44,576 nt of DNA, taken from assembly GCA_937930025.1 (NCBI GenBank), contig CALGJW010000158.1, forward strand, positions 1 to 44,576, written 5' to 3'. The position numbers and the translations under genes were made by a program. Within the stretch, counting starts at the first letter, position 1. Each line of letters opens with the position of its first letter. The notes below the pieces were generated by a model. The model did no database searches. It was given only the letters and a program-made list of their open reading frames with translations, and was not told the DNA's origin. Of this stretch, positions 1-44,576 are shown one piece after another. Origin of the DNA: an uncultured Saprospiraceae bacterium. Lineage in GTDB: Bacteria; Bacteroidota; Bacteroidia; Chitinophagales; Saprospiraceae.

Positions 1-1
1 A

Positions 2-2296
2 ATAAATCCACCAAGTGCTACGAATCCATTTACGATAGCGAATTATGATCCAAGTTTATTGGAGATTAAATTTACAAATCCTGCTTCAACAAGTACTGCT
101 TTTAATTATACAACTACTGATGCTGCGGATGAAACTTCACCGGAGGCTACTTATACTTTAAACTATGCTGCTGTAGAAAAAGGAAGCTTATCTGGAACAG
201 TGTTCAATGATGCAGATGGATTGGTAAATAGTACAGTTGATGGAACTGCATTTGACGATCCTGATGGATCGCAATTATATGCAACAATTTATGAAACTGG
301 AACTACTACTGTTTTAGCAAGTCAAGCTATTGCTGCTGATGGTACTTATTTGTTTGACAACTTGGTACCAAATACAGATTACAATGTTATCATAAGCACA
401 ATTACTGGAACACCTGGTTCAGCCATACCTACGATTGCCATACCTACTGATTGGATGCACACAGGAGATAATTTAGGAACAGGTGCAGGAAATGATGGGA
501 CTCCAGATGGAAGTCAAGTAACTTTATCTGTGGGAACAACAGAATTGCCAAATGTAAATTTCGGAATTCAAAAATTACCTACAGCAGATGATTATACGTA
601 TACCATTCCAGATCCAATTTTGAATTCATTCATGGAAATAGGTGTAGGAGCTAAGTCTGGATTGAGCGGGGATGATTTTGAGGATGGAGCTTTTAATGAT
701 GGTGAAAAATTTGGGATTACAAGTTTGCCAACCAATGGCAATGAATTATATTACATGGGTACGCAAATTACAGTTGGAGACGATGGAATCAATCCTCCTT
801 CACCAAGTAACCCGTTTACTATTCCTGTCTATAATCAGGCGTTTTTACAAATGAAATTCACAGGAAACGGATCTACTACCACTTCATTTGACTATGTAAC
901 TATAGATGCAGCTGGAGAAATGCCAACAACTCCTGCTACTTATACGATGAATTATTCAGCTGTAGTTTCAGGAAGTTTATCTGGAACAGTTTTCAATGAT
1001 GCGGATGGATTGACAGATAGTACAGTAGATGGAATTGGAATTGATGATCCAGAAACAACACAATTGTATGCAACATTATTTGATGCCACTTCGGATGAAG
1101 TATTAGCATCGATACCAGTAGCAGCGGATGGAACTTTCCTTTTCACTGAGCTTACTCCGGATTCAAATTATGGAGTTTTAATTAGTACCAATCAAGGAGT
1201 TGTAGGGCCATCGTTACCAACGATCTCTTTGCCGACTGATTGGGTCAATACAGGAGAATTTAGAGGAACAGGAACCGGGGATGACGGTATGGTAAATGGA
1301 ACGCAAACTGCTCTTTCAGTAGGGACTTCATTGTTGCCAAATGTGAATTTTGGAATCAATAAGATTCCTGAAGCAGATGATTATACTTTTGGAATTGACA
1401 ATCCAGTACCTGATTCTTATTTTACAATAGGTTCAGGAGCTACATCTGATCTGTCTGGAGATGACAATGAAGACGGTGTATTGGGAACTAATGACAAATT
1501 TGGGATTACAAGTTTGCCTACAAGTGGAAATGAACTATACTATAATGGTGCTAAAATTACGCTTGGTCAGGACGGTACAAATCCACCAAGTGCAACAAAC
1601 CCTTTTGTAATTGACAATTATGATCCTACTTTGTTAGAAATTAAATTTTCAGGTGGTCCTCAGAGTTCTACTTCATTCGATTACGTTGCTATTGATGAGG
1701 CTGGTTTTGCAGATGCAACACCAGCAACATACGAGTTGTCATATTCTGCTCTTCCTGTGGAATGGGCGGCATTTACGGCTACTAAAAACGGAGAAAGTGC
1801 AGATATTTATTTCGCGACTTCTAGTGAAAAAGATAACAACTTGTTTTTTGTACAGAAGTCTTTGGATGGAGAAAACTTTAGAAATATTCATACCATTCTT
1901 GGACAAGGAACATCAGATTACCTAAGTGAATATTACTTTGTAGATCCAGTATTGAATCTTGGGCTTAACTACTACAGAATCGCTCAAATCGATTATGATG
2001 GTTCAATGAGTTATACGGAAGTACAAACAGTGATGTTTGATGCTACTCATAGCACAATGGTTTATCCAAATCCAGCTCCAATTAACTCAGAAGTAAAAGT
2101 AAAATATTACTCTGGAGAGGAAACTATAATTGCCACAGTTACAAATATGCTAGGAGTGGTAGTAAAATCAATTGAGTTGAACAACCCGGGTGGTTGGAAT
2201 GAAACTTCCATTGAATTAAATAATCTTGCTGCAGGAACTTATGCTTTAAGAATTGGAGATCGTCAAAACGCAGTGATCTTCAACATAGCTGAATAG
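2..2296 (+). CDS. Large secreted repeat protein with T9SS type A sorting domain (5' end missing)
   Basis: The frame is open to the left edge, so at least 765 residues of the C-terminal part are present and the start lies outside the window. The visible part is built from long repeats of about 263 residues. Each repeat holds an SdrD B-like/CarboxypepD-like beta module (motif SLSGTVFNDADG), then a segment with DDYTY and FGITSLPT. The last about 185 residues contain the YYRIAQIDYDGS motif common before T9SS tails, then a type A sorting tail with YPNPAP and GTYALRIGD. It should therefore cross the outer membrane through the type IX secretion system and be attached to or released from the surface. 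Adhesin or structural surface protein is the likely role by family; no catalytic domain is visible. It converges on the next gene with a shared terminator. Confidence 0.9.
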   Translation: MNPPSATNPFTIANYDPSLLEIKFTNPASTSTAFNYTTTDAADETSPEATYTLNYAAVEKGSLSGTVFNDADGLVNSTVDGTAFDDPDGSQLYATIYETGTTTVLASQAIAADGTYLFDNLVPNTDYNVIISTITGTPGSAIPTIAIPTDWMHTGDNLGTGAGNDGTPDGSQVTLSVGTTELPNVNFGIQKLPTADDYTYTIPDPILNSFMEIGVGAKSGLSGDDFEDGAFNDGEKFGITSLPTNGNELYYMGTQITVGDDGINPPSPSNPFTIPVYNQAFLQMKFTGNGSTTTSFDYVTIDAAGEMPTTPATYTMNYSAVVSGSLSGTVFNDADGLTDSTVDGIGIDDPETTQLYATLFDATSDEVLASIPVAADGTFLFTELTPDSNYGVLISTNQGVVGPSLPTISLPTDWVNTGEFRGTGTGDDGMVNGTQTALSVGTSLLPNVNFGINKIPEADDYTFGIDNPVPDSYFTIGSGATSDLSGDDNEDGVLGTNDKFGITSLPTSGNELYYNGAKITLGQDGTNPPSATNPFVIDNYDPTLLEIKFSGGPQSSTSFDYVAIDEAGFADATPATYELSYSALPVEWAAFTATKNGESADIYFATSSEKDNNLFFVQKSLDGENFRNIHTILGQGTSDYLSEYYFVDPVLNLGLNYYRIAQIDYDGSMSYTEVQTVMFDATHSTMVYPNPAPINSEVKVKYYSGEETIIATVTNMLGVVVKSIELNNPGGWNETSIELNNLAAGTYALRIGDRQNAVIFNIAE
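182..1749 (+). repeat. Tandem 789-bp (263-codon) coding repeats
   Basis: Two consecutive units begin at about 182 and 971, exactly 789 bp apart; the internal DDYTY segment recurs at 584 and 1373 with the same spacing. The tail of an earlier unit fills 2-181, and it resembles the 1575-1700 copy more closely than the middle copy. DNA similarity is high at the unit start (about 85-90% by eye over the first 55 bp). Such in-frame repeats can expand or contract by recombination. Confidence 0.85.
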
Positions 2297-2327
2297 AATC
2301 ATGGGTACCTAAAACATTAAAAGAAAG

Positions 2328-2366
2328 AGGGCCGATAATCTTATGATTATCGGCCCTTCTTGTTTT
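2328..2366. terminator. Bidirectional rho-independent terminator between convergent genes
   Basis: A perfect 13-bp stem (AGGGCCGATAATC at 2328-2340 with its complement at 2345-2357) closes a TTAT loop. It is followed by a T-rich tract on the plus strand and preceded by an A-rich tract that serves the minus strand. It lies between the stop of the repeat protein and the stop of the convergent sugar dehydrogenase. Confidence 0.85.
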
Positions 2367-2376
2367 TCCTGAATCT

Positions 2377-3504
2377 TTATTTTACGATTTTATAAATCCC
2401 TTCGTATTCCAATGAGACATATAAAAAGCCGTCAGGCGCTTGATAAATATCTCTTACCCGACCTTTTTTATCAAACAATCTTTCTTGTCGAACAATCTTT
2501 CCGTCTTTAACAACGCAGCGATTCAAATATCTAAACTTTAATGATCCCACTAGAAGATCACCTTTCATGTCGCCATAATAATCTGAAGTAACGAAGTCAG
2601 TACCACAAGGAGCAATACTCGGAACCCAAAACAATAAGGGTTGTTCCATGCCTTCTTTTTTCGTGATGTCCGTAAACTTTGTGCCGTTGTAGTTAATACC
2701 ATAACTGATTACAGGCCAACCGAAATTTTTTCCAGCTTCAATGATATTTACTTCATCACCACCTCTTGGTCCATGTTCCGTATCCCAAATTTTGCCCGAA
2801 GTAGGATTCAATACTAATCCTTGCGGGTTTCTATGCCCATAGGAATAGATTGCTTTTTTCGCGTTTGGGGTGTTGAAAAATGGATTGCTTTCCGGGATGC
2901 TTCCGTCATCATTAATACGATAGATCTTACCACCATCTTTTGTAATGTCCTGTGGATTGTTATCTCGATCACCTCGATCTCCAATTGAAAAATATAAATA
3001 GCCAGCTTTGTCAAAAGCGATTCTTCCTCCGAAGTGATAAGGTTTGTCTGTATCAGGCATTCCTTTGTAAAGTTGCTCGAGATCAATTAACTTATTGTCG
3101 GCTAGTTTCGCTCTATAGATGGCCGTGTTTCCTTTTTCACCATCTGCCGATATCGAAACTGCAAGGTAAATCCATCCATTCTCTTCGTAATTAGGATGAA
3201 GAACAACTTCAAAGAAACCACCTTGGCCATTTTCATAGACATTTTCAAAGTCATGAATAGTCGTTTTTTTGCCCTCCTTAAAATGAATAAGCTGACCAGC
3301 TTTTTCAGTATAAAGTAAGGAGCCATCCGGCAATTGAGCGATACCCCAAACGATTTCCACATCGTCAACAACTTTCTCCAATTTTAAGCCACCATCATGC
3401 TCTGCTACAGGAATCGGGTTTTCCGGTTGGGCCGAAGAGCAGTTGTGGAATAACAACAGCATCAAAACCCAAAACGGAGATATATTTTTTCTCATTTTAA
3501 ACAT
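2377..3504 (-). CDS. PQQ-dependent sugar dehydrogenase (GSDH/YliI family)
   Basis: Soluble-type beta-propeller aldose dehydrogenase, 375 aa, the normal length for the family. It would oxidise aldose sugars with PQQ in the periplasm or at the membrane. Family signatures run in order: WGIAQLPDGSLLYTEKAG (near 55), GGRIAFDKAGYLYFSIGDRG (160-180), YSYGHRNPQGL (220s), TEHGPRGGDEVN with NFGWP (240-265), and LLVGSLKFRYLNR near the C-terminus. The N-terminus is hydrophobic and ends in FHNCSS, so it may be a lipoprotein, although that lipobox is not canonical. The second Met (3495) is an equally good start. No PQQ biosynthesis genes lie in the window, so the cofactor must come from elsewhere. Transcribed alone, divergent from the mbnP-like gene with a 124-bp gap. 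Confidence 0.88.
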   Translation of the reverse strand: MFKMRKNISPFWVLMLLLFHNCSSAQPENPIPVAEHDGGLKLEKVVDDVEIVWGIAQLPDGSLLYTEKAGQLIHFKEGKKTTIHDFENVYENGQGGFFEVVLHPNYEENGWIYLAVSISADGEKGNTAIYRAKLADNKLIDLEQLYKGMPDTDKPYHFGGRIAFDKAGYLYFSIGDRGDRDNNPQDITKDGGKIYRINDDGSIPESNPFFNTPNAKKAIYSYGHRNPQGLVLNPTSGKIWDTEHGPRGGDEVNIIEAGKNFGWPVISYGINYNGTKFTDITKKEGMEQPLLFWVPSIAPCGTDFVTSDYYGDMKGDLLVGSLKFRYLNRCVVKDGKIVRQERLFDKKGRVRDIYQAPDGFLYVSLEYEGIYKIVK

Positions 3505-3628
3505 TTTTGTAAATATAAAAAGTAATCTGTGGTTGAAATGATCTAATTTTGAAAAACTTTGAATATCAATTTTACATTTTAGTTTTTATTAGGTCAAAGA
3601 TGTTTGATTAATTTACAATGGCAAGACT

Positions 3629-4318
3629 TTGAGAAATAATATCTTAATAGGCATTTTGTTGTTGGCTTCTGGATCAATTCGAGCCCAAGAGGATATTCTT
3701 TTTGAACTCCATTTTGAGCCATTGCTTCATAATACTTCCCTGCTGGTGGAAAACAATCGTGAGGAGTTTGCCTCATATGACTTGACAGTTGAAACATTGA
3801 AATTTTATCTTTCGAGTTTCGAGTTATACAATGACGGAAAACCAGTTTTCTCAACTATCCAAAATTGTTATTTACTTGACTTAGCTGATCCTGACAGTTG
3901 GAAAATTTCTTTGACTATTCCAGAAAAACTGTCTTTTGATCAGTTAAATTTCCAATTAGGTGTAGACAGTTTGACAAATGTGAGTGGAGCCATGGGCGAC
4001 GATTTAGATCCAGTCAATGGGATGTATTGGACTTGGCAAAGCGGTTATATTAATTTTAAGCTAGAAGGTACTGCAACAACTTGTCCCGCTCGAAATAATC
4101 GCTTTCAATATCATATCGGTGGGTATCAGGCGCCATTTGAATCCTTGCAAACTATACAGCTTCCTGTGAATCCTAACTCAAAAATTTCTATAACTTTAAA
4201 TTTAGATACTATTTTCAACGAAGTGAACCTGTCCGAAAATTATAAAATAATGAGCCCAAGTGAAAGTTCCACTATTTTTTCAAAACTATTAAAAAAAGCT
4301 TTTGTAATTAAGAGATGA
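3629..4318 (+). CDS. MbnP-like copper-binding protein
   Basis: 229 aa with a signal peptide (cleavage after about residue 19, SIRAQ). It carries the MbnP-family hallmarks LKFYLSSFEL (58-67), GMYWTWQSGYINFKLEG (131-147, with Trp134 and Trp136) and FQYHIGG (159-165), and a Cys pair at 80 and 152. In the studied MbnP protein, copper binding depends on conversion of a Trp to kynurenine by the di-haem enzyme MbnH. The next gene is such a di-haem protein and overlaps by 4 bp (ATGA), so the partnership is likely conserved here. There is no ATG: the only plausible start after the in-frame stop at 3605 is TTG at 3629, which directly precedes the signal peptide. Periplasmic or surface location is inferred. 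Which Trp would be modified cannot be decided from sequence. Confidence 0.82.
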   Translation: MRNNILIGILLLASGSIRAQEDILFELHFEPLLHNTSLLVENNREEFASYDLTVETLKFYLSSFELYNDGKPVFSTIQNCYLLDLADPDSWKISLTIPEKLSFDQLNFQLGVDSLTNVSGAMGDDLDPVNGMYWTWQSGYINFKLEGTATTCPARNNRFQYHIGGYQAPFESLQTIQLPVNPNSKISITLNLDTIFNEVNLSENYKIMSPSESSTIFSKLLKKAFVIKR

Positions 4319-5358
4319 AAATAAAGTTGATCATATCAATGGTTGTTTTAATTATTTGTTCTGCTTCAATGTTACAGGATAAATACGAGTTGTTGTATCC
4401 CAATTATTTTCCCTCGCCAGTTTATGATTTCGAAAAAAATGAATTGACCACTGAAAAAATAGAACTAGGTCGAGCATTATTTTACGATCCGATATTATCC
4501 AAAGACAATAGCATCTCTTGCGCAAGTTGTCATTCACCCTATAATGCATTTGCTCATACAGATCATGACCTGAGCCATGGAATAGAAGACAAAATAGGTA
4601 TTCGCAATGCGCCAGCTTTATTTAATCTCGCCTGGCAAACTACCTTCATGTGGGATGGAGCCATAAATCATCTAGACATGCAAGCGCTGGCGCCTATCAG
4701 TTCCCCAACGGAGATGGGAGAAGATTTTAAAAATGTAGTAGAAAAAATAAAAAGAAAACCAATTTATCCCAAGTTGTTTTTTCAGGCTTACGGGGATAGC
4801 TTAGTTACCGGAGAGCGATTGCTTAAAGCACTTTCTCAATTTCAATTAACTCTTGTGTCGGCTGGTTCTAAGTATGATGGGGTAAAAAAAGAAACGGCTG
4901 AGTTTAGCGACCAAGAAACTGCAGGTTATATCACTTTCTTGAAGCATTGTAATGCTTGTCATCGAGAACCACTTTTTTCAACCTATCAATTCAAAAATAA
5001 TGGATTGAGTATAGATTCCTCCTTGAATGATTTCGGAAAGGGAGTAATTACCCAAAAGGCTAAAGATAGCCTACTTTTTAAAATTCCTTCCCTTAGAAAT
5101 TTGAGTTACACCTATCCGTACATGCACGATGGTAGGTTTCGAAAATTGAAAGAAGTGATCAACCATTATACTTCAGGAATTCAAGAAACTGCAACTTTGG
5201 ATGTACGATTGAAAAATGGAATTTCCCTGACGGAAAATGAAAAGGTTGATTTATTGGCCTTCCTATTGACTTTGGATGATAAAAATTTTGTTTTCAATCC
5301 AAAAAATAAATTTCCAAAAAAAATATTACTTCCAAGCGAAGGAATTATGAATAACTAA
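4315..5358 (+). CDS. Di-haem cytochrome c peroxidase/MauG-like protein (MbnH-like partner)
   Basis: 347 aa with an N-terminal signal sequence, two c-type haem motifs (CASCH at 69-73, CNACH at 212-216) and the family segment YPYMHDGRF (268-276). These place it in the bacterial CcpA/MauG/MbnH superfamily. Its ATG overlaps the TGA of the mbnP-like gene, so the two are translationally coupled. That makes an MbnH-like role (oxidising a Trp of MbnP to kynurenine) more likely than detoxifying H2O2. Residues that separate MauG/MbnH from true peroxidases cannot be assigned without an alignment. Periplasmic. Confidence 0.87.
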   Translation: MKIKLIISMVVLIICSASMLQDKYELLYPNYFPSPVYDFEKNELTTEKIELGRALFYDPILSKDNSISCASCHSPYNAFAHTDHDLSHGIEDKIGIRNAPALFNLAWQTTFMWDGAINHLDMQALAPISSPTEMGEDFKNVVEKIKRKPIYPKLFFQAYGDSLVTGERLLKALSQFQLTLVSAGSKYDGVKKETAEFSDQETAGYITFLKHCNACHREPLFSTYQFKNNGLSIDSSLNDFGKGVITQKAKDSLLFKIPSLRNLSYTYPYMHDGRFRKLKEVINHYTSGIQETATLDVRLKNGISLTENEKVDLLAFLLTLDDKNFVFNPKNKFPKKILLPSEGIMNN

Positions 5359-5389
5359 TGTCATACTATTATTGCAAAAAAAAATACGA

Positions 5390-6745
5390 ATGAAAAAGAC
5401 TAGCCTTTTTATCTTTTTGTTATCCTTTTATATGAGCGCCATGGCTCAATTGAGCCCTGCTATTACTTCATGGCTTCAGAATACCACCGAAACTGGGACC
5501 TATTATGTCCAAGGAAATTCTACAGCCATTGATAATGGAATAATTTATAACTGCCAGAAAGTAGAATACTCAGCTGACTTTGTTTATGTGACGGCAACTG
5601 GAATTCCCTCCTACCCAACAGGACCTTTTCTAGATGGGAATCCCTCACAAGCATCGAATCAAGATGCAATTTTCAAAATTCCTTTAAGCCCAGTGGCTAA
5701 TCCCGGAACGCCGGATAATACAACTGGAGGAAACATCGGTGTTTTTATTAACGGAGTTGCGCTATTCGATTACAGAGATGGGGTAGCTTGGAATCCGAAT
5801 ACGAATGCACTTTGTGGTGGGCCGGGAAATGATCCTTGTCCAGGTGGGCCAATGGCACAAAATGATTGGAACAGAGATGCTATCCCCGCTGAGCGTGCAG
5901 GATTCGATTGTTCAAAAGCCCATCCAGCGATGGGAAATTATCACCATCATCAAAATCCCTCTGCATTCAAATTAGATCTTGAGGTGGTTTCTGACATTTG
6001 TAATTTATATGACGCAGATGGTTTATATGCTATCAATGCTTCAGAACATTCTCCATTGATCGGTTTTGCTTATGACGGATTTCCAATCTATGGCGCCTAT
6101 GGTTTTAAAAACATAGATGGATCTGGAGGAGTTGCTCGAATAAAGTCTAGTTATCAATTAAAAAATATAACTACTCGTCCCAATGGACCTGATGTGGATT
6201 TAGTAGTTGGAAATCAAACGCTTTTTTTAGGATATTTCAGAGAAGATTATGAATATGTGGCACAGACTGACGAGGATTATTTGGATGAACATAATGGAAG
6301 ATTTTGCGTAACGCCAGAATATCCGAATGGCACTTACGCCTATTTCGCAACTGTCGATGACAATTGGAATTCTACCTATCCATATGCAGTAGGGCCTACT
6401 TTTTACGGGAATAGAGAAAATAGAAAGGTGAATGCTGTGGATGAAGCGACCACTGTTTACGATGTGGTTTCGTCAATTTCAGCATTGGATTTTCAAAAAT
6501 TGGATATCACTGTTTTCCCAAATCCAACCAGTGACCTAATTGCTATTCAGATAAATGATTTAGCAAAGGAAGAGTTTACAATTGAGTTGATTGATCTTTC
6601 AGGTAGAGTGGTGGCGGACTCAAAAATAGAGCATGGTAGTACCATTGCTTATTTTGATACACAGACGATTTACTCGGGAACATACATTGTGCGAATCGCT
6701 GCTGGGGCGTTTAGTACTACAAAGAAGGTGACTATAGTAAAATAG
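5390..6745 (+). CDS. YHYH-domain protein with T9SS sorting tail
   Basis: About 451 aa from the ATG at 5390; an upstream in-frame TTG at 5372 is less likely because the signal peptide begins at MKKTSLFIF. The YHYH domain fills roughly residues 90-340. Its namesake motif reads GNYHHHQNP (about 182-190), and the conserved GFAYDGFPIYGAYGF follows near 225-239. The last about 80 residues are a T9SS type A tail (VFPNPTSD, GTYIVRIAAG), so it is predicted to be exported to the surface. The YHYH family has no firmly established activity that I know of; the His cluster suggests metal binding. It lies 31 bp after the MbnH-like gene on the same strand, probably one operon. It ends 6 bp from the convergent TonB receptor. 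Confidence 0.87.
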   Translation: MKKTSLFIFLLSFYMSAMAQLSPAITSWLQNTTETGTYYVQGNSTAIDNGIIYNCQKVEYSADFVYVTATGIPSYPTGPFLDGNPSQASNQDAIFKIPLSPVANPGTPDNTTGGNIGVFINGVALFDYRDGVAWNPNTNALCGGPGNDPCPGGPMAQNDWNRDAIPAERAGFDCSKAHPAMGNYHHHQNPSAFKLDLEVVSDICNLYDADGLYAINASEHSPLIGFAYDGFPIYGAYGFKNIDGSGGVARIKSSYQLKNITTRPNGPDVDLVVGNQTLFLGYFREDYEYVAQTDEDYLDEHNGRFCVTPEYPNGTYAYFATVDDNWNSTYPYAVGPTFYGNRENRKVNAVDEATTVYDVVSSISALDFQKLDITVFPNPTSDLIAIQINDLAKEEFTIELIDLSGRVVADSKIEHGSTIAYFDTQTIYSGTYIVRIAAGAFSTTKKVTIVK

Positions 6746-6751
6746 AAAATA

Positions 6752-9022
6752 TTAGAAATAACGAGAGACACTGAGCTTGCCAAAATAATTTGTTGGACGC
6801 CCCGGGTAATAATACCTTGGGGCGTTTCCGCCAAAGGACCCTGCGTTAATCAATAACATAGAAGCATATTTTTCATTTAATATATTATTTAATCTTAAGG
6901 ACCAAGCAATTTGCCATTTGGCAATTGGAATGATTTGCTGCAATTCTACGTCCAATAAATTATAACTATCCTGAGTGAGTACATTATCATCTCTCAAGAA
7001 CATTTCTCCAACCGTTTGTTGTTGTAGCGATATATTAATCTTTAAAGGGAGTCGTAATAGTAAAGCAAGTCTATGCCGGTATTGAGGAAGTCCTGGGAGG
7101 AAATTTCCATCGTAACGTGCTCCATCGTCTTCAAATTCTACAAACTTGAATTGCTGTAGGTTCAACATCCATTGCAGGTCAAGTCTTATTTTGTTTTTGG
7201 AAAAAATTTGGTAATCTCCTTGGTGTTCTAAACCGATGGATCTACTTTTCCCTGCATTCACTCCGATAAATTCATCTAATGCAGTTCGTCTTGCGACCAA
7301 AAGATTTTTCACAGTCAAATGATAAATATTAAAAGCGAGGTTTCCTTTTTTATTTTTGAATACTTTTTTCCAGCCCAATTCGGAGTTCCAACCTTCCTCT
7401 GGAACAATGTCTGAATTGATTAATCCATCGGGTAATAAAGTCTCTTCCAAAGTGGGAGGAGAAAAACCATGACTTACATTAAGAGAAAAATGTTGTAACT
7501 CGTTGGGTTGATAACTGAGATCAAATTTTGGTGAAATAATAGTAGGGAAAGAACGATCTGAAAGAGCGGATGGATTAGGGTTTATATCATCCTCCAGAAA
7601 ATACTTGCTTTGATTAACATTAAGTCCTGCTGATAAATTTATTGCATTGTTGATTTGATAGCCAGCTTGAATAAAAGTATTCAGTACTATTTTATTTTCA
7701 ACATAAGCGCTAAAGGCTGCTCCTGGTTTAGAAGCAAAATCAGAGAAGGGTTCTTCAATCTCAGTTTCATAAAGAATCCAATCTCTATCATCTCTGTGGA
7801 ATTCTATTCCTCCCAACCAATTCAGTTTTTTTGAATCATTTTTATTCTTCCAAGTTGCTCTTCCACCCAAGCTATGGTTAGAATTAAATATTGAGTTAAA
7901 AGGTCGAATTTCAGTTTCATTAAAGTGTTTGTAAAATATTGCGATTTGTTGGTCAAAATATTTAAAATTTGTTTTCAAATTCAAACCGACCAAGTATTGC
8001 TTAGAATCTTCAAAGCCATTGGACTGGTCCCAAGTAAATGCAGCTTTTTCAGGATTTGATAAATTATTAGATTCATTCAATGAAGAAGGAATTTGTGCTT
8101 TTAAATTGGTTTGGGAATAAAGAATTTCCAAATTACTTTTTTGGCCTAGTTGCTGACTCGCAAGAATATTGAAATTTGTTCGCTCAAAAATATTATTGTC
8201 GCGATAACCCTCGTTTTGATCTTGGTCAAAAGCAAAATAAATCTTGTTTTTGTCGCCTCCACGTTGCGCTCGAAATCCATTATGTAGGCCGCCATAACTT
8301 CCTACTCCACCTGTAAGAACAACTTTAGTCAATCCAACAGGAGCATCAATAGGATTCAAAATTATTGTGCCTCCAAGTCCTGCTCCGTACTGATTGCCAC
8401 TTGGCCCTCGAATCACTTCAATCGACTCCAAATTTTCCAGCGTAATATTTTCTACACTCGATTCCCCTGAGCCATTGGTCAAAGGAATGTTCCCGTAGTA
8501 AGCGCGAATTTTTGCGGTGCCAAAAAGATTGCGACTGCCGATTCCTCTGATAGTGATTCGATTGGTGTTTAGGGTTCCAGCATGCATGAAAACCCCTGGG
8601 GCTTGATTTAGTACCGTACCGTAATCCAAATGATCACTAAGTTGAATATCTTTTTTATCGATTCTGGAAACGGCTGAAGTGGTGATTAATAGAGCCTGGG
8701 CTCTATGATTTCCAAGTACAACAGCTTCGCTGAGTAAGTAATCTGATGGAACTAATCGAATCGTAGGATCTTGGATGCCAACAGCCATTCTTTGCGCTAC
8801 GTATCCCAATACCTGAATGATCAGACTATCTTGGACGACCAATTCAAATTTTCCATATTGATCAGAAAGGGTAGAGTTGGAATCTGGCAGGCTGATTAGG
8901 AGCGCATTAGGGACTGGCTCTAAATTGCTGTCATCGAGAAGTACTCCTGAGGCTAGCTTTTGCGAATAAGCATTGGTAAGAAATGAGCCAAAGAAAATAG
9001 CAAGGAACCAATATTTCATCAT
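6752..9022 (-). CDS. TonB-dependent outer-membrane receptor
   Basis: 756 aa. Signal peptide (cleaved near SYSQ, 21), then a CarboxypepD_reg-like beta domain (about 22-95), a plug domain (about 110-230, with APGVFMHAG, ITIRGIGSRN, ESIEVIRGPSGNQYGAGLGG) and a 22-strand-type barrel ending in an aromatic residue (RYF). This is the siderophore/metal-chelate class (FecA/BtuB-like). No SusD partner is adjacent, which argues against glycan uptake. It converges on the mbnP-mbnH-YHYH operon and lies 37 bp downstream of the thioredoxin-fold/PKD gene, so a copper or iron chelate is a reasonable guess for its substrate, but this is inference. Confidence 0.9.
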   Translation of the reverse strand: MMKYWFLAIFFGSFLTNAYSQKLASGVLLDDSNLEPVPNALLISLPDSNSTLSDQYGKFELVVQDSLIIQVLGYVAQRMAVGIQDPTIRLVPSDYLLSEAVVLGNHRAQALLITTSAVSRIDKKDIQLSDHLDYGTVLNQAPGVFMHAGTLNTNRITIRGIGSRNLFGTAKIRAYYGNIPLTNGSGESSVENITLENLESIEVIRGPSGNQYGAGLGGTIILNPIDAPVGLTKVVLTGGVGSYGGLHNGFRAQRGGDKNKIYFAFDQDQNEGYRDNNIFERTNFNILASQQLGQKSNLEILYSQTNLKAQIPSSLNESNNLSNPEKAAFTWDQSNGFEDSKQYLVGLNLKTNFKYFDQQIAIFYKHFNETEIRPFNSIFNSNHSLGGRATWKNKNDSKKLNWLGGIEFHRDDRDWILYETEIEEPFSDFASKPGAAFSAYVENKIVLNTFIQAGYQINNAINLSAGLNVNQSKYFLEDDINPNPSALSDRSFPTIISPKFDLSYQPNELQHFSLNVSHGFSPPTLEETLLPDGLINSDIVPEEGWNSELGWKKVFKNKKGNLAFNIYHLTVKNLLVARRTALDEFIGVNAGKSRSIGLEHQGDYQIFSKNKIRLDLQWMLNLQQFKFVEFEDDGARYDGNFLPGLPQYRHRLALLLRLPLKINISLQQQTVGEMFLRDDNVLTQDSYNLLDVELQQIIPIAKWQIAWSLRLNNILNEKYASMLLINAGSFGGNAPRYYYPGRPTNYFGKLSVSRYF

Positions 9023-9059
9023 AGCCCAAAAATAGGAATTAGAATTGACGTTACTAATC

Positions 9060-10520
9060 CTATTGCGTCTTCACAAATTTTTCCATTATTGTCTTATCTC
9101 CAATTGTGATTTCAAGGAAATATACTCCTTGTAATAATTTTGATATATCGAATTGAGTTGAAGTTCCAAATTTTTCAGTAATGACTTCAAATTTTCTACC
9201 CACCGTATTGTAAATTACAAATGCATGTTGCGAGGATTCAGGATGCTTCAAATTTAGCATACCGCTGCTTGGATTTGGAAACAAACTAAATTTCCTTAAT
9301 GATAAATCTGAATTATTTGATACAGTTATACAGGATGTTGGCCGCACTTCCCATTCATAAAAATAGTAGTAATTGTTATCATTGCCAGTATGTCCATGAA
9401 TGGATATCAAATCATTCAAAACATACGGATACTCATTATGCGTATCGATTCGAAGAAATCGCTCGGACGCAAGACCTAATTGGAAATTTTGACCAATAGG
9501 AACAAAAAAATTGAGTTCAACACGATGTTCTCCTTCTGGGATGTTGACAATTTTAGATTCTAGAACATCACCTGCTTCGTTAGTTAAAACTATAGTTCGT
9601 GGTTGCTCTTTCTGGCTATAGACTTTGACACTAGAAATAATTAAATCATCATAGGAGTCAAAGATCAATTTTCGATTTAATCCTTCGTTATAAGAACCAG
9701 ATCCAGAATTTACCCCTCCAACGATTTGATGGGCTGGAGTGTCCCCATCTCCGATCTTTATAAGTTCAGTTTTTGAAATTTGGTTTTCGCCAAAATCATT
9801 TGTTACTTTTAAACTAACTGAATAATCTCCTTCGGATTCATAATAGTGCAAAGGTGATTGTTCAATTGAAGTATTTCCATCTCCAAACTCCCAAAGCCAG
9901 GAAGTTGGTCTTGGCCAAGATTGATCTTCAAATTGAACTTCCAAAGATCCACAGCCATACTGTTTGTCCACAATGAAAAATGGCTCACTGGCATAATTGA
10001 CGCTAGGACATTCCTCCAATTCCTCAAGTCCAAAAGCAACACCCTGACTTCGAATTCCATTTATTTTTTCAATTTTTCTGTCTTGACAAATTTTTAAAAT
10101 GGTAGGATAGGAGTTGATTTTATAAATTTCTGCCATCATGGAATGTTCTAGAATTGGATAGGATGCTCCATTTGTCCAGTTTCCTTCTGTATTATTTCCA
10201 ATGCCATATATTGCATCTGTATCTGTACTTAAATAACTCTCAATCATTAATATTACGGCTTCGTCAGTTCCGGCTGGACCCACCTCCAGATATAATTCTT
10301 CCAATATTTTGGTATTGTGCCAATTCCAACAAGGGACGCAACCCGTAAAGAAAAAATCTACGATAACATCTTTGCCTGAGGCTAAAATATCATAGAGATT
10401 ATGTTCTTCTCCATTCAGATCAACACCTGTAAAATTCGGCGCAATGGTTCCATCTGGCAACTGCGAAAACGAGTTGATTGAAATCAATAGGCAGAAAAGT
10501 ACTATTAGTTTTCTTAGCAT
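9060..10520 (-). CDS. Secreted thioredoxin-fold (TlpA/AhpC-TSA) protein with PKD domain and T9SS tail
   Basis: 486 aa from the ATG at 10520, chosen because MLRKLIVLFCLLISI is a clear signal peptide; the frame is open further upstream. Residues 22-170 form a TlpA-like thioredoxin fold with the redox pair C61-V-P-C64 in FFFTGCVPCWNW. Residues about 185-265 are a PKD domain (WLWEFGDGNTS, YSVSLKVTN). A beta-rich middle follows, and the end is a T9SS type A tail (LFPNPSSGML, GVYFLEITIGDK). A surface thiol-disulfide reductase or redox chaperone is likely by family. It sits 28 bp after acsA and 37 bp before the TonB receptor on the same strand. Confidence 0.87.
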   Translation of the reverse strand: MLRKLIVLFCLLISINSFSQLPDGTIAPNFTGVDLNGEEHNLYDILASGKDVIVDFFFTGCVPCWNWHNTKILEELYLEVGPAGTDEAVILMIESYLSTDTDAIYGIGNNTEGNWTNGASYPILEHSMMAEIYKINSYPTILKICQDRKIEKINGIRSQGVAFGLEELEECPSVNYASEPFFIVDKQYGCGSLEVQFEDQSWPRPTSWLWEFGDGNTSIEQSPLHYYESEGDYSVSLKVTNDFGENQISKTELIKIGDGDTPAHQIVGGVNSGSGSYNEGLNRKLIFDSYDDLIISSVKVYSQKEQPRTIVLTNEAGDVLESKIVNIPEGEHRVELNFFVPIGQNFQLGLASERFLRIDTHNEYPYVLNDLISIHGHTGNDNNYYYFYEWEVRPTSCITVSNNSDLSLRKFSLFPNPSSGMLNLKHPESSQHAFVIYNTVGRKFEVITEKFGTSTQFDISKLLQGVYFLEITIGDKTIMEKFVKTQ

Positions 10521-10548
10521 TGCTTTATGGTTCGTTGAATTTACTTTC

Positions 10549-12459
10549 TCAAATATTACTGGCACCAAGTTTTATTTCCTCGACTACTTCGGGGTTTAGT
10601 AGGGTGGATACATCCCCAAGATTACCAGTATCTTTTGAAGCAATCTTCCTTAAAATTCTCCGCATGATTTTACCAGAACGTGTTTTTGGCAGTCCGCTAA
10701 CGAATTGAATTTTATCCGGTTTTGCAATTGGACCGATTTCCTTGGTGACAGTTGCTATGATTCCTTTGCGCAATTCATCATTCAATTCGGCTCCCTGGGT
10801 AATCACATAGGCATAAATACCTTGGCCTTTTATATCATGCGGATATCCTACGACCGCAGATTCCACCACTGCTGGATTTTCGTTAATGGCATTTTCGACT
10901 TCCGCAGTTCCCATTCTATGGCCGGATACATTGATTACATCATCCACTCTTCCGATTACTCGGATGCGACCATCTTCATCGCGCCTTGCGCCATCACCAG
11001 TGAAGTACATATTTTTAAATGCGGAAAAGTAAACATTCCTGCATCTTTCATGGTCACCATAAGTCGTGCGTATCATGGAAGGCCATGGGAATTTTATACA
11101 AAGTAAACCTTCCACATCGTTGCCCTCTTTTATATTCCCATCTGTGTCAACCAATACCGGCTGAATACCGGGAATGGGGTAGGAGGCATAAGTTGGTTTA
11201 CAATCTGTAATACCAGGAAGCGGGGTAATCATAATTCCTCCAGTTTCGGTTTGCCACCAGGTATCAATGATTGGTGCATTTCCTTTACCGATATGCTTAT
11301 CGTACCAATGCCAAGCTTCCTCATTGATAGGTTCACCAACGGAGCCTAATAGCTTTATAGAAGAAAGATCGTATTTAGCAGGCCACTCCTCTCCTTTTGC
11401 CATCAATGCGCGTATAGCAGTTGGTGCTGTATAAAATTGATTTACTTTATGCTTCTCACAAATTTCCCAAAATCTTCCGGCGTCAGGAAATGTGGGTACT
11501 CCTTCAAACATCAGGGTGGTTGCCCCGGCTAGTAATGGTCCATAAACAATGTAGGAATGTCCAGTGATCCAGCCTATGTCTGCGGTACACCAATAAATAT
11601 CTCCCTCTTTATATTGAAAAACATTTTTGAATGTGTAACAGGTGTATACCATATATCCTCCGCAGGTATGAACAACTCCTTTGGGTTTTCCAGTTGAACC
11701 GGAAGTATAAAGAATGAAAAGCATGTCTTCTGCATTCATTATTTCTGCTGGGCATTCAGTCGATTGTGTATAGACGACGTCATGCCACCATCGATCTGTG
11801 TCATCTGACCACATTAAGGTATCTCCATCTATGTCTGCGGTTTGCAAAACCATAACGTGTTCCACAGAATTACATCCAATGTCCATGGCGTCATCAACGA
11901 CTTGCTTTACAGGAATTTGTTTTGTTCCGCGATAATTATAATCAGAGCAAATAATCATCTTAGCTTCTGCATCATCGACTCGGTCGGCCAAAGCTTGTGC
12001 GGAAAAACCGGCAAAAACGACGGAATGAACTGCTCCGATTCTAGCGCAGGCCAATACAGCAATTGCGAGCTCGGGTACCATTGGCATATAAAATACTACT
12101 CGATCTCCTTTTTTTATTCCTTTGCTTTTAAGCCCATTTGCGACCTTGCAAACTTCTTCTAACAATTGCTTATACGTAAATTTTTGTACCGGGTCTCCAG
12201 GATTATTGGGTTCCCAAAGAATCGCAACTTGATCTCCTCTTGTGGCAATATGTCTGTCGAGGCAATTTTCTGTGATATTGACTTGGCCATCTTCAAACCA
12301 TCGTACATCAGGTCCATCAAAATTCCAATCGAGCACTTTAGTAAATGGTTTTTGCCATTGAAAAGTTCTGGCTTGTTCCGCCCAAAATTCCTCCGGGTTG
12401 TCCACCGATTTTTTATATACTTCTTTGTATTCTTCTAATGATTTTATCTGGTGTGTCAT
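10549..12459 (-). CDS. acsA: Acetyl-CoA synthetase (AMP-forming)
   Basis: 636 aa, full length for Acs. It activates acetate to acetyl-AMP and then acetyl-CoA in the cytoplasm. Motifs in order: ADP/AMP-binding P-loop YTSGSTGKPKGVVHT (about 256-270), the acetate-site segment WWQTETGGIMITPLPG (about 410), GRVDDVINVSGHRMGTAEVE (about 515), and the C-terminal catalytic lysine Lys597 in TRSGKIMRRIL, which is the site acetylated by Pat-type enzymes in other bacteria. The start MTHQIKSLEEY is unambiguous. First gene of a possible three-gene minus-strand run with the PKD protein and TonB receptor, although no functional link is obvious. Confidence 0.97.
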   Translation of the reverse strand: MTHQIKSLEEYKEVYKKSVDNPEEFWAEQARTFQWQKPFTKVLDWNFDGPDVRWFEDGQVNITENCLDRHIATRGDQVAILWEPNNPGDPVQKFTYKQLLEEVCKVANGLKSKGIKKGDRVVFYMPMVPELAIAVLACARIGAVHSVVFAGFSAQALADRVDDAEAKMIICSDYNYRGTKQIPVKQVVDDAMDIGCNSVEHVMVLQTADIDGDTLMWSDDTDRWWHDVVYTQSTECPAEIMNAEDMLFILYTSGSTGKPKGVVHTCGGYMVYTCYTFKNVFQYKEGDIYWCTADIGWITGHSYIVYGPLLAGATTLMFEGVPTFPDAGRFWEICEKHKVNQFYTAPTAIRALMAKGEEWPAKYDLSSIKLLGSVGEPINEEAWHWYDKHIGKGNAPIIDTWWQTETGGIMITPLPGITDCKPTYASYPIPGIQPVLVDTDGNIKEGNDVEGLLCIKFPWPSMIRTTYGDHERCRNVYFSAFKNMYFTGDGARRDEDGRIRVIGRVDDVINVSGHRMGTAEVENAINENPAVVESAVVGYPHDIKGQGIYAYVITQGAELNDELRKGIIATVTKEIGPIAKPDKIQFVSGLPKTRSGKIMRRILRKIASKDTGNLGDVSTLLNPEVVEEIKLGASNI

Positions 12460-12764
12460 GACTTATTTCTTTTCTGGGTTTAAGATAGGGAAAAGTAAAA
12501 AGGAAAAAAATATTGATTTCCTCAAACTGGATAAAGAGCAGCTCATATCAGAGATAAAAAGCGGAAAATATTTTTGGAATGGCTAAAGTAAAATACATTG
12601 AAATGATAGGGTGAAAAATGGATAGGCCTTCTAAGGTCAATTTTCGCACTTGGATTATATGTTTATTATATTTTGAAGGGCTAACCCTGATCGATAATTT
12701 TTTGTCGATAGGCCATCAAGATTAATAAAAATTCATAATTTCATCTCAAACAAAACAATCTATT
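12460..12764. other. Intergenic region between divergent acsA and DUF1761 gene
   Basis: 305 bp of AT-rich DNA between divergent starts. It must hold both promoters. A short open frame across the acsA start (to 12586) has no family signature and I do not call it. I see no clear hairpin, tRNA or full TAnnTTTG-type promoter match. Confidence 0.5.
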
Positions 12765-13277
12765 ATGCCTACTAATTGGTACATGTTCTTAGTTTCGGCC
12801 CTTATTCCATTGGCCGTAGGATTTATTTATTATCATAAAGCTGTATTTGGCAAGGCCTGGATGAATGTCAATGGGTTTACCGATGAATCCATGGAAGGAG
12901 CAAACATGGGAGTTATTTTTGCTGCGACTTTCTTTCTAGGATGCCTTTTTTCCTTTTTCCTTTCATCCTTAGTAATTCACCAAGGAGGAGTTTTTAGCAT
13001 GCTTGCACCGGAGGTTATGACTTCTGGATCCGCGGAGCAAATCTTCTTTAATGAAACCATGGCGAAATATGGACATACAGGAAGAAGCTTTTTTCATGGG
13101 GCCATTCATGGAATAATGACTAGCGTATTTTTCGTTTTACCGATCATCGCTATCAATGCACTATTTGAACGTCGAGGATGGAAATACATCTTTCTTCACT
13201 TTGGATATTGGTTGATTTGCTTGATCTTAATGGGAGGACTTATTTGTAGCACATTGAAATATGCTCCATTGAGTTAG
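12765..13277 (+). CDS. DUF1761 family membrane protein
   Basis: 170 aa, four predicted membrane segments (about 5-25, 50-75, 112-132, 140-163). The N-terminus with a short helix followed by GFIYYHKAVFGKAWM, and the region SFFHGAIHGIMTSVFFVLPI, fit the DUF1761 family of small inner-membrane proteins with no known function. Single gene, divergent from acsA, followed by a strong terminator. Confidence 0.8.
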   Translation: MPTNWYMFLVSALIPLAVGFIYYHKAVFGKAWMNVNGFTDESMEGANMGVIFAATFFLGCLFSFFLSSLVIHQGGVFSMLAPEVMTSGSAEQIFFNETMAKYGHTGRSFFHGAIHGIMTSVFFVLPIIAINALFERRGWKYIFLHFGYWLICLILMGGLICSTLKYAPLS

Positions 13278-13299
13278 AGATAGCCCAAAATATTAAAAA

Positions 13300-13340
13300 T
13301 AAAGGATGGTCAGCAAACGCTAACCATCCTTTATTTTTTT
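13300..13340. terminator. Rho-independent terminator, bidirectional
   Basis: Stem of 14 bp with one mismatch (13301-13314 pairing with 13319-13332) around an AAAC loop, with a run of seven T on the plus side and a shorter T-rich tract for the minus strand. It separates the DUF1761 gene from the convergent SPOR gene. Confidence 0.85.
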
Positions 13341-13378
13341 CTCGAGAATTAAAGTGAAAGAAGTATTTCTAAGTTTTA

Positions 13379-14131
13379 CTATTCCGCTTTTAGAATAAAT
13401 GCGTCGGAGGCAAATCTTTTTTTAAAATCAACTAAAGTTTTATCTAGTATTTTTTTATCGCAAGGAAGAAAGACGCCTATTCTAGTTAGCCCACGAAATG
13501 GCTTTTTGAATAATTTGTAATTTTCTTTTTCCAAGGTTTGAACAAGTCTTTTGCGATTGTTATTTTGTTTGAATGCTCCTATTAATATTACGCAATCTTC
13601 TACATCCTTCGGATTGACAACCGCTGGCTTTGGTATTTCTTTAGCTTTTGGAATTGTTTTAGGAGGCACAACTTTAGCTGGAACAATTTCTTTAACTTTT
13701 TCAGCAACTTTAGACTCCAGCAAATAGTTATTAACTGTATCTTTCTTTACTTCGATTGGATCAGGTGTTTTGATCTTTGTTTTTTCTTCAATAAATCCTA
13801 AACCGCTTTGGCCCTGTTCATTTATTCGTATTGGCTTTGCCAAACTATCTATACTGTTGATTAAACTATCAGTCCTATTGTTTTCAATGAATTCTTTTTC
13901 AGATTTAATAGGCCTATCAGACGCCTCAACAGCAACAAAGGTTTTAGTTTCTTCTGGAAGTTCTATTTTTAAAGGAGCTCTACTTTGTGAATCATGTACA
14001 ACTTGAGGAGCTGGAATTGGCTGATCGAAAACGCCCATTGAGTACAGGATAAAACCTGAAAAAATGGCTATGACAACCATTGCGATAATAAAGTCCGTTC
14101 TATCTTTTTCGTTGTGGAAGAATGAATTCAA
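13379..14131 (-). CDS. SPOR-domain membrane-anchored protein
   Basis: 250 aa. A short cytoplasmic N-terminus, one membrane helix (about 15-35, FIIAMVVIAIFSGFILYSMG), a long Pro/Lys/Glu-rich periplasmic linker (40-175) and a C-terminal SPOR domain (about 178-250, starting CVILIGAFKQNNN). SPOR domains bind denuded peptidoglycan strands at division sites, so a role in division or wall remodelling is the family inference. The start is a TTG at 14131; the first ATG (Met18) would begin inside the membrane helix, which makes TTG preferable. Confidence 0.82.
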   Translation of the reverse strand: MNSFFHNEKDRTDFIIAMVVIAIFSGFILYSMGVFDQPIPAPQVVHDSQSRAPLKIELPEETKTFVAVEASDRPIKSEKEFIENNRTDSLINSIDSLAKPIRINEQGQSGLGFIEEKTKIKTPDPIEVKKDTVNNYLLESKVAEKVKEIVPAKVVPPKTIPKAKEIPKPAVVNPKDVEDCVILIGAFKQNNNRKRLVQTLEKENYKLFKKPFRGLTRIGVFLPCDKKILDKTLVDFKKRFASDAFILKAE

Positions 14132-14161
14132 AATAAGTTGGTGGTTGGTTATGTGGAAGTT

Positions 14162-14202
14162 AAAAAAGTTTAGAGGCGCACTTCTTAAGTGGCCTCTAAA
14201 CT
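14162..14202 (-). terminator. Terminator of the mechanosensitive channel gene
   Basis: Perfect 11-bp stem (AGTTTAGAGGC at 14167-14177 with its complement at 14192-14202); the loop can pair further (CACTT/AAGTG). Read on the minus strand it is followed by TTTTTT, as expected for the gene ending at 14217. Confidence 0.85.
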
Positions 14203-14216
14203 ATATGTGTGTTTAT

Positions 14217-15389
14217 TTATTTTTTAAGCCTGTCGAAGAAATTTTGCAATTCTTTTCCAGCTGCTTCTCTTCCTCCAAGTCCAAAGGATAATGCAAAGGC
14301 TACGGCAATAGCTCCAAGGGTTAATCCAAAAGCAAGGTTAACAATGCTTTCTGCTATTCCCATAGTATGTAATGAGAATGCTAAAAATATTCCAAGTACT
14401 GCGAATCGTATGATTGGGGCTAAAGATTTGTTACTTCCAGACACAGCTTTTACTGCAATGTTTGAAACGAAAATTCCACCCATCAATATAATCAGTCCAA
14501 AGAAAACTTTACCGCCAATGTTCATCACTGTGGTTAGAATTACTTCAACTTGTCCAAGTTCTAATTTGTTGGCTGCTGCAATAACACCTGTAATCATGAT
14601 GAAGAAAAACATCACGTTTCCTACTAGCTTTGAAATAGAAGTGTCTCCAAGCATTGAACCTAAACCCAAATTTTCAGCCATAGAATCAGCTCCTAAATTC
14701 CTCAATAGATCTGAAACTATATTGGTTACATATTTTCCAATTACATAGAAAATTCCTAATAGAATAAAAGCAGCTAAGATTAAAGGAATAGAATTTAATA
14801 ATGAACTTAGCATTTCTTTTGCTGGATCAGAAATAGCCGTCATATCCAACGTGTCAAAAGCCAAAATCAAAATTGGAATGAAAACTAAAATGAAAACTAG
14901 TTGGCTTACTAACTTAGCAAGGTCAAATGATTTCGTATCAAAACCCATACGGGCACTAAGCGATTCAAGACCTTCAGCTAAGAATCCTGTTGCTTGAGAA
15001 ACGATTGAAGCGATCATGTAACCAGCAAAACCGATAACTCCTGCTCCTATAACTTTTGGAAGGTAGTTAACAAATTGTCCTAGCATATCTTCTAAAGGTT
15101 TCAATACACTATCAACACCTAGAAGGTTTAATACAATTAATAGGACGAAAAGCACCATTAAATAATATACTAGCTTGCCAACGAATTCGTCAATTCGCAT
15201 TGGCGAATTCATCTTAGCGGCTAAACGCTCATCAATACTTGTTTTGCTCATTAGTTTGATGACCACTTTCTTTATGATTTTTGCCAACCATAGTCCAATG
15301 ATCAATACCACCAATGCTCCAATAACTCCAGGTAATTGGTCGCCAAATTTTTGGCTTAAAGAAGAAAAAAGATTCGTAAATAACTCCAT
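14217..15389 (-). CDS. Mechanosensitive ion channel family protein (CmpX/TM-helix repeat type)
   Basis: 390 aa, inner-membrane. It carries several copies of the conserved TM-helix repeat (PF05552 type): GVIGALVVLIIGLWLAKII (about 20-38), GAGVIGFAGYMIASIV (about 115), ILAAFILLGIFYVIGKYV (about 205), and GGKVFFGLIILMGGIFVSNI (about 300). It ends with an MscS pore-helix-like segment, LGAIAVAFALSFGLGG, close to the C-terminus. There is no MscS beta-domain or cage after it, which matches the CmpX subgroup rather than classical MscS. Transcribed alone, with its own terminator. Confidence 0.85.
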   Translation of the reverse strand: MELFTNLFSSLSQKFGDQLPGVIGALVVLIIGLWLAKIIKKVVIKLMSKTSIDERLAAKMNSPMRIDEFVGKLVYYLMVLFVLLIVLNLLGVDSVLKPLEDMLGQFVNYLPKVIGAGVIGFAGYMIASIVSQATGFLAEGLESLSARMGFDTKSFDLAKLVSQLVFILVFIPILILAFDTLDMTAISDPAKEMLSSLLNSIPLILAAFILLGIFYVIGKYVTNIVSDLLRNLGADSMAENLGLGSMLGDTSISKLVGNVMFFFIMITGVIAAANKLELGQVEVILTTVMNIGGKVFFGLIILMGGIFVSNIAVKAVSGSNKSLAPIIRFAVLGIFLAFSLHTMGIAESIVNLAFGLTLGAIAVAFALSFGLGGREAAGKELQNFFDRLKK

Positions 15390-15718
15390 AGAAGAATAAG
15401 TTTTTTGTTTTATGAAAATTCGTTTAACTATTCCAACGCACAGCCCCTAACGGCGCTGAACAAGCGATGAAAAAGATAATGAATGGGATATTCTTTAGAC
15501 TGACTATATTTCTAATAGTCACATTAAATAAACTTTAACTTTTGCAAATGTAACTTTTTGACAATAATTAGATCTATGTCCGATCAAAAACGAATCAAAT
15601 GATGTTGAAATTTGCAGTAAAACGTCAATGGAATGGAGACATTAATTATAGCGGGAATGTCAATATATTGGACTTTCCATTTATAATTTAGGTAGGCATA
15701 ATATTGATAACCAATAAT
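15390..15718. other. Intergenic region upstream of the mechanosensitive channel gene
   Basis: 329 bp between the SulP gene stop and the channel gene start, both on the minus strand. It holds an inverted repeat (TGACTAT at 15501-15507 and ATAGTCA at 15515-15521) and a minus-strand match to the Bacteroidota -7 element. No open frame with a recognisable product, tRNA or strong terminator is visible. Confidence 0.5.
15545..15552 (-). promoter_or_regulatory. Candidate -7 promoter element (TAnnTTTG)
   Basis: On the minus strand this reads TACATTTG, an exact match to the Bacteroidota -7 consensus TAnnTTTG, about 155 bp upstream of the channel gene. No TTG lies at the ideal -33 spacing, so the call is tentative. 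Confidence 0.3.
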
Positions 15719-17596
15719 TTAGTTATTTTCTTTACTAGGATATTTATCTTCGACATTCTCAATAAGCCACTGTGAACAATCGGCAAAGTTTTCAAAAACC
15801 TGAGATTTGGGAATAAGATCAGGAATCAGACCAAAGGTTTCTAACAAGTAGGCCGGTTGTTCTTGCAAACCAGTTATAACGGTCGCAATTCCCTTTTGGG
15901 TGAAACTCAAGATGACATCTTCCATCGCAAGAAATCCGGACTTGTCCATATAAGGTACTCTGTCCATTTTAATAACAACTGTGGAGGCTGTATTTGGAAT
16001 TTGACTGGCGAGTTTTTGATATTCACTTGTTGCTCCAAAGAACAATGGGCCATTCACATCCTTCACAAAAACTTCTTCTCTTAGGTTTACTGGGATATCA
16101 TCTCTACTAGAATTCATAAGTGATTCATCCAAAGGAGAGACGGTTGATTCCTTTCCGGTTAGGTCGCCCATTTTTTTCATAAACATCAAACTGGAAAGAA
16201 CCAAGCCAATGGCTACTGCAAAAATCAAATCCCAAAAGACGGTAAGCAATAGGACAGTGATCAAAACCAAAGCATCTGTTCTAGGCATAGACCTTAGCGC
16301 CCGTAACCCTTTGTAGTCCATCACACCAATTCCAACGGTAATTAAAATCCCGGCTAATACAGCCAATGGAATTTGTGAAGCATAAGGTCCAAGAATTAAT
16401 AAAATAACCAAAAGCAAAGAAGCGGCGATCATTCCAGAAAGTTTGGTTTTTCCCCCTGAGTCAATGTTTACAACAGTTCGAATAGTTGCTCCGGCTCCAG
16501 GAATTCCCCCAAATACGGCTGCGATACTATTCCCAATACCTTGGCCAATTAATTCCTTATCAGAATTATGCTTGGTTTTAGTCATGTTATCCGCGACTAT
16601 AGAAGTTAATAAAGAATCTATCGCTCCTAAAAGTGCCAATGATATAGCGGTGAATATATAGGGCTGAAGTGCGCTAAATGAAAATCCAGATATCATACTG
16701 GTCACATAAAGTTTGGGAAAACCTGAAGGAATGGTACCTATAGGTTCTACTTCCCAGCCAGCAAATATTGCAACAAGACTTACTGTTAGCAATGCGACTA
16801 AAGTGCTGGGAACAGCTTTGGTGATGCGTTTAAAGCCAAAGATGATTACGATTGTCAACATTGCAACCATAAATTCCCACCAATTGATATTTTTCAAGGC
16901 TTCTGGAAGGTAACGCAATGCTCCGATCACTCCAGATGCATCTTTAGAAACCAAAGTTTTTGCTTCTAAAAGAATTTCTGAAGGCTCGGTATTTTCTGCT
17001 CTTTTAACGGTCTCTCTAAAATCTTCTAATACTAATAGTCCTTCGTCGGCTTCGTCTTTGAGAATTTTATCCAACAAAACTTCCTCTGCCTGCGGTTTGA
17101 ATTTATCAATATTCGCTTGATCATCTGCTGGGACATATCCAAAAAGTGGGAGTAGTTGTGTGACAAGAATTATCACACCAATTCCAGTCATAAAACCAGA
17201 AACTACTGGATAAGGAATATATTCTATCAATCCACCAAGCTTAATAACCCCAAAAATAATTTGAAATATTCCTGCGAGTAAAAATACTAGGAGTATAATA
17301 GGTAGAGCGGTCTCCATATGGCCGTCATTAGCCTGGACAATTCCCGCAATAATAAGCATACTAACTGCGGTCATCGGAGCTGTTGGACCGGAAATCTGAG
17401 AGCTAGTTCCACCAAAAAGAGAAGCGAAAAATCCAATGAATATGGCTCCAAATAAACCTGCCGCAGCGCCTAGGCCAGATTGGACTCCAAAGGCTAGTGC
17501 CAAAGGCAAGGCTACAATACCTGCGGTTAATCCTCCAAATAAATCTCCTTTGAGGTTAGAGAATAGTCCAGTCTTGCCATCTTTTGAATTAGCCAT
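15719..17596 (-). CDS. SulP family inorganic anion transporter with STAS domain
   Basis: 625 aa, inner-membrane SLC26/SulP transporter for sulfate, bicarbonate or another anion. The N-terminal core (about 10-180 and 245-480) includes GLTAGIVALPLALAFGVQSG and SGPTAPMTAVSMLI; GAGATIRTVVNIDSGGKT lies near 375. The cytoplasmic STAS domain (about 515-615) contains VVIKMDRVPYMDKSGF. A charged insert of about 70 residues (180-250, rich in Glu/Asp/Lys) interrupts the membrane domain, a feature of the longer bacterial SulP proteins. Substrate cannot be assigned; sulfate is tempting because two PAPS-type sulfotransferases lie 13-18 kb away, but bicarbonate transporters share this architecture. Confidence 0.9.
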   Translation of the reverse strand: MANSKDGKTGLFSNLKGDLFGGLTAGIVALPLALAFGVQSGLGAAAGLFGAIFIGFFASLFGGTSSQISGPTAPMTAVSMLIIAGIVQANDGHMETALPIILLVFLLAGIFQIIFGVIKLGGLIEYIPYPVVSGFMTGIGVIILVTQLLPLFGYVPADDQANIDKFKPQAEEVLLDKILKDEADEGLLVLEDFRETVKRAENTEPSEILLEAKTLVSKDASGVIGALRYLPEALKNINWWEFMVAMLTIVIIFGFKRITKAVPSTLVALLTVSLVAIFAGWEVEPIGTIPSGFPKLYVTSMISGFSFSALQPYIFTAISLALLGAIDSLLTSIVADNMTKTKHNSDKELIGQGIGNSIAAVFGGIPGAGATIRTVVNIDSGGKTKLSGMIAASLLLVILLILGPYASQIPLAVLAGILITVGIGVMDYKGLRALRSMPRTDALVLITVLLLTVFWDLIFAVAIGLVLSSLMFMKKMGDLTGKESTVSPLDESLMNSSRDDIPVNLREEVFVKDVNGPLFFGATSEYQKLASQIPNTASTVVIKMDRVPYMDKSGFLAMEDVILSFTQKGIATVITGLQEQPAYLLETFGLIPDLIPKSQVFENFADCSQWLIENVEDKYPSKENN

Positions 17597-17779
17597 GTAC
17601 GTTATCTATTTTTTTGCAAATACAATAGTATTACTATCAAGAAAGATAAACAAACTTCCAATGAGTAAGTCTGATTTTCTGCTTTTAGGTCAAAATTTTA
17701 ACATTTGACCTATAGTAATGTTCAATCAAAGGCCACAGCGGCTGATTTTATCTTAAGACAGGCAATTAGCCAAGCTTAA

Positions 17780-18883
17780 TTATAGGTACTGGCCACTTCC
17801 TCGTTCGCTTAATTGTTTGGTTAAGGATTTGATCTCTTGTTCTTTTGATTTTGGATAAATCATCAAAACATCCTTTTCGTCCACAACGATGTAGTTGTCA
17901 AGATCACGGATGACGACTAACTTATCTTTTGGAACAACCACCAGAGAATTAGTGACATCTTCCAATATTACTTGTTCGCCTTGGACAACATTTGTGTGGG
18001 CGTCCTTTTTAGATTCGCTATGTAAGGAGCCCCATGTTCCCAGATCGCTCCAACCAAAGTCCACTGGAATGGTATAGATATTTTCTGCTTTTTCCATGAT
18101 GGCATAATCAACAGAAATGCTTGGGGTGGTGGGGTAGTGCTCATCGATAAAAGCCTGCTCGCCGTCTGTGTTATAGGCGTCCATTCCTTTGCTCAAAATC
18201 TCATGAATGATAGGAGCATTTTCTTTGAATGCCTTTAGCACAGCGCTAGCTTTCCAGATGAAAATTCCTGCATTCCATAAATAGCGACCGCTTTCTAAGA
18301 ATTCTTCAGCTCGCTCTAAGCTCGGTTTTTCTGTAAACTTAATCACTTGGTGAACGCCACCGATGTTATCATTGTCAGGGTCTTGCACCTGTTTTTTCTC
18401 CTCATATTTTATGTACCCATAGCCCGTATCTGGACGAGAAGGTCGAATTCCCATGGTGCAGAGTGCATCATTATTTGCAGTAAATTCTAGCGCAAAATTC
18501 ATGGCTTCTGTGAAAACGTCAGTTCGTAGGACTATAGCATCCGAAGGTGCGATGATAAAGTTTGCATTTGGATTAATGTCAAAAAGTTTAAACGCCGTGT
18601 ATGCAACACAAGGGCCAGTGTTATTTCTCGAAGGTTCACAAAGAATTTGACTTTCGTTAAGCTCTGGCAGATGTTCTAATACTTGGTCCTTGTACATCTT
18701 ATTGGTAACAATAAAAATATTTTCAGCTGGACAAAGATTTAAGAATCGTTCAAAGGTGAGTCGAATCAAGGATTTCCCAACCCCCATAATATCTAAAAAC
18801 TGTTTAGGTCTATTCTCTCGAGAGGCTGGCCAAAACCGAGAACCGATGCCCCCAGCCATAATAGCTACATAGGTGTTTTTCAT
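17780..18883 (-). CDS. manC: Mannose-1-phosphate guanylyltransferase
   Basis: 367 aa from the ATG at 18883; an in-frame ATG 45 bp upstream would add residues before the conserved strand and is unlikely. It makes GDP-mannose from mannose-1-phosphate and GTP. Signature nucleotide-binding loop MAGGIGSRFWPASRENRPKQ (about 9-28), then FTEKPSLERAEEFL, YLWNAGIFIWKA and VDFGWSDLGTW, as in ManC/RfbM. It is the short form without a C-terminal isomerase domain. It opens the polysaccharide locus and supplies GDP-mannose or its derivatives such as GDP-fucose. Confidence 0.95.
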   Translation of the reverse strand: MKNTYVAIMAGGIGSRFWPASRENRPKQFLDIMGVGKSLIRLTFERFLNLCPAENIFIVTNKMYKDQVLEHLPELNESQILCEPSRNNTGPCVAYTAFKLFDINPNANFIIAPSDAIVLRTDVFTEAMNFALEFTANNDALCTMGIRPSRPDTGYGYIKYEEKKQVQDPDNDNIGGVHQVIKFTEKPSLERAEEFLESGRYLWNAGIFIWKASAVLKAFKENAPIIHEILSKGMDAYNTDGEQAFIDEHYPTTPSISVDYAIMEKAENIYTIPVDFGWSDLGTWGSLHSESKKDAHTNVVQGEQVILEDVTNSLVVVPKDKLVVIRDLDNYIVVDEKDVLMIYPKSKEQEIKSLTKQLSERGSGQYL

Positions 18884-18983
18884 AGCCTCAAAAGTCCTGA
18901 AAATTATTGAAAAAATGAAGTCGTGCAAGGAGAGGCTATGGCTTAATCAAGCATGTGAACAAGCTTTTTATTACTTTTATTCC

Positions 18984-19157
18984 ATGCTTCCGAGATTATT
19001 ACTCTTTGTTCTTGTACCGCTTGGTATTGCTTGGCTTGTTTATCGTGCTTTTGGTAAGCAATCACCACACTGTAAGCGATGCGAAGGAAATGGGTACTGG
19101 AAAGGTGTTCGTGGTGAGCCAAATCGCTGCGAGGCTTGTGGGGGCAAAGGGTATTAA
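18984..19157 (+). CDS. Small membrane protein with DnaJ-type CxxCxGxG zinc knuckles
   Basis: 57 aa from Met at 18984: one membrane helix (about 3-20, LPRLLLFVLVPLGIAWLVY), then CKRCEGNGYW and CEACGGKGY, two CxxCxGxG-type motifs as in the DnaJ cysteine-rich domain. Four cysteines could bind one zinc. A longer start at ATG 18915 (80 aa) is possible; I prefer the shorter form because it begins directly at the helix. Divergent from manC. No function is known to me; a membrane-tethered zinc module that contacts unfolded protein is only a guess. Confidence 0.6.
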   Translation: MLPRLLLFVLVPLGIAWLVYRAFGKQSPHCKRCEGNGYWKGVRGEPNRCEACGGKGY

Positions 19158-19239
19158 TTAATGATTTAACCGCATTTATCTTCCTTTATAATTTAAACAG
19201 TTCACAATCAACATTAAAAATATTTGTAATTTGCGGCGA

Positions 19240-20436
19240 ATGAACCCAAAGCACAAAAATAATGTGGGTAGAAAAATAGCCTTGGTGGCTAATTCTACAT
19301 GGAACATCTATAATTTTCGCCTTAATCTGATTCAATTCTTAGAGAATCATAGCTGTGAGGTAATAGTTATAGCTCCGGTTGACGAATATATCCACTATCT
19401 TAATAAGGCGCATAAAATCAAGCACATTCCTTTAAAGGGATTGAGAAGAAAGAGTAAAAATCCGCTGCATGATTTGAGATTAACAGCCAATCTTGCCAAT
19501 ATCTATCGAAAAGAAAAGCCTGATGCTGTGATTCATTACACAATCAAACCTAATATTTACGGAAATCTTGCAGCCAAGTGGTGTGGTTTACCTTCCATTT
19601 GTGTGGTTACGGGATTGGGGTATACTTTTTTACATACGGGCTTTTCAAATAAAATTTCTCAGTTCTTATATAAACTATCCTTCAAATATAGTCATAAGGT
19701 TGCTTTTGAAAATGAAGATGATAAGGATTTGTTTGTAAAACTTGAATTAGCAAAGCCTGCTCAATGCACTGTTATAAATGGATGTGGAATTGATACTGAG
19801 TATTTCAAGCCAAAATCAAGTAGGCATTCTCGTCAGGCCAAAAAATTCTTATTTATTGGTCGATTGCTGTATGATAAAGGGATTGTAGAATTTGTACAAG
19901 CGGCTAAGCGCGTGAAGCAAAAATATCCTGAAACTGAATTTCAAGTTTTGGGAGAATTAGACGAAGGGAATCCAAGTGCATTAGATAAGGATCGTCTGCT
20001 AAATTGGGTGGATAAAAAAATTATTAGATATCTAGGAACAGCAACTGATGTTAGACCATTTATTCAGAAATCGGATGTCATCGTTTTGACTTCTTATAGA
20101 GAAGGTCTATCCAAAGTTTTGATGGAAGGATTGGCTATGGGTAAGCCTATAGTCACTACAGACACTCCGGGTTGTAGGCAAACTGTAGATGATGGAAGAA
20201 ATGGTTTTTTAGTTCCAAGTAAAAATGTAGATGCAGTCGTTGAGGCTTGTGAAAAATTGATCGAACTAGATTCAGTTGATTTAGAAATAATGAGTCAGTT
20301 AAGTCGTAAAAAAGCAGTGGAAGTTTTTGCCGATAAAATAGTGGTGGCTCAATACAAAAATATTTTGTCCGAAATAGGATTAGGATTATCCAAGAGTACT
20401 CAAACAAAAGCTATTTCTGATCAGCAATTCAAGTAG
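19240..20436 (+). CDS. Glycosyltransferase family 4 (PglA-like)
   Basis: 398 aa from the ATG at 19240; a TTG three codons earlier is also open. GT-B fold: the N-terminal half shows IALVANSTWNIYNFRLNLI (about 13-31), HYTIKPNIYGNLAA (about 105) and VVTGLGYTFL (about 128); the C-terminal donor domain shows FLFIGRLLYDKGIVEFVQAA and LTSYREGLSKVLMEGLAMGK with the EX7E-type Glu pair. This resembles GT4 enzymes that add amino sugars or hexoses to undecaprenyl-linked intermediates. Its last 8 bp overlap the 3' end of the convergent glycosyltransferase gene. Confidence 0.9.
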   Translation: MNPKHKNNVGRKIALVANSTWNIYNFRLNLIQFLENHSCEVIVIAPVDEYIHYLNKAHKIKHIPLKGLRRKSKNPLHDLRLTANLANIYRKEKPDAVIHYTIKPNIYGNLAAKWCGLPSICVVTGLGYTFLHTGFSNKISQFLYKLSFKYSHKVAFENEDDKDLFVKLELAKPAQCTVINGCGIDTEYFKPKSSRHSRQAKKFLFIGRLLYDKGIVEFVQAAKRVKQKYPETEFQVLGELDEGNPSALDKDRLLNWVDKKIIRYLGTATDVRPFIQKSDVIVLTSYREGLSKVLMEGLAMGKPIVTTDTPGCRQTVDDGRNGFLVPSKNVDAVVEACEKLIELDSVDLEIMSQLSRKKAVEVFADKIVVAQYKNILSEIGLGLSKSTQTKAISDQQFK

Positions 20437-21538
20437 ATTCAGCAACTAAGTATTCCGCTAAATTTCTTATTGACTTTTCCCAGTTCAATTCTCTTGAACA
20501 AAAGGCGATTAGTGTGTTCCGATTGTCAGCAATTGTCTTAATTAAGTTGTCTATTAGAATTGGTTTATCATTTTCAAGTAAATGGTAAATCCCGTCCACG
20601 CCTTTTGACAGTTCCGGATCATTTCCAGCATAGATAAAACTTAATCCTCTAGCCGCATACTCCCGATGTTTTAGGGACTGATTAATAGCGACTCCTTTTC
20701 TATGCATTGCCAAAGTGCCGATGCCCAAATTCGCCCAGGAAAAATGTTCGTCCAGTGCTAGTCCTTTTGTGGGAGGAAAAAATTCGATTTGTTTTTCCAG
20801 ATTTAAATCTGACGTTAATTTTTGCACCTGTTGATATCCTTGGCCTATGATGCGCAACTGACAACTCACTTTATTATTACTTGCTGCAATTCCGTTAATA
20901 ATTCGGTCCAGGCCATGCCAATAGTTGAAATTGCCAACAGCTATCATGCGCAGTTCATCCCAATTAGTCTGTTCTCCTGATAGCGGAAAAAGCAAGGGGT
21001 CAATGCCATTGTTAATGGCCAGAGTTGGGATTTTCCATATCTCTTTTTCGATTCCCAAATGCGTGGCTCGGTCTATATATTTCGCAACATACGGTCTGTA
21101 TTTTTTATCAATCAATAGCTCCACTTTTTTGACAAAACCGTGGTATTCCTGATCATAAGGAAAAGTGGGGAAGTCAGCAATGATTTTTATTTGCGGATTG
21201 TGCAGCTTAATTTTTTCAAGTAAATGCAAAATACTTGGACTAGACAAGGTGTATCTAAAGTAGAAAAAATGATAATTTTTAAGCTTTAGTTTATTCGAAA
21301 TTATTTTTCCTAAATCAAAAGCGAATAGTTTGGCTTTTGAAAATAATGAATTTAAAGTAGATGGATCCCAAGGATAAATATTTTTTTCATTGAGGTAGAG
21401 ACCATCATTTTTTAAATATAAAAAATCAACTGCGTCAAATTTACTTCGCAATGCCTTTACCTGTCCCTCACATTTTAACTGAATGCCAAAATTACTTTTC
21501 TTAGAAAAATTTACCCTTGCGAAAACTAGTCCTTTCAT
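20429..21538 (-). CDS. Glycosyltransferase (GT-B fold, GT4-like)
   Basis: 369 aa. The C-terminal half has the GT-B donor-site layout: MIAVGNFNYWHGLDRIINGI (about 199-218), LRIIGQGYQQVQKL, EFFPPTKGLALDEHF and GIGTLAMHRKGVAINQSLKHREYAARG. The N-terminal acceptor half is divergent. Acceptor and donor are unknown. It lies 3 bp after the FemAB-like gene on the same strand, so the two are probably cotranscribed and act on the same glycan. Confidence 0.8.
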   Translation of the reverse strand: MKGLVFARVNFSKKSNFGIQLKCEGQVKALRSKFDAVDFLYLKNDGLYLNEKNIYPWDPSTLNSLFSKAKLFAFDLGKIISNKLKLKNYHFFYFRYTLSSPSILHLLEKIKLHNPQIKIIADFPTFPYDQEYHGFVKKVELLIDKKYRPYVAKYIDRATHLGIEKEIWKIPTLAINNGIDPLLFPLSGEQTNWDELRMIAVGNFNYWHGLDRIINGIAASNNKVSCQLRIIGQGYQQVQKLTSDLNLEKQIEFFPPTKGLALDEHFSWANLGIGTLAMHRKGVAINQSLKHREYAARGLSFIYAGNDPELSKGVDGIYHLLENDKPILIDNLIKTIADNRNTLIAFCSRELNWEKSIRNLAEYLVAEST

Positions 21539-21541
21539 GCG

Positions 21542-22456
21542 TTATTGGCGTAATGACCAAAGAGCTTTGATCCATTTACTTTTAAATTTTCTAGAAACGA
21601 TATAGGGAACTTCAGTCACAGGAAAGGATTTGTACATATTGCCTATTCCAGGAATTGAACCACCTTCGAAATCAAAAATTTTATTCGCTCGTTGGGCTAG
21701 CTGGATACCATGATACAAAATCATCTGTGTGGCACCGCGCAATCCGTTTTTTTTCTCAAATCCTGACATCCAATTATACACCCGGTCGTTATCCCAAATG
21801 AAATAATGTCCTGCTACAACATTATTTTCAATATCTTTCGCCATCCAAATTTCTCCCCAATTATTTTCTTGAATCACTTCGTGAAAAGCGGTTAGAAGTT
21901 CAAAATTGAATGGCATAGCTTCTTCTTTTCTTGTAAAACTTTTTTCAATTAGTGAAAATAAAGTTTGAACATCCTTAGAAGGTTCCAAAGTTAATTGGGA
22001 AGCCGCATTCTTGATATCATTTCGCAAAGTTCCTTTTAAATCTTTGAGAGCTGCTGACTGAGTAGGAGGGATTTCCAAACTGTATTTAGTCTCTAATTCC
22101 CATCCGTTCCAAATCCAATCCAAGTATCCCTCAGTTCCAGGCTTATTTCTCAAGGAGAATAATTCGTAATTGGGAATTTTGCTTTGTAGTGCTTTTATAC
22201 TTTTGCTGGAAATTTTTTCGATTTGGCAAAGTCCCAAATAGGGCGTCAAATCTGGCATCAGGGAAACCTCCATCCAATAACGTTGGCCTGTTGCATAAGG
22301 GAATACGGCTTCAATAGAATCATTTTTCATTACTAGAATCACCTGCCAATTGCTTGGGCCACAGGCCACATCCAACCAACTAGGCTGATGAAAAATCGGT
22401 ATTCTCAAGCCTGCAATACAACTATTGCGATAAAGCTCCTTATTTTGCTGAATCAT
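21542..22456 (-). CDS. FemAB/GNAT-type acyltransferase (Acetyltransf_6-like)
   Basis: 304 aa from the ATG at 22456 (MIQQNKELYRNS); the frame is open further upstream but would overlap asnB. N-terminal SWLDVACGPSNW resembles the substrate-entry segment of FemAB-like proteins. The C-terminal GNAT half has VAGHYFIWDNDRVYNWMSGF, then RGATQMILYHGIQLA and FDFEGGSIPGIGNMYKSFP, typical of the Acetyltransf_6 family. In glycan loci such proteins attach acyl or aminoacyl groups to amino sugars. It is divergent from asnB with only 33 bp between the starts. Confidence 0.8.
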   Translation of the reverse strand: MIQQNKELYRNSCIAGLRIPIFHQPSWLDVACGPSNWQVILVMKNDSIEAVFPYATGQRYWMEVSLMPDLTPYLGLCQIEKISSKSIKALQSKIPNYELFSLRNKPGTEGYLDWIWNGWELETKYSLEIPPTQSAALKDLKGTLRNDIKNAASQLTLEPSKDVQTLFSLIEKSFTRKEEAMPFNFELLTAFHEVIQENNWGEIWMAKDIENNVVAGHYFIWDNDRVYNWMSGFEKKNGLRGATQMILYHGIQLAQRANKIFDFEGGSIPGIGNMYKSFPVTEVPYIVSRKFKSKWIKALWSLRQ

Positions 22457-22489
22457 AAATCTAATTTGCCAAGGAACTAAGATAAATAT

Positions 22490-24277
22490 ATGTGTGGGAT
22501 TTTTGGGATAGTTAGGCAAGATGGTGGAAAACCTGACGAAGATGTGGTGCGGAGCGCTACTGATAGCATGGTTCATAGAGGGCCGGATGCTTCTGGATAT
22601 TTTTTCTTTAACAATGTAGCTATAGGTAATAGGAGACTCGCCATTTTTGATATTGACACAAGAGCGGATCAGCCCATGCATTTTGAAGGGCTTGTTATCA
22701 CTTTCAATGGCGCCCTCTATAACTATTTGGAATTAAGAGAACAATTGAAGGGAAAGGGATATAATTTTAAAACCAACTCAGATACCGAAGTAGTCTTGGC
22801 AGCTTATAAGCACTGGGGGGAAAGGTGCGTATCAAGATTTAACGGGATGTGGTCTTTTGCTATTTTGGATCCCACAAAGCAATTGCTTTTCTGCTCCCGA
22901 GATCGTTTTGGAATTAAACCCTTTTTTTATACCGAATTTGATAAGAAATTAATTTTTGCATCAGAGATAAAGGCTTTGGCGAAGGTCCCGGGTTGGAAAC
23001 CATCCTTAAATAGGACAACAGCTGCGGCCTATTTAAACGAGGGGCTGCATTTTCAAGGCAAAGAAACCTTATATCAACATGTATTTTCACTTTCTGCGGG
23101 CTGCAATTTGACAATCAATCTTTCGGATGGTCAATTTGTAATAAACAGCTATTTCAATTTGGAAAATTTCAAGGTGGATACCACTATGAAATTTAGCAAG
23201 GCTAAAGATCAATTTAGATCACTATTGAAAAGCTCGGTAGAAATGCACAGCAGATCAGATGTTAGCTATGGAGCGGCAATCTCAGGGGGACTTGATTCTA
23301 CCTCATTGGTTGCCATATTGTCCGAACAAAAAAATGGAGATAAAAAATTAAATACCATTTCTTACAGTTCTAGCGTTCCAGAATTTGATGAAAGTAAATA
23401 TGCTAAATTGGTAGTTGAAAAATTCAATACTAATGCTCATTGGACCTCTGCCGATTTTAAGCAAACGATGGAATACATGGACGAAGTAATCCATGCACAT
23501 GATGGGCCTTTGCTCTCGGCAAGTTTAATTGCGCAATACTTGGTTTTTAAGAAAGCAAAGGAACAGGGGATAAAAGTGATGATAGATGGACAAGGCGCGG
23601 ATGAACTTATGGCAGGTTATGGAACCTATTATTCAAGTTATCTTCTTTATGTGATTCGGAATAATCCGTGGTCTTTTCCTTATGAGGCCATTGAGGTTTT
23701 GAGAAAACATTCTATTTCGTTTGAAAAAATAAAAAAGGTGTTATCTATTAATAAATCAAATCCTAACTTTTTCAATTTTGAAAAAGGGCCTACTAATTTG
23801 GTTCCTCCAGATTTTTTGGGTTATGAAAAATATATGATGACTGTAGGAATTCTTCCATATCTTTTGCAATATGAAGATCGCAATTCTATGGCTCATGGGG
23901 TAGAATCTAGGGTGCCATTTTTAGATCATCGTCTCGTCGAGTTTTGTTTAAAACTACCTCCTTCCTTTAAAATAAAAAATGGGGTTAGAAAACGTTTGTT
24001 GCGCGAGAGTATGAAAGCTGAGTTGCCGAAAGAAATTTATAACCGCTATGATAAGATGGGGTTTTCCACCCCGCAAACTGTTTGGATGTCAGAAAACCCA
24101 GATTATTTTTTAGGTCATTTGGAAAAGTATTGTGCGGATTATCCTAAACTAATCAATAAGAATATTTTGACTTATGCTAAGGAAGGTTTAAGTAATAAAT
24201 CTGTTGAGGTGTGTAATTTGGTTTGGCGGACTTGTTCATTTTTTAGGTGGGTTGAGATAAATGGGGTGGTATGTTAG
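22490..24277 (+). CDS. asnB: Asparagine synthase-like glutamine amidotransferase
   Basis: 595 aa. N-terminal class II glutaminase domain with nucleophile Cys2 (MCGIFGI), Arg49, and SDTE at 97-100. The synthetase domain has the PP-loop SGGLDS (265-270) and GQGADELMAGYG. Such genes inside polysaccharide loci often amidate sugar acids or other glycan groups rather than make free asparagine; context supports that, but sequence alone does not separate the two. The glutaminase loop reads NGALYN where NGEIYN is usual. Ends 39 bp before the convergent glycosyltransferase-like gene. Confidence 0.9.
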   Translation: MCGIFGIVRQDGGKPDEDVVRSATDSMVHRGPDASGYFFFNNVAIGNRRLAIFDIDTRADQPMHFEGLVITFNGALYNYLELREQLKGKGYNFKTNSDTEVVLAAYKHWGERCVSRFNGMWSFAILDPTKQLLFCSRDRFGIKPFFYTEFDKKLIFASEIKALAKVPGWKPSLNRTTAAAYLNEGLHFQGKETLYQHVFSLSAGCNLTINLSDGQFVINSYFNLENFKVDTTMKFSKAKDQFRSLLKSSVEMHSRSDVSYGAAISGGLDSTSLVAILSEQKNGDKKLNTISYSSSVPEFDESKYAKLVVEKFNTNAHWTSADFKQTMEYMDEVIHAHDGPLLSASLIAQYLVFKKAKEQGIKVMIDGQGADELMAGYGTYYSSYLLYVIRNNPWSFPYEAIEVLRKHSISFEKIKKVLSINKSNPNFFNFEKGPTNLVPPDFLGYEKYMMTVGILPYLLQYEDRNSMAHGVESRVPFLDHRLVEFCLKLPPSFKIKNGVRKRLLRESMKAELPKEIYNRYDKMGFSTPQTVWMSENPDYFLGHLEKYCADYPKLINKNILTYAKEGLSNKSVEVCNLVWRTCSFFRWVEINGVVC

Positions 24278-24315
24278 GAAGGGATTTTATAATGCCAGGA
24301 GTTATGATTCATGGC

Positions 24316-25473
24316 TTATGGTAAATTGGATTCAATAAATTTCAAGAATCTACTTTTTACTTCAGTATAATTTCTGTTTTGGAGTCCTCTATTTTTTGAG
24401 GCTTCCTCTTTTAATTCATTTAGATTTTCCAAACATTCCTTCAATTTAGCACCCAGTTCATTCTCTTGATATTTGATAACCAACCCAGAAAGTTCTGAGT
24501 CAATGGATATCTCACTTGGAATTAGACTCAGGGTTCCGTGCCGAATCATATCGTTCATTCCTCCAGATATTTTTGAATTTCCAACCTCTTCAAGGTAAAT
24601 ATGATTTTTTACCTTTTTTATTAAGGGTAATAGAAGCAAATCGGCTTTTCTCAGCCAGTGTTGATATTCTTTATTTGGAATATAGTGATCAAAACTATGT
24701 GTCTTTATATTCGTTGCCGCTTGTTTTTTAAATTTATCTATCAGCGCTAATTCATTTGGGTGATACTTTCCAAGAAGAACCAAATTTATTTTCTTTGATG
24801 CCTCTACTTCAAGATTGCATAGCGCAGTTAGAACAGATTGGTAATCTCGAATTTCTGGAAGTACTGTTCCCGGAATGCAAATATTGATTGTCTTTTCCCC
24901 TTTCTTTTCGGAATTTTGATAGTAGGAAAATTCTTGAAACCCAATTACTTTATTTTTTAGCTGACTAAAATTGGTTTGGACATATTTCAGAATCATTTTT
25001 GTAGGAAATACTAAGCTTTTGATATTTTCAATTATTTCTGTTTTGTAGAAGTGGTCCCAATTTAATCGAATTTTCAAAAACCTGAACCTATCTTTTATAG
25101 GTTCTTTTAATCCCAGTTGGACATGATTTTCAGGGGTTAGCCACGAATGTGCATTGTGAACGATTAGATGGCTATTTGTCTGTTTGATCAATTTTGCGAA
25201 GGCCTTAAAGGAATTCAATGCTGTACAAATTAGTACAAAATCATTTTTCTTAATTTCAGATAAATGAAAATCAAGAAATTGAGAAATAGATTGCTCTTCT
25301 GATTTTACCTTCCAATCAAAGTTGCCTTCTTTTTGACCAGGTTGCACAGCAGCATGAACAAAGGCACTTGAATATATAATAACCTCATAGTTCGTATCTT
25401 TGAGCAAATCGCAAAAATGACGAAGGACTTCTTCGTGCTGGTACAATTCAATTATCGCGATTTTTTTCTTCAA
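24316..25473 (-). CDS. Putative glycosyltransferase (GT-B-like, unassigned)
   Basis: 385 aa, no family signature strong enough for a firm call. It begins KKKIAIIELYQHEEVL, a Rossmann-like strand and loop, has a middle LIVHNAHSWLTPENH, then ICIPGTVLPEIRDYQSVLTAL and VLLGKYHPNE, and near the end a GMNDMIRHGTLSLIPSE segment placed like the GT-B donor loop. The start is TTG at 25473: an in-frame stop lies three codons upstream and no ATG is nearby. The first 20 codons are duplicated at 27.0-27.1 kb. It faces the truncated GT2 gene across 38 bp. Confidence 0.6.
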   Translation of the reverse strand: MKKKIAIIELYQHEEVLRHFCDLLKDTNYEVIIYSSAFVHAAVQPGQKEGNFDWKVKSEEQSISQFLDFHLSEIKKNDFVLICTALNSFKAFAKLIKQTNSHLIVHNAHSWLTPENHVQLGLKEPIKDRFRFLKIRLNWDHFYKTEIIENIKSLVFPTKMILKYVQTNFSQLKNKVIGFQEFSYYQNSEKKGEKTINICIPGTVLPEIRDYQSVLTALCNLEVEASKKINLVLLGKYHPNELALIDKFKKQAATNIKTHSFDHYIPNKEYQHWLRKADLLLLPLIKKVKNHIYLEEVGNSKISGGMNDMIRHGTLSLIPSEISIDSELSGLVIKYQENELGAKLKECLENLNELKEEASKNRGLQNRNYTEVKSRFLKFIESNLP

Positions 25474-25523
25474 GTGTGCTCAATTTGAATGCTAAAGATA
25501 AAAAGGCTTGAATGGACAAGGGT
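25400..25523. repeat. Duplicated segment, copy 1 (start of the GT-like gene)
   Basis: About 124 bp covering the 5' end of the minus-strand GT-like gene, the divergent spacer and the first codons of the truncated GT2. It matches 27018-27141 in the same orientation, including the shared stretch AGATAAAAAGGCTTGAATGG. Confidence 0.8.
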
Positions 25524-25742
25524 ATTTTATTTTCCATTATTATTCCAACATATAACAGGGCTTCACTTTTAAGCCAGGCTTTGAGAAGTATTCAAGCTCA
25601 AGAGTCCAATGATTTTGAGGTTGTTGTTGTGGATTATGACGCTAATAGTGATACTAAGAATGTTTTCGGGGAATTTTCATTTCTAGGAAGCAATATCATT
25701 AGCTTGACTAAAAATGTTCATTTTCGTTTCGCTAGGTTTTAA
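25512..25742 (+). pseudogene. Truncated glycosyltransferase family 2 gene
   Basis: 76 codons matching only the N-terminus of the intact GT2 at 28425 (FSIIIPTYNRASLLSQALRS and IQAQE). The 54 bp at 25551-25604 differ from 28467-28520 at one position, far closer than the flanks. The nucleotide-binding DDGS motif of the intact copy is altered to DYDANS, and the frame ends soon after in unrelated residues. It lacks the catalytic DxD and acceptor regions and cannot be an active GT2. Confidence 0.85.
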
Positions 25743-25939
25743 ATTCATCTATCAATAATTCTTTGCTTGATGATACTTATCTTAACACGACTAAATTATT
25801 TTTTTTCGATTCCTATCCTTTAAGGCTGTATAGAGTAACTAAGATTTAATGGTGGTCTACAAAACCCTTGATAGGTATAAATCTCATATTTCGGATCTTC
25901 GAGATATATGGCGAACTGGCTACGACCATTCTTCCATCA
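25743..25939 (+). other. Degraded coding debris between GT2 fragment and acyltransferase
   Basis: 197 bp without an intact gene. One frame reads SLLDDTYLNTTKLFFFDSYP up to a stop near 25846; another opens at ATG 25849 (about 40 codons, with SHISDLRDIWRTGYDHSS) and runs into the 3' end of the acyltransferase on the opposite strand. These look like remnants of a glycan gene, but I cannot assign the family. Confidence 0.4.
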
Positions 25940-27004
25940 TTACTTCTTGTTGTGCAAAGTATTTTTGCTAAATAAATAATCTCTAATGAGTATAGATGGT
26001 TTTTCAATTAAATAAGACATGACGGTTCCTAAAATAATTGAAATTGTAATATAAATTGGAGTGCTAAAGTATGAATCAAGCGGAAATATAAAGGAGCTTA
26101 TATTCTTTGAATTTAAATGCCATAAATAAATTGAGTATGAATTTATTCCGATAAAGCTGAGAATTTTAAAAAATGTATTAACAAAAGGAAACAAATCACT
26201 TTCAATAAATCTTTCAATTTCTAACGAAAGTAGCACCAGTATAGAGAAGCCGATATTCGCCAAAGTTAGTCCCGCGGTATTCATAAAAAATCCTCCACCA
26301 TCAAAATAGAAACCAGGGGATATCAATAGAATACTAATGCAGATTAGCATCCATTTTCTTTTAATAAAATTGGAGATTACCTTTGTGAAATTTAATAAAT
26401 ACGACAATAATACACCAATCAGAATGCCATCAAATCTCAGGTGAGTTTGCATAAAAGTAAAGGAATCATCATTTCTATTTGGGAATGAAACATAAAACCT
26501 CATAACAAAACTTAGGAGCAGGAGCAGAATTAAGGAGTTAATAATAATGTGTTTTCTCTCTAAAAGATGTTTTCTGGACAGAATAAGCAATGTGATTGAA
26601 AAAATTAAATAAAAATGTTCTTCAACGGCAAGGGTCCATGTATGATTCCAAATTCTTGGTAAATAGCTTTGCAAATAGAATAATTCAGAAATTATTTTAC
26701 GAAAACCAATATTAAAATTCTCTTTTACCAGTAAATTGAAGGAAAGAGTTGAGAACATAAAAAAGTAAAAAGGAGGAAATATTTTAAATGCCCTTCTTGT
26801 TAAGAATCGTTTTACTCTGATTTTTTTATTTTGCTTGTATTCTTGAAATAACAGATTGGAGATTAAAAATCCACTTAGAACAAAAAATAGGTCAACTCCC
26901 ATCCAACCGAAATGCTGAATTATGTTATTGTCTAAATCAGAATGCCTAAACAAAACTAGAGTCACTGCGATTCCTCTTAAAATATCTAATCCTATTTTCC
27001 TCAT
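25940..27004 (-). CDS. Acyltransferase family 3 membrane protein (OafA/YrhL type)
   Basis: 354 aa from the ATG at 27004 (MRKIGLDILRGIAVTLVLFR); an upstream in-frame codon would extend it into the duplicated remnant. About ten membrane helices. The N-terminus holds LRGIAVTLVLFRHSD with the conserved Arg and His, then GVDLFFVLSGFLIS and LAVEEHFYLIF, all typical of the acyltransferase 3 family that O-acetylates or succinylates surface glycans at the inner membrane. Its ATG overlaps the stop of a 29-codon frame derived from the GT-like gene (ATGA), so translation is probably coupled to that fragment. Confidence 0.92.
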   Translation of the reverse strand: MRKIGLDILRGIAVTLVLFRHSDLDNNIIQHFGWMGVDLFFVLSGFLISNLLFQEYKQNKKIRVKRFLTRRAFKIFPPFYFFMFSTLSFNLLVKENFNIGFRKIISELFYLQSYLPRIWNHTWTLAVEEHFYLIFSITLLILSRKHLLERKHIIINSLILLLLLSFVMRFYVSFPNRNDDSFTFMQTHLRFDGILIGVLLSYLLNFTKVISNFIKRKWMLICISILLISPGFYFDGGGFFMNTAGLTLANIGFSILVLLSLEIERFIESDLFPFVNTFFKILSFIGINSYSIYLWHLNSKNISSFIFPLDSYFSTPIYITISIILGTVMSYLIEKPSILIRDYLFSKNTLHNKK

Positions 27005-27090
27005 TTTGTATAATCCTTTTGCAACTCGCAAAAATGTCGAAGAACTTCTTCATGTTGGTACAGTCCAACTTTGGGGTTTTTATTTTTCAA
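27001..27090 (-). pseudogene. 29-codon remnant of the GT-like gene, coupled to the acyltransferase
   Basis: From TTG 27090 to TGA 27001 the frame reads KNKNPKVGLYQHEEVLRHFC and then ELQKDYTK, clearly matching the start of the 24316-25473 product (IIELYQHEEVLRHFCDLLKD). The TGA overlaps the ATG of the acyltransferase as ATGA. It is either the stump of a deleted paralogue or a recruited leader that supplies promoter and translation start. Confidence 0.75.
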
Positions 27091-27141
27091 ATTATGTTAA
27101 ATTGAATGCTTAAGATAAAAAGGCTTGAATGGGCAGGGACG
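27018..27141. repeat. Duplicated segment, copy 2 (upstream of the acyltransferase)
   Basis: Counterpart of 25400-25523, diverged mostly in the 27064-27100 part. It ends in the first codons of what would be a GT2 copy (ATG at 27128), which stops after a few codons. Confidence 0.8.
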
Positions 27142-27186
27142 TGAGAATTTGAATATTTTCAATATTTTATTCAAGATTCTGTTATT

Positions 27187-28344
27187 TCATGATTTAGATT
27201 GAAAATTTATTTTCTTTCTTCGGAAGAAATTGGAAAAATCAAACAACATGAATAAATGAGGAATAGCATAAATCTTATATATGATTGCAGATCGACCCTC
27301 GCTCGGGTGGTAAAGTGCTAAAGTCAAAATGGTTATGAATAAATATTTTGAAATTATTGTCGGTTTTAGAATTGATTTCCAATCAATCACTAATTCGAAA
27401 TATTTTCCAATTAAAGGGTAGAATAAAAGCAGAGGCAATAATAGTAGTCTTGTTTCGTGTAGTATTGCGGTGACAATAACTATTGATGTATTTATGAGAA
27501 TTGTAATAAGTATAAGATAGTTTCTAATATTATTAACTGTTGTTTTAAGTAGTATGGTTACAGGTAGGCCAAGAACGATTATTAGACAGAAAAAAACTTC
27601 GATGGTACTTTTCCAGTTCCTAAAATTTGCAGTCCAACCTGTAAATCTTTTATGCTTCAAAAAGTCTAATGCCTCAGTCTGATTTCCTGCTGATATTGAA
27701 TAAACGTATAAAAGGAATAGGAATATAGAAATTGACAAGTAAATTGCTTTTTTAGAAATATCACTTTTGTTCCAAAAAATAAATGGGATTAAAAAAATGA
27801 AGGATGTTTCCCTAATCGTAAGGCTAATGAAAAATGCTATTGACATTAAGATGTAATCCTTGGTTAAAACAAAGTTAAAGGATAATAATATAAAGAAATA
27901 TTGGGGAAAGTCATCGTAACTAGCCGTATAACCAGAAAAGGCAAACATGATAGGCATTGAAAAAATAAATAAAAATATTCCAATATAAGCTGAGTTTTTA
28001 CTTTGGGAAAAGTGAACTTTGGCTATTTTATTTAATAGAATTACTATTCCGGCAAAAGAGAAAAGATTAATCAAGGTAAAGGATGCTTGAGCCGGAATCC
28101 CAATTTTATTGAGTAAGAAATCTTGGAAATAAAGTACAAATATTCTTAATGAAAAAACAGGGTCGGAAAGTCTATCTTGAAGTATAATTGTAGAATTGCT
28201 GTTTTTCCATAGCTCGAAAATATCTATAGCAGGGTCCAAGGAGAAACCATTAAAATAACCAGGAATAAAAATATTGGAAATAAGAAAAAGGAAAAAAACT
28301 GCAATGCAGGCACCAAGTTTATTTCGTAATTTCAAATTAAACAT
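27187..28344 (-). CDS. Polytopic membrane protein of the glycan locus
   Basis: 385 aa with about ten membrane helices. Loops contain SGYTASYDDFPQYFF (near 138), TIRETSFIFLIPFIFW (near 175) and an HETRLLLLPLL segment (near 292). This topology fits a GT-C-like transferase or a Wzy-like polymerase, and no other polymerase candidate is visible in the locus. Neither family's motifs are clear enough to choose. It is unusually AT-rich. Divergent from the GT2 gene with an 80-bp gap. Confidence 0.6.
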   Translation of the reverse strand: MFNLKLRNKLGACIAVFFLFLISNIFIPGYFNGFSLDPAIDIFELWKNSNSTIILQDRLSDPVFSLRIFVLYFQDFLLNKIGIPAQASFTLINLFSFAGIVILLNKIAKVHFSQSKNSAYIGIFLFIFSMPIMFAFSGYTASYDDFPQYFFILLSFNFVLTKDYILMSIAFFISLTIRETSFIFLIPFIFWNKSDISKKAIYLSISIFLFLLYVYSISAGNQTEALDFLKHKRFTGWTANFRNWKSTIEVFFCLIIVLGLPVTILLKTTVNNIRNYLILITILINTSIVIVTAILHETRLLLLPLLLFYPLIGKYFELVIDWKSILKPTIISKYLFITILTLALYHPSEGRSAIIYKIYAIPHLFMLFDFSNFFRRKKINFQSKS

Positions 28345-28424
28345 TTTGATAATTTATAGAAGGAGTTACATCATATTGGTATAAATGTAATAACTTTCAT
28401 GTCAAAGCAGCTATATTTAATGAT

Positions 28425-29354
28425 ATGCCTAGTGAACAATATTTATTTTCGATAATTATTCCAACTTATAACAGGGCTTCACTTTTAAGCCAGGCCTTGA
28501 GAAGTATTCAAGCTCAAGAGGCATATGATATTGAGGTTATTGTTGTCGATGATGGTTCTGAAGATAATACAAAGCAAGTTGCAAAAGAATTTTCGACCTT
28601 AGCGTTGAAATATCATTATCAAGTGAACAAAGGGCAGTCTGTCGCTAGAAATTTAGGGGTAGATAGGGCAAAAGGGGAATACGTGATTTTTATGGACGAC
28701 GATGATTATTGGGAGACAAATCATTTGATGGTGTTTAGAAATGCAATTGCAAGAGATGATTCGAGAGAAGTGATTTTTAGGACTGGTTTTAAGCGGGTTT
28801 ATGAGGATGGGAAGGTAAAGGCTGCGCCGAACTATAATATAAAGAAGGATGGGCATGCGGTGAAGTGGGCGGCATTTAATATGTGTTCTTTAGTTTGTCT
28901 GTGCATTCCGAGAAAATATTTAATAAAGAATCGATCTCCTGTTGGATTTCAGCATTGGCAGGATACCCATTTGATTTTGCGACTTTTTGCGCAATTTCCA
29001 ATGCAGCAGCTAGAGGCCCACTCTTATTGCTATCGAATTCATAATAGAATGGGGTCTTTACAGAATTTTGATAGAGATCATATTTTGAATCGTGCAAAAA
29101 CGAATGTAGGGGCTATGGACGATTTTTTTGATAAGTATGGAGAGTTTGTTAAACCTTTTTTGCCCATGAATACCTTAAAATGTTTAAAGGCAGAAAAGTA
29201 TTTGGAGTATGCTCAGTTTGAGTTAATATCAGGAAATCGCAAACACCATTTAAGTTTATTTCGAGATTCAATCAATAATAAAATAGCATTGAAATTTTGG
29301 AAAGGCTATTTATATTACTTTTATCTTTTAGTGAGGGGTTTTGTGAAAAGGTAG
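28425..29354 (+). CDS. Glycosyltransferase family 2
   Basis: 309 aa, GT-A fold, inverting, cytoplasmic. N-terminal FSIIIPTYNRASLLSQALRS, nucleotide-binding VVDDGSEDNTKQVAKEF (about 40-57), NKGQSVARNLGV, and the catalytic metal site FMDDDDYW (about 88-95). An acceptor half with WQDTHLILRLF (about 185) follows. Intact counterpart of the fragment at 25512. Followed 32 bp later by the FkbM gene on the same strand. Confidence 0.93.
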   Translation: MPSEQYLFSIIIPTYNRASLLSQALRSIQAQEAYDIEVIVVDDGSEDNTKQVAKEFSTLALKYHYQVNKGQSVARNLGVDRAKGEYVIFMDDDDYWETNHLMVFRNAIARDDSREVIFRTGFKRVYEDGKVKAAPNYNIKKDGHAVKWAAFNMCSLVCLCIPRKYLIKNRSPVGFQHWQDTHLILRLFAQFPMQQLEAHSYCYRIHNRMGSLQNFDRDHILNRAKTNVGAMDDFFDKYGEFVKPFLPMNTLKCLKAEKYLEYAQFELISGNRKHHLSLFRDSINNKIALKFWKGYLYYFYLLVRGFVKR

Positions 29355-29386
29355 TTGTTTCTTCAGTGGCGAAATGTTGAATTTTT

Positions 29387-30190
29387 ATGAACTTTAAAAA
29401 AAGACTTATTGGATATTTGGAAAGGTTTGAATTGTACTTCAAATTCAAATATTCAAGGCTAGTTTATGGCTTCTTGAAATGGAAAAATCCTAGATTGAAA
29501 GAGGTACTTAAATCAGAACTCGAATTAGGCAAAGAAGTTTTAAGTGAAATGAAAAAGGACGAATTTGTTTTTGATATTGGCGCTAATTTGGGTTATAGTA
29601 TTGAAAATTTTTTAAAATTCACCACCAACATAATTGCTGTAGAGCCTAATATCATTAATGTTAATTGTTTAAAAGGGAGGTATGGCAGTCAAAAAAATAT
29701 TCGGGTATTACAAAAGGCAGTTTCCGATAAGGAGGGTGTTGCGAATATATATCTACAGGATAATGGTGATTCCTTGCATACTTTAAGTATGAAATGGAAG
29801 AATTTTCTTGAAGGAGAAAGTAATGATAGATGGCAAGAGAAGTTAACATTTTCTAAATCTTCAAAAATAAATACGACTACGCTTGATCAATTAATAGATC
29901 AGTTTGGACTGCCTTATTATATTAAAATAGATGTTGAAGGGCTGGAAGAAAAAGTGATAAAGGGGTTGTCGCAGAAAGTTCCTTTAGTAAGTTTTGAAGC
30001 TAATTTACCAGAATTTATAGACGAAACTATTCGAAGTGTAAACCATTTAAGTGTAATTTCGAATACATCAAAGTTTAATTATTCAATGGGGACAAATTTG
30101 GAACTTGATGAATATGTTTCGAATGAAAAATTTAATCAACTACTAAAGAATGCAAACTTTAGATGCATTGATGTTTTTTGCAAAATGTGA
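29387..30190 (+). CDS. FkbM family methyltransferase
   Basis: 267 aa. The SAM-binding motif FDIGANLGYSIENFL (about 63-77) is followed by AVEPNIINVNCL and TTTLDQLIDQFGLPYYIKID, then VEGLEEKVIKG, all FkbM hallmarks. In polysaccharide loci these enzymes O-methylate sugars. Likely cotranscribed with the GT2 gene upstream. It ends 11 bp from the convergent sulfotransferase. Confidence 0.9.
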   Translation: MNFKKRLIGYLERFELYFKFKYSRLVYGFLKWKNPRLKEVLKSELELGKEVLSEMKKDEFVFDIGANLGYSIENFLKFTTNIIAVEPNIINVNCLKGRYGSQKNIRVLQKAVSDKEGVANIYLQDNGDSLHTLSMKWKNFLEGESNDRWQEKLTFSKSSKINTTTLDQLIDQFGLPYYIKIDVEGLEEKVIKGLSQKVPLVSFEANLPEFIDETIRSVNHLSVISNTSKFNYSMGTNLELDEYVSNEKFNQLLKNANFRCIDVFCKM

Positions 30191-30201
30191 TATGAAAAAC
30201 T

Positions 30202-31162
30202 TTAAGCACTACTATGTAAGTGTATTTTGCTGGCGGGGATGGTCGGCATTACTCCTTCATTATAATAGTCCACTTCAAAATAATTAAGAACAGCTTTGAG
30301 TCTATTGAGCATATTGATACTAAGTGTTGTTTTGAAATTTTCTAACTGAGCGATTGGTTCAATACTTTTTTTTCTAACAGTTGTTGAGCTTGGATTTTTT
30401 AATCTGATCATAAAATCATCCGGCATTGCAATTCCCCAAGTTTTGAAAAGAGTATCAAATTGATTTTCTGGCTCAAGAATTAAATTTTCATAATTCACAC
30501 TTATCCAATTAATATTATTTTTTGGATGGTTGAGTACGTGATTATTACCCATGCACCATAAGGCTACTAGTTGCTCTTCTTTTGATTCCAAGGATGATAA
30601 AAAATGAGTATGTTTTTCATAGAATCCTATATGTGGACTGTCAGGTATTTTAAATTTCGAAAATTCGTAATTCCATCCAGAATGCTTCATCATTGAAGAA
30701 ACCATAGCAAACGGGTGTCTCACCAATACAATTGGTTTGTATTTAAATTCGAATTGCTCAGATAGCCAAGGTAACAGCATTTTTCCTCGAATAATTTTTA
30801 TAACCAATTTATCAAATGTGAATAAGTCCGACAATTTATTTTGATAGCATAAATCTCTGTTCAGTAGCTGTGCGGAAAAAATAGATTCGAAATAATGTTT
30901 TGCCTCCGGCCAGTTATTTTCTTCTGGAATGTGTTGTCGCCAGCCGAACTTTAAATGTTCTAGTTGCTTTGAGCCAGCTATGTGTAAGGGTTCGTCAATT
31001 AGTAAGGAATTGGGTATGGATTTAAGTGTTTCAGAAAGCCAAGTAGAACCACTTCTGGGATCGCTGAAGATTAAGAAGTTGCCTAAGGGATCTATTTTTT
31101 TTTAAAGCGCTGGTCGCTTGGTAGGGTAGGTCTCTGAATGTTTTTCTAATAGTTCCAATCAT
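30202..31162 (-). pseudogene. Sulfotransferase, frame split at an A9 run
   Basis: The true start is ATG 31162, which overlaps the TGA of the upstream glycosyltransferase (ATGA). The frame reads MIGTIRKTFRDLPYQATSAL and then meets a run of nine A (T9 on the plus strand, 31095-31103). Removing one A joins it to an open frame reading IDPLGNFLIFSDPRSGSTWL, which carries the 5'-PAPS loop PRSGSTW, and continues to LVRHPFAMVSSMM (3'-PAPS region) and the stop at 30202, giving about 319 aa. As read, the ATG frame ends at a TGA soon after the run. An open frame from TTG 30834 exists but lacks the PAPS loop. It is a mutation, a homopolymer sequencing error, or a slippage-decoded gene. Confidence 0.85.
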
Positions 31163-32376
31163 TTTAAATACTGACTATATACAGATTCCAGTTTTATTGC
31201 ATTCCTTTTAATGTCGAACATTTTCTCAACATGTAGTCTTGCTGCAATACTGTATTGCTGATATTGCTCATAATCCATAGAATAGAATGTTTCGATGGCT
31301 GCCGAAAGTTCGACAATATCTTTTTCTTCTACAAGTAGTCCAGTTTTTTTATGAAGTACTTCGCTTGGAATATCGCAATGTAGTGTGGAAATAATGGGCA
31401 TGCCCGTAGCTTGCGCATCTAAGAAGACTATAGGCGCTCCTCCTTCACAATCTTTATCAGTCGTATAACAGCTTGGATGAATGAAGGCGTCATATTTTTC
31501 TAGCACTTCATGTAAACTGACATAATCAATTGGAGGAAGAAAATGAATGAAATCTTCTAATTGATGATCGGCCACTAATTGCTTCAATTTGTCAAGCAGT
31601 CCTTTTTTCCTTTCATTGCCAATAAATGTGAGCTCCATATCAGGACAACGTTTTATGGCTTCTGCAAATGCCCTAATAGTATACTCATGGCCTTTTTTCT
31701 CCGTGTAAGAAGCTAACTGGACAAGCTTTAAAGTATTTTTATTTTTGACTCTAGTGAAGAATGGAATTTCCGATACCATAACTCCTAGGTTTACCACATG
31801 AATCTTTTGTTTAGGACAGCCCATGTCTTCAAGAACTTTTGCGCTATGATCTCCTTCGCAAATAAAGCCATCTGCTTCTTTAAATAATATTTGATACCGC
31901 TTCTTAAACACTGGTCTGACATGTGGAAGCATTTCGTAATCCCACCCATAAAAGGAAATTAAAAACGGAAGATTGGTTTTCCTTTTTATTTCCAGCATAT
32001 CCCAACCAATGTTGGCGAAGTGCGCGTGGAGGATCTCTATGTTTTCCTTCTTACAGTATTGGATTAATTTACTTTGTGTAGTTCCATTTAAAAGTTGGTG
32101 AAATTTTATACTAAGGACTTCAATATATCTGGCAAGTCCTTTTTTCGTTGAATTATATTGCTCATCATATTTTTCGTGAATGGCTTGAGTGGCATATTTG
32201 AATGTTGGATTATTGGAAGCGTTGGATTCATTGTTTGTTAGCGAAGGGAATTGATATGCACCTATATGCTTTTCGGTTCCCTTGGAATTTGAAATTAGGT
32301 TGTAGATCCAATTTTCGGTGTTGGGGAGGTAGGAGGAAAGGAGGTGGAGGATTTTGGGTTTATACATAACTTCCAT
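31159..32376 (-). CDS. Glycosyltransferase family 4 (WcaL-like)
   Basis: 405 aa. The N-terminal acceptor half shows KILHLLSSYLPNTENWIYNL, IEILHAHFANIGWDML (about 115-130) and LPFLISFYGWDYEML. The donor half shows KLVQLASYTEKKGHEYTIRA, MELTFIGNERKKGLLDKL, and HPSCYTTDKDCEGGAPIVFL with the conserved Glu of EGxP-type loops. This is the layout of colanic-acid-type GT4 enzymes. The start overlaps the flippase gene by 17 bp (ATG 32376; ATG 32367 also possible), and the stop overlaps the sulfotransferase start. Confidence 0.9.
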   Translation of the reverse strand: MEVMYKPKILHLLSSYLPNTENWIYNLISNSKGTEKHIGAYQFPSLTNNESNASNNPTFKYATQAIHEKYDEQYNSTKKGLARYIEVLSIKFHQLLNGTTQSKLIQYCKKENIEILHAHFANIGWDMLEIKRKTNLPFLISFYGWDYEMLPHVRPVFKKRYQILFKEADGFICEGDHSAKVLEDMGCPKQKIHVVNLGVMVSEIPFFTRVKNKNTLKLVQLASYTEKKGHEYTIRAFAEAIKRCPDMELTFIGNERKKGLLDKLKQLVADHQLEDFIHFLPPIDYVSLHEVLEKYDAFIHPSCYTTDKDCEGGAPIVFLDAQATGMPIISTLHCDIPSEVLHKKTGLLVEEKDIVELSAAIETFYSMDYEQYQQYSIAARLHVEKMFDIKRNAIKLESVYSQYLK

Positions 32377-33820
32377 TTTTGTATTCGTTAATGGTTTTCA
32401 TTGCGTCAATCCAAATTTGAGCCTTTAAAAAATAGAGGATTAATAAGTAAAAAAATAAAGATATAATTATAGAAATTGCTAGTTTGAAAAGTTCGTTTGA
32501 GACTGGAAGGTAGTAGAATGTATAATGCGCAAATATTCCAATGATACAAGATAACAACAGAGGGAAGAAAATTGGAGCTAATAACTTGAAAAAAGAAATT
32601 TCTAATAATTTACTCAAGAAGTAATAATGAGGAAATATTAAACTAAAGCTAGCCAATCCATAGGCAAGTGCAACTAATTCTATAGTTTTGAAATGATAGA
32701 CAGCACCGATTATTATAAGTATCATGTATGCGCTACTTGCTAAACTGATTTTGAATAGTGTTTTTGTTTTATTTAGAACAATGTATATTACTCCAACCAT
32801 TCCGCTAACGCTTTGCAACATCCCAATGATTGCAAGAATACTTAGGGTCGTGCTCATTTCTAACCAATGCTCACCAAAGATATTGCTAGTGATTGGAAGT
32901 GATAGGACTGATAATAAAATCATTAAGGGAAATGTCAACCCAGCTATTAGACCTATTAATTTAGTATAATTATTTGCAATAAGAGATTTGTTTTCTTGAA
33001 TTCTAGACCAGGAAGAAATGAAAACAGTTCTTAGGACATTGGTAATGTTTCCTAAAGGTAAAAGCATTATTGAATAGGCTCGGTTATATAGGCCTAAAGC
33101 GTTTTCGCTTATTACCTTTCCTATTAGAAAGTCATCTAAATTTCTCACAGTATAGTTAAGGATTGCGTTTCCAGAAAGTGGAAATCCAAAATGTGCCATT
33201 TGCCTTAGCTCTAAGAAGGAGTATTGAAATTTTGGTCTACTTGAACAAGCTATTAAGTTTCCTATGCTATTGATAGATGTCCAAAACATCAGTTTTGCTA
33301 TTAACGCGTAGACTCCATACCCATTAAAAGCCAAGTAAATTCCAATTATCGATGAAATGCCAAGAGCTATAATTTTAATGTAAAAAAGTTTTCGAAATGC
33401 AAGTTGTCTGTTTAAAATGGCTGTTGGTGTGAGTCCTAATGATCCAATAAAAAAGTCGATTGCGATCCATTTTACAAGTAAAGTTAAATTAGTATTGTTG
33501 AATACCCAATCAAAGAATTGTCTGTTCTGGTATAAAAATATCGAGATAAAAGCCGCGATAAGAACCTGTGACCAAAACGCAGTTGAAATTTTTACTGAAA
33601 TATTATTATTGGTTTGTATTAATGCTTGGGAGAATCCGCAGTCCCTAATTATTTGTAGAAAATTAAAGATTATTAGTACCATTGCGAACCTACCAAAATC
33701 ATTGGGCGCAAGAAAACGCATTAAAAATAAGCTTACAACAAAATTAACACATTGAATGGCAAGTTGAGATTGAAAACTCCAACGTAAACCTGAATATGTT
33801 TTATGTTTTAGAGTGCTCAG
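32360..33820 (-). CDS. wzx: Polysaccharide flippase Wzx (MOP/MATE family), probable CTG start
   Basis: 486 aa if started at CTG 33820, which gives the usual N-terminus of this family (TLKHKTYSGLRWSFQSQLAI) and full first helix, then FLMRFLAPNDFGRFAMV. About 12-14 helices, with NLDDFLIGKVISENALGLYNRAYSIMLLPL (split over 190-220) typical of Wzx/RfbX. The first ATG (33721) would remove the first helix. Back to the upstream stop there is no ATG, GTG or TTG; CTG sits in a CTGA overlap with the sulfotransferase stop, mirroring the ATGA overlaps of its neighbours. It moves lipid-linked glycan units across the inner membrane. Confidence 0.88.
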   Translation of the reverse strand: MSTLKHKTYSGLRWSFQSQLAIQCVNFVVSLFLMRFLAPNDFGRFAMVLIIFNFLQIIRDCGFSQALIQTNNNISVKISTAFWSQVLIAAFISIFLYQNRQFFDWVFNNTNLTLLVKWIAIDFFIGSLGLTPTAILNRQLAFRKLFYIKIIALGISSIIGIYLAFNGYGVYALIAKLMFWTSINSIGNLIACSSRPKFQYSFLELRQMAHFGFPLSGNAILNYTVRNLDDFLIGKVISENALGLYNRAYSIMLLPLGNITNVLRTVFISSWSRIQENKSLIANNYTKLIGLIAGLTFPLMILLSVLSLPITSNIFGEHWLEMSTTLSILAIIGMLQSVSGMVGVIYIVLNKTKTLFKISLASSAYMILIIIGAVYHFKTIELVALAYGLASFSLIFPHYYFLSKLLEISFFKLLAPIFFPLLLSCIIGIFAHYTFYYLPVSNELFKLAISIIISLFFYLLILYFLKAQIWIDAMKTINEYKNGSYV

Positions 33821-34632
33821 TTTCTTGAGGTGTTTTTTGGTTTTGAGATAGGGCCATCTATTCTATAATCTACTTTAGAAATATAATATTTACAGATTTC
33901 GTTAATCTTTGTCAAATTTTTTGACCCAAAAAATTCTTCCCAACTACTACTGTTGTTCCCCATCGGTTGATATTTAATTTCTACTTTCGATGAAATATCA
34001 TTTTTAATTTTAAAGTTAAGGGTTTCGCAAAGTTTGTAAATGAATTCAATTTTGTTTGAGTTGAAGTCTTCATATTTTACTAAATGGAAAATTGTTTGAT
34101 TCGCAAAGTAAATTTTAGCCGAAGACACCCATCTTTCTGCTAATTGTTCAATGTAGTTGTCATATTGGTAAGACATTATTTTTTTGTCGAAAATAACATT
34201 CTCATGCGCACTAAATTTATTTTTATAAGCAGAAATATTGTCCAAATTTCCAGATACTTTGATTCTGTTTAATATGCTTCTAATGTTGTCTCTTGGATCG
34301 CGAATTATAAATAGATATTTGACTTCAGCGGGGTAAATTCCTTTTAGTCGATCGAATAGAAAAGTAAGGTTTGGTTCTTTAATAATGTTTTTGGAAAAAT
34401 AATATTTATTTGAGTTGATAAGCTGACTTAAGTTAATTTGATTGGTTACTATTTTACTATAATTAGGTTCCCACAATAAGGGTGAATCCAACATGGAGCT
34501 TAAATCGGTCGCTTGAGCAATTAGACTAGCGATGGCTGTTGTTCCAGATTTTTGGTTTCCTAGAACTATTAATTTTGTTGACTTTAATGAATAGAAGGAA
34601 TTGAAAAATCTTAGCGTTTTTAAAGAATTCAT
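33817..34632 (-). CDS. Sulfotransferase family protein
   Basis: 271 aa, cytoplasmic. The 5'-PAPS loop reads VLGNQKSGTTAIASLIAQ (about 23-40), and the 3'-phosphate region reads YLFIIRDPRDNIRSILNR (about 103-120) with the RDPRD motif. A KYEDF motif near 195 completes the fold. By family it transfers sulfate from PAPS to a sugar or lipid hydroxyl. It lies 1 bp after the hexapeptide transferase and overlaps the flippase start, so it belongs to the glycan operon. Confidence 0.88.
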   Translation of the reverse strand: MNSLKTLRFFNSFYSLKSTKLIVLGNQKSGTTAIASLIAQATDLSSMLDSPLLWEPNYSKIVTNQINLSQLINSNKYYFSKNIIKEPNLTFLFDRLKGIYPAEVKYLFIIRDPRDNIRSILNRIKVSGNLDNISAYKNKFSAHENVIFDKKIMSYQYDNYIEQLAERWVSSAKIYFANQTIFHLVKYEDFNSNKIEFIYKLCETLNFKIKNDISSKVEIKYQPMGNNSSSWEEFFGSKNLTKINEICKYYISKVDYRIDGPISKPKNTSRN

Positions 34633-34633
34633 A

Positions 34634-35188
34634 TCATTTCTTTCTTTTGCTTATTTCTTTGGCAGGACTTCCAACACAAAAGGTCCAAGGTGGAATATCC
34701 CTTGTAACAATGGATCCTGCTCCAATAATTGCTCCTTCTCCTATGGTAACACCAGGTGAAATTACAACATTTGAATATATTCGCACTTTGGGTTTAATAG
34801 TTACAGTTCCAAATTTTTGAATGTTTGCAGGTCCTGATGAGTACTTAGCCGATGGATCAACACTGCTAGAGTATATTTTACATCCTGGACCAATTCCCAC
34901 ATTTTCTCCAATTACAATTTTACCCGCTCCATACATAATGACGTTTTGTCCAATTATCGTACTATTTCCAATTTCTATATATCCTTCATAGTTGGACCAT
35001 TCATATCCTCCACAATGCAGTAAACAACCTGAGCCTATAATTAAATTTTCACCAAGCTCTAATTTTTTTAAATTGACAATGGTAATCGGGAATTCAATTT
35101 GACACGTAGAGTAGTTGACCCTTACATATTTGCGGAGTTTGAGAATACTTAAGTATGATTTAATGCTTTTATAAAACTCAATTAACAT
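34634..35188 (-). CDS. Hexapeptide-repeat acyltransferase (left-handed beta helix)
   Basis: 184 aa. Repeating hexapeptides from about 45 onward (LGENLIIGSGCLLHC, IEIGNSTIIGQNVIMYGAGK, IVIGENVGIGPGCKIYS, VVISPGVTIGEGAIIGAG) and the closing VTRDIPPWTFCVGSPAKEI are typical of the CatB/LacA-type O- or N-acetyltransferases. Acetyl-CoA is the expected donor. Next to the WecE-like aminotransferase it could N-acetylate the amino sugar that enzyme makes, but O-acetylation is equally possible. Confidence 0.9.
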   Translation of the reverse strand: MLIEFYKSIKSYLSILKLRKYVRVNYSTCQIEFPITIVNLKKLELGENLIIGSGCLLHCGGYEWSNYEGYIEIGNSTIIGQNVIMYGAGKIVIGENVGIGPGCKIYSSSVDPSAKYSSGPANIQKFGTVTIKPKVRIYSNVVISPGVTIGEGAIIGAGSIVTRDIPPWTFCVGSPAKEISKRKK

Positions 35189-35247
35189 TTGAAAATTGTT
35201 TTTAATGGCAATGTGGAAAACTGTAGATTATTTAGGGAACAAGCAAT

Positions 35248-36168
35248 TCATTTATTAAAAAGGTTAAAAACAAATGGTTGTTTTTTAATATAATGATAGC
35301 TCATTTTTTTAGCACCAATTCTTTCTTTAAATTTGTCGACACCAACATGACCTCCACTGGAACCTAAGTCTAGTATTTCGTAATTGCTTTTAAAATAACT
35401 TAACACGTTTGATTGAAAATAAAAAGATGCTCCTGTCTTTGTGTAATTATTTCCTAATGCCCCATGCCACCAATGTATTCTATTTTTATATTTGAAATAA
35501 ATCCCTCCGCATACCATTTCGTTATTCTTTCTAAGAAAAAGTAGGTCAACGAAATCATCTTTCAATGCTGCAATTATTTCAAACAATGAAGGTAAGTAAT
35601 TATTACTGGCTCGATCACCCCATCTCTTGATTGATTCTTGATACAATTGGAAGTATTCTTTCCATTCTTCCGGTTTTGTTGATTTATGAAAAGTGAAATT
35701 CTCTTTAAAGGCAAGTGCTCTATTTTTAATGGCAGTATTGGACCAATTTTCGATAATGTTTTCTTCTTTTATTTTAGATAAATCAATTACTCTAGACCAT
35801 TTGTGGCTCTCAATGTTTTTATTATGTTTTTGAAAAGGATTTGAAACCAATTGGAGGTGGCCAAATTTGTTGGTGACTATTGAAATGTTTATTGAAAATT
35901 GCTCGGTCTTTTTAATTGGAATCCAACCGCCATACGTTCCTGCAGGGCCGGAAATAAATTCCTTAGTTAGCCCAAATAATCTTTTGCGAATTTGAAATGG
36001 AAATATTGCTTGGGAACTATCTTTAAATGTATATTTCAAGCATTGGAAGTCAGTCCCATTATATTCCTTCCAAACTTGATACCATTTAGGACTATGGTAA
36101 AAGGTTGCAGAAGAAACTTTATCAATTATTTCTTGCCATTCTTCGATCCCAATTTTAGAAATTTTCAT
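35248..36168 (-). CDS. FemAB/GNAT-type acyltransferase (Acetyltransf_6-like)
   Basis: 306 aa. N-terminal ATFYHSPKWYQVWKEYNG and IFPFQIRKRLFG, then the GNAT half VCGGIYFKYKNRIHWWHGAL (about 219-238), TKTGASFYFQSNVLSYF, and LDLGSSGGHVGVDKFKERIG. This is the same family as the 21542-22456 product, though not a recent copy. It overlaps the aminotransferase gene by 14 bp and is likely to act on the amino sugar that enzyme produces. Confidence 0.85.
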   Translation of the reverse strand: MKISKIGIEEWQEIIDKVSSATFYHSPKWYQVWKEYNGTDFQCLKYTFKDSSQAIFPFQIRKRLFGLTKEFISGPAGTYGGWIPIKKTEQFSINISIVTNKFGHLQLVSNPFQKHNKNIESHKWSRVIDLSKIKEENIIENWSNTAIKNRALAFKENFTFHKSTKPEEWKEYFQLYQESIKRWGDRASNNYLPSLFEIIAALKDDFVDLLFLRKNNEMVCGGIYFKYKNRIHWWHGALGNNYTKTGASFYFQSNVLSYFKSNYEILDLGSSGGHVGVDKFKERIGAKKMSYHYIKKQPFVFNLFNK

Positions 36169-37282
36169 TTTGGGATTTATAATTTTCTAGTTGTGAAAAG
36201 AGATGGTCCATTTTGGGCATTCCATAAAATAAAGGAAAACGTAGAAGCCGATTACTCTCTGTTGAGGTGAAATTATCTGTGCCATAGAAATTAAATTTAT
36301 CTAGGGCATATTTGCTTTTATGTAAAGGTATGTAATGAAACGATGCTGTAAGGCCTGAAGTCCTAAATGAGTTGATCAAACTCTTTCGATCTTCTCTGTC
36401 CTTACATTTAATAAAAAACAAATGACCATTATTCGATTCTGAAGAAGGCATGCTAGGAATGGCTAAATTGTCTGTAATGGATTTATAGATATTCCAATTG
36501 TAAATTCTTTGCTCGGTAACATTGTGAATGTTGGAAAGCTGTCCCCATAAAAATGCCGCACTCATTTCACTCATCAAATAACTTGAACCGATGTCCACCC
36601 AGGTATATTTATCAATTTTTCCATCAAAGAATTGTTTTCTGTTGGTTCCTTTTTCCCGAATGATTTCTGCGCGATCAATTAGGGATAGGTCGTTAATTAA
36701 TAAAGCACCACCTTCTCCACAATGAATGTTTTTCGTATAGTGAAAGCTTAAAGTTCCCAGCTGTCCAAAAGTTCCTAAATGTTGCCCTTTATATTTTGCT
36801 CCTATACAATGGGCTGCGTCTTCGATTAAAAAAAGATTGTGGTTTTTTATTATTGGAAGGATGCGGTCCATTTCGCAAGCTACCCCTCCATAATGCATGA
36901 TTAAAATTGCTTTGGTTCTGTCCGTTATTGCAGCTTCCATACATAAAGGATCGATATTCATGCTTATAGGATTAATATCGACAAAAACAATTTTTGCTCC
37001 TCTAAGTGCAAAGGCATTGGCCGCAGAAACAAAATTGAAGGAAGGCATGATGACTTCATCTCCTGTTTCTATGTTGGCAAGGATAGCAGCCATTTCCAAC
37101 GCATGAGTGCAAGAAGAGGTGAGAAGCGTCTTGTTAGAACCAGTGAATTCGGTCAAATAGTCCTCACATAGATTTGAGAATCTACCACCAGTACCCATTT
37201 CGCCAGATTGAATAACTTCATTGACGAATCCAACTTCTTGGCCGGATATAAAGGGTTTGTGAAAAGGAATCTGTTTTACCAT
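36155..37282 (-). CDS. wecE: DegT/DnrJ/EryC1 sugar aminotransferase (WecE/RffA-like)
   Basis: 375 aa PLP enzyme. Pocket and catalytic residues: GTGGRFSNLCEDYLTE (30-45), TSSCTHALEMAA, Asp155 in LIEDAAHCIGAKY, and the Schiff-base Lys184 in SFHYTKNIHCGEGGAL. The HYTKNI context is typical of dTDP-4-amino-4,6-dideoxygalactose transaminase rather than the more distant ArnB type. It should aminate dTDP-4-keto-6-deoxyglucose; no RmlA/RmlB genes are in the window. First gene of the tightly packed glycan operon, 42 bp after the PorU-family gene. Confidence 0.88.
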   Translation of the reverse strand: MVKQIPFHKPFISGQEVGFVNEVIQSGEMGTGGRFSNLCEDYLTEFTGSNKTLLTSSCTHALEMAAILANIETGDEVIMPSFNFVSAANAFALRGAKIVFVDINPISMNIDPLCMEAAITDRTKAILIMHYGGVACEMDRILPIIKNHNLFLIEDAAHCIGAKYKGQHLGTFGQLGTLSFHYTKNIHCGEGGALLINDLSLIDRAEIIREKGTNRKQFFDGKIDKYTWVDIGSSYLMSEMSAAFLWGQLSNIHNVTEQRIYNWNIYKSITDNLAIPSMPSSESNNGHLFFIKCKDREDRKSLINSFRTSGLTASFHYIPLHKSKYALDKFNFYGTDNFTSTESNRLLRFPLFYGMPKMDHLFSQLENYKSQNENF

Positions 37283-37324
37283 AGACTCCCAAAAATACTA
37301 AGATTATTACAGCGAGCTAAGCTT

Positions 37325-40300
37325 TTATCGCATGATTACCAATTTGCCAAAATCTTGTTCGAAATATTTGTCGACAGAACCATTCAACATGGCCTCATAA
37401 TTCTCTCCTTCAGCGTTCTTAGTGATGACTTTGTAGAAGTATACACCATTGGCCAAACGGTCTCCAAAGTCGTCAGTACCGTCCCATACATAGTCCGTTT
37501 GATGGGTTCCAATTTTCATCGGTCCCAATTCATCTTGGGTTATTTCCTTCACAATTCTACCAGAAGCGGTGTAAATTTGAATTTTAAAGTAGGCTGGAGT
37601 TTCATCACCTGTTAGCGTATAAACAAACCTTGTAGAAGTGGTAAAGGGATTTGGATAATTCAACACATTGGAAATCATCTTTTTATTAATGATTTTAAAG
37701 TTGATCTTGTAATCAATGGAACCGGATTGGTTGCCGGTAACATCTTCTCCTTGCACAATAAACTGATAGTCTCCATCTAAATCAAAAGTTGGATCCCATT
37801 CTATATAGGCTTCATTTTTATCATCATCAGCTGGAATGAAATTAACAGCAGGATTCGAGAAGAAAATTCCACGAGTTTCCTTTTCAGGATTGATTAAAAT
37901 TAGCTTTAATAGAGAAGTATCTTTTAGTGATAAAAATGGATTTTCATCTTTTAGCCTAATAATTACATGAGGTTTGGCAGAAATAATATCTCCATTCATT
38001 ATTGGGCTTCCGTCAAAAGTTACTTCTAACAAAGGATTTGTGTTGTCTGAATTTACAAAGAAATTATAGGTTCCAAAATTGTTGAATCGATATAGTTCTT
38101 TTGGACTATCGGAAGGATTAGCTTCTATTAGCAAATTGTTATTGCCTTTGTTTTGAAACGTTTCTAGATTAAAAGTAATATTTGTACTCTCTCCAGGAAT
38201 CAATTCTTTAATGCCTACTGATTGCAGCGTAGATTCACCATCATTTGAAAAAGTGGCTCGTACTTGAGTATTGGAAATCGTCTTATGACTAGTATTGGTT
38301 ACAGCGGTTTCAAATTTAAATTGTTCCCCTTCCTGTAAACTATCTTGATAGATGGTTAAAAATTCGTTTGGATCCAATGCCAGGTCAGGTAAACCTTCGT
38401 AAGTTATTCTCCAATAATTTAAGTTCGATGCTGTCCTTAAGGCATTGTCTCCTGATGTCATTCCAATTTCGAGATACGGGTATTGAGCTGCATCAATATT
38501 GCTTAAATCATAAGGCGGGGTAACTAAGTTTGACTGCAGAGTATCTTTTTCCCCAGAAGTTTTAACACCAATTAATTGAATAAATGAAATATCTGCTACA
38601 TCATCCGGTAATTCTAGCGACCAGTCAAAAGAGGACCAAGATGCCGCCGGACCAACTAATTGGGTTGAGAATGTTCCGGCAGAAAGCAGAGTTGGTATAA
38701 AAACTTCTGTTACAATAGTGGAATTAAAGTCATTTGCTAAATCTTCAGCAAAAACTTGATTATTTTTTTGGAAGACGAAAGTGTATGGCCTAGACCCGGA
38801 TTCTAAATTTCTTATCTTCGTGGCTCCTTGATCTTCTAGTACCGAAAAAATACTTTTACCGTTTGTTTGTTCGTCAAGCGCCCATGTTTCTGGATTGAAA
38901 TCTTGATTAACATCCTTTAACACTGAAAAGCAAAAAACATATGAGTCGTCAGTAATAACATTTTCTATAAATTCAATAACAGTTGCTCTCTCTGCTTCCG
39001 TACTTGTGGGAAATGCAAACACAAAACTACTGGCTGGTGGATTGACACTTCCGTAATCACCGGGTGCATAGTTTCTCCAACCTCCTCCTGTTACTTTATC
39101 ACCGACAACAAAGGCAATACCCGAATTCAACCAATTCCAAGGTCGAACCGAAATCGCTGGATTTCCAAAATTGTAAATATATTGCGGTTCATCATTCGGC
39201 TCCTTCACCTTATTTCTCAATGTTACGAAAAACCCATTCTTCAAATACTCAAACTCCTCCCCAGGCAAAACCTCCATCCCCTCAAACTCATTCTGCTTAT
39301 ACTGATAATAATGACTCTGATTCCATCCAGGCTCACTGTCCGCCAAATAAACAAAACTTCGATTCTTCCATATATAAGAAGAGGCGGCAGAAGTACTATC
39401 TGGACTAACTCTCCAGTAATACACCCGTTCATTTTCCCATGCTACCGGTGGCTCCCAATTCAAAACTCCGCCTCGTTGCGTAAATTTCTCACTTTTCTTA
39501 AAAGGGGAATTGAAATTCTCTGTCGTATCTATCTCAACCAACCAATCCTGCTCTTCAACCAAAGCATCCCTGGTGCTACAGACCAATTTCACGGGTTGAT
39601 CATCATTCACAATTCCAAAATCTTGCGGAAACAATGGCTCCAAACTATTGTCAAAAATGAACACAGGGATACCGGCAATATTATCAGCACCTATTACTGC
39701 ATTGTTCATTTCGGCTAAAGGGGAAGGTAATTCGCTGACTTCTAATTCGGTATCAATCTCTATGAAAAATCGATTAAGTCCTGCTGCTGCGGTTCCGTAG
39801 TTAGGTAACTTTACCGTAATAGTTTTACGTGAAAATGGAGCAAGTATACGATCTGATCGCAAGGAAAATTTATCGCCACTTGGAAGTTGTTGTTCAATAA
39901 CTAATTGCACTGAATCTGAAACTGCTCGGCCCAAATTGACAACGTCAAAACTCATTTCAAAACTATCTAACTGTGCATTTAAGACTTCTGGTTTAAAGGT
40001 AACGGACTTTCCATCTACCACTAAGTCTGGTCCTGGGTGAGGGTTCATCAAGATTGCAGGATCACCATTTAAGGTAAGTTGTTGTACTAAAGTTCGGATT
40101 GTTATTCCCGTATTTCCGTTTAATGGGATTAAAGATTCTCGAATTATTTTTGCTAATGGTTCACCATAGTGATCCTCTCCAAAACTTCTGTAAAAGGAAT
40201 TACCATATGCTCTTAATGCGGAAATATACCCAGGGCCTGTAGTGGCCAGGAATGATCCAGCTGCTTTTCCTTCATAGAAAACAAATCTTTCCGATACACC

Positions 40301-42304
40301 TGATCCTGATGTATGAATATCTCCGGAATAACAACCTAAGGAAATGATTAAAGGTAATTTTCCTTGATTGGAAAAGTTGTCGGGGTTGTCAATATTGAAA
40401 TCAAAGGTTCCTGTTCCTGAGTGTCCAAAGAATGTAATCAGCGAAACACCTTCATTTATTAAATCAAATATTCCTTCTGATTCCGAAATTTGAATGGGAT
40501 CTGTACTTGTCTTATAAAAAGTAGTAACATCCCCGCCAAAAGTAGGTTCTTCTATTATTGATTCAAAATTGGCTAAAGCGGAAGAAATTATTCCTTGAAT
40601 AGTTACATCACCACCTGATAAGTGCAAGATGCTTTTCATCCAACCTTTATCATCAATTGTTTGGGGGCCATTTTGCGCAGCCACCATATCTTTCATTTTA
40701 TTCAAATAGGTGGTAACTTCTTCTTTTGTTGATGCCGCTAATCTTCCTACCGGTAAAACAGCAATATCACTATTTGGGCTAGCAAGCATTAAATTGTCAG
40801 AACCTGGGGTTCCCAAAGTTGGAACATAAAAACTTTCGTTGATTGGATTATTTAATTGTGCCGCTGTTCGGGTCTGCTCATATTTTCTACCTTTCCCTAA
40901 TAGGAAAACCATTTCTGGGTTCGGCCAATTTTTCTTGATATAGTTGGCGAAGTTTCGAATGGAAATTGGATGCCTTTGAACACCGTAGGAAAATACTTCA
41001 TAAAGGTCAGTTACATTAATAACCTGAACATCGTAAGATCCACCTGCTGCACTTGCTCGAAATGCTGCATATTCCTGTACCACATTTGTTCCATTGTCCG
41101 CATTGTTTAACAATGGATGAGTGATGATAATATAATTGGAATTACTAATTGAAAAATCTTCAAATTCTACCTTGCTAATTGTTCCTACATTTTTTACTCC
41201 GGTATCATTATTAACCACCACCACTTGGCGATCTTGACTACCAGCAGGAAGGCCATATCTGACTGTTCCATTTACATTGTCACCAGTAATTCTAGTCTTG
41301 TTTTTTATATCGTAAAAAACTGGATTTCCAGAAGTTAAATCGAGGTTAGTTATCTCAATTAGTGATTTGTTACCAGTAGCAATTTCAAAGGAGAAAAAAT
41401 TTGCACCATCGAGATCAAAAGATCTTGGATAAGTAATTTCAGCAATGGCAATTGCATATCTATCATTGTTGTCAAAACTTCCAGTAACGGTCAGTACGTT
41501 TTCATCCTGAAGAGAAGCATTTGAAACAGCCTCATTAACATTTACTAGACGATGTCCTCCAAATTCTTGTGAGGAAATCACAGTGCCATTAAGTGTTACC
41601 TCTAGATTGTGAGCAAGTAAATCACTAAACATATTTAAATTGAATCGACTTGCAGGACCATTATCAACAAGGAATGGAGTAGGGATATCGATGCTGTGTT
41701 CCGTATCATAGGGTCCAGCGAATCCTTCTCCGGAATCGAAATTGCTAAATTTTACATTATTTGCATCTTTCCATGAATAATGACGATTGTTGAAATTAAG
41801 TGTTGAGGTATGTGTGAAATAATTTAGCGGTGAACCTGAAGGGTCATTTGTCAAAGTTGTATAACGCTGTCCATTCCCAGTTCCATTCCAAGTCAAATAA
41901 TAAGCCGCCTCGTCCGTTACGATACTGAAATCTGGGTTCAGCTGGTCTTCCTCTTGTTCAAATAAAAATTTGTCAAGTTGAGAGGTGTTTTTTTCTGCGT
42001 AAAATTCTATATAATCAGTTCCGCCAAAATTTCCATTGGTTGTGACATAAATCGGAATTTCTTCCCCGTATGCGAATAACTGAAAATCATTCCCTGACAC
42101 AGCGGTCATTGGTATTCCTGCAGCTACAAGGTTGGCTTGTGGAATACGATAAACACCATCTTCTGCTATAGTTATTTTATAATACTCTTGATCATACTCA
42201 ATCCATTCCAATCCGTAAAGACTATCCTGTCCATTCCACATCTGGGCAAAGGATGAATATTGAAAGCAAAAAATAATTAGAGCGGCAAGTAATAAATTTC
42301 TCAT
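37325..42304 (-). CDS. porU2: PorU-family type IX secretion sortase, long (PorU2-like) form
   Basis: 1659 aa with signal peptide (MRNLLLAALIIFCFQYSSFA). A beta-rich N-terminal region comes first, then the C25 (gingipain-like) peptidase domain (about 385-760) with catalytic His628 in FFGHSGTGTF and Cys658 in ISLGCYSGDI. A long chain of Ig/CARDB-like domains follows, and a FlgD-like module ends it (about 1555-1645; NVLNYPNPFTTSTRF, WDGTDDFGDRLANGVYFYK). PorU removes the sorting tail of T9SS cargo and, in Porphyromonas, links it to A-LPS. This protein is about 500 residues longer than classical PorU, matching the PorU2-like form. Its substrates likely include the tail-bearing proteins in this window. 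Confidence 0.88.
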   Translation of the reverse strand: MRNLLLAALIIFCFQYSSFAQMWNGQDSLYGLEWIEYDQEYYKITIAEDGVYRIPQANLVAAGIPMTAVSGNDFQLFAYGEEIPIYVTTNGNFGGTDYIEFYAEKNTSQLDKFLFEQEEDQLNPDFSIVTDEAAYYLTWNGTGNGQRYTTLTNDPSGSPLNYFTHTSTLNFNNRHYSWKDANNVKFSNFDSGEGFAGPYDTEHSIDIPTPFLVDNGPASRFNLNMFSDLLAHNLEVTLNGTVISSQEFGGHRLVNVNEAVSNASLQDENVLTVTGSFDNNDRYAIAIAEITYPRSFDLDGANFFSFEIATGNKSLIEITNLDLTSGNPVFYDIKNKTRITGDNVNGTVRYGLPAGSQDRQVVVVNNDTGVKNVGTISKVEFEDFSISNSNYIIITHPLLNNADNGTNVVQEYAAFRASAAGGSYDVQVINVTDLYEVFSYGVQRHPISIRNFANYIKKNWPNPEMVFLLGKGRKYEQTRTAAQLNNPINESFYVPTLGTPGSDNLMLASPNSDIAVLPVGRLAASTKEEVTTYLNKMKDMVAAQNGPQTIDDKGWMKSILHLSGGDVTIQGIISSALANFESIIEEPTFGGDVTTFYKTSTDPIQISESEGIFDLINEGVSLITFFGHSGTGTFDFNIDNPDNFSNQGKLPLIISLGCYSGDIHTSGSGVSERFVFYEGKAAGSFLATTGPGYISALRAYGNSFYRSFGEDHYGEPLAKIIRESLIPLNGNTGITIRTLVQQLTLNGDPAILMNPHPGPDLVVDGKSVTFKPEVLNAQLDSFEMSFDVVNLGRAVSDSVQLVIEQQLPSGDKFSLRSDRILAPFSRKTITVKLPNYGTAAAGLNRFFIEIDTELEVSELPSPLAEMNNAVIGADNIAGIPVFIFDNSLEPLFPQDFGIVNDDQPVKLVCSTRDALVEEQDWLVEIDTTENFNSPFKKSEKFTQRGGVLNWEPPVAWENERVYYWRVSPDSTSAASSYIWKNRSFVYLADSEPGWNQSHYYQYKQNEFEGMEVLPGEEFEYLKNGFFVTLRNKVKEPNDEPQYIYNFGNPAISVRPWNWLNSGIAFVVGDKVTGGGWRNYAPGDYGSVNPPASSFVFAFPTSTEAERATVIEFIENVITDDSYVFCFSVLKDVNQDFNPETWALDEQTNGKSIFSVLEDQGATKIRNLESGSRPYTFVFQKNNQVFAEDLANDFNSTIVTEVFIPTLLSAGTFSTQLVGPAASWSSFDWSLELPDDVADISFIQLIGVKTSGEKDTLQSNLVTPPYDLSNIDAAQYPYLEIGMTSGDNALRTASNLNYWRITYEGLPDLALDPNEFLTIYQDSLQEGEQFKFETAVTNTSHKTISNTQVRATFSNDGESTLQSVGIKELIPGESTNITFNLETFQNKGNNNLLIEANPSDSPKELYRFNNFGTYNFFVNSDNTNPLLEVTFDGSPIMNGDIISAKPHVIIRLKDENPFLSLKDTSLLKLILINPEKETRGIFFSNPAVNFIPADDDKNEAYIEWDPTFDLDGDYQFIVQGEDVTGNQSGSIDYKINFKIINKKMISNVLNYPNPFTTSTRFVYTLTGDETPAYFKIQIYTASGRIVKEITQDELGPMKIGTHQTDYVWDGTDDFGDRLANGVYFYKVITKNAEGENYEAMLNGSVDKYFEQDFGKLVIMR

Positions 42305-42444
42305 ACCTCGGGAAAAATTAGGTTTTGTGTGTTTTGATTGTATACTTTTTAAGGCAAAAATTAAACCTATTTGTTATATGTCCTTCAATTTTTAGACATT
42401 TCTACGAATTACGTCTAAAAATAGGCAAATTTGTCTTACATATT

Positions 42445-42459
42445 ACCTGATTATCAGGT
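42445..42459. promoter_or_regulatory. Palindromic site, possible operator
   Basis: ACCTGAT-T-ATCAGGT, a perfect 7-bp inverted repeat with a 1-base centre, lies about 140 bp upstream of the PorU-family start. On the plus strand it is followed by TTTTT, so a weak terminator hairpin is an alternative reading. Confidence 0.3.
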
Positions 42460-42482
42460 TTTTATACGGAAATAGAAGGGAA

Positions 42483-42755
42483 ATGTTGGGAAGGAATACC
42501 TTTTCAAAACGCATTGAAATAATCTATTATTATGTTAATGCTTCAGTAGATTCCCTTATTTTTTCAAATCAACATTTTCTTGAATATAATACGATCAAAT
42601 CCAACCTTTGGATGCCTTATTCTCCTCATCTTGAAATATCACCCATTAGGGTGAGTATGAGGATAGTAATTCGCGTTAATTTTGTATTAGATAAACAAGT
42701 AAGTTTAGATAAGGCAATATGATCCTGGTCACCTAAGTGAACCAGGATTTTTTTA
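42483..42755 (+). ncRNA. Candidate small RNA ending in a terminator
   Basis: The plus-strand DNA ends in an intrinsic terminator with no convincing protein gene before it. Just upstream are nested inverted repeats: CCTCAT 42624-42629 with ATGAGG 42657-42662 enclosing CACCC 42640-42644 with GGGTG 42649-42653. The 5' boundary is a guess. Confidence 0.3.
42722..42755 (+). terminator. Rho-independent terminator, plus strand
   Basis: ATCCTGGT (42722-42729) pairs with ACCAGGAT (42741-42748); inner TCAC/GTGA can extend the stem with one bulge. Seven T follow on the plus strand only, so it ends a plus-strand transcript. Confidence 0.8.
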
Positions 42756-42840
42756 TGCCTGTGGCAATATAGTTAATCTAGTATAAGACGCACGTTGGCT
42801 TCCATTTGTCTCTCTTTTTCTTCAAGTGAACTACTTTGGC

Positions 42841-42848
42841 TATTTTTG
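42841..42848 (+). promoter_or_regulatory. Candidate -7 promoter element of the metallopeptidase gene
   Basis: TATTTTTG matches the Bacteroidota -7 consensus TAnnTTTG and lies 28 bp before the ATG, a usual distance. A TTG at ideal -33 spacing is not present. Confidence 0.3.
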
Positions 42849-42876
42849 AAAATCATTCATCAAAATATCCAAAACT

Positions 42877-43731
42877 ATGCGTTGGCAAGGAAGAGAAGAA
42901 AGTAAAAATGTAGTCGATAGCCGTCGAAGTAACCGGAAAAGAAACGTTGGCGCTGGACTCGGTCTTGGGTCTCTTATCATAATTGGACTGGCTTTATTTC
43001 TTGGTCAAGACCCCAGTGCAGTTTTACAAAGTATGGAAGGGCAGCAGGCTCCTAGTACTCAACAATCTCAACCAAGTGCTGCAGATGATCAGTTGGCTAG
43101 TTTTGTCAAAGTAGTTTTAAAAGACTGTGAAGATGTTTGGAACCTTTTGTTTCGAGAACAATTAGGTAGAGAATATCAAGATCCTATTCTAGAAATATAT
43201 TCTGGCCAAGTTCAATCTGCCTGTGGAATGGGAAGTGCAGCCTCTGGACCATTTTATTGTCCTGGTGATAGCAAAGTATATATAGATCTTTCCTTTTACA
43301 AGGATTTGAAAACCAAATTTCAAGCCCCAGGAGATTTTGCCATGGCCTATGTAGTAGCCCATGAAGTTGCCCATCATGTTCAAAATCAATTGGGAATTAC
43401 GATGGAAGTTCAAAACCAAAAAAGAAGAATTTCCAAAGCGGCTTATAACGACCTTTCAGTTCGACTGGAACTACAAGCTGATTTTCTGGCTGGAGTTTGG
43501 GCACACCATGCGCATAACATGAATAATATTTTGGAGCATGGTGACATCGAAGAAGCGATGAATGCTGCACATGCCATCGGAGATGATCGAATTCAGATGC
43601 AATCTCGTGGTTACGTCGTCCCTGACAGCTTTACGCATGGTACTTCTGAGCAACGGATAAGATGGTTCCGAAAAGGGTTAGAAAGTGGAGATCTGAGATT
43701 GGGTGATACTTTTGATGCCGCAGTTCTTTAG
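42877..43731 (+). CDS. ypfJ: Neutral zinc metallopeptidase (YpfJ/KPN_02809 family)
   Basis: 284 aa, normal family length. The N-terminus begins MRWQGREESKNVVDSR, the conserved start of this family, then one membrane helix (about 27-43, LGLGSLIIIGLALFLG), a Ser/Gln-rich linker, and a periplasmic peptidase domain with the zinc site HEVAHHVQNQLG (His162, Glu163, His166) and a downstream LELQADFLAGVWAHH carrying the likely third ligand. Substrate unknown for the family. Probably a single-gene unit. Confidence 0.93.
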   Translation: MRWQGREESKNVVDSRRSNRKRNVGAGLGLGSLIIIGLALFLGQDPSAVLQSMEGQQAPSTQQSQPSAADDQLASFVKVVLKDCEDVWNLLFREQLGREYQDPILEIYSGQVQSACGMGSAASGPFYCPGDSKVYIDLSFYKDLKTKFQAPGDFAMAYVVAHEVAHHVQNQLGITMEVQNQKRRISKAAYNDLSVRLELQADFLAGVWAHHAHNMNNILEHGDIEEAMNAAHAIGDDRIQMQSRGYVVPDSFTHGTSEQRIRWFRKGLESGDLRLGDTFDAAVL

Positions 43732-43911
43732 GGGAAAACAAGGGGGCCCATCTTAGGATAAATATGTTTTGCTATGGAATTTATTATTCATTGAAAACCA
43801 GTTATATCTCTTACGTATAAAATTTGTCAATTGCTTTAATTGTAGAAATTAATGAATCAAATTGTAATGCCTATTTGTCACAAGTGAAAAATAAATACGT
43901 TTAAGATACAT

Positions 43912-44576
43912 ATGGATTCATTGACCCAAGGATTATTAGGGGCGGCAACCTTTGCAATTGTAAAAGATAAAGATATTGGTAAAAAGTCTTTGATGATTGG
44001 AGCAATTGCTGGAACAATACCTGATCTAGACGTACTACTTGCCCCTTTTTTTAATGACATTGAATTTTTAACCATACATAGAAGCGTATCACATTCAATT
44101 GGATTGGCAGTTATACTTAGCTTTTTGCTTGGTGAAATCTTTTACAGATACTATAAACAAAAGCATTCAAGAAAAAGCTGGAATTTTGCTTTCTTTCTTT
44201 CAATTTTTACCCATTCATTGTTGGACTGGTGTACTACCTATGGAACAAAACTTATAAGCCCATTTGACGATCATCTCTTTTCGCTAAATACCATCCATGT
44301 CTTCGAACCTGTATATACAGGGATACTAATTGGGGGAATTTTTTTTTATCTCTTAAAATCCAGAAAGAACTTGAAGAGTAAAGCAATTAAATACTCTTTA
44401 GTTTTCTCAACTTGTTACCTATTAATCGGAATCGCATTTAAGAATCACGCATATTACCATTTCAAAGGCCAACTAGAAAAGGATAATTTGGCTTATGAAG
44501 ATATATTAGTATCTCCGACACCATTAAATATATTTCTATGGCATGGTATCATTAAACAAAAAGAAGGATATCAATT
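43912..44576 (+). CDS. YdjM-like membrane-bound metal-dependent hydrolase (3' end missing)
   Basis: The frame opens at ATG 43912 and stays open to the right edge (221 codons), so the C-terminus is outside the window. MDSLTQGLLGAATFAIV, then GAIAGTIPDLDVLLAPFF, HRSVSHSIGLAV, THSLLDWCTTYGTKLISPF and several membrane helices match the YdjM/DUF457 family (LexA-regulated inner-membrane hydrolase-like in E. coli). The Asp pair of PDLD and the His residues are the presumed metal ligands. It follows the metallopeptidase gene by 180 bp on the same strand. Confidence 0.88.
   Translation, partial: MDSLTQGLLGAATFAIVKDKDIGKKSLMIGAIAGTIPDLDVLLAPFFNDIEFLTIHRSVSHSIGLAVILSFLLGEIFYRYYKQKHSRKSWNFAFFLSIFTHSLLDWCTTYGTKLISPFDDHLFSLNTIHVFEPVYTGILIGGIFFYLLKSRKNLKSKAIKYSLVFSTCYLLIGIAFKNHAYYHFKGQLEKDNLAYEDILVSPTPLNIFLWHGIIKQKEGYQ

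Follow-up and report, generated by a model that had tools for sequence, protein, structure and literature searches.

A conserved MbnP-MbnH-YHYH operon of probable copper type in a Saprospiraceae bacterium, flanked by a probable PqqU-like receptor and quinoprotein pair

Copper proteins with a kynurenine derived from tryptophan are represented in methanotrophs by MopE/SACCP and CorA/CorB, which are surface-located and encoded beside a MauG-like di-haem protein, as described in the excerpt of PMC3912023. MopE and CorA have little sequence similarity to MbnP, the partner of the di-haem enzyme MbnH in methanotrophs, according to the excerpted text of PMC3621798. Homologues of CruR, a copper regulator, head further operons in which MbnPH-like genes are found (excerpt of PMC9426467). 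For the TonB-dependent PQQ importer PqqU, a residue signature of Y/F/W99, R304 and R365 has been published (PMC12124388). Here we analysed a stretch of 44,576 nucleotides from an uncultured Saprospiraceae bacterium, referred to as the window, that carries the following genes.

2377 to 3504, minus strand: GSDH-family (PQQ sugar-dehydrogenase-like) quinoprotein (PF07995, 395 bits)
3629 to 4318, plus strand: MbnP-family protein, 229 residues, TTG start, signal peptide
4315 to 5358, plus strand: MbnH/MauG-like di-haem enzyme, 347 residues, two CxxCH haem motifs
5372 to 6745, plus strand: YHYH-domain protein ending in a T9SS sorting domain, last gene of the triad, with an ATG at 5390
6752 to 9022, minus strand: TonB-dependent receptor of a PqqU-like subfamily, outside the triad
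9060 to 10520, minus strand: thioredoxin-like (CVPC)-PKD protein with a T9SS tail, open reading frame to 10568, neighbour but not member of the triad

The first-pass annotation had described five adjacent genes, from MbnP to the thioredoxin-PKD protein, as one copper module. Their arrangement is real, and the open reading frames agreed with it in each detail. The MbnH-like start overlaps the MbnP-like gene by 4 bp, YHYH follows after 31 bp when its start is placed at the ATG at 5390, and the receptor converges to within 6 bp of the YHYH stop, itself preceded by the T9SS-tailed CXXC protein. The frame of the latter spans 9060-10568; with the start moved to a methionine 16 residues into the protein, the gene ends at 10520. 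The five genes nevertheless do not form a single module: MbnP, MbnH and YHYH held together as a unit, whereas the receptor and the thioredoxin-PKD gene most likely do not belong to it. The methanobactin genes mbnA, mbnB and mbnC were not found among the 7 genes at 59-10568 that were scanned against Pfam and NCBIfam.

The MbnP protein scored 141 bits with Pfam PF20243 (cut-off 27). Since it reached only 33.4 of the 140 bits of the equivalog TIGR04052, it was placed in the MbnP superfamily and not in the equivalog. Its structural model matched the solved MbnP 7l6g with a Z of 17.4 and an rmsd of 3.0 over 205 aligned residues at 17% identity, and the next entry followed at Z 4.6. A profile search of the PDB also found 7l6g, weakly (E 0.015), with the WTW at 134-136 aligned to the WNW of 7l6g and the histidine in line, and a single-sequence phmmer search of the PDB returned nothing relevant. 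W134 (90/91), W136 (89/91) and H162 (90/91) are nearly invariant in the alignment of the family.

The di-haem enzyme scored 175 bits with the di-haem peroxidase family PF03150 and 204.5 of the 362.85 bits required for TIGR04039. Its haem motifs are C69-H73 and C212-H216. When solved structures were searched with a profile, the 'Di-heme enzyme' 6e1c came first (E 8.5e-58), above every listed peroxidase, whereas with the single sequence the solved peroxidases outranked 6e1c. Y285 is invariant (90/90); this position, which we take to be that of an axial haem ligand, is a tyrosine in the window protein and 6e1c and a methionine in the four peroxidases shown. An MbnH gene was present near MbnP in 79 of 80 MbnP loci.

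The third gene of the triad encodes a protein with a PF14240 YHYH domain at 5447-6451 (190.8 bits against a gathering score of 25) and a Por_Secre_tail, the T9SS sorting domain (49.5 bits). This tail was seen in 27 of 30 YHYH relatives; the trimmed row of the window protein is one of the three misses. Histidines of the HP, YHHH and HSP motifs are invariant, as is W141 of the modelled domain. The model was of good quality (pLDDT 87.6, pTM 0.89; 73.5 to 54.5 for the other four models) and had no usable match in the PDB (lowest Foldseek E 1.5; no VIA-align entry with a Z of 2 or more), which is no evidence of a new fold. A listing-level literature search found no function for the PF14240 family. 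A role for YHYH as third partner of MbnPH was likewise absent from the papers that the searches listed, and appears to be new.

YHYH lay on the same strand and at most 6 kb from MbnP in 25 of 80 MbnP loci. Conversely, MbnP or MbnH was present on 69 of 80 YHYH contigs, among the matches listed, and at most 1.5 kb from YHYH in 24 of 30 loci around the top-ranking YHYH matches. The phylum sample contained 15 other YHYH-bearing genomes, 8 with MbnPH beside YHYH and 7 without MbnPH within 1.5 kb. The median gap between YHYH and MbnPH was 50.5 bp, and 83 of 92 same-strand cases were separated by at most 300 bp. The recurrence of the triad in MbnP and YHYH loci and its tight spacing go beyond chance, which does not hold for the receptor and the thioredoxin-PKD gene beside MbnP. 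In the MbnP tree, the window falls within a clade of 22 rows, 21 of which have YHYH, and the presence of YHYH requires 3 changes versus 22.0 with shuffled labels. The claim that the neighbourhood is conserved beyond the mbnP-mbnH pair was correct for YHYH when counted across loci, but not for the receptor or the thioredoxin-PKD gene. The triad also occurs in the cultured DSM strains Neolewinella persica and N. agarilytica.

Many YHYH genes stand without an adjacent MbnPH. When 20 of the 50 YHYH genes with no listed MbnP nearby were examined, none had MbnPH beside it.

Relatives of the triad often add a cassette of genes for an ECF sigma factor, an anti-sigma factor and a metal-resistance-like protein. 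Metal_resist was found in 11 of the 15 cassette members scanned (16 in all), and 32 of 80 YHYH loci, among the matches listed, had a gene for a sigma factor or a SPY protein. The ECF cassette also adjoins 6 of the 20 YHYH genes without MbnPH. A sister type of MbnPH operon has a small CutF/CruR-like Cys-PP protein at its head, which gave no match to DUF2946. In the loci examined this protein heads the sister type only, and the ECF sigma/anti-sigma/Metal_resist-like genes lie upstream of the YHYH type. The window has no such cassette, and a search of its own genome, which is 74% complete, did not detect a PF13801 protein.

The thioredoxin-PKD protein carries PKD and Por_Secre_tail domains and a weak ResA/thioredoxin match (E about 1e-4) over the CVPC motif. 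It had been proposed as a part of the copper module. No relatives were found at E of at most 1e-5 in other MbnP loci, where L074 gave one weak match (E 0.004), or at E of at most 1e-4 in the 80 YHYH loci, among the matches listed. It was rejected as a module member and is most likely an unrelated neighbour of the triad.

The receptor has a TonB plug domain (53.8 bits, Pfam) and had been regarded as an importer of a copper chelate. Its closest solved relative was PqqU (6v81 and 9c4o, E about 1e-24 over nearly the full length; next 9e-7) and not an iron or vitamin B12 receptor. The 18 NCBIfam matches at E of at most 1e-2 did not include TIGR01778, the model of OprC-type copper receptors, which the library may lack. 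It reached 113 of the 1200 bits of the PqqU model NF041535. The published signature was matched at one of three residues, with F at 99 but F and W at R304 and R365, in an uncertain alignment of about 25% identity. Every relative shown has an aromatic residue at the Y99 position, and R373 of the motif RPF, close to the R304 and R365 positions, is an invariant arginine (31/31). By the published residues the assignment as a strict PqqU was not upheld; we keep the receptor as PqqU-like because of its similarity to PqqU and its quinoprotein neighbours. A GSDH-family gene lies beside 16 of 30 receptor relatives. The GSDH protein of the window, with 2g8s (E 3.8e-72) and 7cdy (2.9e-69) as best solved relatives, is 53-59% identical to those adjoining receptor relatives in L211-L215. 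GSDH and receptor flank the triad on opposite sides. We conclude that the GSDH gene is probably the partner of the receptor and not of the triad, and that the two probably constitute a pair of their own, made up of a PqqU-like importer and a quinoprotein, with PQQ as the putative ligand. A PqqE search in the own genome gave two matches below the cut-off; 14 controls likewise scored below it.

That all five genes form one copper-import module, in which the receptor would import chelated copper and extracellular copper would be reduced by the thioredoxin-PKD protein, is very unlikely. The side-by-side position of the genes is consistent with it, as is a 41%-identical receptor in G105 that adjoins a CopZ-like HMA gene, and proteobacterial operons headed by CruR can contain TonB receptors alongside MbnPH-like genes (excerpt of PMC9426467). 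With a generic profile derived from receptors of E. coli and others related to them, TonB receptors of any kind were detected in only two other loci of the MbnP set (L065 and L038, both with receptors unrelated to that of the window) and in 2 of 80 listed YHYH loci, there near the triad (L276 and L299). However, phmmer found no receptor relative in the MbnP loci examined, where blastp gave one weak match (L065, 22%), and no member of the subfamily was seen in the 80 YHYH loci, among the matches listed; on these grounds the receptor was rejected as a triad member. Neither the 18 stretches around its order-level relatives nor 26 shorter ones at the phylum level contained MbnP, MbnH or YHYH. The receptor and thioredoxin genes also lie on the strand opposite the triad, and PqqU as best solved relative and GSDH as recurrent neighbour point elsewhere. 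It is similarly improbable that we are dealing with an ordinary cytochrome c peroxidase next to two general surface proteins, MbnP and YHYH, with neither kynurenine nor a metal role. The NCBIfam scores below cut-off and the single-sequence ranking of peroxidases above 6e1c would fit this, but the profile ranking of 6e1c, the MbnP fold match to 7l6g, the near-constant company of MbnH and MbnP and the nearly invariant W134, W136 and H162 argue against it. A more serious candidate, though still on the unlikely side and overlapping with our main explanation, is that the triad does not acquire copper but sequesters metal under stress, be it surplus copper or a different metal, with a periplasmic Spy/CnrX-like sensor and the ECF sigma/anti-sigma pair inducing MbnPH and surface YHYH to trap it. 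The kind of cassette in the relatives, and its presence beside YHYH even without MbnPH, point in this direction. Against it, the window has no such cassette, and MopE and CorA, the characterised relatives, are repressed by copper and so are produced when it is scarce (excerpts of PMC3912023 and PMC3621798).

We favour the explanation that MbnP, MbnH and YHYH probably belong to a single operon for an envelope system of copper type that does not depend on methanobactin, with the receptor/GSDH pair separate and the thioredoxin-PKD gene unrelated. Of the idea of a copper system with T9SS-exported components and without methanobactin, the MbnPH-YHYH unit is supported: it recurs across Bacteroidota, has no methanobactin genes among the seven scanned, and its relatives have metal-type regulators. 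The receptor and thioredoxin parts are not supported. By analogy with the methanotroph pairs, the periplasmic, MauG-like MbnH would oxidise a tryptophan within W134-x-W136 of MbnP to kynurenine, which would complete a copper site; the copper so bound may be taken up, stored or detoxified. YHYH, exported by the T9SS across the outer membrane, would be a surface-exposed metal-binding partner of MbnPH, with its invariant HP, YHHH and HSP histidines as candidate metal ligands. The regulators adjoining related operons, ECF/anti-sigma/Metal_resist-like for the YHYH type and CutF/CruR-like for the sister type, are of metal type. More speculatively, and with considerable doubt, the YHYH proteins might represent a previously unrecognised class of copper protein, brought to the surface by the T9SS and acting as the third functional component of MbnPH systems in Bacteroidota, that exchanges copper with MbnP through its histidine cluster. 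MbnH might then also oxidise W141 of YHYH prior to export, and the two operon types might be run by two metal sensors, one of the ECF/anti-sigma/Spy-like and one of the CutF-like nascent-chain kind.

The five-gene copper story is accordingly divided between a triad of copper type and two genes that probably serve PQQ uptake. With an MbnPH-YHYH operon, tryptophan chemistry of the MauG type would reach envelope proteins in Bacteroidota, and the triad in the cultured Neolewinella strains provides an experimental handle on the YHYH family.

Compared with PqqU/YncD, its best solved relative, the receptor lacks arginine at the R304 and R365 positions, with the invariant R373 nearby, but shares the aromatic residue at Y99 and has quinoprotein neighbours in 16/30 relatives. 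In contrast to the CruR (DUF2946)-headed operons of Proteobacteria, the YHYH type is headed by ECF sigma/anti-sigma/Metal_resist-like genes, and the small protein of the sister type has no DUF2946 match. The likeness to MopE is at the motif level only, with a Cu-binding_MopE-named domain in 1 of 30 YHYH proteins. The methanotroph MbnP-MbnH pairs differ from the pair of the window in sequence (17% identity to 7l6g, scores below the equivalog cut-offs), in the methanobactin genes, absent from the seven scanned here, and in the T9SS-exported YHYH third gene and the other regulators of its relatives. Both nevertheless have the MbnP fold, the adjacent gene order and a MauG-like di-haem enzyme (7l6g, 6e1c), and the WxW and the histidine of the window MbnP line up with those of 7l6g (E 0.015).

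Open reading frame and domain assignment confirmed the five genes that the first-pass annotation had combined into one candidate copper-handling module, including the 4-bp overlap and the 31-bp gap. The GSDH gene (PQQ sugar-dehydrogenase-like), on the other side of the MbnP-MbnH-YHYH triad, was absent from that map. The genes of the region are:

2377-3504, minus strand, GSDH-family quinoprotein (PF07995, 395 bits)
3629-4318, plus strand, MbnP (PF20243), with a TTG start codon
4315-5358, plus strand, MbnH (PF03150), overlapping MbnP
5372-6745, plus strand, YHYH protein (PF14240) with a T9SS tail; the gap to MbnH is counted from the ATG at 5390
6752-9022, minus strand, TonB receptor with a TonB plug domain
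9060-10568 (10520 from a later start), minus strand, thioredoxin-like PKD protein with a T9SS tail, a CVPC motif and a weak match to thioredoxin

MbnP as modelled by AlphaFold (pLDDT 88.9) matched the six chains of the solved MbnP 7l6g in Foldseek (E 1.5e-8 to 2.1e-7). Structural alignment to 7l6g covered 205 residues at Z 17.4, against Z 4.6 for the next entry. Among 91 MbnP rows, W134 was conserved in 90, W136 in 89 and H162 in 90; a weak profile match to 7l6g (E 0.015) places WTW on its WNW and the conserved His on a His. When the MbnH profile was searched, 6e1c ('Di-heme enzyme'), which we take to be MbnH of Methylosinus, ranked above the listed peroxidases and MauG. Y285 of MbnH was invariant (90/90) and aligned with a Tyr of 6e1c, the position being a Met in the four peroxidases shown. 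Since both proteins scored below the NCBIfam equivalog cut-offs, they are filed as MbnP-superfamily and MbnH/MauG-like and not as equivalogs.

The triad is a real unit, and YHYH beside mbnP-mbnH recurs across Bacteroidota. MbnP was found in 129 of 149 genomes of the order (about 150 matches listed) and the YHYH domain in 79. From the top of the MbnP listing 80 loci were fetched, neighbouring matches being merged and one short contig and weaker matches omitted; 79 of these and the window make up the 80 MbnP-bearing loci counted. In this top portion of the listed matches, MbnH lay within 6 kb of MbnP in 79/80 loci and YHYH, on the same strand, in 25/80 (19 downstream, 6 upstream), a count outside which stands one locus with a divergent YHYH (L060). 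Conversely, 24 of the 30 loci of the best YHYH matches, window included, had MbnP or MbnH within 1.5 kb. At least 27 of 77 strong YHYH matches were within 10 kb of an MbnP match among the 150 listed, and four of the remaining 50 had an adjacent MbnH. In a phylum sample of 395 genomes a close YHYH occurred in 16; leaving out the window's own genome, 8 of 15 had MbnP or MbnH within 1.5 kb of it.

A pattern scan for YHYH gave a named set, of which the best 80 contigs were analysed. MbnP or MbnH was present on 69, which include MAGs labelled Saprospiraceae, Flavobacteriaceae, Crocinitomicaceae, Chitinophagales, Kapaibacterium and Ignavibacteria, and on 65 of the 80 MbnH was nearest, with YHYH downstream on the same strand. 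In the 11 contigs without either gene, YHYH started less than 1.3 kb from the contig end in seven and less than 160 bp in five. Against a universal tie between YHYH and MbnPH, none of 20 loci fetched from the 50 YHYH matches without a listed MbnP nearby had MbnPH beside YHYH.

On the MbnP tree (91 rows) the YHYH label required 3 changes versus 22.0 in shuffles, none of the 500 shuffles giving so few. The window falls in a starred 22-row clade of which 21 have YHYH, and the other four YHYH rows sit in a second clade of seven. In a larger set of 41 rows YHYH is lacking, and the genes nearby encode a small Cys protein, a barrel-like protein or both. Enlarged triad loci, in which additional divergent YHYH-like genes lie within and around mbnP-mbnH, were seen in Neolewinella persica (L094, same contig as L271) and N. 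agarilytica (L098, same contig as L277); L098 also has a SCO1-type gene. The window's genome (G000) has four further MbnP matches on C62, C463 and C21 (L002-L005, L189), two of them adjacent to each other on C463, where an MbnH also lies.

In 30 aligned YHYH proteins the domain invariants were W141, E149, D154, H159, Y165-H166-H167-H168, H201 and D210 (residue numbers as in the modelled domain), a plausible candidate metal site. The T9SS tail was present in 27 of the 30 rows, the trimmed window row being among the three misses. The best YHYH model was a confident prediction, and fold searches found no solved relative of it. One of the 30, probably L076:94-1824 from its alignment insert, also carries the Pfam domain Cu-binding_MopE.

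The TonB receptor, which the first-pass annotation had counted as a module member, most likely belongs outside the triad. Its best solved relatives are PqqU structures (6v81, 9c4o; E about 1e-24, the next 9e-7), and in the other loci analysed no close relative lies near MbnP or YHYH. In the fetched MbnP loci phmmer (E<=10) found no relative and blastp one weak match (22%, in L065); the subfamily was absent from the best 80 named YHYH loci. A broader TonB profile detected receptors of other kinds in two loci of the MbnP set and two named loci. Neither around 18 order-level relatives of the receptor nor in 26 shorter phylum loci was MbnP, MbnH or YHYH found.

A GSDH-family gene lay within 1.5 kb of 16/30 receptor relatives (4 order, 26 phylum). 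These are every one of the 14 from one genus and a single relative from each of two further genera, so that three genera and the window show the pairing. Longer stretches of 18 kb around the 18 relatives from the order added two more (L178, L182), and no GSDH of either type was found in other MbnP loci or the best 80 named YHYH loci. Five of the 16 were 53-59% identical to the window's GSDH, whose closest solved structures are the sugar dehydrogenases 2g8s and 7cdy, and had a cytochrome c gene alongside (two checked); the other 11 form a second type, of which four checked match PF07995 partially. In the window, the GSDH and receptor genes bracket the triad, and the simplest reading is a PQQ-uptake/quinoprotein pair with the triad in between. 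Against this pair, the receptor shares only the aromatic residue of the published PqqU signature (PMC12124388). Its R373, invariant in 31/31 near the signature positions, might serve in place of the signature Arg. Also against it, a relative's receptor (G105), 41% identical to the window's, stands beside a divergent CopZ-like HMA gene (L170:10349-10564).

YHYH-type operons are frequently preceded by genes for an ECF sigma factor, a small protein resembling an anti-sigma factor, and a Spy/CnrX-like protein. In the Spy/CnrX-like cluster (16 members), 11 of 15 scanned matched PF13801 Metal_resist at E<=0.01, the first of these 11 scoring slightly below the gathering score. Of the best 80 named YHYH loci, 32 have a sigma or SPY gene. 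Among the 20 YHYH genes that lack MbnPH, six border on the cassette, which is upstream in five cases and divergent in one. The window has no such cassette, and a search of its genome (74% complete) gave no PF13801 protein.

The sister MbnPH operons, without YHYH, are headed by a CutF/CruR-like gene. This small exported Cys protein of about 125 aa (e.g. L041:7191-7580) has 52 copies over the loci, is present in 96/149 genomes and occurs in the window's genome at G000:C319:2336-2704 (L370). Its Cys motif C..C-x-G-x-C and a Pro-Pro were invariant (28/28), and in 34/39 non-redundant copies the Pro-Pro sits 1-5 residues before the stop; as a control, 16/1145 other ORFs had Pro-Pro in their last 9 residues. 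The spacer measured 66.5 +/- 3.4 residues despite just 15% identity. DUF2946 gave no match in Pfam. In these features the protein resembles a nascent-chain copper sensor of the CutF/CruR type, and CutF-like proteins are reported to be common in Bacteroidota (PMC9973294). In L384, L389 and L174 it also directly precedes TonB receptors that are remote relatives of the window's, possibly copper receptors of Bacteroidota; the L384 receptor is rich in Cys over a stretch of its N terminus. In the sister type, MbnP is preceded by a protein of ~300 aa (L038:9149-10063 and 20 cluster members), which we read as barrel-like; the L038 protein, the one member scanned, has the mature start CDVCGCS and no Pfam or NCBIfam match.

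In methanotrophs the kynurenine of MbnP depends on MbnH. By analogy with the methanotroph systems, we infer that MbnH would modify W134 or W136 of MbnP to give a copper site, and that YHYH would be the exported surface partner. The methanotroph papers describe the MbnP-MbnH pair (PMC3621798) and, in the case of CorA and MopE, kynurenine-containing copper sites together with a partner protein that is MauG-like (PMC3912023). In favour of uptake, MopE and CorA are copper-repressed; the ECF/Metal_resist cassette of the relatives looks like a stress sensor, which would point to sequestration. Copper as the metal is supported because MbnPH-like genes of Proteobacteria lie in operons whose leading gene is a CruR homologue, CruR being a copper regulator (PMC9426467), and the sister operons have CutF/CruR-like heads.

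YHYH as a third, T9SS-exported member beside MbnPH was not found in the literature searched, a scope outside which most subscription papers lie. MbnPH outside methanobactin operons was already known (PMC3621798).
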